Below are positions 1-64,000 of a DNA stretch of 64,000 nucleotides, in pieces (the stretch's first letter is position 1; the number at the start of each line of letters is the position of its first letter). The notes beneath the pieces were generated by a model that was not told where the DNA came from, made no database searches, and worked only from the letters and a program-made list of their open reading frames with translations. The stretch spans positions 1-64,000 of the forward strand of contig NZ_LJHU01000098.1 in assembly GCF_001295975.1 (NCBI RefSeq). The letters run 5' to 3'. The stretch comes from Brevundimonas sp. AAP58. Its GTDB lineage: Bacteria > Pseudomonadota > Alphaproteobacteria > Caulobacterales > Caulobacteraceae. A program made the position numbers and the translations under genes.

Positions 1-2099
1 CGCGCCCCGGCGGTCCCCGCACGGGTCCCGGCGGCCGTCCGGCCCCGAACGCGCCTCCGGCCGAGCCCAACGTGCTGCGTCCCAGCCGCGCGCCCGGCGC
101 CGGCTTCGGCCGTCCCGCCAAGCCCGAGGACGATCGCGACAAGCGTTTCTCGGACGCCGGCAAGGCCGTCAGCCGCACGCGTGGCGAGCCCAAGCGCCGC
201 GAAGGCCGCCTGACCATCCAGGCCGTGGCCGGAGGAGACGAGGACGCCGCCGAGCGCATGCGCTCGCTCGCATCGGTCCGTCGCGCTCGTGAACGCGAGA
301 AGGAAAAGCGCAAGGGTGGCTCGACCGATGCGCCCAACCGTCCGCGCGAGGTCGTCATCCCTGACGTCATCACTGTGCAGGAGCTGTCCAACCGGATGGC
401 CGTGCGCGGCGTCGACATCATCAAGTTCCTGATGAAGCAGGGCCTGATGATGAAGATCAACGACGTCATCGACACCGACACCGCCGAACTGGTGGCCGAC
501 GAATACGGCATGACGGTCAAGCGCGTGTCGGAAAGCGACGTCGAAGAGGGCTTCCTGTCCGACGCCGTCGACGACGAGGCGACCACGCCGCGCGCGCCGG
601 TCGTGGCCATCATGGGCCACGTCGACCACGGCAAGACCTCGCTGCTCGACGCGCTGCGCACCACCGACGTGGCGGCGGGCGAGGCCGGCGGCATCACCCA
701 GCACATCGGTGCCTATCAGGTGCGCACGGCGAACGGCGAGGCGGTCACCTTCCTCGACACGCCGGGCCACGCGGCGTTTTCCGCCATGCGGACGCGCGGC
801 GCCAACGTCACCGACATCGTGGTGCTGGTGGTCGCGGCCGACGACGGTGTCATGCCCCAGACGATCGAGTCGATCTCGCACGCCAAGGCGGCGGGGGCTC
901 CGATCATCGTGGCGGTCAACAAGATCGACAAGCCGGAGGCCGATCCGCAGAAGGTCGTCAACGAACTGCTGCAGTACGAGATCATCGGCGAGGCGCTCGG
1001 CGGTGACACCCAGATCGTCGAGGTCTCGGCCAAGGCGCGGACCAACCTGGACGGTCTGATCGAGGCCATCCTGCTGCAGGCCGAGGTCATGGACCTGAAG
1101 GCGGACCCCGAACGCTCGGCCGAGGGCGTGGTCATCGAGGCCAAGCTGGACAAGGGCCGTGGCCCGGTCGCTACCGTGCTGGTCAAGCGCGGTACCCTGA
1201 AGCGCGGCGACATCGTCGTGGCCGGCTCCTCCTGGGGCAAGGTCCGCGCCCTGCTGAACGAGCGCAACGAACAGCTCAAGGACGCCGGACCTTCGGTCCC
1301 GGTCGAGATCCTGGGTCTGGACGAGGCGCCCTCGCCCGGCGACGTCTTCGCCACCGTGGACAGCGAGGCCCGCGCCCGCGAGCTGACCGAGTTCCGCGCC
1401 CGCCAGAAGCGCGAGAAGGCCACGGGCGGCATCAATCAGGTGTCGCTGGTCGACATGATGTCCAAGCTGGGCTCCAAGAAGATCTCGGAGCTGCCGGTCG
1501 TTATCAAGTCCGACGTCCAGGGCTCGGGCGAGGCCATCTCGGGCTCACTGGAGAAGATGGGCAACGACGAGGTCCGCGCCCGCGTCGTCTATTCCGGCGC
1601 CGGGGGCATCACGGAATCGGACGTCCAGCTGGCCAAGTCGGCGGGGGCGCCGATCCTGGGCTTCAATGTCCGCGCGTCGAAACAGGCCCGCGACCTCGCC
1701 GACCGCGAGGGCGTGGAGATCCGCTACTACGCGATCATCTACGACCTGCTGGACGACATGAAGGGCGTGCTCTCGGGCATGCTGGCACCGCTCCAGCGCG
1801 AGACCTTCCTGGGCAACGCCCAGGTGCTGCAGGTCTTCGACATCTCCAAGACCGGCAAGATCGCCGGGTGCCGCGTCACCGAAGGCGTCGTGCGCAAGGG
1901 TGCCAAGGTCCGCATCATCCGCGAGGACGTGGTGGTGCTGGAGCTGGGCACGCTCGCCACGCTCAAGCGCTTCAAGGACGAGGTCAACGAGGTCCCGTCG
2001 GGCCAGGAGTGCGGCATGCACTTCCAGGGCTTCCAGGACATCAAGGTCGGCGACTACATCGAGTGCTTCACCGTCGAGGAAGTGAAGCGGAGCCTGTAA
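1..2099 (+). CDS. infB: translation initiation factor IF-2 (5' partial)
   Basis: GTPase that places fMet-tRNA on the 30S subunit during initiation. The frame is open to the left edge, so the N-terminus lies outside the window. What remains is a charged, Pro/Arg-rich N-terminal region, the IF2-N motif ([14 protein letters not shown] region, near 364-410) and the GTPase domain with G1 GHVDHGKT (near 615-638), G3 DTPGH (near 754-768) and G4 NKID (918-929). The C-terminal beta-barrel and fMet-tRNA-binding domains follow, ending at TAA. It heads the usual infB-rbfA-truB-rpsO-pnp cluster, here interrupted by two small genes. Family assignment is certain. Confidence 0.98.
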
Positions 2100-2119
2100 G
2101 CTTGGCGCTGCGCGCCGGG

Positions 2120-2155
2120 CGCTAACGCTCGGCTCGCGGAGCCTCGCTGCTTGAG
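2120..2155 (-). repeat. 36-base hairpin repeat, copy 1
   Basis: Read on the minus strand: CTCAAGCAGCGA, then a 13-base hairpin GGCTC-CGC-GAGCC, then GAGCGTTAGCG. It starts 20 bases after the infB stop and is followed by copy 2 in the same orientation. There is no T-run, so it does not look like a standard terminator. See the findings for the family of eight copies. Confidence 0.85.
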
Positions 2156-2167
2156 CGCCTGTCGTGG

Positions 2168-2203
2168 CGCTACCGCTCGCGACGCGGTCGCTCGCTGCTT
2201 GAG
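2168..2203 (-). repeat. 36-base hairpin repeat, copy 2
   Basis: Same flanks as copy 1 (CTCAAGCAGCGA and GAGCGGTAGCG on the minus strand), but the stem is GCGAC-CGC-GTCGC. All ten stem bases can pair although the arm sequence differs from copy 1. It lies 12 bases from copy 1. Confidence 0.85.
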
Positions 2204-2264
2204 CGCCGTATTGCCCTGTGGTCTTGGCCTCCCTTCCGCCACGGATCGCGGTATCAGTGCGGGT

Positions 2265-2759
2265 ATGCGTCGCCTGATCGTCAGTCTCTTCCTACTTGTC
2301 CTCGCGGGACCGGCCGTGGCGGATACGCGCCTGCTGGCCTTCGATCCGGCGGACCGGGTGACGCGGGCCCTGACGCGTGGCGTGACGCTGGAGGTCGAGC
2401 GCGGCCTTTTCGGAGCCATATCCGTGCGCCGCATCCTGTCGACCAGCGCGCGGGGATCGGCCGCCATCGCGCGGGGCGGCCCGGACGAGGCGCGGCGCGT
2501 GCTGCCGGAAGGCGTTTCGGAAGCCACGGTCTACACCATCCCGCTGGAAGGCGACGGACGTGGCCTGGCGCGTGCCTTGTGCCCCGGAGCGGACAACACC
2601 TTCCTGGTGCTCGGCCGCGTGCGGGCCGGCCGGCCGATGGCCATGCACGGCGTCGGCCGTTGGCCCGATGGCGTCTATCGCCACTGCGTGACCCTGTCCT
2701 ACCTCTATCGCGGCGAATGGAGCGCCCCGCCGCGCGCGCCGGTCGGCGAGACGCCCTGA
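2265..2759 (+). CDS. small exported protein of unknown function
   Basis: 164 residues. The first ~20 (RRLIVSLFLLVLAGPAVA) form a clear Sec signal peptide ending in AVA, so the product is probably periplasmic. The mature part is mixed alpha/beta in character and has two cysteines, which could pair. The chosen ATG gives the signal peptide directly; the longer open frame to the left runs through the hairpin repeats and is unlikely to be coding. It sits between infB and rbfA with the DUF2459 gene 13 bases downstream, an unusual insertion in this conserved cluster. I do not recognise the family. Confidence 0.7.
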   Translation: MRRLIVSLFLLVLAGPAVADTRLLAFDPADRVTRALTRGVTLEVERGLFGAISVRRILSTSARGSAAIARGGPDEARRVLPEGVSEATVYTIPLEGDGRGLARALCPGADNTFLVLGRVRAGRPMAMHGVGRWPDGVYRHCVTLSYLYRGEWSAPPRAPVGETP

Positions 2760-2772
2760 TGCGCGGGCCAAG

Positions 2773-3441
2773 ATGATGAGACTGGGGGGCGTCGTCATCG
2801 CAAGCCTGCTGGGCCTGATCGCCGGGCTCTGGACCTGGACGCGGCAGGGCGCCGAGGTCGCGTTGGGCGAAGGGTCGCCGGTCGTGGTCCACATCCTGAA
2901 CAACGGCTTCCATACCGACCTGGCCGTGCCGCGCTCGGCGCTGGAGGCGCGAGGTGGTCCTCTGGCCGAGGCGTCGCGGTCGGTCGGCGCGGGGGACTGG
3001 ATCCTGATCGGCTGGGGCGACGCCAAGTTCTTCACCGACACCTCGCCGATGGAGGGCCGCCTGCTGGACGGCGTGCGCGCCTTCTTCCGGCCCGCCAATC
3101 CGTCGGTGGTGATGCTGGACCCGCACGCGGGCGATCCCGTGCGCGGCCTTCCCGCGGAGAAGGTGCGGACGCTGAGCCTGTCTCCCGCCGCCTTCGCGGC
3201 CATGACTGGCCGGGTGGAAGAGTCGCTCGCGCTTCAGGACGGCCGCGCCCGGCTGTCGACGGCCCGTCCGGGCGCGGGCGCGCACTTCTTCGCCAGCCAC
3301 GAGCACTTCTGGATCGGCTACCTCTGCAACAGCTGGACGGCGCGGGTACTGAACGCTGCCGGTCTGGATATCCGCCCCATGCGCGCCGTCACGGCCGGGG
3401 AGGTCGTCGCCACGGTGGACAGGGCGGCCCAAGGGGCCTAG
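2773..3441 (+). CDS. DUF2459 family protein
   Basis: 222 residues. An N-terminal hydrophobic segment (residues ~5-22) suggests a membrane anchor or signal sequence. The body has the DUF2459 pattern: VVVHILNNGFHTDLAVP, then GWGDAKFF, and near the end HFWIGYLCNSWTARVLNAAG, whose Cys and Asn resemble a transglutaminase- or peptidase-like active site. Members are often called urease-associated for historical reasons; no urease genes are here. Two adjacent ATGs (2773, 2776) are possible starts. It probably forms one transcription unit with the preceding exported protein. Confidence 0.8.
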   Translation: MMRLGGVVIASLLGLIAGLWTWTRQGAEVALGEGSPVVVHILNNGFHTDLAVPRSALEARGGPLAEASRSVGAGDWILIGWGDAKFFTDTSPMEGRLLDGVRAFFRPANPSVVMLDPHAGDPVRGLPAEKVRTLSLSPAAFAAMTGRVEESLALQDGRARLSTARPGAGAHFFASHEHFWIGYLCNSWTARVLNAAGLDIRPMRAVTAGEVVATVDRAAQGA

Positions 3442-3505
3442 ACCGCCCGCCTTTCGCTTTTCGAGCCGGGTCCGATCCCCGGCGAGCGGAACACGGAGAC
3501 CCGAA

Positions 3506-3955
3506 ATGGGCAAGCAACACACCCGAAACGCTTCCGGCCCCGCAGGCCCCTCCCAACGCCAGCTGCGCGCCGGCGAACTGATCCGTCACGCCCTGGTCGA
3601 TGTACTGCGCGAGGAGGAAATCCACGACGAGGCCCTGCGCGGCGTCTCCATCACCGTGACCGAGGTGCGTCTCAGCCCCGACCTCAAGCACGCGACCTGC
3701 TTCGTCGAACCGCTGGGCGCCGGCGTCGACGCGGCCGAGACGGCGGGTCACGAGGACGCGATCATCAAGGCGCTGAACGCCCACGCGAAGTTCCTGCGCG
3801 GCCAGCTGGGCCGGCACATCGACATGAAGTTCACGCCCGACCTGCGCTTTCGCCACGACGAAAGCTTCGACGCCGCCAGCCGCATCGACCGCCTGTTCGA
3901 CGACCCCCGCGTCCGCGCCGATCTGGAACGCCGCGACGCAGACGACGACGCCTGA
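3506..3955 (+). CDS. rbfA: 30S ribosome-binding factor A
   Basis: Late 30S assembly factor that binds near helix 1 of 16S rRNA. 149 residues with a KH-like fold: SQRQLRAGELIRHALVDVLREEE at the N-terminus and VTEVRLSPDLKHATCFVEPLG in the middle, both typical. The C-terminal tail is rich in Asp/Arg (ERRDADDDA). A GGAG-type ribosome site (cggagac) precedes the ATG. The stop overlaps the truB start (TGATG), so the two are probably translationally coupled. Confidence 0.95.
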   Translation: MGKQHTRNASGPAGPSQRQLRAGELIRHALVDVLREEEIHDEALRGVSITVTEVRLSPDLKHATCFVEPLGAGVDAAETAGHEDAIIKALNAHAKFLRGQLGRHIDMKFTPDLRFRHDESFDAASRIDRLFDDPRVRADLERRDADDDA

Positions 3956-4887
3956 TGAGCCGCAGGAAGAAGGGCAATCCCGTCCACGGCTGGGTCTGTC
4001 TCGACAAGCCGCTGGAGATGGGCTCGACCGAGGCCGTGACGAAGGTGCGCCGCCTGTTCGACGCGCAGAAGGCGGGCCATGCCGGCACGCTCGATCCCCT
4101 GGCGACGGGCATCCTGCCCATTGCGCTGGGCGAAGCGACCAAGACCGTGCCGTTCCTGATGGACGCCCAGAAGGTCTATCGCTTCACCATCAACTGGGGC
4201 GTTTCGACCGACAGCGTGGACCGCGAGGGCGAAATCGTCGCCCGCTCCCACGTCCGGCCCTCCGTCGAGGCGGTCCGGGCCGCGCTGCCGGCCTTCGTCG
4301 GCGAGATCGACCAGACTCCGCCGCGCTTCTCGGCCATCAAGGTCGACGGCCAGCGGGCCTATGACCTGGCCCGGGACGGTGCCGACTTCGAGCTGGAGAG
4401 CCGTCGCGTCGTCATCCACGAGGCCGCCGTCACTGACGCGCCGGACGCCGACCACGTCGAGATCACCATCCGCACCGGCAAGGGCGTTTATGTCCGCTCC
4501 CTGGCCCGCGACCTGGCTCTGGCGCTGGGCGCCGAGGGGCATGTTTCGGCGCTGCGGCGCGAGCGGGTGGGGCCGTTCTCGACCGAAAACGCCGTGTCGC
4601 TGGATTTCCTGACCGATCTGGTGCATAGGGACGCCGCCTTTGAGGGCTTGCTGCCCGTCTCGACCGCCCTGGACGACATCCCGGAGCTGGCCGTGACGGA
4701 CCAGGACGCCTTCTCGCTTCGGCAGGGACGGCCGATCGTTCTGCTCCCCCGACAGGTCGAAACCCTGAAGAGCCGCCTTTCTGGCGGGTCTCGCACCGTT
4801 TCCACCTTTCAGGGCCAGACCTTGGTCGCACTCTGTCAGTTGCGGGCCGGCCGGCTCGAACCCGACCGCGTTTTCAACCTGTCCTGA
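3955..4887 (+). CDS. truB: tRNA pseudouridine(55) synthase
   Basis: Makes pseudouridine 55 in the T-loop of tRNAs. 310 residues, normal for the alphaproteobacterial form. The catalytic motif [15 protein letters not shown] puts the nucleophile at Asp47. [16 protein letters not shown] and the C-terminal RQGRPI region match the TruB family. The start overlaps the rbfA stop by one base. The gap to rpsO holds one copy of the 36-base hairpin repeat. Confidence 0.96.
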
Positions 4888-4926
4888 CGCACCCCTCCCA
4901 AGGGACCGAAGGGACACTTCCCCGGG

Positions 4927-4962
4927 CTCAAGCAGCGAGACGCCGCGCGTCGAGCGGTAGCC
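4927..4962 (+). repeat. 36-base hairpin repeat, copy 3 (rpsO leader)
   Basis: Forward orientation: CTCAAGCAGCGA, hairpin GACGC-CGC-GCGTC, then GAGCGGTAGCC. This is the third distinct stem sequence in the family, again fully paired around CGC. It ends 20 bases before the rpsO ATG and just before its ribosome site (aaaggaag, 4968-4975), so the transcribed hairpin would lie in the rpsO leader. Confidence 0.85.
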
Positions 4963-4982
4963 CACAAGAAAGGAAGCTACGG

Positions 4983-5252
4983 ATGTCGATCACTGCTGAA
5001 CGCAAGGCCGAGGTCATTGCGGACAATGCTCGCTCGTCGGGCGACACCGGCTCGGCCGAGGTCCAGGTCGCGATCCTGTCGGAACGCATCGCCAACCTGA
5101 CCGAGCACTTCAAGACCCACAAGAAGGACAACCACAGCCGCCGGGGCCTGCTCAAGCTGGTCTCGCAGCGTCGTCGCCTTCTCGACCACCTGGCCAAGAC
5201 CGACAAGGATCGCTACGGCGCCCTCGTCGCCAAGCTGGGCCTGCGCCGCTAA
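4983..5252 (+). CDS. rpsO: 30S ribosomal protein S15
   Basis: Primary binder of 16S rRNA in the central domain of the 30S platform. 89 residues, the usual length. Recognisable stretches are the [17 protein letters not shown] region, [19 protein letters not shown] and the C-terminal [13 protein letters not shown] good ribosome site (aaaggaag) precedes the ATG. A strong intrinsic terminator follows. It is paired with pnp downstream, as in most Proteobacteria. Confidence 0.98.
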
Positions 5253-5278
5253 GCGCGGGCTGCGCGGAACAGATCACG

Positions 5279-5306
5279 AGGCGCGGGTTCACGCCCGCGC
5301 CTTTTT
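5279..5306 (+). terminator. intrinsic terminator after rpsO
   Basis: Nine-base perfect stem AGGCGCGGG / CCCGCGCCT with a six-base loop, directly followed by five Ts (5302-5306). It lies 27 bases after the rpsO stop and separates rpsO from pnp. Confidence 0.9.
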
Positions 5307-5382
5307 CCGCATATGAAGACCGGTGCGCCGCCGGTGAAAAGGTGCAAGACGCGAGGGCTCCACAGCAGTCCTCATCACACCC

Positions 5383-5410
5383 GGACCGATCGCCATGGGG
5401 CGGCCGGTCC
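5383..5410 (+). other. hairpin in the pnp leader
   Basis: Arms GGACCG (5383-5388) and CGGTCC (5405-5410) enclose a second stem CGCC/GGCG with loop ATGG, making one nearly continuous hairpin about 94 bases before the pnp start. In enterobacteria pnp mRNA is autoregulated through a leader hairpin cut by RNase III; that this hairpin plays such a role is inference. Confidence 0.5.
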
Positions 5411-5503
5411 ACGGATCGAAGGACGAGAAAGGCCCGACGCTCCACCCCCTGACGGGACGCCCGCCCGGAATCCGCCGCGCGGGGCACGAAAGACGAAACG
5501 ACT

Positions 5504-7747
5504 ATGTTCGACATCAAACGCAAGACGATCGACTGGGCCGGCCGGCCCCTGACCCTGGAGACGGGCCGCATCGCCCGCCAGGCCGATGGCGCGGTTCTGG
5601 CCACCTATGGCGAGACCGTGGTCCTGGCCACCGTCGTGTATGGCCGCGCGCCCAAGCCCGGCATGGATTTCTTCCCCCTGACCGTGAACTATCAGGAAAA
5701 GACCTTCGCCGCGGGCAAGATCCCGGGCGGCTACTTCAAGCGTGAAGGCCGTCCGACCGAGAAGGAAACCCTGGTCAGCCGCCTGATCGACCGTCCGATC
5801 CGCCCCCTGTTCGTCAAGGGCTTCAAGAACGAGACCCAGGTCGTCGTCACCGTGCTGCAGCACGACCTGGAGAACGACCCCGACGTCGTCGCCATGGTCG
5901 CGACCTCCGCCGCCCTGACCCTCTCGGGCGTGCCCTTCATGGGCCCGATCGCGGGCGCCCGCGTCGGCTACATCAACGGCGAGCTGGTGCTGAACCCGAC
6001 CATCGACCAGCTGACCGAGTCGGATCTGGATCTGGTCGTCGCCGGCACCGCCGACGCCCTGATGATGGTCGAATCCGAGGCCAAAGAACTGTCGGAAGAC
6101 ACCTTCCTGGACGCCCTGATGTTCGCCCATCGCGGCATGCAGCCGGTGATCGAGGCCATCATCGAACTGGCCGAGCACGCCGCCAAGGAGCCCTTCGACT
6201 TCCAGGCCGAGGACCACTCCGACGTCGTCGCCGCGATCAAGAAACTGGTCGGCGAGGACATCAAGGCCGCCTACACCCACGTCACCAAGCACGAGCGTCA
6301 CAACGCCGTCGGCGCCGCCAAGAAGAAGGCCGCCGAGGCCCTGGTGAAGACCGACGAGAACCCGGACGGCGTCGAGCCGGCCAAGTTCGGCGCCGCCTTC
6401 AAGGAGTGCGAGGCCGAGGTCCTGCGTCGCGACATCATCGAGAACGGCCACCGCGTCGACGGCCGCGCGCTCGACAAGGTCCGTCCGATCGTCTCGGAAG
6501 TCGGCGTCTTCCCGCGCACCCACGGTTCGGCCCTGTTCACCCGGGGTGAAACCCAGGCCATCGTGGTCGCCACGCTCGGCACCGGCGACGACGAGCAGTA
6601 CATCGACGCCCTGACCGGGACGTACAAGGAGAAGTTCCTCCTGCACTACAACTTCCCTCCCTATTCGGTCGGCGAGACCGGCCGGATGGGCGGTGCGGGG
6701 CGTCGGGAAATCGGTCACGGCAAGCTGGCCTGGCGGGCAATCCGTCCGATGCTGCCCAGCCATGACGAGTTCCCCTACACCATCCGCCTGGTGTCGGAGA
6801 TCACCGAGTCGAACGGCTCGTCCTCCATGGCCACGGTCTGCGGATCGTCGCTGGCCCTGATGGACGCCGGTGTGCCGCTGAAGAAGCCGGTCTCGGGCAT
6901 CGCCATGGGCCTGATCCTGGAGCCGTCGGGCGAGTTCGCCATCCTGTCGGACATCCTGGGCGACGAGGATCACCTCGGCGACATGGACTTCAAGGTCGCC
7001 GGCACCCGTGACGGCATCACCTCGCTGCAGATGGACATCAAGGTCGCCGGCATCACCGAGGAGATCATGCGAAAGGCCATCGCCCAGGCGTCGGCCGGCC
7101 GCCTGCACATCCTCGACGAGATGGACAAGGCCATCGACGGCGCCCGCACCGAGCTGGGTGAGTTCGCGCCCAAGATCGAGACCATCAAGGTCCCGGTCGA
7201 CAAGATCCGCGACATCATCGGCACGGGCGGCAAGATCATCCGCGAGATCGTCGAAAAGACCGGCGCCAAGATCAACATCGAGGACGACGGCTCGGTGAAG
7301 ATCGCCGCCTCCGAGCAGGAGAAGATCGACGCCGCCAAGAACTGGATCAGTTCCATCGTGTCCGAGCCCGAGCCCGGCATGATCTACTCCGGCAAGGTCG
7401 TGAAGGTCGTCGACTTCGGCGCCTTCGTGAACTTCTTCGGGGCCAAGGACGGCCTGGTGCACGTCAGCCAGATCAGCCTGGAACGCGTCGCCAACCCGGC
7501 CGACGTCCTGTCCGAAGGCCAGGAGGTCAAGGTCAAGTTCCTGGGCTTCGACGATCGCGGCAAGACCAAGCTGTCGATGAAGGTGGTCGATCAGGCGACC
7601 GGCGAGGACATCACCGACAAGATCAACGCCGAGCGCGCCGAACGCGGCGAGCCCCCCCTGTCGGAAGACACCGGCGGCCGTCCCAAGCGCGACGGCGACG
7701 GCGGCGGTCGTGGCGGCGGCGATCGTGGCCGGCGTCGCCGGGACTAA
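5504..7747 (+). CDS. pnp: polyribonucleotide nucleotidyltransferase (PNPase)
   Basis: 3'-to-5' phosphorolytic exoribonuclease, a degradosome partner of RNase E. 747 residues: two RNase PH-like domains (about 1-220 and 310-540) joined by an alpha-helical linker, then a KH domain with the GXXG loop in [12 protein letters not shown] (about residue 570), an S1 domain starting near residue 627 ([15 protein letters not shown]), and a Gly/Arg/Asp-rich tail ([15 protein letters not shown]). The arrangement matches full-length PNPase. It has its own leader after the rpsO terminator and its own terminator downstream. Confidence 0.98.
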
Positions 7748-7773
7748 GTTCCCGAGTCATCGCTGAGATGAAG

Positions 7774-7808
7774 AAGGCCTCGCTGGAAACAGCGGGGCCT
7801 TTGCTTTT
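7774..7808 (+). terminator. intrinsic terminator after pnp
   Basis: Stem AAGGCCTCGCTG / CAGCGGGGCCTT (12 pairs including one G-T), loop GAAA, followed by TTGCTTTT. It lies 26 bases after the pnp stop. Confidence 0.85.
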
Positions 7809-7833
7809 CTCCCTCCCCCAGCGGGGGAGGGAG
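7809..7833. repeat. CCTCCCCC/GGGGGAGG hairpin
   Basis: Perfect 11-base inverted repeat CTCCCTCCCCC / GGGGGAGGGAG with an AGC loop between the convergent pnp and lipoprotein genes. The same purine/pyrimidine-rich motif recurs in the dnaK-dnaJ gap. It may help terminate the minus-strand lipoprotein transcript. Confidence 0.7.
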
Positions 7834-7846
7834 AGAGCACGTCAGC

Positions 7847-8230
7847 CTACGCCGCGCACTCCGTCGGTTTCTGCTCGCTCTCGCCATACTGAGCGCACGA
7901 CCGGTCGATCTCGCCCTGGATCATCTCGCAGGCGTTCAACGCATTGCACGGCGGCCGGGTCGCCGGGCTGACGGCGATGCAGCGGGCGACCAGCCGGGCG
8001 GAGGCGGCCTCGCCGATCTCCTCGCGGCAGTTGGCGGGCGTCGCGGAGGCCGTCTCGACCTCGCCGGGCGCTTCCTCCTGGGGCGGGGCGTCGTCGGGCA
8101 TCATGGCGGGCGGCGCGGCGACGGGGGCGGCTTCCGTCGCCGGGGCCTCGGTCGGCTCGGCGGGCTCGGAGCCGCAGGCGGCGAGCGACAGGGCGGCAAT
8201 CAGGGCGAGGGACAGGCGAACGCGAGGCAT
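7847..8230 (-). CDS. small Cys-rich lipoprotein of unknown function
   Basis: 127 residues. The N-terminus is a lipoprotein signal with lipobox LAAC (Cys19), so the mature protein is probably membrane-tethered in the envelope. A Pro/Ala/Glu linker (about residues 22-62) is followed by a compact C-terminal part with six cysteines (NCREE, ARCIA, PPCNALNAC, RSCAQ, TEC), suggesting disulfides. It is convergent with pnp. No function can be assigned. Confidence 0.8.
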   Translation of the reverse strand: MPRVRLSLALIAALSLAACGSEPAEPTEAPATEAAPVAAPPAMMPDDAPPQEEAPGEVETASATPANCREEIGEAASARLVARCIAVSPATRPPCNALNACEMIQGEIDRSCAQYGESEQKPTECAA

Positions 8231-8293
8231 GGCTAGCTCTCCGGGCGGTCGGGACCCGGACGATGCCTCGCTTCGGCCTGGATGCCTAGCCGC

Positions 8294-9028
8294 CTACGCC
8301 CGTTGGGCGAGTGCGGCCTCGACGGCCTCGCGCTGGAGCGTGAACAGGTGGCCACAGCCCAGCTCCGCCAGCTCGAACAGGCGGTCGAACTCGGGGCGGG
8401 AGAAGCCGCGCTTCTCGCCGGTCGCCTGAATTTCCACAATGGAGCCGGAGCCCGTCAGGACGAAGTTGCCGTCGGCCTCGGCCTGGCTGTCCTCCTCGTA
8501 GTCGAGGTCCAGCACCGGCGTGTCGGCGAAGACGCCGCACGAGATGGCCGCGACCTGGTCCAGCACCGGATCGACCTTCAGCACGCCCTCGGTCTTCAGG
8601 TATCCCAAGGCCGAGGCCACCGCGACCCAGGCCCCGGTGATGGAGGCCGTGCGGGTGCCGCCGTCGGCCTGGATCACGTCGCAGTCCACCAGCACCTGAC
8701 GCTCGCCGAGCGCCTTCAGGTCGATGACGGCGCGCAAGCTGCGGCCGATCAGGCGCTGGATCTCCTGCGTCCGGCCCGACTGCTTGCCGGCGGCGGCTTC
8801 GCGCCGGCCGCGCGTGTGGGTGGCGCGGGGCAGCATGCCGTATTCGGCCGTGACCCAGCCCGAGCCCTTGCCGCGCATCCAGCCGGGCACATTCTCCTCG
8901 ACGGAAGCTGTGACCAGCACCTTGGTGTGGCCGAACGAGACCAGGCATGAGCCCTCGGCGTAGCGGTTGACTCCGGTCTCCAGCGTCACGGCGCGGAGCT
9001 GGTCGGGGGTGCGGTCGGAGGGTCGCAT
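8294..9028 (-). CDS. rph: ribonuclease PH
   Basis: Phosphorolytic 3'-to-5' exonuclease that trims tRNA 3' ends. 244 residues, full length. The N-terminus [21 protein letters not shown], the [18 protein letters not shown] strand and [18 protein letters not shown] (the phosphate-binding Arg region) are characteristic, as is [19 protein letters not shown]. It is divergent from the acetyltransferase-hrcA-grpE genes, a neighbourhood also seen in Caulobacter. Confidence 0.97.
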
Positions 9029-9081
9029 GATCGGGGTCTCGAGGGCGTTGCGGAACGGGCCGCACCGCTTATCCTGAAACC

Positions 9082-9654
9082 ATGAGCCTGTATGCCCCCG
9101 AACGTCAGGCGAGCCCGCCCGCAGCGTCGGCGGTGACCCTGAGACCCGCGACCGTCGCCGACGCCGCCACCCTGGCCGCCTGGGACCTGGAACCGCACGT
9201 CATCGCCTGTTCGAGCGATGATCCCTTGGCCGAGGTCGCTTTCGACGGCATCGACTGGACCGACGAGCTGACCAACTCCGCCTATGAACTCACCTACGTC
9301 ATCGCCGAGGTCGAGGGCCAACCGGTCGGCGTCATGGCCGTCTGCGATCCCCATACCGAGCCCAGCCACTACTGGGGCGAGATCGAGCCCAATTTGAGGG
9401 CCATCGACATCTGGATCGGACCGGCCGAATGGTTGGGTCGCGGGGTCGGCACATCCATGATGACCCAGATGATCGACCGGTGCTTCGCCGAGCCGGGCGT
9501 GGAGGCCATCGTCATCGATCCGCTCGCGTCCAACACCGCCGCCATCCGCTTCTACCAGAGGCTGGGCTTCGTCCCCGAGGGCCGGCGGATGTTCGATGAG
9601 GACGACTGTCTCGTGCACCGTCTGACCCGTGCTGTTTGGGAGGCGCGCGCATGA
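9082..9654 (+). CDS. GNAT-family N-acetyltransferase
   Basis: 190 residues. The acetyl-CoA pyrophosphate loop is [11 protein letters not shown] (R/Q-x-x-G-x-G/A type). The C-terminal part, [25 protein letters not shown], is typical of GNAT enzymes and resembles the aminoglycoside 6'-acetyltransferase branch, where a similar DP-x-x-x-N-x-x-AIR-x-Y motif is found. Substrate cannot be told from sequence. The stop overlaps the hrcA ATG (ATGA), so it is likely co-transcribed with hrcA-grpE, which is unusual for the heat-shock pair. Confidence 0.85.
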
Positions 9655-10721
9655 CCTTCCTCAATCCCTCGCCCGGCCTGCCCGCGCTGGACCAGCGGGC
9701 CCGCGACATCTTCCGCAGCATTGTCGAGACCTATCTGGAAACGGGCGAACCCGTCGGTTCGCGCACGGTTTCTCGCGGCGGCGTGGCCCTGTCGCCCGCC
9801 TCGATCCGCAACACCATGCAGGACCTGACGCTGGCCGGGCTGCTGGCCGCGCCCCACACCTCGGCGGGACGCATCCCCACGCACGCGGGTCTGCGCCTGT
9901 TCGTGGACGGCCTGCTGGAGATCGGCGACATCGGGGCCGACGAGCGGCGCGAGATCGACGCGCGTCTGGCCGGGCGCGGGCGCGGCTTCGACGAGGCGTT
10001 GAACGAGGCCTCGGCCCTGCTCAGCGGCCTGGCGGGCGGGGCCGGCATCGTCGCCAGCCCGGTGCGGGACGCCGGCGTCAAGCATGTGGAGTTCGTGGCG
10101 CTCGGCTCGGGCCAGGCGCTGGCTGTGCTGGTCGCCGACGACGGCACGGTCGAGAACCGGCTGATGACGCTGGCGGCCGGGGTCACGCCGTCGACCCTGC
10201 AGGAGGCGTCGAACTTCCTGAACGCCCGGCTGAAAGGGCGCCCGCTGTCGGAGGCCCGTCAGGAGATGCGCGGCGAACTGGACGCGGCCCGCAAGGAACT
10301 GGACGCCGCCGCCGCCCGTCTGGTCGAGGAGGGGCTGGCCGCCTGGTCCGGCGGGGGCGACCGCGACCGCTCCCTGATCGTGCGCGGCCGGGCCAATCTG
10401 CTCGCGGACGCCGGCGCGGTCGAGGATCTGGAGCGGGTGCGGGTCCTGTTCGACGATCTGGAGCAGAAGGAGCAGCTGATCGGCCTGCTCGACGGGGTCA
10501 CGACGGCGCAAGGGGTGCGCATCTTCATCGGGGCGGAGACGCGGCTGTTTTCGCTTTCGGGTTCCGCTGTCGTCGCGGCGCCCTATATGACGGGCCGCCA
10601 GCGGGTTCTGGGCGCCATCGGCGTGATCGGACCCGCGCGACTGAACTATGCCCGCATCATCCCGTTGGTGGACTACACCGCCCGGGTGCTGGGGCGCATC
10701 CTGGACGGACAAGAGACGTGA
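9651..10721 (+). CDS. hrcA: heat-inducible transcription repressor HrcA
   Basis: Repressor that binds CIRCE elements (in Caulobacter at groESL) with activity set by GroEL. 356 residues. The N-terminal winged helix is [26 protein letters not shown] with [19 protein letters not shown] and [18 protein letters not shown], the signature region. The C-terminal GAF-like domain ends in [25 protein letters not shown] chose ATG 9651, which overlaps the upstream stop. It overlaps the grpE GTG start by four bases. I saw no CIRCE (TTAGCACTC-N9-GAGTGCTAA) near hrcA or dnaK. Confidence 0.96.
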
Positions 10722-11359
10722 CCGATACGCACAATCCCGACGCGACCGAGCCCTCCGCGCTGGACGAGGCCCTGGCCCAGGCCGAGGCCGCGCTGGACGG
10801 ACAGGGCGGCGACGACCTGTCGACGGTAGACGCCCTGATCGCCGAGCGCGACCAGTGGAAGGACCGCGCCCTGCGCGCCGCCGCCGACGCCGACAACACC
10901 CGCCGGCGCGCCGAGACCCAGATGAACGACGCCCGCGCCTACGCCATCCAGCGTTTCGCCAGGGACCTGCTGGGCGTGGCCGACAATCTGGAGCGCGCGC
11001 TTCAGGCCGCGCCGAAGGACGCCGACAGCCAGGCGGCCGGGCTGATCACCGGGCTGGAGCTGACGCAGAAGTCTCTGCTTCAGGCCTTCGAGGCCAACGG
11101 GCTGAAGCGCGTGGCGCCGGGGCTGGGAGAGGCCTTCGATCCCCACCTGCATCAGGCCATGATGGAACAGCCCTCGACCGAGGTGCCCGGCGGAACGGTC
11201 ATCCAGACCATGCAGGCGGGCTATGAGCTGTTCGGCCGGACCGTCCGGCCGGCCATGGTCGTGGTCGCCGCCAAGGGATCGGGCCCTCGGGCGCAGAGCC
11301 AGAACCCCTATGGCGCGGCGGCGGGTGCCAACGGCGCGGCCTTCGACGGCAAGGCCTGA
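10718..11359 (+). CDS. grpE: nucleotide exchange factor GrpE
   Basis: Releases ADP from DnaK. 213 residues from a GTG that overlaps the hrcA stop (GTGA). It has the long N-terminal helix/coiled coil (about 40-110; [27 protein letters not shown]) and the C-terminal beta domain [25 protein letters not shown] ending in [18 protein letters not shown] low-complexity Ala/Gly tail follows. An open frame continues upstream on the same strand, but it lies within hrcA and is not part of GrpE. Confidence 0.96.
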
Positions 11360-11368
11360 CCCGCCCGT

Positions 11369-11971
11369 TCAGGCCGCGCGCCTGAGCGTCAGATTGATCC
11401 GGCCCCCGCCAGGGATCAGCGACGATGATCCGCCGAGGATGCGGTCGATCCCGTGGCGCGCCAGCCGCGCCGGTCCGGTCAGGGCGCAGACATCGCCCGA
11501 CGCCAGTTTCAGAGTGCGGGTGGATCCGCCGTCGGCCGGGCCTATGCGGAACACGGCGGTGTCGCCGAGCGAGATCGACAGCACCGGCTGGGTCAGGTCG
11601 GCCTCGTCCCGGTCCTGATGCAGCCCCATCCGGGCGTCAGGGTCGTAGTGGTTCACCAGACAGGCGTCCGGCGGCGGCGCACCGGTCACCTCTGCCCATA
11701 AGGCCAGAAGCGACGTGGGCATCGGCGGCCATGGTCGCGCGTTTTCCGGGTGGGTCGGCTGGTAGCGATATCCGGCGCGATCGGATACCCAACCCCATGA
11801 CCCGAGGTTGGTCATCCGCACCGAGAATGGGCGACCGCCCGGCGTGACCGGTCGATACGGCGGGGCATCGATCATCGCCGCCTCCACGTCGGCGAGCAGC
11901 GTGGCCTGGGCGGCGGCGTCGAGGCGGCCCGGCCAGTACAGAAATCCCGGCAGATCAGGAAAGGGAGTCAT
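11369..11971 (-). CDS. alkB: AlkB-family 2-oxoglutarate/Fe(II) dioxygenase (alkylation repair)
   Basis: Oxidative demethylation of alkylated bases, by family. From ATG 11971 the protein has 200 residues. The metal and co-substrate residues are all present: NHYDPDARMGLHQD (His118, Asp120), His173 in ARHGIDR, and the Arg191-x-Asn193-x-x-x-Arg197 pattern at the C-terminus. Substrate-lid motifs PYRPVTPGG and GYRYQPTHPEN also match. A TTG three codons upstream is an alternative start. A copy of the 36-base hairpin repeat lies five bases upstream of the ATG, in place of an obvious ribosome site. It is convergent with grpE. Confidence 0.93.
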   Translation of the reverse strand: MTPFPDLPGFLYWPGRLDAAAQATLLADVEAAMIDAPPYRPVTPGGRPFSVRMTNLGSWGWVSDRAGYRYQPTHPENARPWPPMPTSLLALWAEVTGAPPPDACLVNHYDPDARMGLHQDRDEADLTQPVLSISLGDTAVFRIGPADGGSTRTLKLASGDVCALTGPARLARHGIDRILGGSSSLIPGGGRINLTLRRAA

Positions 11972-11975
11972 CCGG

Positions 11976-12011
11976 CTCAAGTAGCGAGCGACCGCGTCGC
12001 GGGCGATAGCG
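11976..12011 (+). repeat. 36-base hairpin repeat, copy 4
   Basis: CTCAAGTAGCGA, hairpin GCGAC-CGC-GTCGC, then GGGCGATAGCG. It abuts the start of alkB (minus strand) and forms a tandem pair with copy 5. Confidence 0.85.
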
Positions 12012-12034
12012 CGACCCCGACCTGCGTCATCCGG

Positions 12035-12070
12035 CTCAAGTAGCGAGTGACCGCGTCGCGAGCGCTAGCC
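12035..12070 (+). repeat. 36-base hairpin repeat, copy 5
   Basis: CTCAAGTAGCGA, hairpin GTGAC-CGC-GTCGC (one G-T pair), then GAGCGCTAGCC. It lies exactly 59 bases after copy 4, and both are preceded by the same GTCATCCGG. In copy 4 those bases include the alkB start codon, so the pair looks like a local tandem duplication. Copy 5 ends five bases before the stop of the next gene. Confidence 0.85.
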
Positions 12071-12074
12071 GGGC

Positions 12075-12479
12075 CTACCTCGTGAAGTAATAGTCCGCGA
12101 TCTGGCAGCTGTTGATCCCGCCGCGCTCCAGCGTTTCGCCGGTGTCGAAACGGGCGCGCACCGCATAGCGGCAGGCCCCCGTGCCGTCGTCTATGGCCAC
12201 CACGACGCTGCGGCCGGCCGCCAGACCGCTCGAACCCAGCAGATTGCCCGTCCAGCCCGAGCCGGAGGACGCCTGCAGGGCAACGATCGCCAGACCGGTC
12301 TGGTTGTGGACCCTGACGTTCCTGTTGTTGGCATCGCGCGATTGCATCGCGGCGATACGCGTGATCGTCCCGGGAGCTGCCTTGGGGTCCGCTGGACTGG
12401 AAGTCGCCCCGGCCCATCCCGCCCCAAGGAGGGAGAACGCCAGAGCCAGGCTCAGGAAACGGCGCGAAATCAGGGACAT
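12075..12479 (-). CDS. exported small protein of unknown function
   Basis: 134 residues. A signal peptide (SRRFLSLALAFSLLGAGWAGA) precedes a compact domain: NQTGLAIVALQASSGSGW, then NLLGSSGLAAGRSVVVAIDDG, GACRYAVRARFDTGETL and a final SCQIADYYFTR. The two cysteines probably pair. I have the impression that similar Cys-paired exported proteins are common in Alphaproteobacteria, but I cannot name a function. The chosen ATG gives the signal peptide; the upstream extension lies in the dnaK promoter region. Confidence 0.75.
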   Translation of the reverse strand: MSLISRRFLSLALAFSLLGAGWAGATSSPADPKAAPGTITRIAAMQSRDANNRNVRVHNQTGLAIVALQASSGSGWTGNLLGSSGLAAGRSVVVAIDDGTGACRYAVRARFDTGETLERGGINSCQIADYYFTR

Positions 12480-12588
12480 GACAGGGCAACCTTCGCGGCC
12501 GGACGGATCGCAGACGGGGATATTGTGCCCCAGGGCCGCCCGGATCGCCACTGACCGCTCCTGACCGGGCCTGATTCGACGCCAAGCC

Positions 12589-12616
12589 CTTGCGGCGGAT
12601 CGGGACTTTCCCATAT
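12589..12616 (+). promoter_or_regulatory. candidate sigma-32 (heat-shock) promoter for dnaK
   Basis: CTTGCG (12589-12594), 14 bases, then TCCCATAT (12609-12616), close to the sigma-32 consensus CTTGAA / CCCCATNT at a proper spacing. It lies about 170 bases before the dnaK ATG in the 308-base divergent gap 12480-12787. No CIRCE element is present in that gap, and otherwise I see nothing clear there. Confidence 0.4.
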
Positions 12617-12787
12617 GCCGCACAGCCCGGAAGACCCCGCTGATCGTGGGGTTTCCCGGATAATCGAACCCAACCTGCCGGTCGCCGCGCCCTCGCGGTC
12701 CCGGCGCAAACAAAACGGGGGCGGTCACGCGCGGCGCTTTACGATAAGGCCGCCGCATCGCCCGCCAGACGGAGAAAAGACAGGCTC

Positions 12788-14683
<1,896 letters not shown>

Positions 14684-14690
14684 CGACAAT

Positions 14691-14826
14691 CCTCCCCCGC
14701 GCAGCGGGGGAGGGGGATCAGCCGGAGGCTGGTGGAGTGGGCGGCCCCAGACGCGGTATGCGTGGTTGCCCCCTCCACCGCTTCGCGGTCCCCCTCCCCC
14801 GTTCGCTGCGCTCCGTGGGAGGATCA
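14691..14826. repeat. GC-rich inverted-repeat region between dnaK and dnaJ
   Basis: A perfect 10-base hairpin CCTCCCCCGC-GCA-GCGGGGGAGG (14691-14713) directly after dnaK is followed by further imperfect arms: a GGTGGAG-type arm near 14730 against CCCTCCACC near 14773, and an end segment CCTCCCCCGTTCGC...GGGAGGATC. The start and end both carry ATCCTCCC/GGGAGGAT, so the whole block reads as a nested inverted repeat. From memory, similar GGGGGAGG elements are scattered between genes in Caulobacterales. The rest of the gap (14827-14935) shows nothing clear. Confidence 0.7.
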
Positions 14827-14935
14827 ACTTGCATCATCTGCCCCAACGCCCATGTCTCGGGCGTCGGCCATCCGGCAGTCGCCCGTCACAGGCGGCAACG
14901 GATCGTCAGGGGTTGGGCATTAAGGACATCGGCGC

Positions 14936-16120
14936 ATGGCGCGGGATTACTATGATGTGCTGGGGGTCGACCGGGGGGTCGATGCCGCTGGCCTGAAATC
15001 CGCCTATCGCAAGCTGGCGATGGAGCATCATCCGGACCGCAACGGCGGCTCCGAAGAATCCATGGCCAGGTTCAAGGAGATCTCGGAGGCCTATTCGGTC
15101 CTGTCCGACGATCAGAAGCGCGCCGCCTACGACCGCTTTGGCCACGCGGGTGTCAACGGACAGGGCGGCGGATTCGGCGGCCAGCAGGGCTTTCACGACG
15201 TCAACGACATCTTCGCCCAGGTTTTCGGCGACGCCTTCGGAGACGTCTTCGGCGGGCGGCGCCAGTCGACGGGCCCGCGTCGCGGCTCTGACCTGCGCTT
15301 CGACCTCGAGATCACCCTCGAGCAGGCCTATCAGGGTGCCGAGGTCGAGATCGCTGTGCCTACCACGGTCACGTGCGAGACCTGCACGGGGTCGGGCGCC
15401 AAGCCGGGGGCCAAGCCCTCGACCTGCGGCACCTGCAACGGCGCGGGCCGCATCCGCCAGGCCAACGGCTTCTTCCAGATGGAGCGGACCTGTCCGTCCT
15501 GTGGCGGGGCCGGACAGCGTCTGGCCCAGGCCGATGTCTGCACCACCTGTCACGGCCACGGCCAGGTCAGAAAGAACCGGAAGCTCGCCTTGAAGGTGCC
15601 GGCGGGCGTCGACGACGGCTCGCGCATCCGCCTGTCGGGCGAGGGCGACGCCGGCCAACGCGGCGGGCCGCGCGGTGACCTTTATGTCTTCCTGTCGGTC
15701 CAGCCCCACGACCTGTTCGAACGGGACAACCTGGATCTGCTCGTCACCGTCCCCGTGCCCATGACCGTCGCCGCCCTGGGCGGCGAGATCGAGGCCCCCT
15801 GCCTCGTGTCCGAGGCCTGTGACGGTCAGTGCAAGGCCCCGGTCAGCGTCCCGGCCGGTGCCCAGACCGGCAAGACGGTCCGCATCCGTGGCAAGGGCAT
15901 GCCCCACCTGAATGGCCGCCAGCGCGGCGATCTGGTGGTCGAGCTGTTCGTCGAGACCCCGACCGACCTGACGCCGCGCCAGAAGGAGCTGATGCAAGAA
16001 CTGGCCGCCTCCTTCGGCGAGGACCAGAGCCCTCGAAACTCCTCCTTCGCCGGCAAGGCCAAGCGATTCTGGGCCGACATCCTGGGGGCCGACGAGCCCC
16101 GCCGTGAAAGCGCCCAGTGA
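14936..16120 (+). CDS. dnaJ: chaperone DnaJ (Hsp40)
   Basis: Co-chaperone that delivers clients to DnaK and stimulates its ATPase. 394 residues: J-domain with HPD at residues 32-34, Gly/Phe-rich region (GGGFGGQQGF), four CxxCxGxG zinc repeats (CETCTGSG, CGTCNGAG, CPSCGGAG, CTTCHGHG) and two C-terminal beta domains. Odd: the second beta domain contains PCLVSEACDGQCKAP where the usual form is a short cysteine-free turn, adding three cysteines. The last 17 bases overlap the GTG start option of dapB. Confidence 0.97.
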   Translation: MARDYYDVLGVDRGVDAAGLKSAYRKLAMEHHPDRNGGSEESMARFKEISEAYSVLSDDQKRAAYDRFGHAGVNGQGGGFGGQQGFHDVNDIFAQVFGDAFGDVFGGRRQSTGPRRGSDLRFDLEITLEQAYQGAEVEIAVPTTVTCETCTGSGAKPGAKPSTCGTCNGAGRIRQANGFFQMERTCPSCGGAGQRLAQADVCTTCHGHGQVRKNRKLALKVPAGVDDGSRIRLSGEGDAGQRGGPRGDLYVFLSVQPHDLFERDNLDLLVTVPVPMTVAALGGEIEAPCLVSEACDGQCKAPVSVPAGAQTGKTVRIRGKGMPHLNGRQRGDLVVELFVETPTDLTPRQKELMQELAASFGEDQSPRNSSFAGKAKRFWADILGADEPRRESAQ

Positions 16121-16898
16121 GGGCCAGCAGGGCCGGGGGGCCTCGGACTTGAGCGACATCTTCCACGTCGGCATCTCGGGCGCGCGCGGTCGCATGGGTC
16201 GGGCCGTCAGCCAGGTTCTGGACGCGCGCGGCGACGTCATGGTCGCTGCCCGCTTCGACTGGGGCGAGACGCCTGACCTTTCGCTGTGCGACGTGGTCAT
16301 CGATTTTTCGACGGCCGAGGCCTCTGTGGCCCTCGCGCAGGCCTGCGCCGAGCGCGGCGGTCCCGCTCTCGTCATCGGCTCGACCGGTTTCTCGCCCGAG
16401 CAGGACGCGGATATCCTGAAAGCCGCCGAACGCATCGCCATTGTCCGCAGCGGCAACTTCTCGCTGGGTGTCAACATCCTGATCGGCCTGGTCGAGCACG
16501 CCGCCCAGAGGCTCGATGCGCGGGACTGGGACATCGAGATCACCGAGGCCCATCACCGCAAGAAGGTCGACGCCCCCTCCGGCACCGCCCTGATGCTGGG
16601 CGAGGCCGCCGCTTCCGGCCGGGGCCATGACCTGTCGGCGCTGCGCACGGCTCCCTACGATGGCGTCGGTGAGGCGCGACAAACCGGTAAGATCGGCTTC
16701 TCCTCCATCCGCGCGGGCGGGATCGTCGGCGAGCACACCGTGCTCTTCGCCTCAGAAGACGAAGTCGTCACGCTCAGCCACTCCGCCATCGACCGCAGCC
16801 TCTTCGCCCGTGGCGCCGTGGCTGCAGCCGCCTGGGTCCGGAACCGCCGTCCGGGACTCTATGACATGCAGGACGTCCTCGGCTTCCGGCAGGCCTAG
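16104..16898 (+). CDS. dapB: 4-hydroxy-tetrahydrodipicolinate reductase
   Basis: NAD(P)H-dependent step of lysine/diaminopimelate synthesis. 264 residues from GTG 16104; a TTG at 16149, just before the conserved HVGISGARGRMGRAV nucleotide-binding loop, is an alternative that would avoid overlap with dnaJ. Catalytic motif EAHHRKKVDAPSGTA is intact, as is STGFSPEQ and the C-terminal GLYDMQDVLGF. It likely shares a transcript with dnaJ. Confidence 0.96.
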   Translation: MKAPSEGQQGRGASDLSDIFHVGISGARGRMGRAVSQVLDARGDVMVAARFDWGETPDLSLCDVVIDFSTAEASVALAQACAERGGPALVIGSTGFSPEQDADILKAAERIAIVRSGNFSLGVNILIGLVEHAAQRLDARDWDIEITEAHHRKKVDAPSGTALMLGEAAASGRGHDLSALRTAPYDGVGEARQTGKIGFSSIRAGGIVGEHTVLFASEDEVVTLSHSAIDRSLFARGAVAAAAWVRNRRPGLYDMQDVLGFRQA

Positions 16899-16920
16899 AT
16901 GCCTGTGTCGCTTCGCGACG

Positions 16921-16956
16921 CGCTAACGCTCGGCTCGCGGAGCCTCGCTGCTTGAG
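16921..16956 (-). repeat. 36-base hairpin repeat, copy 6
   Basis: Minus strand: CTCAAGCAGCGA, hairpin GGCTC-CGC-GAGCC, GAGCGTTAGCG, identical to copy 1 over all 36 bases. A separate GTCGC-TTC-GCGAC hairpin (16907-16919) abuts it. It lies between the convergent dapB and trmB. Confidence 0.85.
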
Positions 16957-16975
16957 CGCGATTTGCCGTTCGGTC

Positions 16976-17653
16976 CTACCGCCGTTCGAACTCCAGGAAG
17001 ATCGGATCGGTGTCGCCCAGCCGCTTTTCCTCGTAGCGGGTGACGACATGGTCCTCTGGAGCCACCGTCCAGTCTGCCTTCTCATCCGCCAACCAGACCA
17101 GCCCCGGCGTCGCGATCAGCCGCTCCAGCGCCCAGCCGGCGTAGTCCTTCCAGTCCGTGACGAACCGCAGGCGCCCACCGGGCTTCAGCACCCGCGCCAG
17201 CTCGGTCGCGAATTCCGGCTGGATCAGGCGACGCTTGTTGTGCCGCGCCTTGTGCCAGGGGTCCGGGAACAGGATCATGACCCGGTCCAGACTGGCGTCG
17301 GGCAGGGCCGCGACCACGGCCCGGGCGTCGTCGTCATGCAGCCGCACGTTCTTGAGGTCGCCTTCCTCGACATGCCTGAGCGCCGAGGCCACGCCGTTCA
17401 GGAACGGCTCGCAGCCGATCATCAGAGCCTGCGGATGGCGCGCCGCCTGCGCCGCCAGATGCTCGCCGCCGCCGAAGCCGATCTCCAGCCAGACCTCTGC
17501 TGCGCCGGGCATCAGGGCCGCGGCGTCGATCCGGCCCTCGGTCGGAACGGGCAGGCGCACCGTTGGCATCAGGGTGTCGAACAGCGCCGCCTGACGCGGC
17601 TTGATCGGCCGCGACTTGATGCGGCCGAAGGATCGGAGGGGGGGGTGGGGCAT
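16976..17653 (-). CDS. trmB: tRNA (guanine-N7-)-methyltransferase
   Basis: Methylates G46 in the variable loop of tRNA using SAM. 225 residues. The SAM motif is WLEIGFGGGEHLAAQA; the family signature FPDPWHKARHNKRRL is complete; DWKDYAGWALE and the C-terminal TRYEEKRLGDTDPIFLEFER also match. There is no clear Shine-Dalgarno; instead a CTAGGG/CCCTAG inverted-repeat element ends three bases upstream of the ATG. Confidence 0.96.
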   Translation of the reverse strand: MPHPPLRSFGRIKSRPIKPRQAALFDTLMPTVRLPVPTEGRIDAAALMPGAAEVWLEIGFGGGEHLAAQAARHPQALMIGCEPFLNGVASALRHVEEGDLKNVRLHDDDARAVVAALPDASLDRVMILFPDPWHKARHNKRRLIQPEFATELARVLKPGGRLRFVTDWKDYAGWALERLIATPGLVWLADEKADWTVAPEDHVVTRYEEKRLGDTDPIFLEFERR

Positions 17654-17656
17654 CAG

Positions 17657-17760
17657 AAGGTTCGAGGTTCTAGGGGCTAGGTTCTAGGGGCGTGGCCATG
17701 AGCCCGGCCAAAAGGTGGCCTGCAAAACCCTAGTCCCTAGACCCTATAACCTAGAACCTT
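17657..17760. repeat. CTAGGG/CCCTAG inverted-repeat element, copy 1
   Basis: Left arm 17657-17690 and right arm 17727-17760 are about 33 bases each and complementary at roughly 28 positions; both are built from GGTTCTAGG/CTAGGG units. A 36-base spacer separates them. The element occupies the whole interval from the metK stop (its last base is the first base of the stop codon complement) to three bases before the trmB ATG. A second copy precedes gshB. Confidence 0.85.
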
Positions 17761-18959
17761 CAGACCAGCGCCTTCAGCTGATCCACCAGATCGATCTTCT
17801 CCCAGCCGAAGCCGCCGTCGGCGTCCGGCTCGCGGCCAAAGTGGCCATAGGCGGCCGTGCGGGCATAGATCGGCTTGTTCAGGCCCAGGTGCTCGCGGAT
17901 GGCGCGGGGGGTGGCCCCCCCGATCAGGTCCAGGATGCCGGCTTCCAGCTTGGCCTCTGTCGCGCCGTTCTTGCCGGTGCCATGCAGGTCGATATGGATC
18001 GACTGGGGCTTGGCCACGCCGATGGCGTAGCTGATCTGGATGGTGCAACGATCCGCCAGACCGGCCGCCACCACGTTCTTGGCCAGGTAGCGACAAGCAT
18101 AGGCCGCCGAACGGTCCACCTTGGTCGGATCCTTGCCCGAGAAGGCTCCGCCGCCGTGGGGCGAGGCCCCGCCGTAGGTGTCGACGATGATCTTGCGGCC
18201 CGTCAGCCCGGTGTCGCCGTCCGGCCCGCCGATCTCGAAGATGCCGGTCGGATTGATGTGCCAGACGGTGTTCTCGTCGGTGAAGCCTTCGGGCAGGACC
18301 TCCAGGATGTAGGGCTTGACGAAGGCGGCGACCTCAGCAGCTTTGCCCTTGGCGTGCTGGGTCGACAGCACGATCGACGTGGCGCGGACCGGCTTTCCGT
18401 CCTCGTACTGGATGGTGACCTGGCTCTTGGCGTCCGGCTCCAGAAGGGTGCCGCCGGCGTGACGCACCTCGGCGAGGCGCTTGAGGATGTTGTGGCTGTA
18501 CTGCAGCGTCGCCGGCATCAGCTCGGGCGTCTCGTTCGAGGCATAGCCGAACATGATGCCCTGATCCCCCGCGCCCTCGTCCTTGTTACCAGAGGCGTCC
18601 ACGCCGACCGCGATGTCGGCCGACTGGCCATGCAGGCGGTTGATGAACTCAAACGTGTTCCAGTGAAACTGGTCCTGCTCGTAGCCGATGTCCTTCACGG
18701 CCGCGCGCACCGCCGCCTCGATCTCGGCCTCGATGCCCGGCTCCCAGGTGTCCTTCTCGGAGTTCCAGATGCCCTGACCGCGGATTTCGCCCGCCAGCAC
18801 CACCAGGTTCGTGGTCGTCAGTGTCTCGCACGCCACCCGCGCATAGGGATCCTTGGCCAGGAACAGATCGACGACGGTGTCGGAGATGCGGTCCGCGACC
18901 TTGTCGGGATGGCCCTCGGACACGCTTTCCGAGGTGAAGAGGAAGGACGAACGGGACAA
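17760..18959 (-). CDS. metK: S-adenosylmethionine synthetase
   Basis: Makes SAM from methionine and ATP. From TTG 18959 the protein has 399 residues and begins [21 protein letters not shown], matching the family N-terminus. GGAG lies about 7 bases upstream of that TTG; a GTG 36 bases further upstream (18995) is less convincing. [12 protein letters not shown] and the P-loop-like [19 protein letters not shown] are intact. A perfect 16-bp palindrome lies 50-65 bases upstream. I see no SAM riboswitch. Confidence 0.96.
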
Positions 18960-19008
18960 GGTCTGGCTCCGATGGCTCGCGCGGACGCGCGTCACAGCGC
19001 GCAGACAT

Positions 19009-19024
19009 ATAAAGATATCTTTAT
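19009..19024. promoter_or_regulatory. 16-bp palindrome upstream of metK (candidate operator)
   Basis: ATAAAGATATCTTTAT is a perfect palindrome in an otherwise GC-rich stretch, between tRNA-Thr and metK. On the minus strand a weak -35-like TTGATC (19027-19032) sits just upstream, so a bound protein would cover the promoter. ArsR-type regulators such as SahR are known to control methionine-cycle genes in several Proteobacteria; the link to this site is inference. Confidence 0.6.
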
Positions 19025-19101
19025 GCGATCAAGTGAGGCTTCACGCAGGCGCGTGAACGGCGGCGGCGTCGGGTCGCCTGGTTCGGATTGGCTGTATGAA
19101 A

Positions 19102-19177
19102 TGGTGCCGCTTAGGTGACTCGAACACCTGACCCCCGCATTACGAATGCGATGCTCTACCAGCTGAGCTAAAGCGGC
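19102..19177 (-). tRNA. tRNA-Thr (anticodon CGU)
   Basis: 76 bases. Acceptor arms GCCGCTT / AAGCGGC pair fully and CCA is encoded. D-stem GCTC/GAGC; anticodon stem TCGCA/TGCGG with loop TTCGTAA (anticodon CGT); T-stem AGGTG/CACCT with loop TTCGAGT. All arms form a standard cloverleaf. It lies between hemD and metK on the same strand. Confidence 0.97.
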
Positions 19178-19219
19178 CTGCCAGCGGGGCGCAATGTGCC
19201 CGGCGACGGAAGCGGCTCT

Positions 19220-19885
19220 TTATACGGCAGGCCCCGGCTTGCCAAGGGCCGCGAGCAGGGCGTCCTCGGTGGGGGCGGCGGCGACGCGGACCTCCCTGAA
19301 GGGCAGCTGAGACAGAGGCGCGGCGGCGGCTTCGGAGATGGCGCAGGCCAGCCGGCCCATAGCGTCGGGTGCGAGATCTGCCAGGACCCTGCCGGCGCGG
19401 GGACTGTGGATGAGAACAGCGTCCCATCCCTCCGGCGGGCGCGCGATGGTCTCGACCGTTTCATAGACGCAAAGGGTCTGGACATGCGCCACTTCGCCCA
19501 CCAGGACCGAAAGGTCTCCGGCGGGTTGCGCGGCGGCGGGGTGCAGGAGGGCAAGGCCCTTGGCCTCCTCGCGGATCACGGCCGCGAGGGCCGAAAGGTC
19601 ACCATCGGCGGAGCGGACGGAGACGAAACCTGCCTCCATCGCCGCGCCGGCGGTGGCGTCGCCGACGGCGAAGACCGGGCGGTCGCGTGCCGGGCTCAGG
19701 CCCGTGAAGACGGCGACCGCGTTCATGCTGGTGAAGACGAGGGCGTCGATGCCGGTCAGGTCGACCGCAGTCCGCAGGGGGCGCACTTCCAGCAGGGGGG
19801 CGATCACCGGCCTATAGCCCAGCCCGGTCAGCCGGGTGGCGGTGGCCTCGGCGCCGGGGCGGGCGCGGGTGATCCAGACCTTCAT
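19220..19885 (-). CDS. hemD: uroporphyrinogen-III synthase
   Basis: Cyclises hydroxymethylbilane with D-ring inversion in haem synthesis. 221 residues, a fast-evolving family. The N-terminal VWITRARPGAEATATRL, DALVFTSMNAVAVFTG, FAVGDATAGAA and the C-terminal DAVLIHSPRAGRVLADL are recognisable. It directly follows hemC (10-base gap), which makes the substrate, supporting the call. Confidence 0.93.
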   Translation of the reverse strand: MKVWITRARPGAEATATRLTGLGYRPVIAPLLEVRPLRTAVDLTGIDALVFTSMNAVAVFTGLSPARDRPVFAVGDATAGAAMEAGFVSVRSADGDLSALAAVIREEAKGLALLHPAAAQPAGDLSVLVGEVAHVQTLCVYETVETIARPPEGWDAVLIHSPRAGRVLADLAPDAMGRLACAISEAAAAPLSQLPFREVRVAAAPTEDALLAALGKPGPAV

Positions 19886-19895
19886 GGCCTGGCGA

Positions 19896-20828
19896 TCAAA
19901 CGGCGACCCTCTGGTCTCCCGCCGCCGCGTGGACCTGCTGACCCAGCTCCAGCCCCAGCGCCCGGGCGCGGTCCTCGGCGTCCGTGCCAGTCAGGTCGAT
20001 CTGGCCCGAGCGACGCCAGCGGGCGGAACCGTCGGGGGCCAGCATCTCGGTGGTCAGGGTCAGGGTCTGGCCCGCGACCGTGGCGTGGGCACCGACGGCC
20101 GTACGGCACGAGCCTTCCAGCGCCGTCATGGCCCCGCGCTCGGCGGCGACGGCGAGCCGGGTGTCGCGGTCGTCCAGCGCCCGGACCCAGTCGTGATCGG
20201 TGTCGCCCTCGCGGGTCTGGAGCGCGAGCGCCCCCTGTCCCGGCGCGGGCAGGAAGGCGTCGAGCGACAGATAACCCCGAACAGATTCGGCCCGCCCCAG
20301 CCGGTTCAGGCCGGACGCGGCCAGCAGGATGGCGTCGAAGTCGCCCTCGGCCGCGCGACGCAACCGGGTGTCGATATTGCCCCTCAGCATCTCGATCTTC
20401 AGGTCGGGGCGAAGGGTCAGGGCCTGGGCCTGACGCCGCAGGGAGGCGGTGCCGAGACGACCGCCGTGCGGCAGAGCCTCCAGCGTGTCGAAGTCGCGGC
20501 TTATGAAGGCGTCGCGCGCGTCCTCGCGCTCGGGGATGGCGGCGATGGTCAGGCCCGGCGGCTGCTCGGCGGGGACGTCCTTCATCGAATGCACCGCGAT
20601 GTCGACGCGACCGTCCAGCAGGGCCTCCTCGATCTCCTTGGTGAACAGGGCCTTGCCGCCGACCTCCATCAAGCGGCGATCCTGGATCTGGTCGCCGGTG
20701 GTGACGATCTCGACCAGCACGACCTCCTCGAGGGGCAGGCTCATGGCGGCGGCGATGGCCCGCTGCATCATGCCGGATTGGGCCAGGGCGAGGGCGGAGC
20801 GGCGGGTGCCGATACGGATGGTGGGCAT
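19896..20828 (-). CDS. hemC: porphobilinogen deaminase (hydroxymethylbilane synthase)
   Basis: Joins four porphobilinogens into hydroxymethylbilane on a dipyrromethane cofactor. 310 residues. Catalytic Asp84 is in HSMKDVP; the cofactor-attaching Cys241 is in ALEGSCRTAVGAHA; RIGTRRSALALAQ and LRGNIDTRLRR are intact. It is divergent from tsaD across a 44-base gap containing an inverted repeat. Confidence 0.97.
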   Translation of the reverse strand: MPTIRIGTRRSALALAQSGMMQRAIAAAMSLPLEEVVLVEIVTTGDQIQDRRLMEVGGKALFTKEIEEALLDGRVDIAVHSMKDVPAEQPPGLTIAAIPEREDARDAFISRDFDTLEALPHGGRLGTASLRRQAQALTLRPDLKIEMLRGNIDTRLRRAAEGDFDAILLAASGLNRLGRAESVRGYLSLDAFLPAPGQGALALQTREGDTDHDWVRALDDRDTRLAVAAERGAMTALEGSCRTAVGAHATVAGQTLTLTTEMLAPDGSARWRRSGQIDLTGTDAEDRARALGLELGQQVHAAAGDQRVAV

Positions 20829-20839
20829 TCGGGTCCGTT

Positions 20840-20870
20840 GCGTCAGGGGGACCGGGTCGTTACCTGACGC
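20840..20870. promoter_or_regulatory. inverted repeat in the hemC-tsaD divergent gap
   Basis: GCGTCAGG (20840-20847) and CCTGACGC (20863-20870) are perfect 8-base arms around a 15-base spacer, centred between two divergent starts 44 bases apart. It could be an operator or a leader hairpin. No known regulator motif is recognised. Confidence 0.45.
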
Positions 20871-20872
20871 CG

Positions 20873-22009
20873 GTGCAGAACTTCGATGACCTTAGCAGCG
20901 AAGCCGCCGCCGGGAAGGCGTTTTCGGATCAGCCTCTGACCATCCTCGGCATAGAGACGAGCTGCGACGAGACCGCGGCCTCGGTCGTGCGGTTGTCGCC
21001 ACAGGGTGGAGCGGAGGTGCTGTCCTCGATCATCCACAGCCAGATCGACGACCATCAGGCCTATGGCGGCGTGGTCCCCGAGATCGCGGCGCGTAGCCAC
21101 GTCGAGATGATCGAAGGCGTCGCCGCCCGCGCCATGTCCGAGGCCGGACTGGGCTATGGCGACCTGGATGGCGTCGGCGCGACCGCCGGGCCGGGGCTTG
21201 TCGGCGGGGTCATGGTCGGCCTGGGCTTCGGCAAGGCCGTTGCTCTGGCGCGGAGCCTGCCGTTCGTGGCGGTCAACCATCTGGAGGGCCATGCCGTCTC
21301 GGCGCGGCTGGGCGCGCGGGTCGACTATCCCTTCCTGCTGCTGCTGGTCTCGGGCGGGCACTGCCAGCTGCTGGAGGTGCGCGGTATCGGCGATATGAGC
21401 CGGCTGGGCACCACCATCGACGATGCTGCGGGCGAGGCCTTCGACAAGATCGCCAAGGCCATGGGGCTAGGTTACCCAGGCGGTCCGGCGCTGGAGCGGT
21501 TGGCGGCGAAAGGCGATGGGTCGCGTTTCGACCTGCCGAGGGCGCTGCTGGGTCGCAAGGATTGCGACTTTTCCTTCTCAGGGCTGAAGACAGCGGCCTC
21601 GCGGATCGCCCAGACGCTGGAGACAGAGCAGGACCGCGCCGACCTGGCCGATGCGGTCCAGAACGCCATCGCACGCCAGCTGGCCGAGCGGTCGGATCGG
21701 GCCATGGCGGATTATGCCGAGCGGCACGTCGCCAGGACCTTCGTCGTCGCCGGCGGGGTCGCGGCCAACAGGACCGTGCGTCGGGTGCTGGAAGAAGCGG
21801 CGGCCCGGCGCGGGTTCAGCTTTGTGGCCCCGCCGATGGCGTACTGCACTGACAACGCCGCCATGATCGCGCTGGCCGGTGCTGAGCGGCTCAGGCTGGG
21901 GCTGGTCTCGGACATAGATGCGCCGGCCCGGCCGCGTTGGCCGCTGGACGAAGCCCGTGCGATCGCCGACCCTGTGCATCCGACGGGGCGCAAGGGGGCC
22001 AAGGCCTGA
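20873..22009 (+). CDS. tsaD: tRNA N6-threonylcarbamoyladenosine synthase subunit TsaD
   Basis: Transfers the threonylcarbamoyl group to A37 of ANN-reading tRNAs. 378 residues starting at [19 protein letters not shown] opens the ASKHA fold; metal-binding histidines are in [50 protein letters not shown] and [16 protein letters not shown] are all typical. gpsA follows 20 bases later. Confidence 0.97.
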
Positions 22010-22029
22010 GCCCGCATCAGGAATCAACG

Positions 22030-23028
22030 ATGGAATTTCGCAAGGCGGGGGTGATCGGCGCGGGCGCCTGGGGCACGGCCCTTGCCCAGGTCTGCGCGCG
22101 GGCCGGTCTGGAGACGGTGCTTCAGGCCCGCGAGCCCGAAGTGGTCGAGAGCATCCGAGCCCGTCGCGTCAACGAGGCCTTCCTGCCGGGTGTGGAGCTG
22201 GAGCCGGGCATCTCGGTCACGCCGGACTTCGCGGACCTGTCGGACTGCGACCTGATCCTGGCCGTGTCGCCGGCCCAGTTCATGCGAGCGACCCTGACGG
22301 CGTTCGCGCCCCATGCCCGGGCCGATGCGCCCATCCTGCTGTGCTCCAAGGGTATCGAGCGCGGGTCGCTGAAGCTCATGACCCAGGTGCTGGCCGAGAC
22401 GATCCCTGCCGCGCCGGCCGCCGTCCTCTCGGGCCCCAGTTTCGCCGCCGACGTGTCTCGGGGATTGCCGACTGCCGTGACTCTGGCCTGCGAGGATGCA
22501 GCGCTGGGCGAAGAGCTCATGGGGACGCTGTCGGCGCCGGGGTTCCGGCCCTATCTGGCGACCGATCTGATCGGTGCCGAGGTGGGAGGTGCGGTAAAAA
22601 ATGTGCTCGCCATCGCCTGTGGCTTGTCCGAGGGTCGCGGGCTGGGCCGCAGCGCTCACGCAGCCCTCATCACGCGAGGCTTCGCCGAAATGACGCGGTT
22701 GGGTGTGGCGCTGGGCGCTGAGCCGCAGACGGTCGCGGGTCTGTGCGGCCTCGGCGACCTCGTCCTGACCTGTTCCAGCCCACAATCCCGGAACATGAGC
22801 CTTGGCCTCGCGCTCGGTCAGGGCCAGACGGTAGAGCAGGCGTTGGCAGGCAAGCGCTCGATCGCCGAGGGCTATGAGAGTGCGCCGGCCATGCGCGAAC
22901 TCGCGGCTCGGGCCGGAGTGGAGATGCCGATTTGCGAGGGTGTGGCCGCGCTGCTGGCCGGCGAAACCACCGTCGACGGCCTGATCGAAGCGCTCCTGTC
23001 TCGCCCGCTGAAGTCCGAGCAGGGATGA
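22030..23028 (+). CDS. gpsA: glycerol-3-phosphate dehydrogenase [NAD(P)+]
   Basis: Supplies sn-glycerol-3-phosphate for phospholipids. 332 residues from ATG 22030. NAD(P) loop [50 protein letters not shown]; and the catalytic Lys region [19 protein letters not shown] are present. The stop overlaps the start of the Rieske gene (ATGA), and tsaD-gpsA is a common pairing. Confidence 0.97.
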
Positions 23029-23402
23029 GCGGGTCCGCCCCGACCGAGCGCAAGCGCGTCTGGACCACGCCGCCCGGCGTTGCGCTGTGCGCGCTGGACG
23101 ACATCGCCGAGCCCGGCGCGCGCGGCTTCGTGCTCCAGATCGGCGAGGCCTATTTCCACGGTTTTGTCGTGCGCCAGGACGGCGAGATAGCGGGATGGCT
23201 CGATCGCTGTCCCCATGCGGGATTTTCCATCGCGGTGGAGCTGGACCGCTACCTGACCCCGGACGGAAGTCAGATCTTGTGCGGCTGGCACGGGGCGGTG
23301 TTCGAGCCCTTGACCGGTGCCTGCGTGGGCGGCCCTTGCGCGGGTGGAAAGCTGACGCCGTGGCCGGTGAAGGCCGAGGGCGGGCTGATCCGGACGGCCT
23401 AG
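23025..23402 (+). CDS. small Rieske [2Fe-2S] ferredoxin-like protein
   Basis: 125 residues, a single Rieske domain. Cluster ligands are Cys62/His64 (RCPHAG) and Cys86/His89 (CGWHG), with the usual Pro/Gly-rich loop at the end (GGPCAGGKL). No membrane segment or partner oxygenase is nearby, so it may act as a soluble electron carrier or assembly protein; the role is unknown. The start overlaps the gpsA stop by four bases, so expression is coupled to gpsA. Confidence 0.88.
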
Positions 23403-23403
23403 G

Positions 23404-23907
23404 CTATTTCCTCAAACGCCGGGCATTTGCCGTCGCAGCGGCGTGGATGGGTTTCAGGGCCTCGGACTGGGCCTTCAGCAGTTCGGCGTTGACACTCAGC
23501 GCCTGGCTCGAGGCGCGGCTCCACCAGCCCATGGCCCAGGACATCTGAGCCAACAAGGCGGCCTGCGGGGTCTTTGCGGCTGCCATGGCGGAGGCGGCGC
23601 TGGCGGCATGACCCATCTCCTCCATCGCCGAGGCCGAGACGCGGGCGGTCAGGTCGCCCATGGCCCCGGCCAAAGCCGTGGCGGACGCCCCCATCGCCTC
23701 CAGCTTCTCGGTGCCCATCAGCGACATTTCGCGGATATCGGCCTTCATCGGATCGGCCAGGCCGTCGGCGAGGATGGTTATGCGCGCGGCGATGACCTCG
23801 GACGCCGCCCGCATCATGTCGGCGCCGTTCGCGGCATGGGTGGCGGCCCCTTCAGCCGTCGCGGTCACCTTGCGCGTCGCGCGGCCCACTTTCGTCGTCT
23901 TCGTCAT
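23404..23907 (-). CDS. phasin-like protein
   Basis: 167 residues, Ala/Met-rich and almost wholly helical, as in phasins that coat polyhydroxybutyrate granules. Typical features are the repeated Ala-rich amphipathic helices (AMGASATALAGAMGDL, AASAASAMAAAKTPQ) and LAQMSWAMGWWSRASSQA near the end. ATG 23907 gives the phasin alone; upstream open frame belongs to the next gene. An acetoacetyl-CoA reductase gene elsewhere in the window (53785-54510) is consistent with PHB metabolism. The family call is moderate because the sequence is low in complexity. Confidence 0.7.
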   Translation of the reverse strand: MTKTTKVGRATRKVTATAEGAATHAANGADMMRAASEVIAARITILADGLADPMKADIREMSLMGTEKLEAMGASATALAGAMGDLTARVSASAMEEMGHAASAASAMAAAKTPQAALLAQMSWAMGWWSRASSQALSVNAELLKAQSEALKPIHAAATANARRLRK

Positions 23908-23930
23908 GCCCCAGCCCTGCGCCCGTTTCG

Positions 23931-24683
23931 TCAGCCCGGCAAGACCTCGGCCGAGAAGTCGGCCACGTCCTTCAGCAGGGCGGTCACGGCCGCGTCGATG
24001 ATCCGCTGGCCCTTCTCGGGGCTGGCCTGGGCGGGGTCGGAGCCGATGCGGCCGTCCGGGAAGCGGGCGCGGTAATCGAGCGCGTCCCGGATCGGGCCGC
24101 TGGGCGCGATCTTGGGCGAATACTCGGCGGTCTTGATCCGGTCCGGATAGGCGGCCTGCGTCACCGCGATCTCGGACGGCGTGGCGTGCATGCCGTGGCC
24201 GGTCGGAAAGATCGAATTGCACAGGCCGTTCACGCCCGGCAGGTCCCACCAGTTTCGGAGCTTCAGCACGTAGGGGCAGGGCTCCTCGGCGCAGCTCCAT
24301 TCCGCGTAGAGCTCAGAGAACGTCGCCTCGATGGTCGAGACATTCCCGCCGTGGCCGTTCAGGAGATAGATCCGCTCGAAGCCGTGGCGGCTGAGCGAGC
24401 TGACCCAGTCGGTGATCGCCGCCATGAAGGTCGAGGGTCGCAAGCTGATGGTGCCCGCGAACGCCAGATGGTGCTGGGCCATGCCGATATTGAAGGTCGG
24501 AGCGACGATCAGGCTGTCGTCGGCCTTCTCGGCGGCGTGGGCGATAATCTCCGGGCACATCCAGTCGGTGCCGAGCAGGCCGGTGGGGCCATGTTGCTCG
24601 TTCGATCCGATCGGCACCACGACGGTCTTCGTGGACTTGAGACGGGCGTCGATCTCGGGCCAGGCGGAGAAGGCGATCAGCAT
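23931..24683 (-). CDS. creatininase family protein
   Basis: 250 residues. Metal-binding and active-site motifs of creatinine amidohydrolases are present: VVVPIGSNEQHGPTGLLGTDW, LLNGHGGNVSTIEA and a later TGHGMHATPSEIAVT. The family covers creatininase, mycofactocin MftE and other amidohydrolases; nothing nearby identifies the substrate. ATG 24683 fits the usual N-terminus. It is divergent from the amine oxidase. Confidence 0.88.
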   Translation of the reverse strand: MLIAFSAWPEIDARLKSTKTVVVPIGSNEQHGPTGLLGTDWMCPEIIAHAAEKADDSLIVAPTFNIGMAQHHLAFAGTISLRPSTFMAAITDWVSSLSRHGFERIYLLNGHGGNVSTIEATFSELYAEWSCAEEPCPYVLKLRNWWDLPGVNGLCNSIFPTGHGMHATPSEIAVTQAAYPDRIKTAEYSPKIAPSGPIRDALDYRARFPDGRIGSDPAQASPEKGQRIIDAAVTALLKDVADFSAEVLPG

Positions 24684-24786
24684 GCGGAACTCTCGGGGTC
24701 GGTGACAGGCGGCCTTCCTACGCCCGTCCGCCCTGCGGCGTCGATGCCGACTTGCGTCGGGCGGACGAAACCGCATCTATCGCCTC

Positions 24787-26067
24787 GTGAATCGCCTCCC
24801 CGCCCCCATTGACGTCGCCGTGATCGGAGCGGGGGCCGCCGGCATCGCCGCGGCGCGGGCGCTGGTGAAGGCGGGCGTCTCGGTCGTCGTGCTGGAAGCC
24901 CGCGACCGGATCGGCGGTCGCGCGCATACGATCGGCTGGCAGGGCCACGGGCTCGATCTCGGTTGCGGCTGGCTGCATTCGGCCGACGAGAACCCGTTGG
25001 CGGATCGGGTCGAGCCGCTGGGCCTGACGCTGGACAAGACGCGCCCGCCCTGGCGCACCCAGGCGTTCAACCTTGGCCTGACGCCCGACGAGCAGCAGGC
25101 CTTCGGCGATGCCTTCGATGCCTTCGATGAACGAGTCGCCGAGGCCGCGCGGCGCGGCGAGGACCGGCCTGCATCCGACCTGTTCGTGCCCGGCGACCGT
25201 TGGAATCCGCGGATGGACGCCATCTCGGGCGCGCTCAACGGCGCGCGTTTCGCCGAGGTCTCGACGTTGGATTACGCTGCCTATCGCGACACGGGGGTCA
25301 ATTGGCGGGTCGTCGAGGGATATGGCGCGCTGATTGAGCGGCTGGGACAGGGACTGCCGGTGGTCATGGACTGCGCGGTTCAGCGCATCGACCGGCGAGG
25401 GTCGACGCTCAAGATCGAGACAACGCGGGGCGTGATCGAGGCCCGGGCCTGCGTCCTGACCCTGCCGACGTCGGTCCTGGCGGCGGAGGGGGTACGGTTC
25501 GATCCGCCCCTGACGGACCTGATCGAGGCGGCGGCCGGCGCGCCGCTGGGCCTCGCTTCCAAGCTCCATATCGCGGTCGCAGGGGCCGAGGAGTTTCCGC
25601 CCGACGGCCAGCTATGGGGCCGGACTGACACCGCGTCGACCGGCGGCTATCACCTGCGGCCGTTCGGTCGGGCGATGATCGAGGGCTATTTCGGCGGGGA
25701 TCTCGCCTGGGGGCTGGAGGGGGAAGGCGAGGTGGCCTTCTTCGACTTCGCCGCCAGCGAGCTGTCGGATCTGCTGGGCTCGAGCTTCCGCAAACGGCTG
25801 GAGCCCGTGTCGATGTCCATGTGGGGGGCCGATCCCTGGTCGCGGGGTGCCTATTCCCATGTCCTGCCCGGCCAGGCCGATCCAGCGACGGGCGCGCGGG
25901 CCCGTCTGAGACGTCCGGCGGAGGAGCGCATCTTTGTCGCAGGCGAGGCGACCTCGCCGGACTTCTACGGCACGGCGCACGGTGCCTGGACGGAGGGCGC
26001 GCGGGCAGCGACCGAGGCGCTGGCCCACCTGGGGTTCGAGACCCGCCCGGTCGAGGTCGAGGCATGA
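24787..26067 (+). CDS. FAD-dependent amine oxidase family protein
   Basis: 426 residues from a GTG. The N-terminal Rossmann motif VAVIGAGAAGIAAARAL with VVVLEARDRIGGRAHT and the C-terminal FAD segment IFVAGEATSPDFYGTAHGAWTEGARAA match the monoamine/polyamine oxidase family. SRGAYSHVLPGQADP is also typical. Substrate unknown. The stop overlaps the nth ATG (ATGA). Confidence 0.88.
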   Translation: MNRLPAPIDVAVIGAGAAGIAAARALVKAGVSVVVLEARDRIGGRAHTIGWQGHGLDLGCGWLHSADENPLADRVEPLGLTLDKTRPPWRTQAFNLGLTPDEQQAFGDAFDAFDERVAEAARRGEDRPASDLFVPGDRWNPRMDAISGALNGARFAEVSTLDYAAYRDTGVNWRVVEGYGALIERLGQGLPVVMDCAVQRIDRRGSTLKIETTRGVIEARACVLTLPTSVLAAEGVRFDPPLTDLIEAAAGAPLGLASKLHIAVAGAEEFPPDGQLWGRTDTASTGGYHLRPFGRAMIEGYFGGDLAWGLEGEGEVAFFDFAASELSDLLGSSFRKRLEPVSMSMWGADPWSRGAYSHVLPGQADPATGARARLRRPAEERIFVAGEATSPDFYGTAHGAWTEGARAATEALAHLGFETRPVEVEA

Positions 26068-26912
26068 AGCCGCCTCGCTCCACCCTTCCCGCCAAGCCGA
26101 GGGCCCGCAAGCCCACCGCCAAGCGATCGACCGCGCCGCCCGCCCGTAAACCCGGCTCGGTCATGACCGGCGCGCCCGTGCCTGTCTTCGCCTGGCCGCC
26201 GGATGAAGACCGGGTCGAAGAAATCTTCGCGCGGCTTTCCCGCGTCATGCCCGAGCCGAAGACCGAGCTGCGGTTCCAGGATCCCTACACTCTGGTCGTC
26301 GCTGTCGCCCTTTCGGCCCAGGCGACCGACGTCTCGGTGAACAAGGCCACCGACAAGCTGTTCGCGGTGGCCTCGACGCCCCAGGCCATGCTGGCGCTGG
26401 GCGAGGAGGGGCTGGTGCCCTTCATCGCCTCCATTGGCCTCTATCGAAACAAGGCCAAGAACGTCATCGCGCTGAGCCGCATCATCCTGGAGCGGCACGG
26501 CGGGGTGACGCCATTGAACCGGGCCGATCTGCAGGCCCTGCCCGGCGTGGGCCGCAAGACCGCCAGCGTGGTGCTGAACGAACTCGGGATCGAGCCGGCG
26601 ATCGCGGTGGACACCCACGTCTTTCGCATCTCGCATCGGCTGGGGCTGGCCAATGCGGCGACCGCCGACAAGGTCGAGGATCAACTGCACACCGTGGTGC
26701 CCGAGCCGTTTCTGGCCAAGGCGCACCACTGGCTTATCCTGCACGGCCGTTACACCTGCACGGCGCGAAAGCCCAACTGCGCGGGCTGTGTCATCTCGGA
26801 CCTGTGTCCGTCGCGGGGCTTTCTGTTCGGTGCCGATGCGGCTCAGCCGACGACCAAGGCCGCGGCGGACTCAGCGAAGAGGCGGCCGGCGTCGGGAGCC
26901 TCTGACAGATAG
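26064..26912 (+). CDS. nth: endonuclease III
   Basis: DNA glycosylase/AP lyase for oxidised pyrimidines. 282 residues. A basic N-terminal extension (Pro/Arg/Lys-rich, residues 1-30) precedes the HhH domain: LPGVGRKTASVVLNE with the catalytic Lys and VDTHVFRISHRLGL with the catalytic Asp. The 4Fe-4S ligands are CTARKPNCAGCVISDLC (C-x6-C-x2-C-x5-C). The last 70 bases overlap the convergent ATP-grasp gene, and the extra ~30-residue C-terminal tail lies in that overlap. Confidence 0.96.
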   Translation: MKPPRSTLPAKPRARKPTAKRSTAPPARKPGSVMTGAPVPVFAWPPDEDRVEEIFARLSRVMPEPKTELRFQDPYTLVVAVALSAQATDVSVNKATDKLFAVASTPQAMLALGEEGLVPFIASIGLYRNKAKNVIALSRIILERHGGVTPLNRADLQALPGVGRKTASVVLNELGIEPAIAVDTHVFRISHRLGLANAATADKVEDQLHTVVPEPFLAKAHHWLILHGRYTCTARKPNCAGCVISDLCPSRGFLFGADAAQPTTKAAADSAKRRPASGASDR

Positions 26913-27715
26913 AAGTCCGGCTCGATCAGCTCGGCCTCCATCAGCAGCCAGCGCCCTTCGTGCTCGACCATATCGATGCGGGCATAGAGGAGGTCTTCCT
27001 CAACGATGTCGAGAACGCGCGCGGCGAGGTCGAGGGCGGCGGCCGGCGGCTCGGCCACGGTCCGGTAGCGCCCGCCGAACTGGGACTGGATGCGGAAATC
27101 GCCGGGCGCGGCGGTCTTGAGCACCGCGTGGCTCAAGCGCCCGCCGAAGAAGAGCAGCGAGAGTTCTCCAGCCGTAGCCAGGTCCGGCAGGAAGGGCTGG
27201 ATCATGGCCGAGCCCTCGGGTGCGTCGACCAGGCGCGCGCCGCGCGTGATCTTCTGCGTCTTCCACGCGCCACCTGACACGGTAGGTTTGACGATGAGCG
27301 TGTCGGTGCCGAAGCCGTCGAAGGCGGCCTCGATCTCGGCGGCCGTCACGCCGCTCGACCACCGCGTCGGCGGGACCGCCACGCCCCGCTGCTCGAACCT
27401 CGCGAGGTAGGTCTTGTCGGAGTTCCAGGCGAGGACGGAAGCGGCATTGGCGATGCGCACGCCGGCTTCAGCCCAAGCCCGCGTAGCCTGAAGCCACCGG
27501 GCGTGATGCTGGTGATAGCCCCACGCCAGCAGCGGCAGGACCAGTGGAAACTCCACAAGTTCCGAAGGGTCCTCGACATGGTCCGGCCACGCCATCGGTC
27601 TCACCGTCAGGTCGGCCATCGACAGGGCGGCGGCCAGACGCTCCATCACCTGAGGCCAGTGCGGACCATAGGTCCCATCATCGGCGGCGGGGGTCAGGAC
27701 GGCGATCTCGATCAT
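26843..27715 (-). CDS. ATP-grasp protein (RimK/glutathione-synthetase-like)
   Basis: 290 residues from ATG 27715. ATP-grasp elements: TDTLIVKPTVSGGAWKT (Lys-loop), EGSAMIQPFLPDLATAGELSLLFFGG, and LYARIDMVEHEGRWLLMEAELIEPDFYL with acidic metal ligands. Such proteins ligate a carboxylate to an amine; the closest general resemblance is to prokaryotic glutathione-synthetase-type domains. The 3' end overlaps nth by 70 bases on the opposite strand; both reading frames look real because each ends in family-typical sequence close to the stop. Confidence 0.82.
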   Translation of the reverse strand: MIEIAVLTPAADDGTYGPHWPQVMERLAAALSMADLTVRPMAWPDHVEDPSELVEFPLVLPLLAWGYHQHHARWLQATRAWAEAGVRIANAASVLAWNSDKTYLARFEQRGVAVPPTRWSSGVTAAEIEAAFDGFGTDTLIVKPTVSGGAWKTQKITRGARLVDAPEGSAMIQPFLPDLATAGELSLLFFGGRLSHAVLKTAAPGDFRIQSQFGGRYRTVAEPPAAALDLAARVLDIVEEDLLYARIDMVEHEGRWLLMEAELIEPDFYLSEAPDAGRLFAESAAALVVG

Positions 27716-27794
27716 GGCGCAGGGCTTATAGTGTTCGTTGACGCGGACAAGCCGGGGCTGGCGCATGCGGCGTCGGGCCGCTAATGGCCGCGCC

Positions 27795-28805
27795 ATGACA
27801 CAGACCGCTTCCTATGACATCTGCGCCGTCGGCAACGCCATCGTCGACGTGCTGGCCCCTTGCGATCCCGGCTTCCTGACTGATCAGGGGCTGATGCCGG
27901 GTTCAATGTCGCTGGTCGACGAGAGCCAGAGCGCGGCGCTTTATGACGCCATGGCCGCGGGGGTCGAGGCATCGGGCGGGTCGGCCGGAAACACCGTGGC
28001 CGGCGTCGGCTCTTTCGGCGGCCGGGCGGCCTATCTCGGCAAGGTCGCGAAGGATCAACTGGGCGAGGTCTTTACCCATGACATCCGCGCGGCGGGCGTA
28101 CATTTCGACACGCCTGCGCTGGAAGGCGGAGCGGGGACAGGCCGCTGCCTCATCAATGTCACGCCGGACGGCCAACGCACCATGTCCACCTTTCTGGGGG
28201 CCGCCAACCAGCTGACGGTCGCCGATATCGATGTCGACCTGATCGGCGACAGCGCCATCGTCTACCTCGAAGGTTATCTGTTCGATCCGGCTCCCGCGCG
28301 GGCGGCGTTCGAGGCGGCGGCGAAGGCCGCCCACGCGGCGGGCCGCAAGGTCGCCATCACCCTGTCGGATGCCTTCGTGGTCGGTCGCTGGCGGGCCGAG
28401 CTGCTCGATTTCATCCAGGCTTCGGCCGATATCGTTCTGGCCAATGAGGTCGAACTTCTTGCACTGTTCGAGACGGGCGACTTCGACGAGGCGGCTGAGC
28501 GGCTGTCGCAGATCGTCGAGGTCGCGGCCGTGACCCGGGGCGAGCATGGCTCTGTGATCCTGCGCGGTGAGGAGCGCGTGCGGGTTCCCGCCTTCGCGGT
28601 GGACCGCGTTGTCGACACGACCGGTGCCGGCGACCAGTACGCGGCGGGCTTTCTGCTGGGGTTGTCGCGCAACCTGTCTCTGGCGGACGCGGGGGCTCTG
28701 GGGTCGCTGGCGGCGGCCGAGGTGATCGCCCACTGGGGCCCGCGCCCCATGACCTCGCTTCACGAACTCGCCGAGCAGAAGGGCCTCAGGCTCCACGCCG
28801 CCTGA
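27795..28805 (+). CDS. PfkB-family carbohydrate/adenosine kinase
   Basis: 336 residues from ATG 27795. YDICAVGNAIVDVLAPCD and GGSAGNTVAGVGSFGGRAAYLGKVAKDQLG form the N-terminal substrate part; VVDTTGAGDQYAAGFLLGL is the PfkB anion-hole signature with the catalytic Asp. Alphaproteobacterial members of this branch are often annotated adenosine kinase; the substrate is not proven. The 3' end overlaps the Smr-domain gene by 20 bases. Confidence 0.9.
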   Translation: MTQTASYDICAVGNAIVDVLAPCDPGFLTDQGLMPGSMSLVDESQSAALYDAMAAGVEASGGSAGNTVAGVGSFGGRAAYLGKVAKDQLGEVFTHDIRAAGVHFDTPALEGGAGTGRCLINVTPDGQRTMSTFLGAANQLTVADIDVDLIGDSAIVYLEGYLFDPAPARAAFEAAAKAAHAAGRKVAITLSDAFVVGRWRAELLDFIQASADIVLANEVELLALFETGDFDEAAERLSQIVEVAAVTRGEHGSVILRGEERVRVPAFAVDRVVDTTGAGDQYAAGFLLGLSRNLSLADAGALGSLAAAEVIAHWGPRPMTSLHELAEQKGLRLHAA

Positions 28806-29349
28806 GGGTGACGTAGAAGGCCCCGTCGCCGCCGTGACGACGGTGAGCAGTAGCGAAGCCGGACACCACGCCCCGAAGGGCGTGGGACTGCAGCCATTCC
28901 TGGATCGAGGCGCGGATGATCCCGCCGCCGCGCCGCCCCTGGCCGGTGACGACCAGAACGGCGCGCAGGCCGCGCGCCTGGGCGCTCGTCAGAAAGGCCC
29001 GCAACTGGTCCTCGGCCTCGAAGCGACTGAAGCCGTGCAGGTCGATCGTCGCCTCGATCGGATCCCGTTCGCGCGACAGGCGTCGCTGGCGGCGGGGTTC
29101 CAGAGCCTCGGGGGTGCCATGCGCCGGGGTCGGGCGAGGCGTGGCGGCGATCGGGCCGGGACCGGCTTTCGCTGGACCAGGATGAGGTCGAGGCCTGATC
29201 GCCTGGGGTGGCTTCACCTCGACCGCCGCCGGTGCCTCCATGGCGATCCGCAAGGCCTTTCGGACGCGGGCGGGCGTGACCGAGCCGGACACGCGGGCCC
29301 ATAGCCGACGGTCCTCGGCGCTGAGATCGGGCGGCGGGCGGCGGGCCAC
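28786..29349 (-). CDS. Smr/MutS2-domain protein
   Basis: 187 residues. A basic, Pro/Ala-rich N-terminal half (about 1-95) precedes the Smr nuclease-type domain: ATIDLHGFSRFEAEDQLRAFL (LHG motif) and VLVVTGQGRRGGGIIRASIQEWL (TGxG motif). Smr domains nick DNA or RNA. This stand-alone form is common next to mltA or tatC in Alphaproteobacteria; here it sits with the Xre regulator (3-base gap). Confidence 0.88.
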   Translation of the reverse strand: MARRPPPDLSAEDRRLWARVSGSVTPARVRKALRIAMEAPAAVEVKPPQAIRPRPHPGPAKAGPGPIAATPRPTPAHGTPEALEPRRQRRLSRERDPIEATIDLHGFSRFEAEDQLRAFLTSAQARGLRAVLVVTGQGRRGGGIIRASIQEWLQSHALRGVVSGFATAHRRHGGDGAFYVTLRRRGA

Positions 29350-29352
29350 GCC

Positions 29353-29592
29353 TCAGGTCTCTTCGTCGTCGAGGTCGGGCTCGGGCGGGCCCGGCTCATA
29401 GGTCAGCAGGTCGCCGGGCTGGCAATCCAGCTCGCGGCACAGGGCATAGAGCGTCGTGAACCGGACCGCGCGCGCCTTCCCTGTCTTCAGGATCGACAGA
29501 TTGGCGACCGTCACGCCGACGCGATCGGCCAGCTCTGTCAGCGACATGCGCCGTTCGACCAGAAGCCGGTCCAGTTGCACCTTGATGGCCAT
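29353..29592 (-). CDS. Xre-family HTH regulator
   Basis: 79 residues. A Cro/CI helix-turn-helix (MSLTELADRVGVTVANLSILKTGKARAVRFTTL) fills the N-terminal two thirds; it resembles the YozG type (LDCQPGDLLTYEP). It follows a DUF2975 membrane protein on the same strand (38-base gap). This regulator/DUF2975 pairing recurs in many bacteria and suggests that the regulator controls the membrane protein. Confidence 0.88.
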   Translation of the reverse strand: MAIKVQLDRLLVERRMSLTELADRVGVTVANLSILKTGKARAVRFTTLYALCRELDCQPGDLLTYEPGPPEPDLDDEET

Positions 29593-29630
29593 CTACCAGC
29601 CTCTCCCCGGGCTGCGAGTGTTGTCGCGGC

Positions 29631-30269
29631 TCATATGGTCAGCTCCGCTTCCCGGCGTAGCCGGGCACCTTCACGGAAGACCTCGGCGAGGACGAACACG
29701 ACAAGGACAGAAAAGATCGGCGTCAGTAGTTCGCCAAAGCCCTGCGGCTCCATCACGCCGGGGGCGAGTCGGGCGGCGACGATGCCCTGGGCGACCCAGA
29801 CGCCGCCTGTCACGACAGCGAGGATCACTCCGACCTGGCGAAGCCGGCGCACGTTCTCGGGCCGGAAGGGGTCGCCGATCGTCAGGGTGCGAAAGATCAG
29901 CCGCAGATTCCGCAGGATCATCAGGAACCCGCCAAAGTAGGCGGTCAAGGCCCCCACGCCGAACAGCAAAAGGGACCGCGTCAACGGTTGCTGGCGGCCA
30001 CCTTCATCGTTGGAGACGGTGATGTTCAGATTGGCGATGGGAATGAAAACGGAGGCGAGCAGCAACAGCAGCAGAACCGCTGTGATGATCATCAGCAGCA
30101 CGTAGGCCACGTCCAGCGCGATCTTCAGCAGGCTGGAGACGGACCCGGGTCCCAAGGTTCTGAAGGGAGTCCGGAACGGTACCTTGACGCCGATCCTCGG
30201 CATCCGGGGCGGACGCGGCAGAGCCTGGGCGGCATTTCGTCGTTCGGAAGGGGGCCGGTCGGTGGTCAT
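29631..30269 (-). CDS. DUF2975 membrane protein
   Basis: 212 residues, four predicted membrane segments: residues ~48-75 (ALDVAYVLLMIITAVLLLLLLASV), ~95-117, ~145-165 and ~178-198. A basic, Pro/Arg-rich cytoplasmic N-terminus precedes them, and LTIGDPFRPENVRRLRQVG between segments two and three is the DUF2975 hallmark. Function unknown. It is probably in one unit with the downstream Xre gene. Confidence 0.85.
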   Translation of the reverse strand: MTTDRPPSERRNAAQALPRPPRMPRIGVKVPFRTPFRTLGPGSVSSLLKIALDVAYVLLMIITAVLLLLLLASVFIPIANLNITVSNDEGGRQQPLTRSLLLFGVGALTAYFGGFLMILRNLRLIFRTLTIGDPFRPENVRRLRQVGVILAVVTGGVWVAQGIVAARLAPGVMEPQGFGELLTPIFSVLVVFVLAEVFREGARLRREAELTI

Positions 30270-30386
30270 CGGCGGTCTCTCGCCGGGGATCAGGCCGCGA
30301 TGGCCGCGCGGGGTCCGGCGAACCCCGACGCGGCTCTATAGATCGCGTTCCTGGTCAATGGTCAAAAGCGCCTTACTCGCTTCGGG

Positions 30387-30422
30387 GGCTATCGCTCGGC
30401 TCGCGGAGCCTTGCAACTTGCG
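30387..30422 (-). repeat. 36-base hairpin repeat, copy 7
   Basis: Minus strand: CGCAAGTTGCAA, hairpin GGCTC-CGC-GAGCC, GAGCGATAGCC. The hairpin is intact while the 5' flank has drifted. It forms an inverted pair with copy 8, 36 bases away, in the gap between the DUF2975 gene and the small hydrophobic protein. Confidence 0.7.
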
Positions 30423-30458
30423 CCATCTTGGATGTCTCTGGTTCCGCACAAACCGTCG

Positions 30459-30494
30459 CTCAAGCAGCGAGCGATCGCGCGGCGAACAGTAGCG
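30459..30494 (+). repeat. 36-base hairpin repeat, copy 8 (degenerate)
   Basis: CTCAAGCAGCGA is intact, but the hairpin GCGAT-CGC-GCGGC no longer pairs well and the 3' flank is GAACAGTAGCG. It ends four bases before the stop of the small hydrophobic protein gene. Confidence 0.6.
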
Positions 30495-30498
30495 ACGC

Positions 30499-30615
30499 TT
30501 AGAACGCCTGGATCAGGGTGGCGATCAGGGCAGTAGGCAGAGCGGCCAGCATGGCGACCTGGACCAGCAGGCTGCCGACCTTGTCGAGCATCAGCGAGGC
30601 GTTCAGGGTGGTCAT
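30499..30615 (-). CDS. 38-residue hydrophobic protein (candidate small membrane protein)
   Basis: 38 residues, ending VGSLLVQVAMLAALPTALIATLIQAF: a ten-residue polar start followed by one long hydrophobic stretch able to span the membrane. A strong ribosome site (GAAGGAAAG, six bases before the ATG) supports translation. The gene has its own upstream region with palindromes (see 30744-30785) and is bracketed by hairpin repeats. I do not recognise a family; it could be a small membrane peptide or a toxin-like peptide. Confidence 0.55.
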   Translation of the reverse strand: MTTLNASLMLDKVGSLLVQVAMLAALPTALIATLIQAF

Positions 30616-30743
30616 CGTATCTTTCCTTCGATCCTGAGAGCGGGTCATTTGTTGCCCGCTTTCTTCGCCACAGGGGTTCGATTTGCTCGTTTCGATCAAA
30701 CCGGGGAACGTTGTGGCCTCCGTTCGTGAGAACATAGATAGGC

Positions 30744-30764
30744 CGTGCAAGGCCGACTTGCACG
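30744..30764. promoter_or_regulatory. perfect inverted repeat CGTGCAAG-N5-CTTGCACG
   Basis: Two perfect 8-base arms with a five-base spacer in the divergent gap between the 38-residue protein and rdgB. The right arm contains TTGCAC (30758-30763), a possible -35 element for rdgB. Candidate operator or short hairpin. Confidence 0.5.
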
Positions 30765-30768
30765 TTAC

Positions 30769-30785
30769 ATATCGTTTAACGATAT
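30769..30785. promoter_or_regulatory. palindrome ATATCGTT-T-AACGATAT
   Basis: Perfect 8-base arms around one T, AT-rich in a GC-rich genome. It lies in the 17-base spacer between TTGCAC (30758-30763) and a -10-like GATATT (30781-30786), the layout of a repressor site over the rdgB promoter. The regulator is unknown. Confidence 0.55.
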
Positions 30786-30825
30786 TAAACTTCGGCAATG
30801 GAATGTTTCTGATCCGGGAGTTTGC

Positions 30826-31431
30826 GTGAATCTCAAGCTTATCAAGGGGATGCGGATCGTCGCGGCCACTCACAACGCCGGGAAGGCTCGCGAAATCCAC
30901 GCACTTCTGGACGGACATTACGAGGTGGTCACCGCGGGCGAGCTGAAATTGCCCGAACCCGCGGAGACCGAGACAACTTTTGTCGGCAACGCCATGCTGA
31001 AAGCGCGCCATGCTGCTGATCGCTCGGGCGAGATCTGCCTGGCCGACGATTCCGGCCTGTCTGTGGTCGCTCTGGACGGCGCGCCGGGCATCTTCTCCGC
31101 GCGGTGGGGCGGGCCCGAGAAGGACTTCGGCCTCGCCATGCGGAAGATCGAGGAACGGCTGGAGGATCTGGGCGCGACGGATCGCTCAGCCTTCTTCACC
31201 TCGGCGTTGGCCGTGGCTTGGCCGAATGGCCCCTGTGTCGTGGTCGAAGGCCGCGTCGATGGCCGCCTCACCTTTCCACCGCGCGGCGAGCGGGGCTTCG
31301 GCTACGACCCCATCTTCATCCTGGACGGCCACCACCAGACCTTCGGCGAGATGGACCCGGCCCTGAAGGACAGCCTCAGTCACCGCGCCGTCGCCTTCCG
31401 AAAGCTGAAGGCCGCGCTCATTGACGGATGA
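30826..31431 (+). CDS. rdgB: XTP/dITP diphosphatase (RdgB/HAM1)
   Basis: Removes non-canonical purine nucleotides. GTG 30826, preceded by GGGAG at a good distance, gives 201 residues and the usual NLKLIKGMRIVAATHNAGK start; ATG 30850 is an alternative. ICLADDSGLSVVALDG, GERGFGYDPIFILDG and LSHRAVAFRKL are the family motifs. hemW starts inside its last 11 bases. Confidence 0.95.
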   Translation: MNLKLIKGMRIVAATHNAGKAREIHALLDGHYEVVTAGELKLPEPAETETTFVGNAMLKARHAADRSGEICLADDSGLSVVALDGAPGIFSARWGGPEKDFGLAMRKIEERLEDLGATDRSAFFTSALAVAWPNGPCVVVEGRVDGRLTFPPRGERGFGYDPIFILDGHHQTFGEMDPALKDSLSHRAVAFRKLKAALIDG

Positions 31432-32575
31432 CCGGCCAAACGGGGTCGCCGTCTACGTCCACTGGCCCTATTGCGCCCGCATCTGTCCCTACTGCGACTT
31501 CAACGTCGTCAAGGACCGAGGGTGGCGCGAAGAGCAGGCGGCGCTGGTCCAGGCGATCCTGACCGACCTGGAGTCCCAGGCGGCGCAGTCAAGCGTGCGC
31601 CCCCTCGCGTCGATCTTCTTTGGCGGCGGCACCCCGTCCCTGATGCGGCCGGAGGATGTGGCGGCCGTGGTCGCGACGGCGAGGCGGCTGTTTCCTTTGG
31701 CAGAGCCGGTCGAGATCACGCTGGAGGCCAATCCGACCGACGCCGAGGCCGGCCACTTCGCAGCCCTCGCCGGGGCCGGCGTCAATCGTGTGTCGCTGGG
31801 GGTCCAGTCGCTGGACGACGGCGATCTCGCCTTCCTCGGCCGCAATCACTCGGCAGCGGAGGCCCGGCGGGCCATCGCCGTGGCTGGCGATGTCTTCGAG
31901 CGCCTGTCCATCGACCTCATCTACGCCCTGCCCGGCCAGACGGTCGATCAATGGAGGGCGGCGATCACAGAGGCCGTGGCTCTCGGCTTCGAGCACGTCT
32001 CGCCCTACCAACTGACCCTAGAGCCGATGACCGCCTTCGGCCGCGCCTTCGCGCGAGGGGCTCTGATTCCGCCGTGCGAGGATACCGCCGCCGATCTCTA
32101 TGAGGCGACGCAGGCCACGCTCAAGGCGGCCGGATTCGAAGCCTATGAGGTGTCCAACCACGCCCGGAGTGAAGCGGCGCAGTCAGTTCACAATCTGCAT
32201 GTCTGGAGGGGCGGCGACTATATCGGCGTCGGCCCGGGCGCGCATGGCCGAGTGACCGTCGGCGGAGCCCGGACCGCGACCGTCGCCCACAGAAGGATCG
32301 CTGACTATGTCGCGGGCGTCGCCTCTGGGGCGACGTGGAGCGAAAGCGCAACACTGGACCGGCGTGAGGCGGCCGAGGAGCGGCTGCTGCTGGGTCTCCG
32401 GACCAGCGAGGGCGTACCCCTTTCACTTCTTGGGCCGCTCGGTCTCGACCCGGCGACATGGCCGTTGAAGGGTCTGTTCGAAGAAGGCTTCGTGACGGTC
32501 GCTGGAGGTCGTCTTGCCGCGACCGCCAAGGGCCGCCCTGTGCTGGATGCCGTTCTGAAGGCACTCCTGACCTGA
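31421..32575 (+). CDS. hemW: haem chaperone HemW (radical SAM)
   Basis: Coproporphyrinogen-oxidase-like radical SAM protein that handles haem rather than oxidising its precursor. 384 residues from TTG 31421, overlapping rdgB. The cluster motif is Cys18-x3-Cys22-x2-Cys25 (CARICPYC); it lacks the extra N-terminal segment of HemN. SIFFGGGTPSLM, VSLGVQSLDDGDLAFLGR and VSNHARSEAAQSVHNLHVWRGGDYIGVGPGAHG are typical. rdgB-hemW adjacency is common. Confidence 0.95.
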   Translation: MTDDRPNGVAVYVHWPYCARICPYCDFNVVKDRGWREEQAALVQAILTDLESQAAQSSVRPLASIFFGGGTPSLMRPEDVAAVVATARRLFPLAEPVEITLEANPTDAEAGHFAALAGAGVNRVSLGVQSLDDGDLAFLGRNHSAAEARRAIAVAGDVFERLSIDLIYALPGQTVDQWRAAITEAVALGFEHVSPYQLTLEPMTAFGRAFARGALIPPCEDTAADLYEATQATLKAAGFEAYEVSNHARSEAAQSVHNLHVWRGGDYIGVGPGAHGRVTVGGARTATVAHRRIADYVAGVASGATWSESATLDRREAAEERLLLGLRTSEGVPLSLLGPLGLDPATWPLKGLFEEGFVTVAGGRLAATAKGRPVLDAVLKALLT

Positions 32576-32618
32576 GCCTCGCCTTGCCCCGTCGTCGCCC
32601 CGCTGGCACGGTCCGACG

Positions 32619-33494
32619 ATGACCGAGGCCCCCCTGTTTCCGCCCAACGCGCCGCCACCCCGGCGGGTGTCGTCGGGGCTGTATCTGGTCTCGACCCCCA
32701 TCGGAAACCTCAGGGACATGACATTGCGGGCGCTCGACGTGCTCGCCGCCGCCGATCTCGTCCTCGCCGAGGACACGCGCGTCACCGCCAAGCTGCTCTC
32801 CGCCTATGGCCTCAAGGCGCGGCTGGAACGCTGCGACGACCATGCCTCGGCCCGCGCGGCCGAAATCGCTGTCGAGAGGGTGGCGGCCGGCGAGGTCGTC
32901 GCCTTGGTCTCGGACGCGGGGACGCCGATGGTTTCGGACCCTGGCTTCGTCGTCGCGCGCGCCGTGATCGCGGCGGGTCTCCCCGTCCATCCGATCCCGG
33001 GCGCCTCCAGCTTGCTGGCTGCGCTGGTGCTGTCGGGCCTGCCGGCGGATCGGGTGACTTTCGTCGGCTTCTTGCCGCCCAAGTCAGTGGGACGGATCGG
33101 CACCCTGACCGAACTGAAGGCGGGCAGCCAGACGCTGGTCTTCTTTGAGAGCGGGCCGCGCCTGAGGGCCAGCCTGACCGATATGGCCGCCGTGCTTGGA
33201 CCACGCCCCGCCGCCGTGTGCCGCGAACTGACCAAGCTCTACGAGACCTGCGTGCGGGGGACTTTGGCGGAGCTGGCGGTCGCGCCGACGCTCGATGCGC
33301 CCAGGGGCGAGATTGTGGTCGTGGTCGGACCGGGCGCGGTCGAGACCGCCAGCGCGGCCGACGCCGACGCGGCCCTGACCGAGGCCTTGACGCGGCTGGC
33401 ACCCGGCGAGGCCGCCTCGGAAGTGTCACGCGCGCTGGACCTGCCCAGAAAGTCGCTGTACCGGCGCGCGCTCGAGCTGCAGGGCCGGGGATGA
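32619..33494 (+). CDS. rsmI: 16S rRNA (cytidine(1402)-2'-O)-methyltransferase
   Basis: SAM-dependent methylation of C1402 in 16S rRNA. 291 residues of the tetrapyrrole-methylase fold: GLYLVSTPIGNLRDMTLRAL, AEDTRVTAKLL, ALVSDAGTPMVSDPGF, TFVGFLPPK and VCRELTKLYETCVRG. The stop overlaps the yraN start (ATGA), the usual rsmI-yraN pair. Confidence 0.97.
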   Translation: MTEAPLFPPNAPPPRRVSSGLYLVSTPIGNLRDMTLRALDVLAAADLVLAEDTRVTAKLLSAYGLKARLERCDDHASARAAEIAVERVAAGEVVALVSDAGTPMVSDPGFVVARAVIAAGLPVHPIPGASSLLAALVLSGLPADRVTFVGFLPPKSVGRIGTLTELKAGSQTLVFFESGPRLRASLTDMAAVLGPRPAAVCRELTKLYETCVRGTLAELAVAPTLDAPRGEIVVVVGPGAVETASAADADAALTEALTRLAPGEAASEVSRALDLPRKSLYRRALELQGRG

Positions 33495-33898
33495 AGCGCC
33501 CTAGGGTCGCCCGGCCCCGTCTGCCACGCGCCGCCAAGGCGGGCTGGCGTCAGGCGGCGGGCGGCGCGGCCTTTAGGGACGGTCATGGGGCGGAGTGGAT
33601 CGCCGCCGCCTGGCTGATGCTCAAGGGCTATCGCATCCTCGGCTTTCGACTGAAGGCGCCTGGCGCGGAGATCGATATTCTCGCCAAGAAGGCGAGCGTT
33701 CTCGCCGTCGTCGAGGTCAAGCAACGGCGAACCATCGAGGCGGCCGAGAGCGCCCTGTCACCCGATCAACGCGAGAGATTGCGTCTCGCCGGAGAAAGAC
33801 TGTTGCGGCAAAGACCCGGTCTGAAGGGATTTCGTCTCCGCCTGGACACGGTCACGCTGGTCTCCGGAAAACTTCCGCGCCATCGTCGCGGTCTGTAG
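33491..33898 (+). CDS. yraN: UPF0102/YraN family putative endonuclease
   Basis: 135 residues. After a basic start, HGAEWIAAAWLMLKGYRILGFRLKAPGAEIDILAKKASVLAVVEVKQR gives the restriction-endonuclease-like core (E, D, E-x-K). The function is not settled; it is nearly always next to rsmI. The usual RYR start is here embedded in a longer basic N-terminus. Confidence 0.9.
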   Translation: MKRPRVARPRLPRAAKAGWRQAAGGAAFRDGHGAEWIAAAWLMLKGYRILGFRLKAPGAEIDILAKKASVLAVVEVKQRRTIEAAESALSPDQRERLRLAGERLLRQRPGLKGFRLRLDTVTLVSGKLPRHRRGL

Positions 33899-33940
33899 TT
33901 TCTCGGATATCGGGAACGGGTCGTCGGGAGGGGCGTCGCC

Positions 33941-34756
33941 GTGACACGCGAGGAGGCGGAGGACCGGCTGAGCGTCGCCGGACAGGGCGACGATGACGCC
34001 TTTCCGCTGCTGGATGCCGCCATCGCCTGCGCCATGCACGACGTGCCCTTCCGCGACGCCGGGGCCGTGCGACGTCTCGCGGACGCGGCGGCTGAACGCC
34101 TGTCGGAACGGATCCAGACCGAGAGCCCGGACGATGCCCTGGCCGAGACCATGGCCGCCGACCTGCGGCTGAATGGCGATCTCCTGCGCCATGACGATCC
34201 GGCCAACACCGACGTCATCGACATCGCCGAGCGTCGGCGCGGCCTTTCGGTGGCCCTGGCGGTCCTCTACCTAGACGCCGCGCGGCGGGTAGGGCTGAAA
34301 GCGGCGGGCGTCGATTTCCCCAATCACTTCCTGCTGCGGGTCGAGACGCCGGCGGGCCCGGTGGCGCTGGATCCCTTCAGTCACGGGCGGGTCGTCATGC
34401 CGTCGGAGCTGACCCGGCGGGCGCTGAGGGCCGGACTGACGCCGCATGTGGCGGATCGGCTGGACGTGCTGATGGCCCCGGTCAGCGATCGCCAGGCCTT
34501 GATCCGGCTCCAGAACGTGCTGTTCAGCCGGGCCATCAAGGCCGAGGACTATGAGACCGCCGAGCGGTCAGCGGTCCGCCGCGCCCTGCTTGATCCCGAG
34601 GATCACCGACCTTGGCTCGACGTCGCCGCGGCGCGAGAAAAGCAGGGCGCACTTACAGGGGCCATCGACGCGCTCGCCCGCGCCCGTGCCGTCTCTGACG
34701 AGTCCGCACCGGTGCCCGAGGTCGCCTTCGACCGGCTGAGGATGCGGCTGAATTAG
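33941..34756 (+). CDS. SirB1-type transglutaminase-like protein with TPR-like tail
   Basis: 271 residues from GTG. RRRGLSVALAVLYLDAARRVGLKAAGVDFPNHFLLRVE is the SirB1/transglutaminase-like core; the catalytic Cys of true transglutaminases is not evident. A helical TPR-like tail (about 180-260) follows. Function unknown in most species. Downstream, a CTAGGG-type inverted repeat fills the gap to gshB. Confidence 0.8.
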   Translation: MTREEAEDRLSVAGQGDDDAFPLLDAAIACAMHDVPFRDAGAVRRLADAAAERLSERIQTESPDDALAETMAADLRLNGDLLRHDDPANTDVIDIAERRRGLSVALAVLYLDAARRVGLKAAGVDFPNHFLLRVETPAGPVALDPFSHGRVVMPSELTRRALRAGLTPHVADRLDVLMAPVSDRQALIRLQNVLFSRAIKAEDYETAERSAVRRALLDPEDHRPWLDVAAAREKQGALTGAIDALARARAVSDESAPVPEVAFDRLRMRLN

Positions 34757-34851
34757 GTTTCAGGGTCTAGGGTCTACGTTCTAGGGAGAACGACATCATC
34801 TGTGCGGCAGCGGTCCGCCCTAGAACCTGAAACGTGAAACCTAGAACCCTC
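34757..34851. repeat. CTAGGG/CCCTAG inverted-repeat element, copy 2
   Basis: Left arm 34757-34788 (GGTTTCAGGG, TCTAGGG and GTTCTAGGG units) and right arm 34819-34851 (CCCTAGAACC, GAAACC, TAGAACCCT units) surround a 30-base spacer. The inner nine pairs (GTTCTAGGG/CCCTAGAAC) are perfect and the outer parts imperfect. It fills the whole gap between the upstream stop and the gshB ATG, as copy 1 does before trmB. Confidence 0.8.
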
Positions 34852-35802
34852 ATGCTCCGCACAGCCATCCAGATGGACCCCATCGAAGGGGTCAACATCG
34901 CCTCGGACACGACCTTCTTCCTGGCGCTGGAGGCGCAGAGGCGCGGCCACGCGCTCTGGGTCTATGATTTCCGCACCCTGGCGCTGGAGGACGGCGACCT
35001 GTTCTGTCGGGCCCGTCCGGTGACACTGAGGCCCGTGGTCGGCGATCATGTCACGTTCGGCCAAGAGGTCCGGCTGAACCTCGGTCGCGACGTCGACGTC
35101 ATCCTGATGCGTCAGGACCCGCCGTTCGACATGGCCTATGTCACGGCGACCTATCTGCTGGAGACGGTCCATCCCCAGACCCTGGTCGTCAACGATCCCG
35201 CCGAGGTCCGCTCAGCCCCGGAAAAGCTTTTCGCCACCCGCTTCGAGGGCGTCCAGCCCCCGACCTTGGTCAGCGCTGACCCTGTCGCCCTCGTCGACTT
35301 CCACGAGCGGCATGGCGACGTGGTGCTCAAGCCCCTGCACGGCGCGGCGGGTTCGGGCGTGGTGCGCCTGAAGGCGGGTGATCCGAATCTGGAGGCCCTG
35401 ATCGAGATCCACGCCGCCGCCAGCCGCGATCCCCTGGTCATCCAGAAATTCATCCCGGCCGTGTCCAAGGGTGACAAGCGCATCATCCTGATCGAGGGCG
35501 AGCCTGTCGGGGCCATCAACCGCGTGCCCGCCGAAGGCCAGGTGCGCTCCAACCTGCGCGTCGGCGGCACCGCCGCGCCGGTCGAGATCACAGAGCGCGA
35601 CCGGGAAATCTGCGCCGTCATCGGGCCCGAACTGAAGGCGCGAGGCCTGATGTTCGTGGGCATCGACGTGATCGGCGACTACCTGACCGAAATCAACGTC
35701 ACCTCGCCGACGGGCGCGGTGCAGCTGAAGGAATTCAGCGGCGTGGATGCGGCGGCGATCCTGTGGGACGCCATCGAGGCCAAGCGCACGCCGAGCGCGT
35801 AA
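34852..35802 (+). CDS. gshB: glutathione synthetase
   Basis: ATP-grasp ligase joining gamma-glutamylcysteine and glycine. 316 residues from ATG 34852, giving the usual [21 protein letters not shown] start; a GTG 18 bases upstream lies inside the repeat element. [43 protein letters not shown] and [19 protein letters not shown] are the family motifs. No Shine-Dalgarno is seen; the CTAGGG element ends one base upstream of the ATG. Confidence 0.97.
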
Positions 35803-35825
35803 CGCCGCTCTTGCAAAAGCTGTAA

Positions 35826-35840
35826 GTTCATGGTCTGTTC
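35826..35840 (+). promoter_or_regulatory. LexA (SOS) box upstream of comM
   Basis: GTTC (35826-35829), seven bases, GTTC (35837-35840): an exact match to the alphaproteobacterial LexA direct-repeat box GTTC-N7-GTTC. It lies 22 bases before the comM ATG, just upstream of the ribosome site (gggag), where a bound repressor would block transcription. Confidence 0.75.
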
Positions 35841-35862
35841 TCTTTGCTAAGGGAGAACGCCC

Positions 35863-37440
35863 ATGCTGGCGAGCATCGCGACGGTGGCGTTCGAGGGGGT
35901 CGAGGCGCGGCGCGTCGACGTCCAGGTCCAGCTGGTCGGCAATGACGGCCCGATCGTGTTCGCCGTCGTCGGCCTGCCCGACAAGGCGGTGGCCGAAAGC
36001 CGGGAGCGGGTACGGGGCGCGTTCGCCGGCATCGGCCTGGCCCTGCCGCCCCGGCGGATCATCGTCAACCTCGCCCCCGCCGACCTGCCCAAGGAGGGCA
36101 GCCACTTCGACCTGCCGATCGCGCTCGCCCTGCTGGCGTCCCTGGGCGTTGTGCCCCCTGATGCCCTGAACGGTTGGATGGCCGTCGGAGAGCTGGGGCT
36201 GGACGGGCGCATCCTGCCGGTCGGCGGGACGCTGCCTGCGGCAGTCGCGGCCTCGGCTATGGGCCTGGGCCTGATCTGCCCGGAGGCCAACGGTCCGGAA
36301 GCGGCCTGGGCGGGGGAGGTGTCGATCCTCGCGCCCCGGTCCCTGATCGGACTGATCAATCATTTCAAGGGAACGCAGGTGTTGCGGGCGCCCGCCGCCG
36401 GGCCGGTCACGTCGGGGACCGCGGTGCCGGACCTGCGCGAGGTCAAGGGCCAGGAGAGCGCCAAGCGGGCGCTCGAGGTGGCCGCCGCCGGGGGCCACAA
36501 CCTGCTGTTCGTCGGCCCGCCGGGATCGGGCAAGTCGATGATGGCCCAGCGGCTGCCAGGGCTCCTGCCGCCCCTGACGCCGCAGGAGTTGCTGGAGACC
36601 TCCATGGTCTGGTCGGTCGCGGGCCTGATCGAGCGGGGGGCCCTGACGCGGGAACGACCGTTCCGCAGCCCCCACCACTCGGCGTCGATGGCGGCCCTGA
36701 CGGGCGGTGGCCTGCGGGCCAAGCCGGGCGAGGCGTCGCTGGCCCATAATGGCGTGCTGTTCCTTGACGAACTGCCAGAATACTCGGCCCAGGCGCTGGA
36801 CAGCCTGCGCCAGCCGCTGGAGACCGGCGAGATCGTCGTCGCGCGCGCCAACGCCCATGTCCGTTATCCCGCGCGGTTCCAGTTGGTTGCGGCGATGAAC
36901 CCGTGCCGCTGCGGACTCGGCGGGGCGGGCAAGGGGGCCTGCGGCAAGGCTCCGCGCTGCCAGAGGGACTATCAGAACCGCATCTCCGGCCCGATGTTCG
37001 ACCGCATCGACCTGACGGTCGAGACGCCGCCCGTCACCGCGGCCGACATGGCCCTGCCCTCGCCCGCAGAAGGGACCGCTGAGGCCGCCGCGAGGGTGGC
37101 TGGCGCCCGCGTCATGCAGGAGGAGCGAGTGAGAGAGGCGGGATTCGATCCGCTCCAGGCTCTGAACGCCCGGGCCACCGGCGAGACGCTGGACCGGTTC
37201 GCTCGTCCGGACGAGGCGGGTCGGGCGCTGCTCATGCGCGCCGGCGAAGCCGGGGGACTGACGGCGCGCGGCTGGACCCGGACGCTTCGTTTGGCGCGCA
37301 CGATCGCCGACCTGGAAGGCTCCACCGGGGTGCTGCGCCGCCATATCGCCGAAGCCCTGATCTATCGCCGCTCCACCGTTGGCGCCCAGGCCGAGTTTGA
37401 ACGGCAAGATGGTGGCCGGGCCGGGGTTCCAGCCTGGTGA
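35863..37440 (+). CDS. comM: ComM/YifB AAA+ ATPase (Mg-chelatase-like)
   Basis: Hexameric branch-migration helicase that helps integrate incoming DNA in natural transformation. 525 residues: N-terminal S5-like domain (about 1-170), AAA+ core with Walker A GPPGSGKSMMAQRLPGL and Walker B LFLDELPEY, the cysteine-rich CRCGLGGAGKGACGKAPRC segment, and the Mg-chelatase C-terminal domain (ARTIADLEGSTGVLRRHIAEALIYR). A LexA box lies directly upstream. Confidence 0.95.
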   Translation: MLASIATVAFEGVEARRVDVQVQLVGNDGPIVFAVVGLPDKAVAESRERVRGAFAGIGLALPPRRIIVNLAPADLPKEGSHFDLPIALALLASLGVVPPDALNGWMAVGELGLDGRILPVGGTLPAAVAASAMGLGLICPEANGPEAAWAGEVSILAPRSLIGLINHFKGTQVLRAPAAGPVTSGTAVPDLREVKGQESAKRALEVAAAGGHNLLFVGPPGSGKSMMAQRLPGLLPPLTPQELLETSMVWSVAGLIERGALTRERPFRSPHHSASMAALTGGGLRAKPGEASLAHNGVLFLDELPEYSAQALDSLRQPLETGEIVVARANAHVRYPARFQLVAAMNPCRCGLGGAGKGACGKAPRCQRDYQNRISGPMFDRIDLTVETPPVTAADMALPSPAEGTAEAAARVAGARVMQEERVREAGFDPLQALNARATGETLDRFARPDEAGRALLMRAGEAGGLTARGWTRTLRLARTIADLEGSTGVLRRHIAEALIYRRSTVGAQAEFERQDGGRAGVPAW

Positions 37441-37542
37441 CCGAACGATACCATCGGGCGGCAAGACTCTGGAAACCTTGAGGGTTGAACCGCTCTTAAG
37501 CCGGAGCGCGTTAAGCGTGTTCTCCAAATCGGGGGACTGCGC

Positions 37543-39099
37543 ATGGCCAAGACGCGGGCGACGAGCGGAACGGCGGGGAGCGAGGCGATCGCGACCTCTG
37601 GCGGGGCCGATCCCTTCCTGCGGCTGATGAGTCATGAAATGCGGACGCCGCTGAACGGCGTGATCGGCATGCTGGGTCTGCTGACCCGCACACGGCTGGA
37701 TGGCGCCCAGCGGGCCTATGCCGAGGCTGCCAAGGACTCGGCGGAGCATCTTCTGGGCCTCGTCAACGACCTGCTCGACTATGCTCGGCTGGAAGCCGGC
37801 AAGCTGGAGTTCGATCTGGCGCCGGTCGATCCCGAGACCCTGGTCCGCGGGGTAGCCGAACTGCTGAGTCCGAAGGCGCATGACAAGGGCCTGGAGATCG
37901 TCTGGTCGGTCGCCGCCGACGTGCCCGACATCCTGGCCGATGAGGGTCGTCTGAGGCAGGTGCTGTTCAACCTGGCGGGCAACGCCGTGAAGTTCACCGA
38001 GACGGGCGGGGTCAGGATTGCCGTGGAGCGGGCGGGCGGCACGGACGTCAGACCCATGCTGGCCTTCATCGTCGACGACACCGGCCCTGGCATCCCGGCG
38101 GCGGCGCGTCAGCGCATCTTCGAGGAGTTCGGACACGTCGATGTGTCCGACGCGACGCGTTACGACGGTGCGGGTCTTGGGCTGGCGGTGGTTCGCCGCC
38201 TGGCCGAGGCGATGAAGGGCAAGGTCACGGTGATCGACCGGCCGGACGCTGACGGGCATGGCGGCTCGCGGTTCCGCTTTCAGGCGGCGTTCAAGGCGGT
38301 GGCCGAGACGAAGCCGCGCCGCCGCGGGCTGGAGGGAATGACGGTGGCGGTCCGGTCGCCCGATCGTTTCGTGGCCGAGGCGGCCCGCGTCCAGCTGATG
38401 GCCAGCGGCGCTGAGGCGAGCGAGGGTCCGGCACCGGTCTGCCTGATCGATCACGCGGAGGCGAGAGTGGCCGGACGGCCGACGGCGGAAGCGCCGACGA
38501 CGGGGCGCGGCATTATCCTGCTCAAGCCTTGCGAGCGGGAGCTGATCGCGCGGTATCGGTCGGCTGGGTTCCATGGCTATCTGATCAAGCCGTTGCGGCG
38601 CGCTTCGCTGGTCGAGCGCGTGCTGGCGGCGGCGACGGCGGGCGATTCGGTCCCGAGCGGCGCGCGTGTCCTGCCGCCCGAGGACGACCGCGTTCTGCCG
38701 GTCCGCTTCGCGGGCACGCGGGTGCTTCTGGCCGAGGACAATCCGGTCGGCGCGCTGCTCGCCAAGACGCTGCTGCGCCGCGAGGGTTGCGTGGTGGAGA
38801 CCGCCGGCACCGGCCGCGAGGCGGTCGAGGCGCTGAAGCGGGCGCGGTATGATCTGGTGTTCATGGACATGCGCATGCCCGGCATGGACGGGCCGGAGGC
38901 GACGCGCGCCATTCGGGCGTCGGGCGACCGCACGCCGATCGTCGCCCTGACCGCCAACGCCTTCGAGGAGGACCGGCGGGCCTGCCTGGAGGCCGGCATG
39001 AACGATCATCTGGTCAAGCCGCTGGAACTCGAGGCGCTCCGGTCCGCGCTCGCCCGCTGGACGACCGGAGACTTCCGCGCCAAGGTCGCCGCCGCATAG
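37543..39099 (+). CDS. hybrid histidine kinase with pseudoreceiver and receiver, ShkA-like
   Basis: 518 residues with no membrane or sensor domain. DHp helix with His31 in RLMSHEMRTPLNGV; ATPase domain NLAGNAVKF, VDDTGPGIP, GAGLGLAVV; a degenerate receiver (about 265-355, acidic pocket lost, GYLIKPLRR retained); a linker with DDR (residues 381-383); then a full receiver with Asp442 (LVFMDMRMPGMDG). This is the plan of Caulobacter ShkA, the c-di-GMP-activated kinase of the stalk pathway, in which a linker DDR motif locks the kinase. Orthology is inferred from architecture and from comM and ampG as neighbours. Confidence 0.85.
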   Translation: MAKTRATSGTAGSEAIATSGGADPFLRLMSHEMRTPLNGVIGMLGLLTRTRLDGAQRAYAEAAKDSAEHLLGLVNDLLDYARLEAGKLEFDLAPVDPETLVRGVAELLSPKAHDKGLEIVWSVAADVPDILADEGRLRQVLFNLAGNAVKFTETGGVRIAVERAGGTDVRPMLAFIVDDTGPGIPAAARQRIFEEFGHVDVSDATRYDGAGLGLAVVRRLAEAMKGKVTVIDRPDADGHGGSRFRFQAAFKAVAETKPRRRGLEGMTVAVRSPDRFVAEAARVQLMASGAEASEGPAPVCLIDHAEARVAGRPTAEAPTTGRGIILLKPCERELIARYRSAGFHGYLIKPLRRASLVERVLAAATAGDSVPSGARVLPPEDDRVLPVRFAGTRVLLAEDNPVGALLAKTLLRREGCVVETAGTGREAVEALKRARYDLVFMDMRMPGMDGPEATRAIRASGDRTPIVALTANAFEEDRRACLEAGMNDHLVKPLELEALRSALARWTTGDFRAKVAAA

Positions 39100-39131
39100 G
39101 ACGCCAGGGGGCGTCGAAAGGGACGCCCGAC

Positions 39132-40847
39132 ATGAGCGAGACGGCCAAGCGGTTGACGACGTGGGACTTCGTGAAGTCCCTCAGGGATCGCCGCGTGTTC
39201 GTGATGCTTCTGTTGGGTGCGGCCGCGGGTCTGCCCTTCTTCCTGATTTTCGACACCCTGTCGGCATGGCTCCGGCAGTCCGAATTGTCTCTGCAGACCA
39301 TCGGCGTGTTCGCGCTTGCGACCCTGTCCTATTCGCTGAAGTTCGTCTGGGCCCCGGTCGTGGACCGAGTGAAGTTGCCGTTCCTGGAACCCCTGCTGGG
39401 CCAGCGCCGCTCGTGGATGGCGCTCATGCAGGTCCTGATCGTGCTGGGACTGTGGGCCATCGCGGGATCGAGCCCGGCCCTGAACCTCGGACAGGTCGCG
39501 CTGCTGGCCGTCATGGTCGGCTTCTGTGGAGCGACCCAGGACATCGCCATCGACGCCTGGCGGATCGAGGTGGTCGACGAGACTTTCTATGGAACGATGG
39601 CCGCTGCCTATCAGTGGGGATACCGGGTGGCGATGATCGTCGCCGGGGCGCTTCCTCTGGTGCTCGCGGACTCCTTTGGCTGGAATTTTTCGTATGCGGT
39701 GATGTCGGCGTGCATGCTGATCGCGGTCGGCGCGACGGTGCTCGCGCCCCGTGAGAAGGCCCAGCGTCCCTTGGTTCGGCTCACCGACGACATAGCGGCC
39801 AAGCCCGCGCTGGAGATCGCCGAGTGGGCCGGGCGGCTGGCGTTCATCCTGCTCGGGGCGCTGCTGGCCGGTTCAGGACTTGCGGCCAACGCGACCTTCA
39901 TCAACGCGGGCCTCGGGTTGCTGGGCCAGTCACCCGAGTCCGCCGAGGTCTTCAAGGCGATTTGGGAGGCGCGCGAGACCGGTATCTTCGTGCAGTTTCC
40001 GGCGGTGGTCGTGGGGCTTGGGCTGATCGCGCTGGCATGTGTGCCGCTGCCGGGGCGACCGACGCGACCGAGCGTCTATCTGCGTCGGGCCTATGGGGAG
40101 CCGCTGGCTGAGTTCTTCGGCCGCTTCGGCCTGAAATTCGGTCTGCTGATCATGGCCCTGATCTGCATGTATCGCCTGTCCGACTTCGTGCTGAACCTGA
40201 TGAACCCGTTCTACATCGACCTCGGATTCAGTCTGACCCAGATCGCCGAGGTGCGGAAAGTCTATGGCGTGGTGGCCTCGCTGGCGGGCATCGCGGCGGG
40301 GGCGTGGCTGGTCAGCCGGCTGGGTATCGTCCGGACGATGGTCATCGGAGTGTTCGCGAGCCCCCTTTCGAACCTGATCTTCATCTGGCTGGCGACCCAG
40401 GGGGCCAGCATGCCGGCGCTGTATGGTGCGATCACCATCGACAACTTCGCCACCGGCGTCGCGGGCACGGCCCTGATCGTCTACATGTCCAGCCTGACGT
40501 CGGCGGGGTTCACGGCGACCCAGTACGCCCTCTTCAGTTCGCTATACGCCATCTTCGGCAAGATCCTGGCCTCCCAGTCCGGGCGGATCGTCGAGGGCTC
40601 GGCGCGGATGGCCGAGGCAGGGGGGTTCACGGCGATCTTCCGCCCCCTGTTCGCCGATCTGCCAGAAGGCGCGCTGGTGAAGGGGGCCGAGATCGCCGAG
40701 GTCACGCCGGTCTCGCTCGGAGCGGGCTACGCCGCCTTCTTCGCCTATTCGGTCGTGATCGGCGCGGTCGCGGTGGTCCTCGCCTTCATCGTCGCCCGTC
40801 GCCAGAAGGAGATCGAAGCCAAGGGAGCCGAAGCGCCCGCCGCCTGA
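39132..40847 (+). CDS. ampG: AmpG-family muropeptide transporter (MFS)
   Basis: Imports anhydro-muropeptides for cell-wall recycling. 571 residues with about 14 membrane segments. VKSLRDRRVFVMLLLGAAAGLPFFLIFDTLSAWL, SLKFVWAPVVDRVKLPFL and GATQDIAIDAWRIE are AmpG signatures. The family in this order is linked to beta-lactam tolerance, but no beta-lactamase gene is in the window. It follows the ShkA-like kinase on the same strand. Confidence 0.92.
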   Translation: MSETAKRLTTWDFVKSLRDRRVFVMLLLGAAAGLPFFLIFDTLSAWLRQSELSLQTIGVFALATLSYSLKFVWAPVVDRVKLPFLEPLLGQRRSWMALMQVLIVLGLWAIAGSSPALNLGQVALLAVMVGFCGATQDIAIDAWRIEVVDETFYGTMAAAYQWGYRVAMIVAGALPLVLADSFGWNFSYAVMSACMLIAVGATVLAPREKAQRPLVRLTDDIAAKPALEIAEWAGRLAFILLGALLAGSGLAANATFINAGLGLLGQSPESAEVFKAIWEARETGIFVQFPAVVVGLGLIALACVPLPGRPTRPSVYLRRAYGEPLAEFFGRFGLKFGLLIMALICMYRLSDFVLNLMNPFYIDLGFSLTQIAEVRKVYGVVASLAGIAAGAWLVSRLGIVRTMVIGVFASPLSNLIFIWLATQGASMPALYGAITIDNFATGVAGTALIVYMSSLTSAGFTATQYALFSSLYAIFGKILASQSGRIVEGSARMAEAGGFTAIFRPLFADLPEGALVKGAEIAEVTPVSLGAGYAAFFAYSVVIGAVAVVLAFIVARRQKEIEAKGAEAPAA

Positions 40848-40854
40848 CCGCCCG

Positions 40855-43224
<2,370 letters not shown>

Positions 43225-43297
43225 GGAGACGTCTCGGCTGGAGGCTCGTCCGTCGTAGCCGGGCAGGCCGAGAGGGACAACCGGAGACGGATGGGCA

Positions 43298-43741
43298 TTA
43301 GCCCTTCAGCGTCCTCATCGCCGCAAGACGGGCGAAGGCGAGCATGAGGGCCTTGCGGCGGGCCGGCGCGAGCGGCATCGATGGCGCGTCGCGGACCACG
43401 GCTCCGCCGAAGCCGTCGGCGACAATCAGGCCGGGGTGCGCGGGCAGCAGGGCCTGCGGGAACTCGGGCGCGACGGCAAAGAAGAAGGCGTCGCAAAAAG
43501 GCTCGTAGTCCGGCCATTTGCGGTCGACGCGGTAGTCCTCTTCGCCCGACTTGACCTCGACGATGACAATGTCGCCTCTCTTGCCCAAGGCCATGACGTC
43601 GGCGCGGCGTCCATTGGGCAGACCAACTTCGAGCAGGGGCGCATAGCCCATGTCGGTGAGCAGCCGCGCCGCCCCGCGCGTGACCGAAAGCGTGGTTTCG
43701 GGGCGGCTGAAGACCAGCTCCAGATGAACGGTGGCGGACAT
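43298..43741 (-). CDS. mmcB: MmcB-family DNA repair protein
   Basis: 147 residues with a restriction-endonuclease-like core: ADVMALGKRGDIVIVEVKSGEEDYRVDRKWPDY (D, E-x-K). MmcB was named for mitomycin-C resistance in Caulobacter. ATG 43741 is supported by a LexA box ending 12 bases upstream; there is no Shine-Dalgarno, so the message may be leaderless. Confidence 0.9.
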   Translation of the reverse strand: MSATVHLELVFSRPETTLSVTRGAARLLTDMGYAPLLEVGLPNGRRADVMALGKRGDIVIVEVKSGEEDYRVDRKWPDYEPFCDAFFFAVAPEFPQALLPAHPGLIVADGFGGAVVRDAPSMPLAPARRKALMLAFARLAAMRTLKG

Positions 43742-43752
43742 GGCGCCACTAT

Positions 43753-43767
43753 GTTCCGGTTGTGTTC
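43753..43767 (-). promoter_or_regulatory. LexA (SOS) box upstream of mmcB
   Basis: GTTC (43753-43756), seven bases, GTTC (43764-43767) on the plus strand, an exact GTTC-N7-GTTC, 12-26 bases upstream of the mmcB ATG (minus strand). The remainder of the 43742-43909 gap shows nothing clear. Confidence 0.75.
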
Positions 43768-43909
43768 CCTGGCGCAAGCTGCGCGAGCAGGGTCGCAGCT
43801 CAAGCGGCGCGGTCGGTGGCATGTCGTCGACGCATCGCGAACCTTGGCCGCAACCGGGCATCCGGGGGTCTCAGCAGAGGGACGCGTCTTGAGGCCGATG
43901 ACCCCAGGT

Positions 43910-44434
43910 TCACTGGCCCGTGTGCGTCACGCGGCTGGTGTCGAAGCCCAGGGCTCTCGCACGCGCTACGGTGGCGACCCTGACCGAAGCGGCGGGGCTC
44001 TGGCTGCGGTGCCAGATCCACCAGCTGGACTTGTCCGGCAGGCCCATGATGGCCCAGCTGTAGTCGGGCGCGTGGTCCCAGACCCAGTATTGCTGGGACG
44101 CCAGGCCGCCGAAGCTGAGCAGGCCGGTCAGGCTGAACCGGAACTTGGCGTTGGTGGCTGGGTCGGTGACGCGGGCGTTGGCGCGCAGGGTCTCCACGTC
44201 GCCATCGGATCTGCGGACGCAGGTGACGAGAACGCTGTAGTGGCCCTGAGCCGAGGGGTTGAAGTCGATCTGGGCGCGGCTGCAGTCGCGCTGCATGCCG
44301 TTTGGGTTGCGGGCGATCTCGAACCAGCGGCCGTCGAAACGGTCGAGGTCCACGGCTGTCGCTTGGGCGAGGGCCGGGCTGGACGAGGCGGTCAGGACAG
44401 CGGCTGTGATGGCGGCGAACCAGGATCGGATCAT
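43910..44434 (-). CDS. lipocalin family protein (Blc-like)
   Basis: 174 residues. Signal peptide (IRSWFAAITAAVLTASSSPALA) without lipobox, so periplasmic or secreted, unlike the lipoprotein Blc. LDRFDGRWFEIARNPNGMQRDC is the lipocalin G-x-W first strand; YWVWDHAPDYSWAIMGLPDKSSWWIWHRS is the second conserved part. Probably binds a small hydrophobic or lipid ligand. Confidence 0.88.
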   Translation of the reverse strand: MIRSWFAAITAAVLTASSSPALAQATAVDLDRFDGRWFEIARNPNGMQRDCSRAQIDFNPSAQGHYSVLVTCVRRSDGDVETLRANARVTDPATNAKFRFSLTGLLSFGGLASQQYWVWDHAPDYSWAIMGLPDKSSWWIWHRSQSPAASVRVATVARARALGFDTSRVTHTGQ

Positions 44435-44487
44435 GCGGTCTCTCCCTTGGCCAAAAGCTACGGATCGAACGCGGGCAAGGTTGCGTC

Positions 44488-45030
44488 TCAGCCTTTTCGC
44501 GCCCGCCACGTTTCGCGCGACTGGCCCCAGCGGTCGACGGGAAAGGCCTCGAATGGCGGCGGAAGGACAGCGGGGCCGAGATTGGTCGAGCCGAGCGCCC
44601 TCGCCAGGTTCTGCGAGCCTGTGTTGTCGGGATCGATGCAGTGGATGACCTCGGTCCAGCCGAGCACGTCGAAGGCGTAGTCGATGGCCGCGGTCGCGGC
44701 CTCGATCCCGTACCCCTGGCCCTGGGCATCAGGATGAAGCCCCCAGCCGACCTCGGTTCCGGGCCAGGCGAGCGGCGTCCACGGGCCGATGCGACCCAGC
44801 CAGAGACCGGTCTGGCGATCGATGACGGAGAACATGGCGACGCCCGACAGCGCCCAGGCCCCGGCCATGGTCATGAAGCCACGCCAGGCGACCTCCGCCG
44901 GCTGCGGCCCGCCGACGAAGCGCGAGGTGGGGTGAGCCATGAATTCGGCCCAGCGCGCAAAGTCCTCGCTCGCCGTGGGGCGCAGGATGAGGCGTTCAGT
45001 GTGGAGCGTGGGTCCGGGGGCGACGGTCAC
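44488..45030 (-). CDS. GNAT-family acetyltransferase (RimJ/RimL type)
   Basis: 180 residues from GTG 45030. LHTERLILRPTASEDFARWAEFM opens the RimJ/RimL-like GNAT fold; VGWGLHPDAQGQGYGIEAATAAIDYAFDVLGWTEVIHCIDPDNTGSQNLARALG carries the acetyl-CoA loop Q-G-x-G-Y-G. The GTG overlaps the thpR stop by four bases. Substrate unknown. Confidence 0.88.
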   Translation of the reverse strand: MTVAPGPTLHTERLILRPTASEDFARWAEFMAHPTSRFVGGPQPAEVAWRGFMTMAGAWALSGVAMFSVIDRQTGLWLGRIGPWTPLAWPGTEVGWGLHPDAQGQGYGIEAATAAIDYAFDVLGWTEVIHCIDPDNTGSQNLARALGSTNLGPAVLPPPFEAFPVDRWGQSRETWRARKG

Positions 45031-45563
45031 AGGGGGTACTCGCGTTCGAGGTCGTAGTGGCTGCCGTCGTCGGTCAGGACACTGGAATAGAGGCCGAAGC
45101 GGTCGACGCGGATCGGCGGGCTGTGCAGCAGATTGTGGTTGGTGATCCAGGCGCCGACGCGGGCGGGGTCCGTCTGGGTCTTCAGATAGGCCAGGGTGAC
45201 GTGAGGCCGGTAGACGCGGGGCTCCATGCGGATGCCCGCGCGCTCGGCGGCGGAACGGCATCGGCCGGCCAGCACCGTCAGCCGCTCGTTCGGTTCGACG
45301 CCGGCCCAGATCGCATGGCTGCGATGGGCGTCGCCGAAGGCCCCGACCCCTTTCAGTTCGATGTCGAAGGCGCCGCCGGGGATGCGGGACAGCTCGGCGG
45401 CGAGATCGTCGGCGGTGCGCTCATTGACCTCACCGTAGAAGGCCAGGGTGACGTGCAGCTGCTCGGCGGTGCGCCAGCGCGCGCCCGGCAGGCCGGTCTG
45501 GCGGCGCGCCAGGGTCTCGGCGACGTCGAAGGGGATGGCGAGCGCGGTGAATAGCCAGAGCAT
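45027..45563 (-). CDS. thpR: RNA 2',3'-cyclic phosphodiesterase (2H family)
   Basis: 178 residues. The two catalytic HxT motifs are LHVTLAFYG and PHVTLAYLK, correctly spaced for the 2H phosphoesterase fold. WLFTALAIPFDVAETLA is the typical first strand. It opens 2',3'-cyclic phosphate RNA ends in vitro; the cellular role is uncertain. Coupled to the GNAT gene. Confidence 0.93.
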   Translation of the reverse strand: MLWLFTALAIPFDVAETLARRQTGLPGARWRTAEQLHVTLAFYGEVNERTADDLAAELSRIPGGAFDIELKGVGAFGDAHRSHAIWAGVEPNERLTVLAGRCRSAAERAGIRMEPRVYRPHVTLAYLKTQTDPARVGAWITNHNLLHSPPIRVDRFGLYSSVLTDDGSHYDLEREYPL

Positions 45564-45709
45564 GGAACGGTCCTAGCCCTCACGGGATTGCGAAGGAAGG
45601 CGGGCGGCCCTGCGGCGTCCGTTCCCTTGCGTAAAAGCGCCGCACGACCGATATTCCCGCAGTCGGACCGGGGGCTTTCGCCCTGGCCCTTATGGAGAAA
45701 ACACTCGCG

Positions 45710-46456
45710 ATGAGCGATTTCAGAAACGGTTACTCGACCCCGGCGCCCGCCTCGGCCGACATGGCCGTGGATGCCGGACTGCGCAGCTTCATGCTGGGCG
45801 TCTACAACAAGCTGGCGCTGGGCCTGGCCGTGGCCGGCGTGCTGGCCTACGTCGTCGGCAATGTGCCGGCGGTGCAGCAGTTCTTCTTCGCCCAGACGGC
45901 GGACGGCCGCATCGGCCTGACGGTGCTGGGCATGGTGGTGCAGTTCCTGCCCATCGTCCTGCTGTTCGGATCGATGTTCTTCATGAAGAACCCCACGGCG
46001 CGCGGCGTGAACATGCTGTACTGGGCCGTGGTTGCCTCGATCGGCGCGGGCCTGGGTCTGCTGTTCCTGCGCTACACGGACGCCAGCCTGGCCTCGACCT
46101 TCTTCGTGACGGCGGCGGCGTTCGGCGGCCTGTCGCTGGTGGGCTACACCACCAAGAAGGACCTGTCGGGCATGGGCACCTTCCTGATCATGGGCGTGAT
46201 CGGCCTGATCATCGCCTCGGTGGTGAACATCTTCCTGCAGTCCGGGACCTTCTACCTGATCATCTCGGGCCTGGGCGTGCTGATCTTCGCGGGTCTGATC
46301 GCCTATGACACCCAGCGGCTGAAGATGACCTACTACGCTCTGGGCGGAGACCAGGCCGCGCTGGGCGTGGCGACGGGCTTCGGCGCGCTGAGCCTGTTCA
46401 TCAACTTCGTCAACCTGTTCCAGTTCCTGCTGGCCTTCATGGGCAACCGGGAATAG
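45710..46456 (+). CDS. Bax inhibitor-1/YccA family membrane protein
   Basis: 248 residues with seven hydrophobic segments from about residue 30 to the end. Typical stretches are MLGVYNKLALGLAVAGVLAYVVG, FGGLSLVGYTTKKDLSGMGTFLIMG and YDTQRLKMTYYALGG with the conserved C-terminal Asp pair region. ATG 45710, preceded by ggagaaa, is preferred to ATG 45692. Members act as Ca2+-leak or pH-sensitive channels in studied cases. A terminator follows. Confidence 0.93.
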   Translation: MSDFRNGYSTPAPASADMAVDAGLRSFMLGVYNKLALGLAVAGVLAYVVGNVPAVQQFFFAQTADGRIGLTVLGMVVQFLPIVLLFGSMFFMKNPTARGVNMLYWAVVASIGAGLGLLFLRYTDASLASTFFVTAAAFGGLSLVGYTTKKDLSGMGTFLIMGVIGLIIASVVNIFLQSGTFYLIISGLGVLIFAGLIAYDTQRLKMTYYALGGDQAALGVATGFGALSLFINFVNLFQFLLAFMGNRE

Positions 46457-46482
46457 GGCGCGGGCGAGCGCTTGATGTGATG

Positions 46483-46512
46483 AGGGCCCCGGGAGCGATC
46501 CTGGGGCCCTTT
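46483..46512 (+). terminator. intrinsic terminator after the Bax-inhibitor-1-like gene
   Basis: Stem AGGGCCCC / GGGGCCCT (8 pairs) with a 12-base loop and a short T-run. It lies 26 bases after the stop and two bases before the end of the convergent DUF2794 gene. Confidence 0.75.
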
Positions 46513-46514
46513 GT

Positions 46515-46850
46515 CTATTCGACCACCTGGAACTTCCGGCCGTCGAAGACCCGCAACACCTGGGCCAGCTCACGGCCGCGGCGCAGGATCTGGCCGCCCT
46601 CGCCGATGACGGCCCACTGGCCCTGGCGGGTCTGGAGCGAGGGGCGCTTCTCGATGCGATAGGCCGGGGCGTCGCCCGAGCGGCGGAAGACGGCGAACTC
46701 GGCGGCGTCCTTGCCCCCCAGCATGGCGTAGTCGCGCCACTCCCCTTGCGCCACCATCCGGCCGTAGACCCGCAGGATCTGGTCCAGCTCGCGCCGGTCG
46801 AAGAAGACCTGGGCGGGGGCGCCGGAGGGGGGCAGGGTCTCGAGGCTCAT
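46515..46850 (-). CDS. DUF2794 family protein
   Basis: 111 residues. VFFDRRELDQILRVYGRMVAQGEWRDYAML and FAVFRRSGDAPAYRIEKRPSLQTRQGQWAVIGEGGQILRRG are the recognisable parts; the latter ends in an Arg-rich region suited to nucleic-acid contact, but no function is known. It is, as far as I know, confined to Alphaproteobacteria. Divergent from the purH leader region. Confidence 0.85.
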   Translation of the reverse strand: MSLETLPPSGAPAQVFFDRRELDQILRVYGRMVAQGEWRDYAMLGGKDAAEFAVFRRSGDAPAYRIEKRPSLQTRQGQWAVIGEGGQILRRGRELAQVLRVFDGRKFQVVE

Positions 46851-46875
46851 CCTCTTCAATCTAGGCGCATCGGCG

Positions 46876-46919
46876 GTGAACGCCATCCCGCTGTGACGGG
46901 TCGGCAAACCGGCGTTCAC
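46876..46919. other. nested inverted repeat upstream of DUF2794
   Basis: Outer arms GTGAACGCC (46876-46884) and GGCGTTCAC (46911-46919) are perfect; an inner CCCG/CGGG stem (46887-46890, 46897-46900) lies between them. It is 26 bases upstream of the DUF2794 ATG. No T-run on either strand, so an operator or leader structure is more likely than a terminator. Confidence 0.5.
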
Positions 46920-46943
46920 GACGTCACGAAAAGGCCCCGTTTC

Positions 46944-47135
46944 CGTCTTTCGCCGGACAGATGGCGAGCCGACAAGATGACTGTCGGCCTGACGGAGTTC
47001 GGAAGCGTCCCGGATCCTGAACAGCCCCCCCAGCCCCCCTGGATGTCTCCATGAAGGGCTCCGCCGGGCCGACGCTTCCTCCAAAGCGAGACGCCCGCCC
47101 TGCCCTCCTCCCCCTCCCGGCACGGCGGGCGTTTT
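46944..47135 (+). ncRNA. candidate structured RNA upstream of purH (6S-like shape possible)
   Basis: An outer stem CGTCT-tt-CGC (46944-46953) pairs with GCG-AGACG (47086-47093). Inside it, after a large asymmetric bubble, GTCGGCCTGACGGAG plus TTC (46983-47000) pairs with 47056-47073 over about 17 of 18 positions. No convincing open reading frame lies here. A terminator-like hairpin follows (47091-47135). The long stem-bubble-stem shape recalls 6S RNA, but I cannot confirm that; a purH leader is the alternative. The other parts of the 365-base gap (46851-47215) hold only the nested repeat. Confidence 0.4.
47091..47135 (+). terminator. terminator-like hairpin 80 bases before purH
   Basis: Perfect 9-base stem ACGCCCGCC (47091-47099) / GGCGGGCGT (47124-47132), 24-base loop, followed by TTT. 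Either ends a small RNA encoded upstream or acts as an attenuator of purH. Its left arm overlaps the outer stem of the candidate RNA, so the two folds would compete. Confidence 0.55.
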
Positions 47136-47215
47136 GCTGTCCGGGGTTCAGGTGACGGAGCGGCGTGAGGGATGCTAAGGGCCGCGCGCCCTCCCCTCCC
47201 GACCGGACGATCCCC

Positions 47216-48820
47216 ATGCCCGCCGCCCCCGCCTTTCCGCCCGCGCCCGACGCCGTCCGTCCGGTGCGCGCCCTGATCTCCCTGTCCGACAAGACCGGGC
47301 TGGAGGAGGCGGCGCGCGCCCTGCACGACGCAGGCGTGGAGCTGGTCTCGACCGGCGGGACGCGGGCGGCCATCGCGGGGTTTGGCCTGCCGGTGAAGGA
47401 CGTGGCTGATCTGACCGGCTTTCCGGAGATGATGGACGGGCGGGTCAAGACGCTGCACCCGGTCGTCCACGGCGGCCTGCTGGGCGTGCGCGACGCCGCC
47501 GAGCACAGGGCGGCGATGGAGGCCCACGGCATCGGGCCTATCGATATCGTCTGGATCGACCTCTATCCGTTCGAGTCAACGATTGCGGCGGGCGGCGATT
47601 TCGCCAGCGCGGTCGAGAACATCGACATCGGCGGGCCGGCCATGATCCGCTCAGGGGCCAAGAACCACGGCTATGTCGCCGTTGCGGTCGACGCCGACTC
47701 CATCGGGCAGATCGTGGAGGCGGTGAAGGCGGAAGGCGCGACCTCGCTGGCGCTGAGGAAGCGGCTGGCGGCGCGGGCGTTCGCGCGAACGGCCGCCTAT
47801 GACGCGGCGGTGTCGGGCTGGTTCGCGGGGCAGGTCGAGGACGCGGCGCCGGCGCGGAAGTCGGTGGCGGGGTCGCTGGCCCAGACGCTGCGCTATGGCG
47901 AGAACCCGCATCAGACGGGGGCCTTCTATCGCACGGGCGAGGTCCGGCCGGGCGTGGCGCGGGCCGAGCAGGTGCAGGGCAAGGAACTGGGCTACAACAA
48001 CATCGCCGACGCCGACGCGGCCTATGAGCTGGTGGCCGAGTTCGAGGCCCCGGCCTGCGTCATCGTCAAGCACGCCAACCCGTGCGGGGTGGCGGTGGGT
48101 CGCGATCTGGCCGACGCCTACAGCCGCGCGCTCGAGTGCGACGCGGTCTCGGCCTTCGGTGGGGTGATCGCCGTCAACCGTGGACTGACCGGCGCCGACG
48201 CCCGGGCCATCACCGACATCTTCACCGAGGTGGTCATCGCGCCCGGCGCGGACGACGAAGCGAAGGCTGTGTTCGCGGCCAAGAAAAACCTGCGTCTGCT
48301 GCTGACCGACGGCCTGCCCGATCCGCTGGCGGCGGGCGAGGTGTTCCGCTCGGTAGCGGGGGGCTTCCTGGTGCAGTCGCGGGACGTCAGCCGCATCGCG
48401 CCCGCGGACCTCAAAATCGTCACGCGCCGCCAGCCGACGCCGCAGGAGGTTCAGGACATGCTGTTCGCCTTCACCGTGGCCAAGCACGTCAAGTCCAACG
48501 CCATCGTCTACGCCAAGGACGGCCAGACGGCGGGCATCGGCGCGGGGCAGATGAACCGCCGCGACAGCGCTCGCATCGCCGCGATCCGAGCGCGGGAGGC
48601 CGGCGAAGCCAAGGGGCTGGCGCACTCGCTGGCGCAGGGGTCGGCGTGCGCGTCGGAAGCCTTCTTCCCCTTCGCGGACGGCCTGATCGAGGCGGCGCAG
48701 GCGGGGGCGACGGCGATCATCCAGCCGGGCGGCTCGATCCGCGACGAGGAGGTCATCGCGGCGGCGGACGAGCTGAACCTGGCGATGGCCTTCACGGGGC
48801 TGCGGGTCTTCCGGCACTGA
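47216..48820 (+). CDS. purH: bifunctional AICAR transformylase / IMP cyclohydrolase
   Basis: Last two steps of IMP synthesis. 534 residues from ATG 47216. N-terminal cyclohydrolase: [54 protein letters not shown]-terminal transformylase: [15 protein letters not shown] (catalytic Lys-His), [42 protein letters not shown]. Convergent with dapF, 4 bases apart. Confidence 0.98.
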
Positions 48821-48824
48821 GGCC

Positions 48825-49667
48825 CTAGCCCGCCAGCATCCCCGTTCGTTCGACCTCGACAGGGCCGGTCATGAGGACGTGGCCGGTCGCCTCGTCCCAG
48901 TGGATGTCGAGTTCGCCGCCGTCGACGACGACGGTGGCCCGGCGGCCCGTCAGGCCTCGGCGGCTCGCCGCGACCAGGGCGGCGCAGGCGCCCGTTCCAC
49001 ACGCCTTTGTCAGTCCGGCGCCGCGCTCCCAGACGCGCAGGCGGATGCGGTCCGGAGCGAGCACGTGGGCGAAGCCGACGTTGACGCCCTCGGGGAACAG
49101 GGGGTGGTGCTCGATCAGGGAGCCGGAACCCGTGACGAAGGCGTCGTCCAGGCGGTCGGTGAAGAAGACGACGTGCGGATTGCCCATGGAGACGGCGCCG
49201 GGCGTGTGCAGCACCGGATCGTCGATGGGGCCGATCTGAAGCTCGATGCCGCGAGTGTCCATCTCTTCGGCGAGCGGGATCTCGGTCCAGTCCAGCCGGG
49301 GCGGGCCCATGTCGACGGTGATGCGGTCCGGGCCGGCGCGGCGGGCGATGGTCGGGCCTCCGAGCGTGTCGATCGTGACGCTGTCCGAGCCGTTGGCCTC
49401 CATCAGCATCCAGCCGACGCAACGAAGGGCGTTGCCGCAGGTCTGGACCGAGCCGCCGTCGGCGTTCCAGACGCGCATGAAGGCGTCGCCCTTCGATGAC
49501 GGCTCGATGACGATGAGCTGGTCGAAGCCCTGGCCGGCCTGGCGGTCGGACAGGGCGCGGACCTGATCGGCGTCGGGCGCGAAAGGGCGCGCGAGCGCGT
49601 CGACCACGACGAAGTCGTTGCCGCAGCCGTTCATCTTGACGAAGGGACGCCCGCTCATGCGCGGCAT
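48825..49667 (-). CDS. dapF: diaminopimelate epimerase
   Basis: Converts LL- to meso-diaminopimelate for lysine and peptidoglycan. 280 residues. [17 protein letters not shown] at the N-terminus; catalytic cysteines in [11 protein letters not shown] and [13 protein letters not shown]. dapB, another step in the pathway, lies elsewhere in the window. Confidence 0.96.
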
Positions 49668-49715
49668 ATAGGCGTGGGCGGTTCCGAAGGCGAGCGACGC
49701 GCGTTATGCCGGGTC

Positions 49716-50516
49716 ATGGCTCCCACAGACGCTTCCGAAGACAAACCCGGCCTGCGGCTGAGGGCACGGCTGAGGGCGCTGTATCACGGGGGGTCGCAGA
49801 CGGCTGTGCGGTTCCGGCTGGGAGTCCTGATCGTCGATTTGCTGATCGTGGCCTTCTTCATCGCCGCGCCGCTGCTGAGGGATCAGCCGCTGGCCTTCTA
49901 TGTGATCGACTATGTGATCGCGGCGATCCTGGCGGCGGATCTGGCGGCGCGCGCATGGTGCTACTCCGACCCGAAGGACTGGCTGAAGAAGCCGATTGTC
50001 TGGGTCGACCTGTTCATCCTGCTGACCCTGCTGTTCCCGGCCTGGCTGTTCAACCTGGGCTTCCTGCGGGTGCTGCGGCTGTGGACGCTGATCAATTCAG
50101 AGTTCTTCTGGCGCACCATCGGACGGCGTTACGACGACACGCGGGTGGAGGAGATCATCAAGGCCCTGACGGCACTGGTCACCTTCGTCTTCGTGGCAAC
50201 GGGCTTCGTCTACACCTCGTTCCTGGGCAAGACCGAGGGGCTGGAGGGCTGGGTCGACGCCCTGTATTTCACGGTCACCAGCCTAACGACCACGGGATAC
50301 GGCGACATCCTCCTGCCGGGAGCGTGGGGACGGATCGTGTCGATCGTCATCATGCTGGCCGGGGTGACGCTGTTCGTGCGGCTGGGACAGACCCTGCTGC
50401 GGCCGCACAAGGTCCGGTATCCGTGCGAGCGGTGCGGGCTGCAGGTCCACGACCCGGACGCCGTCCATTGCAAGGCGTGCGGCGACATCCTTTGCATTCC
50501 CGACGAGGGACGCTAG
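49716..50516 (+). CDS. voltage-gated-type K+ channel subunit with C-terminal zinc ribbon
   Basis: 266 residues from ATG 49716. About six hydrophobic segments, with Arg-containing LGFLRVLRLWTLINSEFFWR in the S4 position and the selectivity filter TSLTTTGYGDI before the last segment. After the pore, CERCGLQVHDPDAVHCKACGDILC (two CxxC pairs) forms a zinc ribbon, a tail I do not know from standard Kv channels. The last four bases overlap the convergent YidB-like gene. Confidence 0.87.
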   Translation: MAPTDASEDKPGLRLRARLRALYHGGSQTAVRFRLGVLIVDLLIVAFFIAAPLLRDQPLAFYVIDYVIAAILAADLAARAWCYSDPKDWLKKPIVWVDLFILLTLLFPAWLFNLGFLRVLRLWTLINSEFFWRTIGRRYDDTRVEEIIKALTALVTFVFVATGFVYTSFLGKTEGLEGWVDALYFTVTSLTTTGYGDILLPGAWGRIVSIVIMLAGVTLFVRLGQTLLRPHKVRYPCERCGLQVHDPDAVHCKACGDILCIPDEGR

Positions 50517-50887
50517 CGCCTCAGGAAGCCGCCGATCAGGTCGGCGATCCCGCCGTCGCCGCCGCCCGGAAGCCGACCGCCGGGCGTGAGGCGGTCGATG
50601 GCTTCCGGAAGCAGGCCCGCCAGGGTCTCGGAGGCCTGTTCCGATGATATCCCCAGCCGCGCGGCGAAGTCGGCAATGGGGCCGGAGCCCAAGACCTGGG
50701 CGATCTGTTCGGGGCTGATGTTGGCGTTGGCCCCCGTGCCGATCCAAGACTGGACAGTGTCGGCGAGACCCGCCCCGCCGAAGCGTTCGGCCAGACCCGC
50801 CACACCGCCCTGGCTTTGCAACAGGTCGCCCAGACCGCCAGCCGCCTGATCGCCCAGGCCGTTCAGCACGCTGTCCATGAGTCCCAT
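50513..50887 (-). CDS. YidB/DUF937-family protein
   Basis: 124 residues: GLMDSVLNGLGDQAAGGLGDLL, then a Gly/Ala-rich stretch, DTVQSWIGTGANANISPEQIAQVLGSGPIADFAARLGIS and ETLAGLLPEAIDRLTPGGRLP, the YidB pattern. ATG 50887 has a GGAGG ribosome site. Function is unknown. Confidence 0.85.
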   Translation of the reverse strand: MGLMDSVLNGLGDQAAGGLGDLLQSQGGVAGLAERFGGAGLADTVQSWIGTGANANISPEQIAQVLGSGPIADFAARLGISSEQASETLAGLLPEAIDRLTPGGRLPGGGDGGIADLIGGFLRR

Positions 50888-50962
50888 GATCGCCTCCTCG
50901 CGCGTGTAAGAAGAATGACCCGTCACGGTGACGCTGTCATGTCGCAAGGGGGTGAATGCGAG

Positions 50963-50989
50963 GAAGCCCGCCGGGGCGCGGCGAGCTTC
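50963..50989. other. hairpin between entericidin and YidB-like genes
   Basis: GAAGC-C-CGCCG / CGGCG-A-GCTTC with a five-base loop: ten pairs and one mismatch. It lies downstream of entericidin on the minus strand but lacks a T-run; it may terminate weakly or protect a 3' end. Confidence 0.45.
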
Positions 50990-51016
50990 TGACTTATCTT
51001 GGGCAAGGTGTCTGAT

Positions 51017-51154
51017 TTAGTTCCGGGCGTCCTCGGCCGCGCTCGAGACGGCCGAGCCTGCGGCCTGGACGTCGCGGCCCACGCCGGCGACCGTGTTGCA
51101 GGCAGCGACCGCCAGGGCGGCGGCCATAAGCGACAGGGTGACGATCTTCTTCAT
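51017..51154 (-). CDS. entericidin A/B family lipoprotein
   Basis: 45 residues: KKIVTLSLMAAALAVAACNTVAGVGRDVQAAGSAVSS. Lipobox AVAAC (Cys19) and the NTVAGVGRDVQAAG core are the entericidin hallmark. In E. coli entericidins form a bacteriolytic toxin/antidote pair; here only one gene is seen. GGAGG ribosome site upstream. A much longer open frame on this strand reaches 52873 but lies antisense to the ThDP enzyme gene and is not coding. Confidence 0.88.
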   Translation of the reverse strand: MKKIVTLSLMAAALAVAACNTVAGVGRDVQAAGSAVSSAAEDARN

Positions 51155-51259
51155 GGTGAAAACCTCCGTATGGCGAAGCTTGCCTAACGCCACGCTTGCC
51201 TGGCGGTTCCATCGCCGCGTCCATCGCCAAGTCAGGCCCCGATCTGCTAGGTCCGCGTG

Positions 51260-52936
51260 ATGAGCCAAACCCGCACACAGCCCGCCGGAACCGCCGCACG
51301 CCGCATCGTCGAGACACTGGCGATCAACGGAGTGACGCGGGTCTTCTGCGTGCCTGGCGAGAGCTATCTGGCGGTGCTGGACGCGCTCGTGGACCATCCG
51401 GAGATCGAGGTGGTGACCTGCCGGCACGAGGCGGGGGCCGCCAATATGGCCGAGGCTTACGGCAAGCTGACGGGCAAACCGGGCGTCTGCATGGTCACCC
51501 GCGGGCCGGGCGCGACCCACGCCTCCATCGGGGTGCATACGGCGCATCAGGATTCCACGCCGATGATCCTGTTCGTCGGGCAGATCGCGCTGGCCGACCG
51601 GGGGCGCGGGGCGTTTCAGGAGGTCGATTACCGCGAGGTGTTCGGTGGCCTGGCGAAATGGGCGACCGAGATCGAGAGCCCGGAGCGGACGGTGGAGATC
51701 GTCGAGCGGGCCTTCTCGACCGCCTTGCAGGGTCGGATGGGTCCGGTGGTGATCGCCCTGCCTGAGGACATCCTGCACGAACCGGGCGGGCCGGAGCCCG
51801 TGCGGGCGGTGAAGCCTGCGAAGGCCGGACTGGATCCTGCCTTCCTGGCGGCGCTGGGCGAGCGCCTGGCGAAGGCCGAGCGGCCCCTGCTGGTTCTGGG
51901 TGGGTCTGGGTGGACCGATGAGGCCGCGGCGGCCATCGGCGGCTGGTCCGAGCGGCTGGGCCTGCCCGTGGCGCTGTCGTTTCGGAGGAAAGACATCCTG
52001 TCGAACGCGCGGTCGAACTACGCGGGCGATCTGGGCCTTGGGTGCAATCCCGAGCTGATGAAGCGGGCCAGGGGCGCCGATCTGCTGATCGCCGTGGGCG
52101 CGCGGCTGGGGGAGAACCCCACGCAGGGCTACACCCTGTTCGACCGGGCCCATACGGCCGGGCGGCTTGTCCACATCCATCCTGGGCCGGAGGAGCTGGG
52201 CCGGGTGTGGCCCACGCTGATGAGCGCCTGTGCCGACAACAGCCTGGCCGCCGAGGCGTTGGCGACGCTTGAGCCGGGGCGGACCTGGCATGAGGAGGCC
52301 AGGGCGGCTCATGATCACTATCAGGCCTTCTCGACGCCGGTGGCGGTGACCGGGGCGGTCAATATGGCCCAGTGCATGGCGCATCTGGGCGAGGCGCTTC
52401 CAGCCGACGCCATCGTGACCAACGGGGCGGGCAACTTCGCCGCCTGGCTGCACCGCTTCTATCGACATCGGGCGTGCCGGACCCAGCTGGCGCCGACATC
52501 GGGCGCGATGGGCTACGGCTATCCGGCGGCGATCGCAGCCAAGTCGCTGCACCCCGATCGGGAGGTTGTCTGCATCGCTGGGGACGGGGACTTCCTGATG
52601 ACGGGGCAGGAGTTGGCCACGGCCGTCCAGCACGGCATCAACGTCGTGGTGGTTGTGGTCGACAACGGGACTTATGGCACCATTCGCATGCATCAGGAGG
52701 GGCACTATCCCGGCCGGGTGGTGGCGACGGACCTCAAGAATCCGGACTTCGTCGCTTATGCGAAGGCGTTCGGGGCCTTCGGCGTGCGGTGCGAGCGCAC
52801 GGAGGATTTCCCGGAGGCCCTGAGGGCGGCGCGGGCGGCGGCGGGGCCGGGCGGGGTTCCGGCCCTGGTGCATCTGATCACCTCGGCCGAGGATATCGCG
52901 CCGAACCGGACCATCACCGCCCTGCGGAAGGGCTGA
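51260..52936 (+). CDS. thiamine-diphosphate enzyme, acetolactate-synthase-like
   Basis: 558 residues from ATG 51260 (a GTG directly precedes it). N-terminal Pyr domain with the catalytic Glu in TCRHEAGAANMAEAYGKLTG; central domain; C-terminal PP domain with the ThDP motif GDGDFLMTGQELATAVQHG ending VVVDNGTYGTIR. It lacks a neighbouring small subunit, so true acetolactate synthase activity is uncertain; related enzymes include oxalyl-CoA decarboxylase and glyoxylate carboligase. Confidence 0.88.
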   Translation: MSQTRTQPAGTAARRIVETLAINGVTRVFCVPGESYLAVLDALVDHPEIEVVTCRHEAGAANMAEAYGKLTGKPGVCMVTRGPGATHASIGVHTAHQDSTPMILFVGQIALADRGRGAFQEVDYREVFGGLAKWATEIESPERTVEIVERAFSTALQGRMGPVVIALPEDILHEPGGPEPVRAVKPAKAGLDPAFLAALGERLAKAERPLLVLGGSGWTDEAAAAIGGWSERLGLPVALSFRRKDILSNARSNYAGDLGLGCNPELMKRARGADLLIAVGARLGENPTQGYTLFDRAHTAGRLVHIHPGPEELGRVWPTLMSACADNSLAAEALATLEPGRTWHEEARAAHDHYQAFSTPVAVTGAVNMAQCMAHLGEALPADAIVTNGAGNFAAWLHRFYRHRACRTQLAPTSGAMGYGYPAAIAAKSLHPDREVVCIAGDGDFLMTGQELATAVQHGINVVVVVVDNGTYGTIRMHQEGHYPGRVVATDLKNPDFVAYAKAFGAFGVRCERTEDFPEALRAARAAAGPGGVPALVHLITSAEDIAPNRTITALRKG

Positions 52937-53734
52937 TCACTCCGCGTCGGCGACGGCGCGGATGATGCTGGAGGACGAGGGTCGGCCGGCCAGGCTCTGG
53001 CTCGGATTGACGACGACCCGGAGATCGCCGCGCTGAAAGCTGACGGATGCGCGTGATCCCTCAACGAGGGTGATGCTGCGAAGCTCGGCCAGCTGGGTCC
53101 GAAAGGTCGGGGACCGTGCCATGCGAATGACCGCATCGGTGGTGACGACCAGCGCGTCGACCATCAGAGCCTCGGATTCCTCTCCGGTCAGGTTGATGAC
53201 GATGAGGCGGCCCAGCGCCTGACTGACCAGGCTACCCCGCTGGTTCATCAGGCTGAACAGGCGGATGGGGCCGAGCGTGGGCAATGTAAGAGGCTCCGCG
53301 CCGCCACTGAGGGAGGCCGGTGAGCCGTTCGGACTGCGGACAGTGTAGAGTGTCATCCCGCCGCCGTGGGCGAAGCGTAGCACTTGGGTGCCGGCGTCAT
53401 TGCGATAGATGACGTCACCGCGAGGGGCTGGAGTGGGCCGGAGCACCCAGGTCTCGGTACGGGTCTCGAAGCGGAACAGGGGCAGGGCCCCCGTGCCGTC
53501 GAAGATGAAGGCCTCTCCGCCCTCTGACTGATAGCGGCCGGACGGAGGGTGGCCCGGCCGCGACGGGCGAACCGCAAGGTTTAGGCTTTGCTCGGCTTGG
53601 GCGTTGCTGCGTATCTGCGCTTCCGAAGCGGTCGGAACGACAATGCCAGTCAATGAGACGAAAGCCGCGACGGCGAACATCATCGCCGTCGGGAGTGGCG
53701 CTTTCGCCCCCACGACCTTCTGCCCTGAAATCAT
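52937..53734 (-). CDS. exported protein of unknown function (possibly DUF4908)
   Basis: 265 residues. A hydrophobic N-terminal segment (about 16-38) looks like a signal peptide. The rest is mostly beta with SGRYQSEGGEAFIFDGTGALPLFRFE, GPIRLFSLMNQRGSLVSQALGRLIVINLTG and SITLVEGSRASVSFQRGDLRVVVNPSQSLAG. It resembles DUF4908 proteins of Caulobacterales as far as I recall; the match is uncertain. The stop abuts the stop of the ThDP enzyme. Confidence 0.65.
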   Translation of the reverse strand: MISGQKVVGAKAPLPTAMMFAVAAFVSLTGIVVPTASEAQIRSNAQAEQSLNLAVRPSRPGHPPSGRYQSEGGEAFIFDGTGALPLFRFETRTETWVLRPTPAPRGDVIYRNDAGTQVLRFAHGGGMTLYTVRSPNGSPASLSGGAEPLTLPTLGPIRLFSLMNQRGSLVSQALGRLIVINLTGEESEALMVDALVVTTDAVIRMARSPTFRTQLAELRSITLVEGSRASVSFQRGDLRVVVNPSQSLAGRPSSSSIIRAVADAE

Positions 53735-53784
53735 GGCTGGAAGCGATGATCACGAGGCGGGGCGGATTTTGGGCAGACGGCTCC

Positions 53785-54510
53785 CTAGCCGACCAGATAC
53801 TGACCACCGTTCAGCGACAGGGTGCACCCTGTGACATATCCAGCACGCTCGCCGGCCAGCCACGACACCATGTCGGCGATCTCCTCGCCCTTGCCGAGGC
53901 GACCGACGGGGATCTGGGCGATGATCGAATCCAGCACCTTCTGGTCCATGGCCCCCACCATCTCGGTGTCGATATAGCCGGGCGCTATGCAGTTGACGGT
54001 GACGCCCTTGCGCGCGTTTTCAAGGGCCAGGGCCTTGGTGAAGCCGATCATGCCGGCCTTGGCGGCGGAATAGTTGGCCTGACCGATCTGGCCCTTCTGG
54101 CCGTTGATCGAGGAGATGTTGACGATGCGGCCGAAGCCCCGGTCCCGCATGCCGTTGATCACCTGCCGTGTCATGTTGAACACGCTGTCCATGTTGACGC
54201 GGATGACGTCGGACCACTGGTCATGGCTCATCTTGTGAAAGAAGCCGTCGCGGGTGATCCCGGCGTTGTTGACCAGGGTGTCGATGGGGCCGAGCGCGGC
54301 CTCGACCTCGGCCACGGCGCGGGCGCAGTCCTCGAACGAGCCGACGTTGCCCTTGACCACCATGACGCCGAGCTCGCGGGCCGTGGCTTCGGCCGCCTCG
54401 GTGTTGCCCGAATAGCCGGCGGCGACGGCCATGCCGTCTTCCTTCAAACGCTGAACGATCGCCTTGCCGATGCCCCGGGTGCCCCCGGTCACGAATGCCA
54501 CGCGCGCCAT
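53785..54510 (-). CDS. phbB: acetoacetyl-CoA reductase (PHB synthesis)
   Basis: NADPH-dependent reduction of acetoacetyl-CoA to 3-hydroxybutyryl-CoA. 241 residues, a short-chain dehydrogenase: nucleotide motif VTGGTRGIGKAI, NNAGITRDG, catalytic Ser-Tyr-Lys in ISSINGQKGQIGQANYSAAKAG, and the reductase-type GFFHKMSHDQWSDVIRVNMDSVFN. The nearby phasin gene fits. ATG 54510 is chosen over an upstream in-frame start. Confidence 0.93.
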   Translation of the reverse strand: MARVAFVTGGTRGIGKAIVQRLKEDGMAVAAGYSGNTEAAEATARELGVMVVKGNVGSFEDCARAVAEVEAALGPIDTLVNNAGITRDGFFHKMSHDQWSDVIRVNMDSVFNMTRQVINGMRDRGFGRIVNISSINGQKGQIGQANYSAAKAGMIGFTKALALENARKGVTVNCIAPGYIDTEMVGAMDQKVLDSIIAQIPVGRLGKGEEIADMVSWLAGERAGYVTGCTLSLNGGQYLVG

Positions 54511-54608
54511 GTGTCGTTTCCTGTCCCTGACGGTCCCGTCTTTCGCGGGGCCTGTTCGAGGCAAGGTGTAGCGGGGGACGGCGCGGCTGTCTCCCTCCCC
54601 CTCCGCGT

Positions 54609-55667
54609 TTAGAGCCGCGCCATGTCCAGGACGAAGCGGTAGCGGACGTCCGAGCGACCCATTCGCTCATAGGCCGTGTTGATCTCCGACGGGGCGATGA
54701 CCTCGACGTCGGAGGCGATGCCGTGCTGGGCGCAGAAGTCGAGCATCTCCTGGGTCTCGCGGATGCCGCCGATCAGGCTGCCCGCGATGCGGCGGCGACG
54801 CCACAGCAGGGGCAGGGCGTAGACCGGCAGGCCCTCGGTGGTCAGGCCCAGCATGACCATGGTGCCGTCGCGCGCCAGCAGCTGGATGTGGCTGGCGATC
54901 TCGTGGGTCGCCGAGACGGTGTTGATGATGAGGTCGAACTTTTCCGCCGCCGCCTGCATGGCGGCCTTGTCGGAGTTGATGAGGAAGTGCTTGGCCCCCA
55001 TCCGCTCGGCGTCGGCCTTCTTGCGGTCGGAGGTCGACAGCACCGTGACCTCGGCGCCAAGGGCCGCAGCCTGTTTGACCGCCATATGGCCGAGACCGCC
55101 CAGGCCGACAACGGCGACCTTCGAGCCTGGCCCGATCTTCCATTCCTTCAGCGGCGAATAGGTCGTGATTCCGGCGCACAGCAGGGGGGCGGCGGCCTCC
55201 AGCGGGATCGAATCCGGGATCGACAGGACGTAGTTCTGATCGACCGTGATGTGGTCGGAGTACCCGCCCTGGGTGATGGTCTGGTTGACGGGCGCGCCCT
55301 TCGGATCGGGCGAGCCGTAGGTCTGGGTCATGCCGGGGACGCAGTACTGCTCCTCGCCCATCTTGCAGGGCTCGCAGACGCGGCAGCTGTCGACCATGCA
55401 GCCGACGCCGACCCGGTCGCCGACCTTGAAGCGGGTGACGTTGGATCCGACCGCTGAGACGACGCCGGCGACCTCATGGCCCGGCACGATGGGATAGCGG
55501 GTGTTGCCCAGGTCGTTGGTGACGACGTGCAGGTCGGAGTGGCAGACGCCGCAGAACTTGATGTCGATGGCCACGTCGTCCGGCCCGGGATCGCGGCGTT
55601 CGAAGCTGTAGGGCTCCAGCGGCTTGTCGGCGGCGACGGCGGCGAAGGCGCGGGTGGCGATCGGCAT
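54609..55667 (-). CDS. zinc-dependent NAD(P) alcohol dehydrogenase (YahK/CAD type)
   Basis: 352 residues. Catalytic zinc site: CGVCHSDLH and GHE; structural zinc: CRVCEPCKMGEEQYC; cofactor motif VVGLGGLGHMAVKQ followed by STSDRKKADA, typical of NADP-preferring YahK-like aldehyde reductases. LLCAGITTYSPLKEW fits that subfamily. Physiological substrate unknown. Confidence 0.92.
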   Translation of the reverse strand: MPIATRAFAAVAADKPLEPYSFERRDPGPDDVAIDIKFCGVCHSDLHVVTNDLGNTRYPIVPGHEVAGVVSAVGSNVTRFKVGDRVGVGCMVDSCRVCEPCKMGEEQYCVPGMTQTYGSPDPKGAPVNQTITQGGYSDHITVDQNYVLSIPDSIPLEAAAPLLCAGITTYSPLKEWKIGPGSKVAVVGLGGLGHMAVKQAAALGAEVTVLSTSDRKKADAERMGAKHFLINSDKAAMQAAAEKFDLIINTVSATHEIASHIQLLARDGTMVMLGLTTEGLPVYALPLLWRRRRIAGSLIGGIRETQEMLDFCAQHGIASDVEVIAPSEINTAYERMGRSDVRYRFVLDMARL

Positions 55668-55732
55668 GGCGGGCTCTCGGGGCTCAGGGGGTGGGGCGTA
55701 AATGTGGCCGCGTGGCCCCGGCCGCAACCAGA

Positions 55733-56482
55733 TCAGCGCAGCTTTTCGATCAGAGCCTGGGCCGCCGCCGGATTGCGGACCTTCGCGCCCGCGATGAAGT
55801 AGGCGAAGACGTCGCCGCGCTTGGCCCAGGCCTTGGTGCGAGCGGCGACCGCGTCCAGCTCTTCCGAAGTCATTCCGGTGGGCTCATCCTCGCGGCTGGA
55901 CATGAGGCGGGCATAGGTGAAGTCGGCCGTCGGCTGGTCGATGCGGGGCCATTCCGGGGCCTCGTCGTCCTCGGCATACACGATGGCCGCGCCGTATTTG
56001 GCCGCGAGCTCGAAGAAGGCGGGGGTTTCGAAGGTGGGATTTCGCACCTCCAGCGCGTGCCGCAGGCGAACGCCGTCCCGCTCCTTCGGCAGGAGCTTGA
56101 GGAAGCCTTCGAAATCCTCCGCGTCGAACTTCTTCGTGCCCATGAACTGCCAGTTGATGGGGCCGAGCTTGTCGCCGAGTGCCGTCAGCCCCTGGCCCAG
56201 GAAGCGGTCCATCGACTCGCCCATGTCCGACAGCACCTTGCGGTTGGTGCAGTAGCGGCTGGCCTTGACCGAGAAGACGAAGCCGTCGGGCGTTTCGTCC
56301 CTCCACTTCATCCAGCTGTCGGGCTTGAAGGTGGAATAGTAGGTGCCGTTGATCTCGATGGAGGTCAGGGCCCGGCTGGCGAATTCCAGCTCCTTCTTCT
56401 GGATGAGCTTGTCCGGATAGAAGACGCCTCGCCACGGCTCATAGGTCCAGCCGCCGACGCCGATACGGATGGGGTGGGTCAT
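55733..56482 (-). CDS. DUF72 family protein (YecE-like)
   Basis: 249 residues, a TIM-barrel-like family of unknown role: RIGVGGWTYEPWRGVFYPDKL, ALTSIEINGTYYSTFKPDSWMKWRDETPDGFVFSVKA, LGQGLTALGDKLGPINWQF and FAYFIAGAKVRNPAAAQAL. The ATG overlaps the parE stop (ATGA), so it is probably translated from the parDE transcript. Confidence 0.9.
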   Translation of the reverse strand: MTHPIRIGVGGWTYEPWRGVFYPDKLIQKKELEFASRALTSIEINGTYYSTFKPDSWMKWRDETPDGFVFSVKASRYCTNRKVLSDMGESMDRFLGQGLTALGDKLGPINWQFMGTKKFDAEDFEGFLKLLPKERDGVRLRHALEVRNPTFETPAFFELAAKYGAAIVYAEDDEAPEWPRIDQPTADFTYARLMSSREDEPTGMTSEELDAVAARTKAWAKRGDVFAYFIAGAKVRNPAAAQALIEKLR

Positions 56483-56781
56483 TGTTCGTATCCCATGGGA
56501 TCTACGATCCAGTCCTCGCGGCCATGACGGACCCGCAGGATGATCACGTCCGGCGGCCGCGTCTCATAGATGATGACGTGTGATCCTGTCGGAAGCGTGC
56601 GGATTTCGGACGTCAGATGCTCGCGCAGCCGGCCCAGGTTCGGGAACTCCGCGAGGCGCCGAAACGCTCGCTCAAGGTCATCCTGGTAGGCGTCGGCCTG
56701 ACGCTGTCCAAACAGATCGTATCCCTGAAGGTAGATGGCTAGAACATCCTCGGCAGCCTGCGCGGCGAGCCGATAGCCCAT
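56479..56781 (-). CDS. parE: ParE-family type II toxin
   Basis: 100 residues of the RelE/ParE fold: LAAQAAEDVLAIYLQGYDLFGQRQADAYQDDLERAFRRLAEFPNLGR and LPTGSHVIIYETRPPDVIILRVRHGREDW. ParE toxins act on DNA gyrase. The start overlaps the stop of the antitoxin gene by one base. Confidence 0.9.
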   Translation of the reverse strand: MGYRLAAQAAEDVLAIYLQGYDLFGQRQADAYQDDLERAFRRLAEFPNLGRLREHLTSEIRTLPTGSHVIIYETRPPDVIILRVRHGREDWIVDPMGYEQ

Positions 56782-57035
56782 CAAGCCGACTTCTTGCGTT
56801 GAGCGATGATGTCCAGCGCCTTCTGCCGGATGTCCTCCATCGTCAGATCGCTGATGCCGCTGGCGCGAGCCTCGTCGATCAGCCTCTGCCAGTGGGCGAT
56901 CTTGGCCGACCGTTCCTGATCGCGGCGAATGAGGTCCCGGATATAGTCGCTGGAGTTGGCGTAGCGCACGCCGTCCGTCTGCGACTCCACCCAAGACTTC
57001 ATCGGGTCCGGCAGGGAGATGTTCATCGTCGCCAT
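56781..57035 (-). CDS. parD: ParD-family antitoxin
   Basis: 84 residues: an N-terminal ribbon-helix-helix (NISLPDPMKSWVESQTDG with YANSSDYIRDLIRRDQER) and a helical tail for toxin binding. An ATG three codons downstream (MNISLPD) is an alternative start. Ribosome site gaGGAG upstream. First gene of the parD-parE-DUF72 unit; ParD normally represses its own operon. Confidence 0.9.
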   Translation of the reverse strand: MATMNISLPDPMKSWVESQTDGVRYANSSDYIRDLIRRDQERSAKIAHWQRLIDEARASGISDLTMEDIRQKALDIIAQRKKSA

Positions 57036-57131
57036 GGGGAGCTCCTGTTCGGCCCGAAACAATGACAAACTTTGGCATAGATGTCGAGGTCGGCCGTTTC
57101 CCTCTAACCGCTGACTCGCTATCACGCGCCG

Positions 57132-58031
57132 ATGACCACCCTGCTCTACGGTCGGCCGCCGCTGGTGTTCGACCCCCCCGGCGACGCCGTCCAGACCTCG
57201 CCCCTGATCCCCGGTTCGAACGCGATCGAAAGCCTGGCCGACGGCTCGGTCGAGGCGGCGATGATTTATGCGCCGCCAGGCGTGCTTGAGCGGCGCTATG
57301 TCGTGGCCCAGGCGCTGAGGGCCTTGAAGGTCGGCGGGCGGCTGGACGTGCTGGCGCCCAAGGACCGGGGCGGGTCGCGGTTGAAGAAGGAGCTGGAGGG
57401 TTTCGGCCTGACCTTCACCGAGGCGGCCAAGGCGCATCACCGGCGCTGCGTCGCGGTCCGGCCGGAGACGGTGGACGGCGTCGAAGCGGCGATTGCGGCG
57501 GGTGGGCCGCAAAGGGTCGAGGGGCTGGACGCCTGGTCCCAGCCGGGCGTGTTCGCGTGGGACCGGATCGATCCGGGCTCAGCCTTGCTGGCGGCCCATG
57601 TGCCGGGGTTGAAGGGGGCAGGGGCGGATCTGGGATGCGGCTACGGAGCGCTGGCCACCGTGGTCCTGAGATTGGCGGCCGTGACCGCGCTGCGGCTGGT
57701 GGACCTGGACCGGCGCGCCCTTGAGGCGGCGCGGCGCAACATCGAGGACGCGCGCGCGATGTTTGAATGGGCGGACGCACGGACGCTGGCGGATAGCGGC
57801 GATCTGGATTTCGTCGTCTCCAACCCGCCCTTCCACGATGGCGGAGCCGAGGATCGTCGGCTGGGTCAGGCCTTCATCCGGAAGGCGGCGGGGCTGCTCA
57901 AGAAGGGCGGGGTGCTATGGCTCGTGGCCAACCGGCACCTGCCCTATGAGGCTGAGCTGAACGCCGCCTTCAAGCGGGTGAGGCCGGTCGCGGACCAGGG
58001 CGGCTACAAACTGTTCGAGGCGGTGAAGTGA
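57132..58031 (+). CDS. RsmC-like class I methyltransferase
   Basis: 299 residues. The N-terminal half is a degenerate methyltransferase-like domain, the C-terminal half the active one: GADLGCGYGALATVVL (SAM), then VVSNPPFHDGG (NPPF base-flipping motif), as in 16S rRNA G1207 methyltransferase. YKLFEAVK ends the protein. The stop overlaps the GTG of the rsuA-like gene. Assignment to RsmC is likely but not certain. Confidence 0.85.
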   Translation: MTTLLYGRPPLVFDPPGDAVQTSPLIPGSNAIESLADGSVEAAMIYAPPGVLERRYVVAQALRALKVGGRLDVLAPKDRGGSRLKKELEGFGLTFTEAAKAHHRRCVAVRPETVDGVEAAIAAGGPQRVEGLDAWSQPGVFAWDRIDPGSALLAAHVPGLKGAGADLGCGYGALATVVLRLAAVTALRLVDLDRRALEAARRNIEDARAMFEWADARTLADSGDLDFVVSNPPFHDGGAEDRRLGQAFIRKAAGLLKKGGVLWLVANRHLPYEAELNAAFKRVRPVADQGGYKLFEAVK

Positions 58032-58762
58032 AGACGCCCACCGCTCGGGTCGACAAACTCCTGTCCTCGATGGGCTATGGCTCGCGAGCCGAGATCGCGC
58101 GACTGGGAAAGGTCGGCGGCATCGTGCTGAACGGCGTCGATCTGACCGATGTGTCGAACCGGATCGCGGTGACGCCGGATCTTCCCGAGCGGATGTTCAT
58201 TGACGGGCGGCCGGTCGATCCACCGCCAGGGCTGGTTCTGATCCTGAACAAGCCCCTGGGCATGACCTGTTCGCACAAGGAGGACGGGGCCTTGGTCTAT
58301 GACGTCCTGCCCGACCGCTGGCGCAGACGCGATCCGGCGATCTCGACCATCGGGCGGCTGGACAAGCAGACGTCTGGCCTGCTGCTGCTGACCGACGACG
58401 GCGACCTGCTGCACAGGGTGATCAGCCCCAAACGTCATGTGGCCAAGGTTTATCGCGCGACACTGGCGCGGCCTCTGGTCGGGACGGAGGGGGCGCTGTT
58501 CGCTTCAGGCGAGATGGTTCTGGAGGGCGACGACAAGCCTCTGGCCCCTGCCGTGCTTGAACCGATGGGCCCGGCGGAAGCCCGCCTGACGGTGACCGAA
58601 GGACGCTATCATCAGGTGCGCCGGATGTTCGCCGCGGTGGGCAACCATGTCGAGGCGCTGCACCGAGAGCGGCTTGGCGGACTGGCTCTTCCGGACGACC
58701 TGAAACCCGGACAGTGGCGACCGGCGACGCAAGCCGAAGTCACGACGATCTTTGCCGGATGA
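58028..58762 (+). CDS. rsuA: RsuA-family pseudouridine synthase
   Basis: 244 residues from a GTG overlapping the upstream stop. An S4-like N-terminal domain (VDKLLSSMGYGSRAEIARLG) precedes the catalytic core ISTIGRLDKQTSGLLLLTDDG with the active Asp; VTEGRYHQVRRMFAAVGNHVEALHR is the RsuA/RluB signature. Likely 16S rRNA Psi516; RluB/RluE cannot be excluded. Confidence 0.9.
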   Translation: MKTPTARVDKLLSSMGYGSRAEIARLGKVGGIVLNGVDLTDVSNRIAVTPDLPERMFIDGRPVDPPPGLVLILNKPLGMTCSHKEDGALVYDVLPDRWRRRDPAISTIGRLDKQTSGLLLLTDDGDLLHRVISPKRHVAKVYRATLARPLVGTEGALFASGEMVLEGDDKPLAPAVLEPMGPAEARLTVTEGRYHQVRRMFAAVGNHVEALHRERLGGLALPDDLKPGQWRPATQAEVTTIFAG

Positions 58763-58806
58763 CGACCGGGATTGACCCGGCGAAACAGTCACTCCACCTG
58801 AAACCC

Positions 58807-59439
58807 ATGACTCGCGTGAAGATCTGCGGCCTGACCACGGCCGACACCCTCGATATGGCCCTGGACCATGGTGCGGCCTTCGTGGGGGCGGTGTTCTTTG
58901 CCCGAAGTCCAAGAAACATAACGCCGGAGGACGCCCGTCCCCTGTTTGAGCGGGCGCGGGGACGGGCGGGGATCGTGGCTGTCACTGTTGATGCCGACGA
59001 CGACCTGCTGAGCCGGATCGGGGCGCATCTGAGGCCCGATTTTGTGCAACTCCATGGGCGCGAGACCCTGGCGCGGGCGGCCGAGGTGCGGCGACTGACG
59101 GGAGCGGCGATCATCAAGGTGCTGCCGGTCTCGACACCCGACGACCTGACGGACGCCGCAGGGTGGGGGGATCATGCCGACCACCTGATGTTCGACGCCC
59201 GGCCACCCGAGGGTTCGGCCCTGCCCGGTGGGGTCGGGGCCTCCTTCGACTGGGCGATGATGCAGGGCCGGACGTTCCGGCAGGACTGGTTCCTGGCAGG
59301 GGGCCTTGATCCTGAAAACGCGCGGGATGCTGCGGCGATCAGCGGCGCGCCCTTGCTGGATGTGTCCTCTGGCGTGGAAAGCAGCCCCGGTGTTAAGGAC
59401 CCGGCCCGGATCGCGGCCTTCCTGAAGGCCGTGGCCTGA
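58807..59439 (+). CDS. trpF: phosphoribosylanthranilate isomerase
   Basis: Tryptophan synthesis. 210 residues from ATG 58807, giving the standard TRVKICGLTTADTLDMALDHGAAFVG start with the catalytic Cys; ATG 58759, overlapping the upstream stop, would add 16 residues. FVQLHGRETLARAAEVRR, MFDARPP and FLAGGLDPENARDAA are typical. Catalytic Asp in MFDA. First of trpF-trpB-trpA. Confidence 0.95.
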   Translation: MTRVKICGLTTADTLDMALDHGAAFVGAVFFARSPRNITPEDARPLFERARGRAGIVAVTVDADDDLLSRIGAHLRPDFVQLHGRETLARAAEVRRLTGAAIIKVLPVSTPDDLTDAAGWGDHADHLMFDARPPEGSALPGGVGASFDWAMMQGRTFRQDWFLAGGLDPENARDAAAISGAPLLDVSSGVESSPGVKDPARIAAFLKAVA

Positions 59440-59490
59440 TTATCTTCCCTGGTCGTATTTCGGCCCCCGCCGACCGTAAGGCTGAGCCCT

Positions 59491-60705
<1,215 letters not shown>

Positions 60706-60707
60706 GC

Positions 60708-61124
60708 ATGGGCGTTTCGATTCTTGTGGCGGCCGTCCTGGCCCAGAGCGCGGTGGCGATGCCGGACGTCCTGATCCCACCCGTATCGGGTGTGGCTCAG
60801 GATCCCACCTGCGGAGGTCGAGCGCAGCTGGCGACCACCGCAACCTGCTTTGTCACGACCCAGGCCGCCATCAGTGGCGTGATCGATACCTGGACCGCCG
60901 ACTTCGCCAACCAGCAATGGCTGGCCGCAGGGGGTGGGGATAACCGCGTGGTCTATATCCGTCGGCGTGACGGAGGCGGGTGCGACGGCTTCCAGATCAT
61001 GGCGTTCGCTGATGGCGACGTGGCCGCGCCGGCCGCTCCGGCCTACATCGCCATGGCCGCGATCCCCGGCGACGTCTGCGCGGCCGCCGCAGCCCAGCCG
61101 CAAGCGCCGAACGCGCCGCAATGA
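60708..61124 (+). CDS. small exported protein between trpB and trpA
   Basis: 138 residues from ATG 60708, two bases after the trpB stop. A short hydrophobic N-terminus (GVSILVAAVLAQSAVA) is a likely signal peptide. The mature part has four cysteines (PTCGG, ATCFV, GGCDG, GDVCA) and an acidic, Ala-rich end. The stop overlaps trpA ATG (ATGA), so it is translationally coupled inside the trp run. I recognise no family. Confidence 0.75.
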   Translation: MGVSILVAAVLAQSAVAMPDVLIPPVSGVAQDPTCGGRAQLATTATCFVTTQAAISGVIDTWTADFANQQWLAAGGGDNRVVYIRRRDGGGCDGFQIMAFADGDVAAPAAPAYIAMAAIPGDVCAAAAAQPQAPNAPQ

Positions 61125-61951
61125 CGACAGCCCGGATCGACGCTCGTTTCGCGGCCCTGAAGGCCGAAGGCCGGGCTGGCTTCGTCGCCTATGTCATGGC
61201 CGGCGACCCCTCGCGAGACGAGGCGTTGCAAATCCTGCGCGGCCTGCCTGGAGCGGGTGCCGACATCATCGAGCTGGGCTTTCCCTTTTCAGATCCCATG
61301 GCGGAGGGGCCGCCGATCCAGCGCGCGGCGCTGCGGGGGCTGAAGGCGGGGCTGACGCTGAAGAGGACGCTGGAGCTGGCGCGGGCGTTTCGTGACGGCG
61401 ACGCGGACACGCCGCTGATCCTGATGGGCTATCTCAACCCGATCGAGTCCTATGGCTATGACGCCTTCGCGCGCGACGCGGCGGCGGCGGGCGTGGACGG
61501 GGTGATCGTGGTCGATTGCCCGCCGGAAGAGGCCGATCCCCTCACAGACGCGCTGGATGCGAACCACCTGTCGCTGATCCGCCTGGCCACGCCGACGTCG
61601 GACGACGCCCGGCTGGAGGTCGTGGCGCGACGGACCTCGGGCTTCGTCTACTATGTCTCCGTCGCGGGCGTGACGGGGGTGAAGGAGGCGCAGTCCGCCT
61701 CGGTCGCTCCGGCGGTCGAGCGGGTGCGCAAGGCCTCGGGCCTGCCGGTCGCGGTCGGCTTCGGGGTCAAGACGCCAGAGCGCGCCGCCGAGATCGCGCG
61801 GGTGTCGGACGCGGTCGTGGCCGGATCGGTGCTGGTCGACGAGGTCGCCGCCGCCCTGGAGACCGGGGAGCCCGCCGCGCCGCGCGTCCTCGCCAAGGTC
61901 CGCAGCCTGGCCGAGGCCGTGCGGGGTGCGCGGGTCGCTGAAACCGTCTAA
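61121..61951 (+). CDS. trpA: tryptophan synthase alpha chain
   Basis: Cleaves indole-3-glycerol phosphate and passes indole to TrpB. 276 residues. GFVAYVMAGDPSRDEALQIL; LGFPFSDPMAEGPPIQRAALRGL with the catalytic Glu/Asp region; PLILMGYLNPIESYG; and SVAGVTGVKEAQ are typical. accD follows 10 bases later. Confidence 0.97.
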   Translation: MTTARIDARFAALKAEGRAGFVAYVMAGDPSRDEALQILRGLPGAGADIIELGFPFSDPMAEGPPIQRAALRGLKAGLTLKRTLELARAFRDGDADTPLILMGYLNPIESYGYDAFARDAAAAGVDGVIVVDCPPEEADPLTDALDANHLSLIRLATPTSDDARLEVVARRTSGFVYYVSVAGVTGVKEAQSASVAPAVERVRKASGLPVAVGFGVKTPERAAEIARVSDAVVAGSVLVDEVAAALETGEPAAPRVLAKVRSLAEAVRGARVAETV

Positions 61952-61961
61952 GAGCCCGCCG

Positions 61962-62861
61962 ATGGCCGACAAGACCCCTCCCAAACCCCCTCAGGAAAAG
62001 CGCGGCGGCTGGCTGAGCCGCTTCGCGCCCGGCGTGCGCAAGATCGTCAGCCGCCGCGACACGCCCGACAATCTGTGGGTCAAGGACCCGGATTCGGGCG
62101 ACATGCTGTATCGCCCCGACCTGGAGGCCGCCCTGTGGGTGACGCCGTCCGGCCGACACATGCGCATCAATGCGAAGCAGCGTCTGGGTTATACCTTCGA
62201 CGGCGGCGAATACGAGCCGATCGACACGCCTGATGTCCCCGAGGACCCGCTGAAGTTCTCGGACGGCAAGCCCTATCGCGAGCGCCTGGCGGCGGCGAGG
62301 AAGGCCACGGGCCAGAAGGACGCCATGGCCATCGGCTATGGCGAGGTGGGCGGCGCGGAATGCGTGGTCGTGGTCCAGGACTTCACCTTCATGGGCGGGT
62401 CACTGGGCATGGCGGCGGGCGAGGCCTTCATCGCGGCGGCGCGAGCGGCGCTGGCGCGGGGCGTGCCCCTGGTGTGCTTCACGGCGGCCGGCGGGGCGCG
62501 GATGCAGGAGGGCGCCCTGTCGCTGATGCAGATGGCGCGCACGACGCTGGCGGTTCAGGAGCTGAAGGACGCGCAGTTGCCCTATGTCGTCGTCCTGACC
62601 GATCCGACCACGGGCGGGGTGACCGCGTCCTACGCCATGCTCGGCGACGTGCATCTGGCCGAGCCGGGGGCGCTGATCGGCTTCGCCGGCCCGCGCGTGA
62701 TCGAGACGACCATCCGCGAGAAGCTGCCGCCGGGCTTCCAGCGTTCGGAGTATCTGCAGGAAAAGGGCATGGTCGACCGCGTCGTCGCCCGCGCCGACCT
62801 GCCCGAGACGCTGGGCCGCATCCTGTCGATGCTGATGGGCGGGCGGCGCAAGGCGGCCTGA
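61962..62861 (+). CDS. accD: acetyl-CoA carboxylase carboxyltransferase subunit beta
   Basis: Fatty-acid synthesis. 299 residues from ATG 61962. The carboxyltransferase core is intact (FMGGSLGMAAGEAF, CFTAAGGARMQEGALSLMQMARTT, LTDPTTGGVTASYAMLGD, FAGPRVIETTIREKLPPGFQRSEYL). The N-terminal zinc ribbon is not: the four cysteine positions read Asp, Ser, Thr and Gly (LWVKDPDSGDMLYR and LWVTPSGRHMR), so it cannot bind zinc in the usual way. The neighbours trpA and folC are standard. Confidence 0.95.
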   Translation: MADKTPPKPPQEKRGGWLSRFAPGVRKIVSRRDTPDNLWVKDPDSGDMLYRPDLEAALWVTPSGRHMRINAKQRLGYTFDGGEYEPIDTPDVPEDPLKFSDGKPYRERLAAARKATGQKDAMAIGYGEVGGAECVVVVQDFTFMGGSLGMAAGEAFIAAARAALARGVPLVCFTAAGGARMQEGALSLMQMARTTLAVQELKDAQLPYVVVLTDPTTGGVTASYAMLGDVHLAEPGALIGFAGPRVIETTIREKLPPGFQRSEYLQEKGMVDRVVARADLPETLGRILSMLMGGRRKAA

Positions 62862-62865
62862 GGCC

Positions 62866-64000
62866 GTGGACCCCGTTTCCGCCCGGCTGAGGGCGCGCCA
62901 TCCGCAGAAGATCGATCTGTCGCTGGACCGGATGCGGACGCTGTGCGCCATCCTGGGCGAGCCGCAGCATCGGCTGCCCCCGGTCATCCATGTTGCGGGG
63001 ACCAACGGCAAGGGCTCGACGGTCGCCTTCCTGAGGGCCATGGCTGAGGCGGCGGGCTTGCGCGTCCACGTCTATACCTCGCCGCATCTGGTGCGGTTCA
63101 ACGAGCGCATCCGGCTGGCGGGGCGGCTGATCGAGGACGATCAGCTGTCGGCCATCCTGGACCGGATCGAGGCCGTGAAGGGCGTCGAGACCACGGTGTT
63201 CGAGAGCACGACGGCCGCCGCCTTCGTGGCCATGAGCGAGACCCCGGCCGACCTGGCTATCGTCGAAGTGGGGCTGGGCGGGACGCTGGATGCGACCAAC
63301 GTCATCGAGCGGCCGCTGCTGAGCGTCATCACCCCGGTCGACCTGGACCACGCCGACTTCCTGGGGACCGATATCGCCCAGATCGCGGGCGAGAAGGCGG
63401 GCATCCTCAAGGCCGGGGCGCGGGGGATCGTGGCCCGCCAGGCGGAAGCCGCGATGGCGGTGATCGAGGCGAAGGCGGCGTCGGTGCATACGCCCCTGAC
63501 CGTCATGGGTGTGGACTCCGACGCCTGGGCCGAGCGGGGCGGCATGGTGTTCCAGAACGCCGAGCGTTTCCTCGACCTGCCCGCACCGGCGCTGGCGGGG
63601 CCGCATCAGGTGGCCAACGCCGGGCTGGCGGCGGCGGTGGCGCTGGAGCTCGATCTGCCGGAGACGGCGATCGCGGAAGGCATAGCGGCGGCGCGCTGGC
63701 CCGCGCGGATGCAACGGTTGACGGCCGGGCCCTATGGCGCGACGGCCAGGGCCGCGGACGCCGAGCTGTGGCTGGACGGGGGGCACAATCCGCACGCGGG
63801 CCGGGCGCTGGCGGATGCGCTGGCCGAGCGTCAGGCGCGGGCGCCCCGGCCGCTGGCGCTCATCGTCGGCATGCTGGCCAACAAGGATCACGGCGGCTTC
63901 TTCGAGGCGCTGAAGGACAGCGGCGCCCACGTCTTCACCGTCGGCTTCGAGGGAACGGCGGCCGATCCCGAGGCGCTGGCGGCCGTCGCGCGCGGCCACG
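62866..64000 (+). CDS. folC: dihydrofolate/folylpolyglutamate synthase (3' partial)
   Basis: Starts at GTG 62866, four bases after accD, and runs off the window end (378 codons seen). RHPQKIDLSLDRMRTLC, the P-loop VIHVAGTNGKGSTVAFLRA, VYTSPHLVRFNERIRL, EVGLGGTLDATNVI and WLDGGHNPHAGRAL are the FolC signatures. Adds glutamate to folates. Confidence 0.96.
   Translation, partial: MDPVSARLRARHPQKIDLSLDRMRTLCAILGEPQHRLPPVIHVAGTNGKGSTVAFLRAMAEAAGLRVHVYTSPHLVRFNERIRLAGRLIEDDQLSAILDRIEAVKGVETTVFESTTAAAFVAMSETPADLAIVEVGLGGTLDATNVIERPLLSVITPVDLDHADFLGTDIAQIAGEKAGILKAGARGIVARQAEAAMAVIEAKAASVHTPLTVMGVDSDAWAERGGMVFQNAERFLDLPAPALAGPHQVANAGLAAAVALELDLPETAIAEGIAAARWPARMQRLTAGPYGATARAADAELWLDGGHNPHAGRALADALAERQARAPRPLALIVGMLANKDHGGFFEALKDSGAHVFTVGFEGTAADPEALAAVARGH

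Follow-up and report, generated by a model that had tools for sequence, protein, structure and literature searches.

A predicted SahR operator upstream of metK in Brevundimonas sp. AAP58 and its conservation in the Caulobacteraceae

What is the role of a perfect, AT-rich palindrome in front of the gene for S-adenosylmethionine synthetase? The question arises from a 64,000-nt stretch of the Brevundimonas sp. AAP58 genome (contig NZ_LJHU01000098.1, positions 1–64,000; hereafter the window), in which the element ATAAAGATATCTTTAT stands ahead of metK. SAH is a by-product of methylation and is sensed by SahR, a known repressor of the methionine cycle; in Desulfovibrio, SAH is said to release SahR from DNA. 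The original work on this regulator is reportedly that of Novichkov et al. (2014). According to the parts of Leyn et al. (2014; PMC4239095) consulted here, SahR regulons occur in four out of four Caulobacterales, with a core of sahR, ahcY, metH, metF and metK that is joined in part by metE. A sequence-only reading of the window had described the element as a perfect and strikingly AT-rich 16-bp palindrome between tRNA-Thr and metK, and had proposed an ArsR-type, SahR-like repressor as its partner. Here we follow the palindrome through the genome, the family and the class.

The palindrome and its partners in the genome

The description of the element holds in each respect. ATAAAGATATCTTTAT occupies positions 19009–19024 (no strand assigned), is perfectly symmetric over its 16 bp, and consists of A or T at 14/16 positions in a window of 66–71% G+C. 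The window contains four perfect 16-bp palindromes compared with a mean of 3.07 in dinucleotide-preserving shuffles, so that the symmetry alone is not remarkable. Perfect palindromes with at least 12 A/T, in turn, were found in none of 100 such shuffles, and ATAAAGATATCTTTAT, which the window matches only once when up to three mismatches are allowed, had 0 matches in 100 shuffles. The gene behind it, metK (17760–18959, minus strand), is identified by a TIGR01034 equivalog match and three Pfam domains. Its most plausible start is the TTG at 18957–18959 behind a GGAG, which places the palindrome 50–65 nt upstream of the start. On the other side, at a distance of 77 nt, lies tRNA-Thr (CGT; 19102–19177, minus strand), a neighbour that is not conserved beside the operator and that we regard as lying outside the switch.

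A scan of the 2.97-Mb, 138-contig assembly, allowing up to three mismatches, yielded exactly three sites. Besides the copy at metK, ATAAGGATATCCTTAT is located just upstream of sahR, with metF and then metH following downstream on the same strand, and ATAAGGACATCCTTAT is located upstream of ahcY. These further copies thus precede an ArsR-type gene with metF–metH, and ahcY, genes that the sequence-only reading had named before the scan was run, and they support its proposal of a SahR-like repressor. The sahR product (321 aa) carries HTH_5 (ArsR) and Methyltransf_11 in one protein and so joins an ArsR DNA-binding domain to a SAM-methyltransferase-like domain; among the best 60 of 64 matches of a sequence search, there was no solved structure spanning both domains. 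A palindromic operator is common to sahR and the SAM-cycle genes ahcY, metF, metH and metK. On the points tested, i.e., the domains of the regulator and the shared operator, the predicted gene set is a member of the published SahR regulon, and since SahR regulons of like composition have been published for Caulobacterales, the kind of switch is already known.

Conservation in the family and distribution in the class

The site is kept by relatives, as a look at 80 genomes from 22 genera of the same family indicates. At up to one mismatch, the pattern is found in 80/80 genomes, mostly three times per genome, while its reversed control is found in 3/80; a high-scoring SahR match was obtained in 76/80. 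At up to three mismatches, the site lies upstream of metK in 71/77 loci (six lack it), of sahR in 75/76 and of ahcY in 71/72; the stricter limit of two mismatches retains 68/77, 75/76 and 70/72, respectively. Neither outcome that the sequence-only reading had named as refuting its proposal, a lack of further copies near methionine-cycle genes or a lack of conservation upstream of metK, was observed. These counts leave out, for metK, one gene split over two contigs (G038) and secondary or partial matches (G036, G043, G047, G052, G063, G068); for ahcY, one gene at a contig edge (G072), C-terminal pieces (G048, G076) and second fragments (G004, G008, G013, G028, G043); and for sahR, every weak match below the 76 strong ones. 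The site also stands at metK in named records from Phenylobacterium and Caulobacter vibrioides OR37. In G016, a 98% complete genome that lacks a full-length match to SahR, the site is absent from both metK and ahcY, in keeping with SahR as its partner. The highest-scoring SahR match there (L255) is confined to the DNA-binding part of a small protein of ArsR type, which has a beta-lactamase-fold-like ORF as its neighbour. In genus g21 (G046, G070, G076), the metK operator is absent and the sahR operator is kept, as is the ahcY operator in both genomes whose ahcY upstream region was examined.

Across the class, we surveyed 142 genomes and called SahR at E ≤ 1e-30, which gave 72 genomes with the regulator. 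A looser pattern, ATAARGNNNNCYTTAT, matched 79/142 genomes, and since its reversed control also matched many, it was considered too noisy and replaced by the strict pattern ATAARGATATCYTTAT. The strict pattern occurs in 18/72 genomes with SahR vs. 0/70 without (Fisher p = 2.3e-6, uncorrected for relatedness or genome size), its reversed form never occurs, and 11/23 strict sites are directly upstream of sahR. The remaining 54/72 SahR genomes lack the strict form, and their operators may differ. Among 80 named metK loci, 79 of which have upstream DNA, 32/79 carry the site at up to three mismatches, mostly in Caulobacterales and Sphingomonadales. No site of this motif form was found at up to three mismatches in the named Rhizobiales-, Rhodobacterales- and Rhodospirillales-type loci, indicating that the class as a whole does not share this form.

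Operator position and mode of action

Position, partners, conservation and co-occurrence provide good support for a SahR operator at metK, and we assign a probability of roughly 0.93 to the reading that SahR acts on this gene by way of the palindrome. Columns around the family operators point to a promoter in which the site is embedded. TTG starts 8 bp before the operator in 52/71 metK loci, compared with 0/75 sahR and 3/71 ahcY loci, and an A directly follows the operator in 71/71 metK loci vs. 53/75 at sahR and 42/71 at ahcY; the Fisher values for these columns carry no correction for relatedness. From these columns we infer an arrangement TTGnnn–17 bp–TATnnn at metK, with the spacer filled by the operator. 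In the window, the putative −35 is TTGATC (19027–19032, minus strand), at the place of the conserved TTG, and the putative −10, 17 bp away, is TATGTC (19004–19009, minus strand), with the invariant A just past the operator. These letters match the consensus weakly, and a promoter scan did not report the TTGATC-17-TATGTC pair.

The geometry at ahcY is different, with promoter-like columns that follow the operator: TTG stands at +23 in 59/71 loci and TATA at +46 in 51/71, both together in 51, and an A at +59 in 40/71 represents a possible start. Accordingly, the operator stops 7 bp short of the putative −35, and its centre lies near −51 relative to the inferred start. This arrangement was noted in L005 around 4927–5018 (G000:C111) and among the 71 ahcY loci of the family. 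At sahR, the operator is close to the coding start, and TTG most often starts 13 bp before it (24/75). The position of the operator relative to the promoter, i.e., within the spacer at metK vs. 7 bp upstream of the −35 at ahcY, may be a new observation: judged by titles and abstract openings, we found no further work that treats SahR operator geometry, although papers beyond this coverage may do so.

The metK operators are also distinct in their symmetry, which is broken at the sixth or eleventh position (ATAAAC... or ...GTTTAT) in 33/71 cases, whereas the same break affects only 4/75 sahR and 1/71 ahcY operators. The broken form is spread over 9/20 genera. Within the genus of the window it is found at metK in 7/9 genomes, the window being among the two without it. 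The simplest reading is that the symmetry-broken form would be a weaker operator. Neither the operator geometries nor the symmetry-breaking metK variant appear in the consulted parts of the published SahR description (PMC4239095).

Deletion of sahR in Ensifer aridi raised sahR promoter activity, and operator binding by the SahR of Desulfovibrio varies with the level of SAH, as stated in the parts of PMC8877191 consulted. Binding and the response to SAH of the SahR studied here are inferred by homology. Following the Desulfovibrio protein, the ArsR-type DNA-binding domain, fused to its SAM-methyltransferase-like domain, would occupy 19009–19024 at low SAH and block transcription of metK; as the operator fills the putative −35/−10 spacer, repression would proceed by exclusion of RNA polymerase. 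A rise in SAH would take SahR off the DNA, metK, ahcY and sahR–metF–metH would be expressed together, and the methyl cycle would run faster. SAM synthesis, SAH removal and methionine regeneration would thereby hang on one SahR-type repressor and three predicted sites, providing a clean operator for asking how the methyltransferase-like domain controls the ArsR domain.

The geometries bear directly on whether SahR only represses. The place inside the metK spacer is that of a repressor, and a site 7 bp upstream of the −35, as at ahcY (near −51) and at cobalamin-riboswitch loci of relatives (metE where read), would suit an activator or a protein that blocks an AT-rich UP element. SahR of the Caulobacteraceae could thus work in two modes, fully repressing metK and activating, or only mildly modulating, ahcY and metE; the recurrent one-sided change in metK operators would then make the response of SAM synthesis weaker and graded. 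We consider this extension rather unlikely, at perhaps one chance in a handful.

Alternative readings and related systems

A different regulator might read the same palindrome, with SahR merely adjoining one of its copies. Sites persist in three genomes in which no strong SahR match was found (G027, G040 and G050; 96, 85 and 79% complete), and at three loci of genus g10 (L117, L364, L367; two of the three genomes gave no strong SahR match) the operator immediately precedes metF and metH, with no sahR next to it. However, the assemblies poor in SahR fall short of completeness to differing extents, so that the sahR gene may be missing from the assemblies of G027, G040 and G050 rather than from the organisms, and the confinement of strict class sites to SahR genomes, together with the share of them directly upstream of sahR, argues for SahR itself. 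We therefore regard another regulator as improbable.

A still smaller probability falls to an RNA element, which could either terminate tRNA-Thr transcription or belong to a metK riboswitch for SAM or SAH. The palindrome does sit between the tRNA and metK and could form a weak hairpin as RNA (−1.7 kcal/mol), but the same site is found at sahR and ahcY. A tRNA-Thr was present in 4/30 metK loci scanned, and the window's own locus was the sole one in which it immediately precedes the operator. The site is kept independently of the tRNA and of its position relative to the transcript, which speaks against an RNA element, and a tRNA-linked element was rejected. Consistent with the earlier view that no SAM riboswitch is evident, nothing besides the tRNA matched Rfam at gathering scores in 17500–21000; no terminator-like site was found either, and with the hairpin being weak, both riboswitch and terminator were rejected.

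Chance symmetry without function, for which speak the approximately three perfect 16-bp palindromes expected per window of such composition, has a negligible probability and is already refuted by the conservation at metK (71/77 family loci), in addition to the absence of any equally AT-rich palindrome from 100 shuffles and the sharing of the site by functionally linked genes.

The SahR operator, our preferred reading, can be set beside several known systems. The SahR regulon of Proteobacteria, as given in the parts of PMC4239095 consulted, is alike in its ArsR-type, methyltransferase-related regulator, its palindromic operator and its targets sahR, ahcY, metF, metH and metK; the motif published there is a 20-bp palindrome, whereas here a 16-bp core is accompanied by weaker symmetric flanks. 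SamR of Xanthomonadales (same source, same parts) resembles SahR and likewise regulates methionine genes, metK among them, with a 24-bp motif that shares ATC-10 nt-GAT, but its regulon is described there without other SAM-cycle genes, whereas ahcY is a predicted target here. SAM and SAH riboswitches exert a similar SAM- or SAH-dependent control over metK and ahcY but are RNA elements, and none was matched in the metK region.

Additional targets in relatives

Seven more sites, in six genomes of genus g14 and in G010 (L104, L358–L362, L365), start 45–47 nt upstream of a cobalamin riboswitch. These loci have TTG at +23 in 7/7 cases, as in the ahcY geometry, and TATAG-like letters at the −10 position in 4/7. 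The gene behind the riboswitch is metE in both of the loci read out of the seven, suggesting an apparent double control of metE by the predicted operator and the cobalamin riboswitch. Single-mismatch sites were also seen in L363, L366 and L368; they were not assigned to a methionine gene and may be due to chance.
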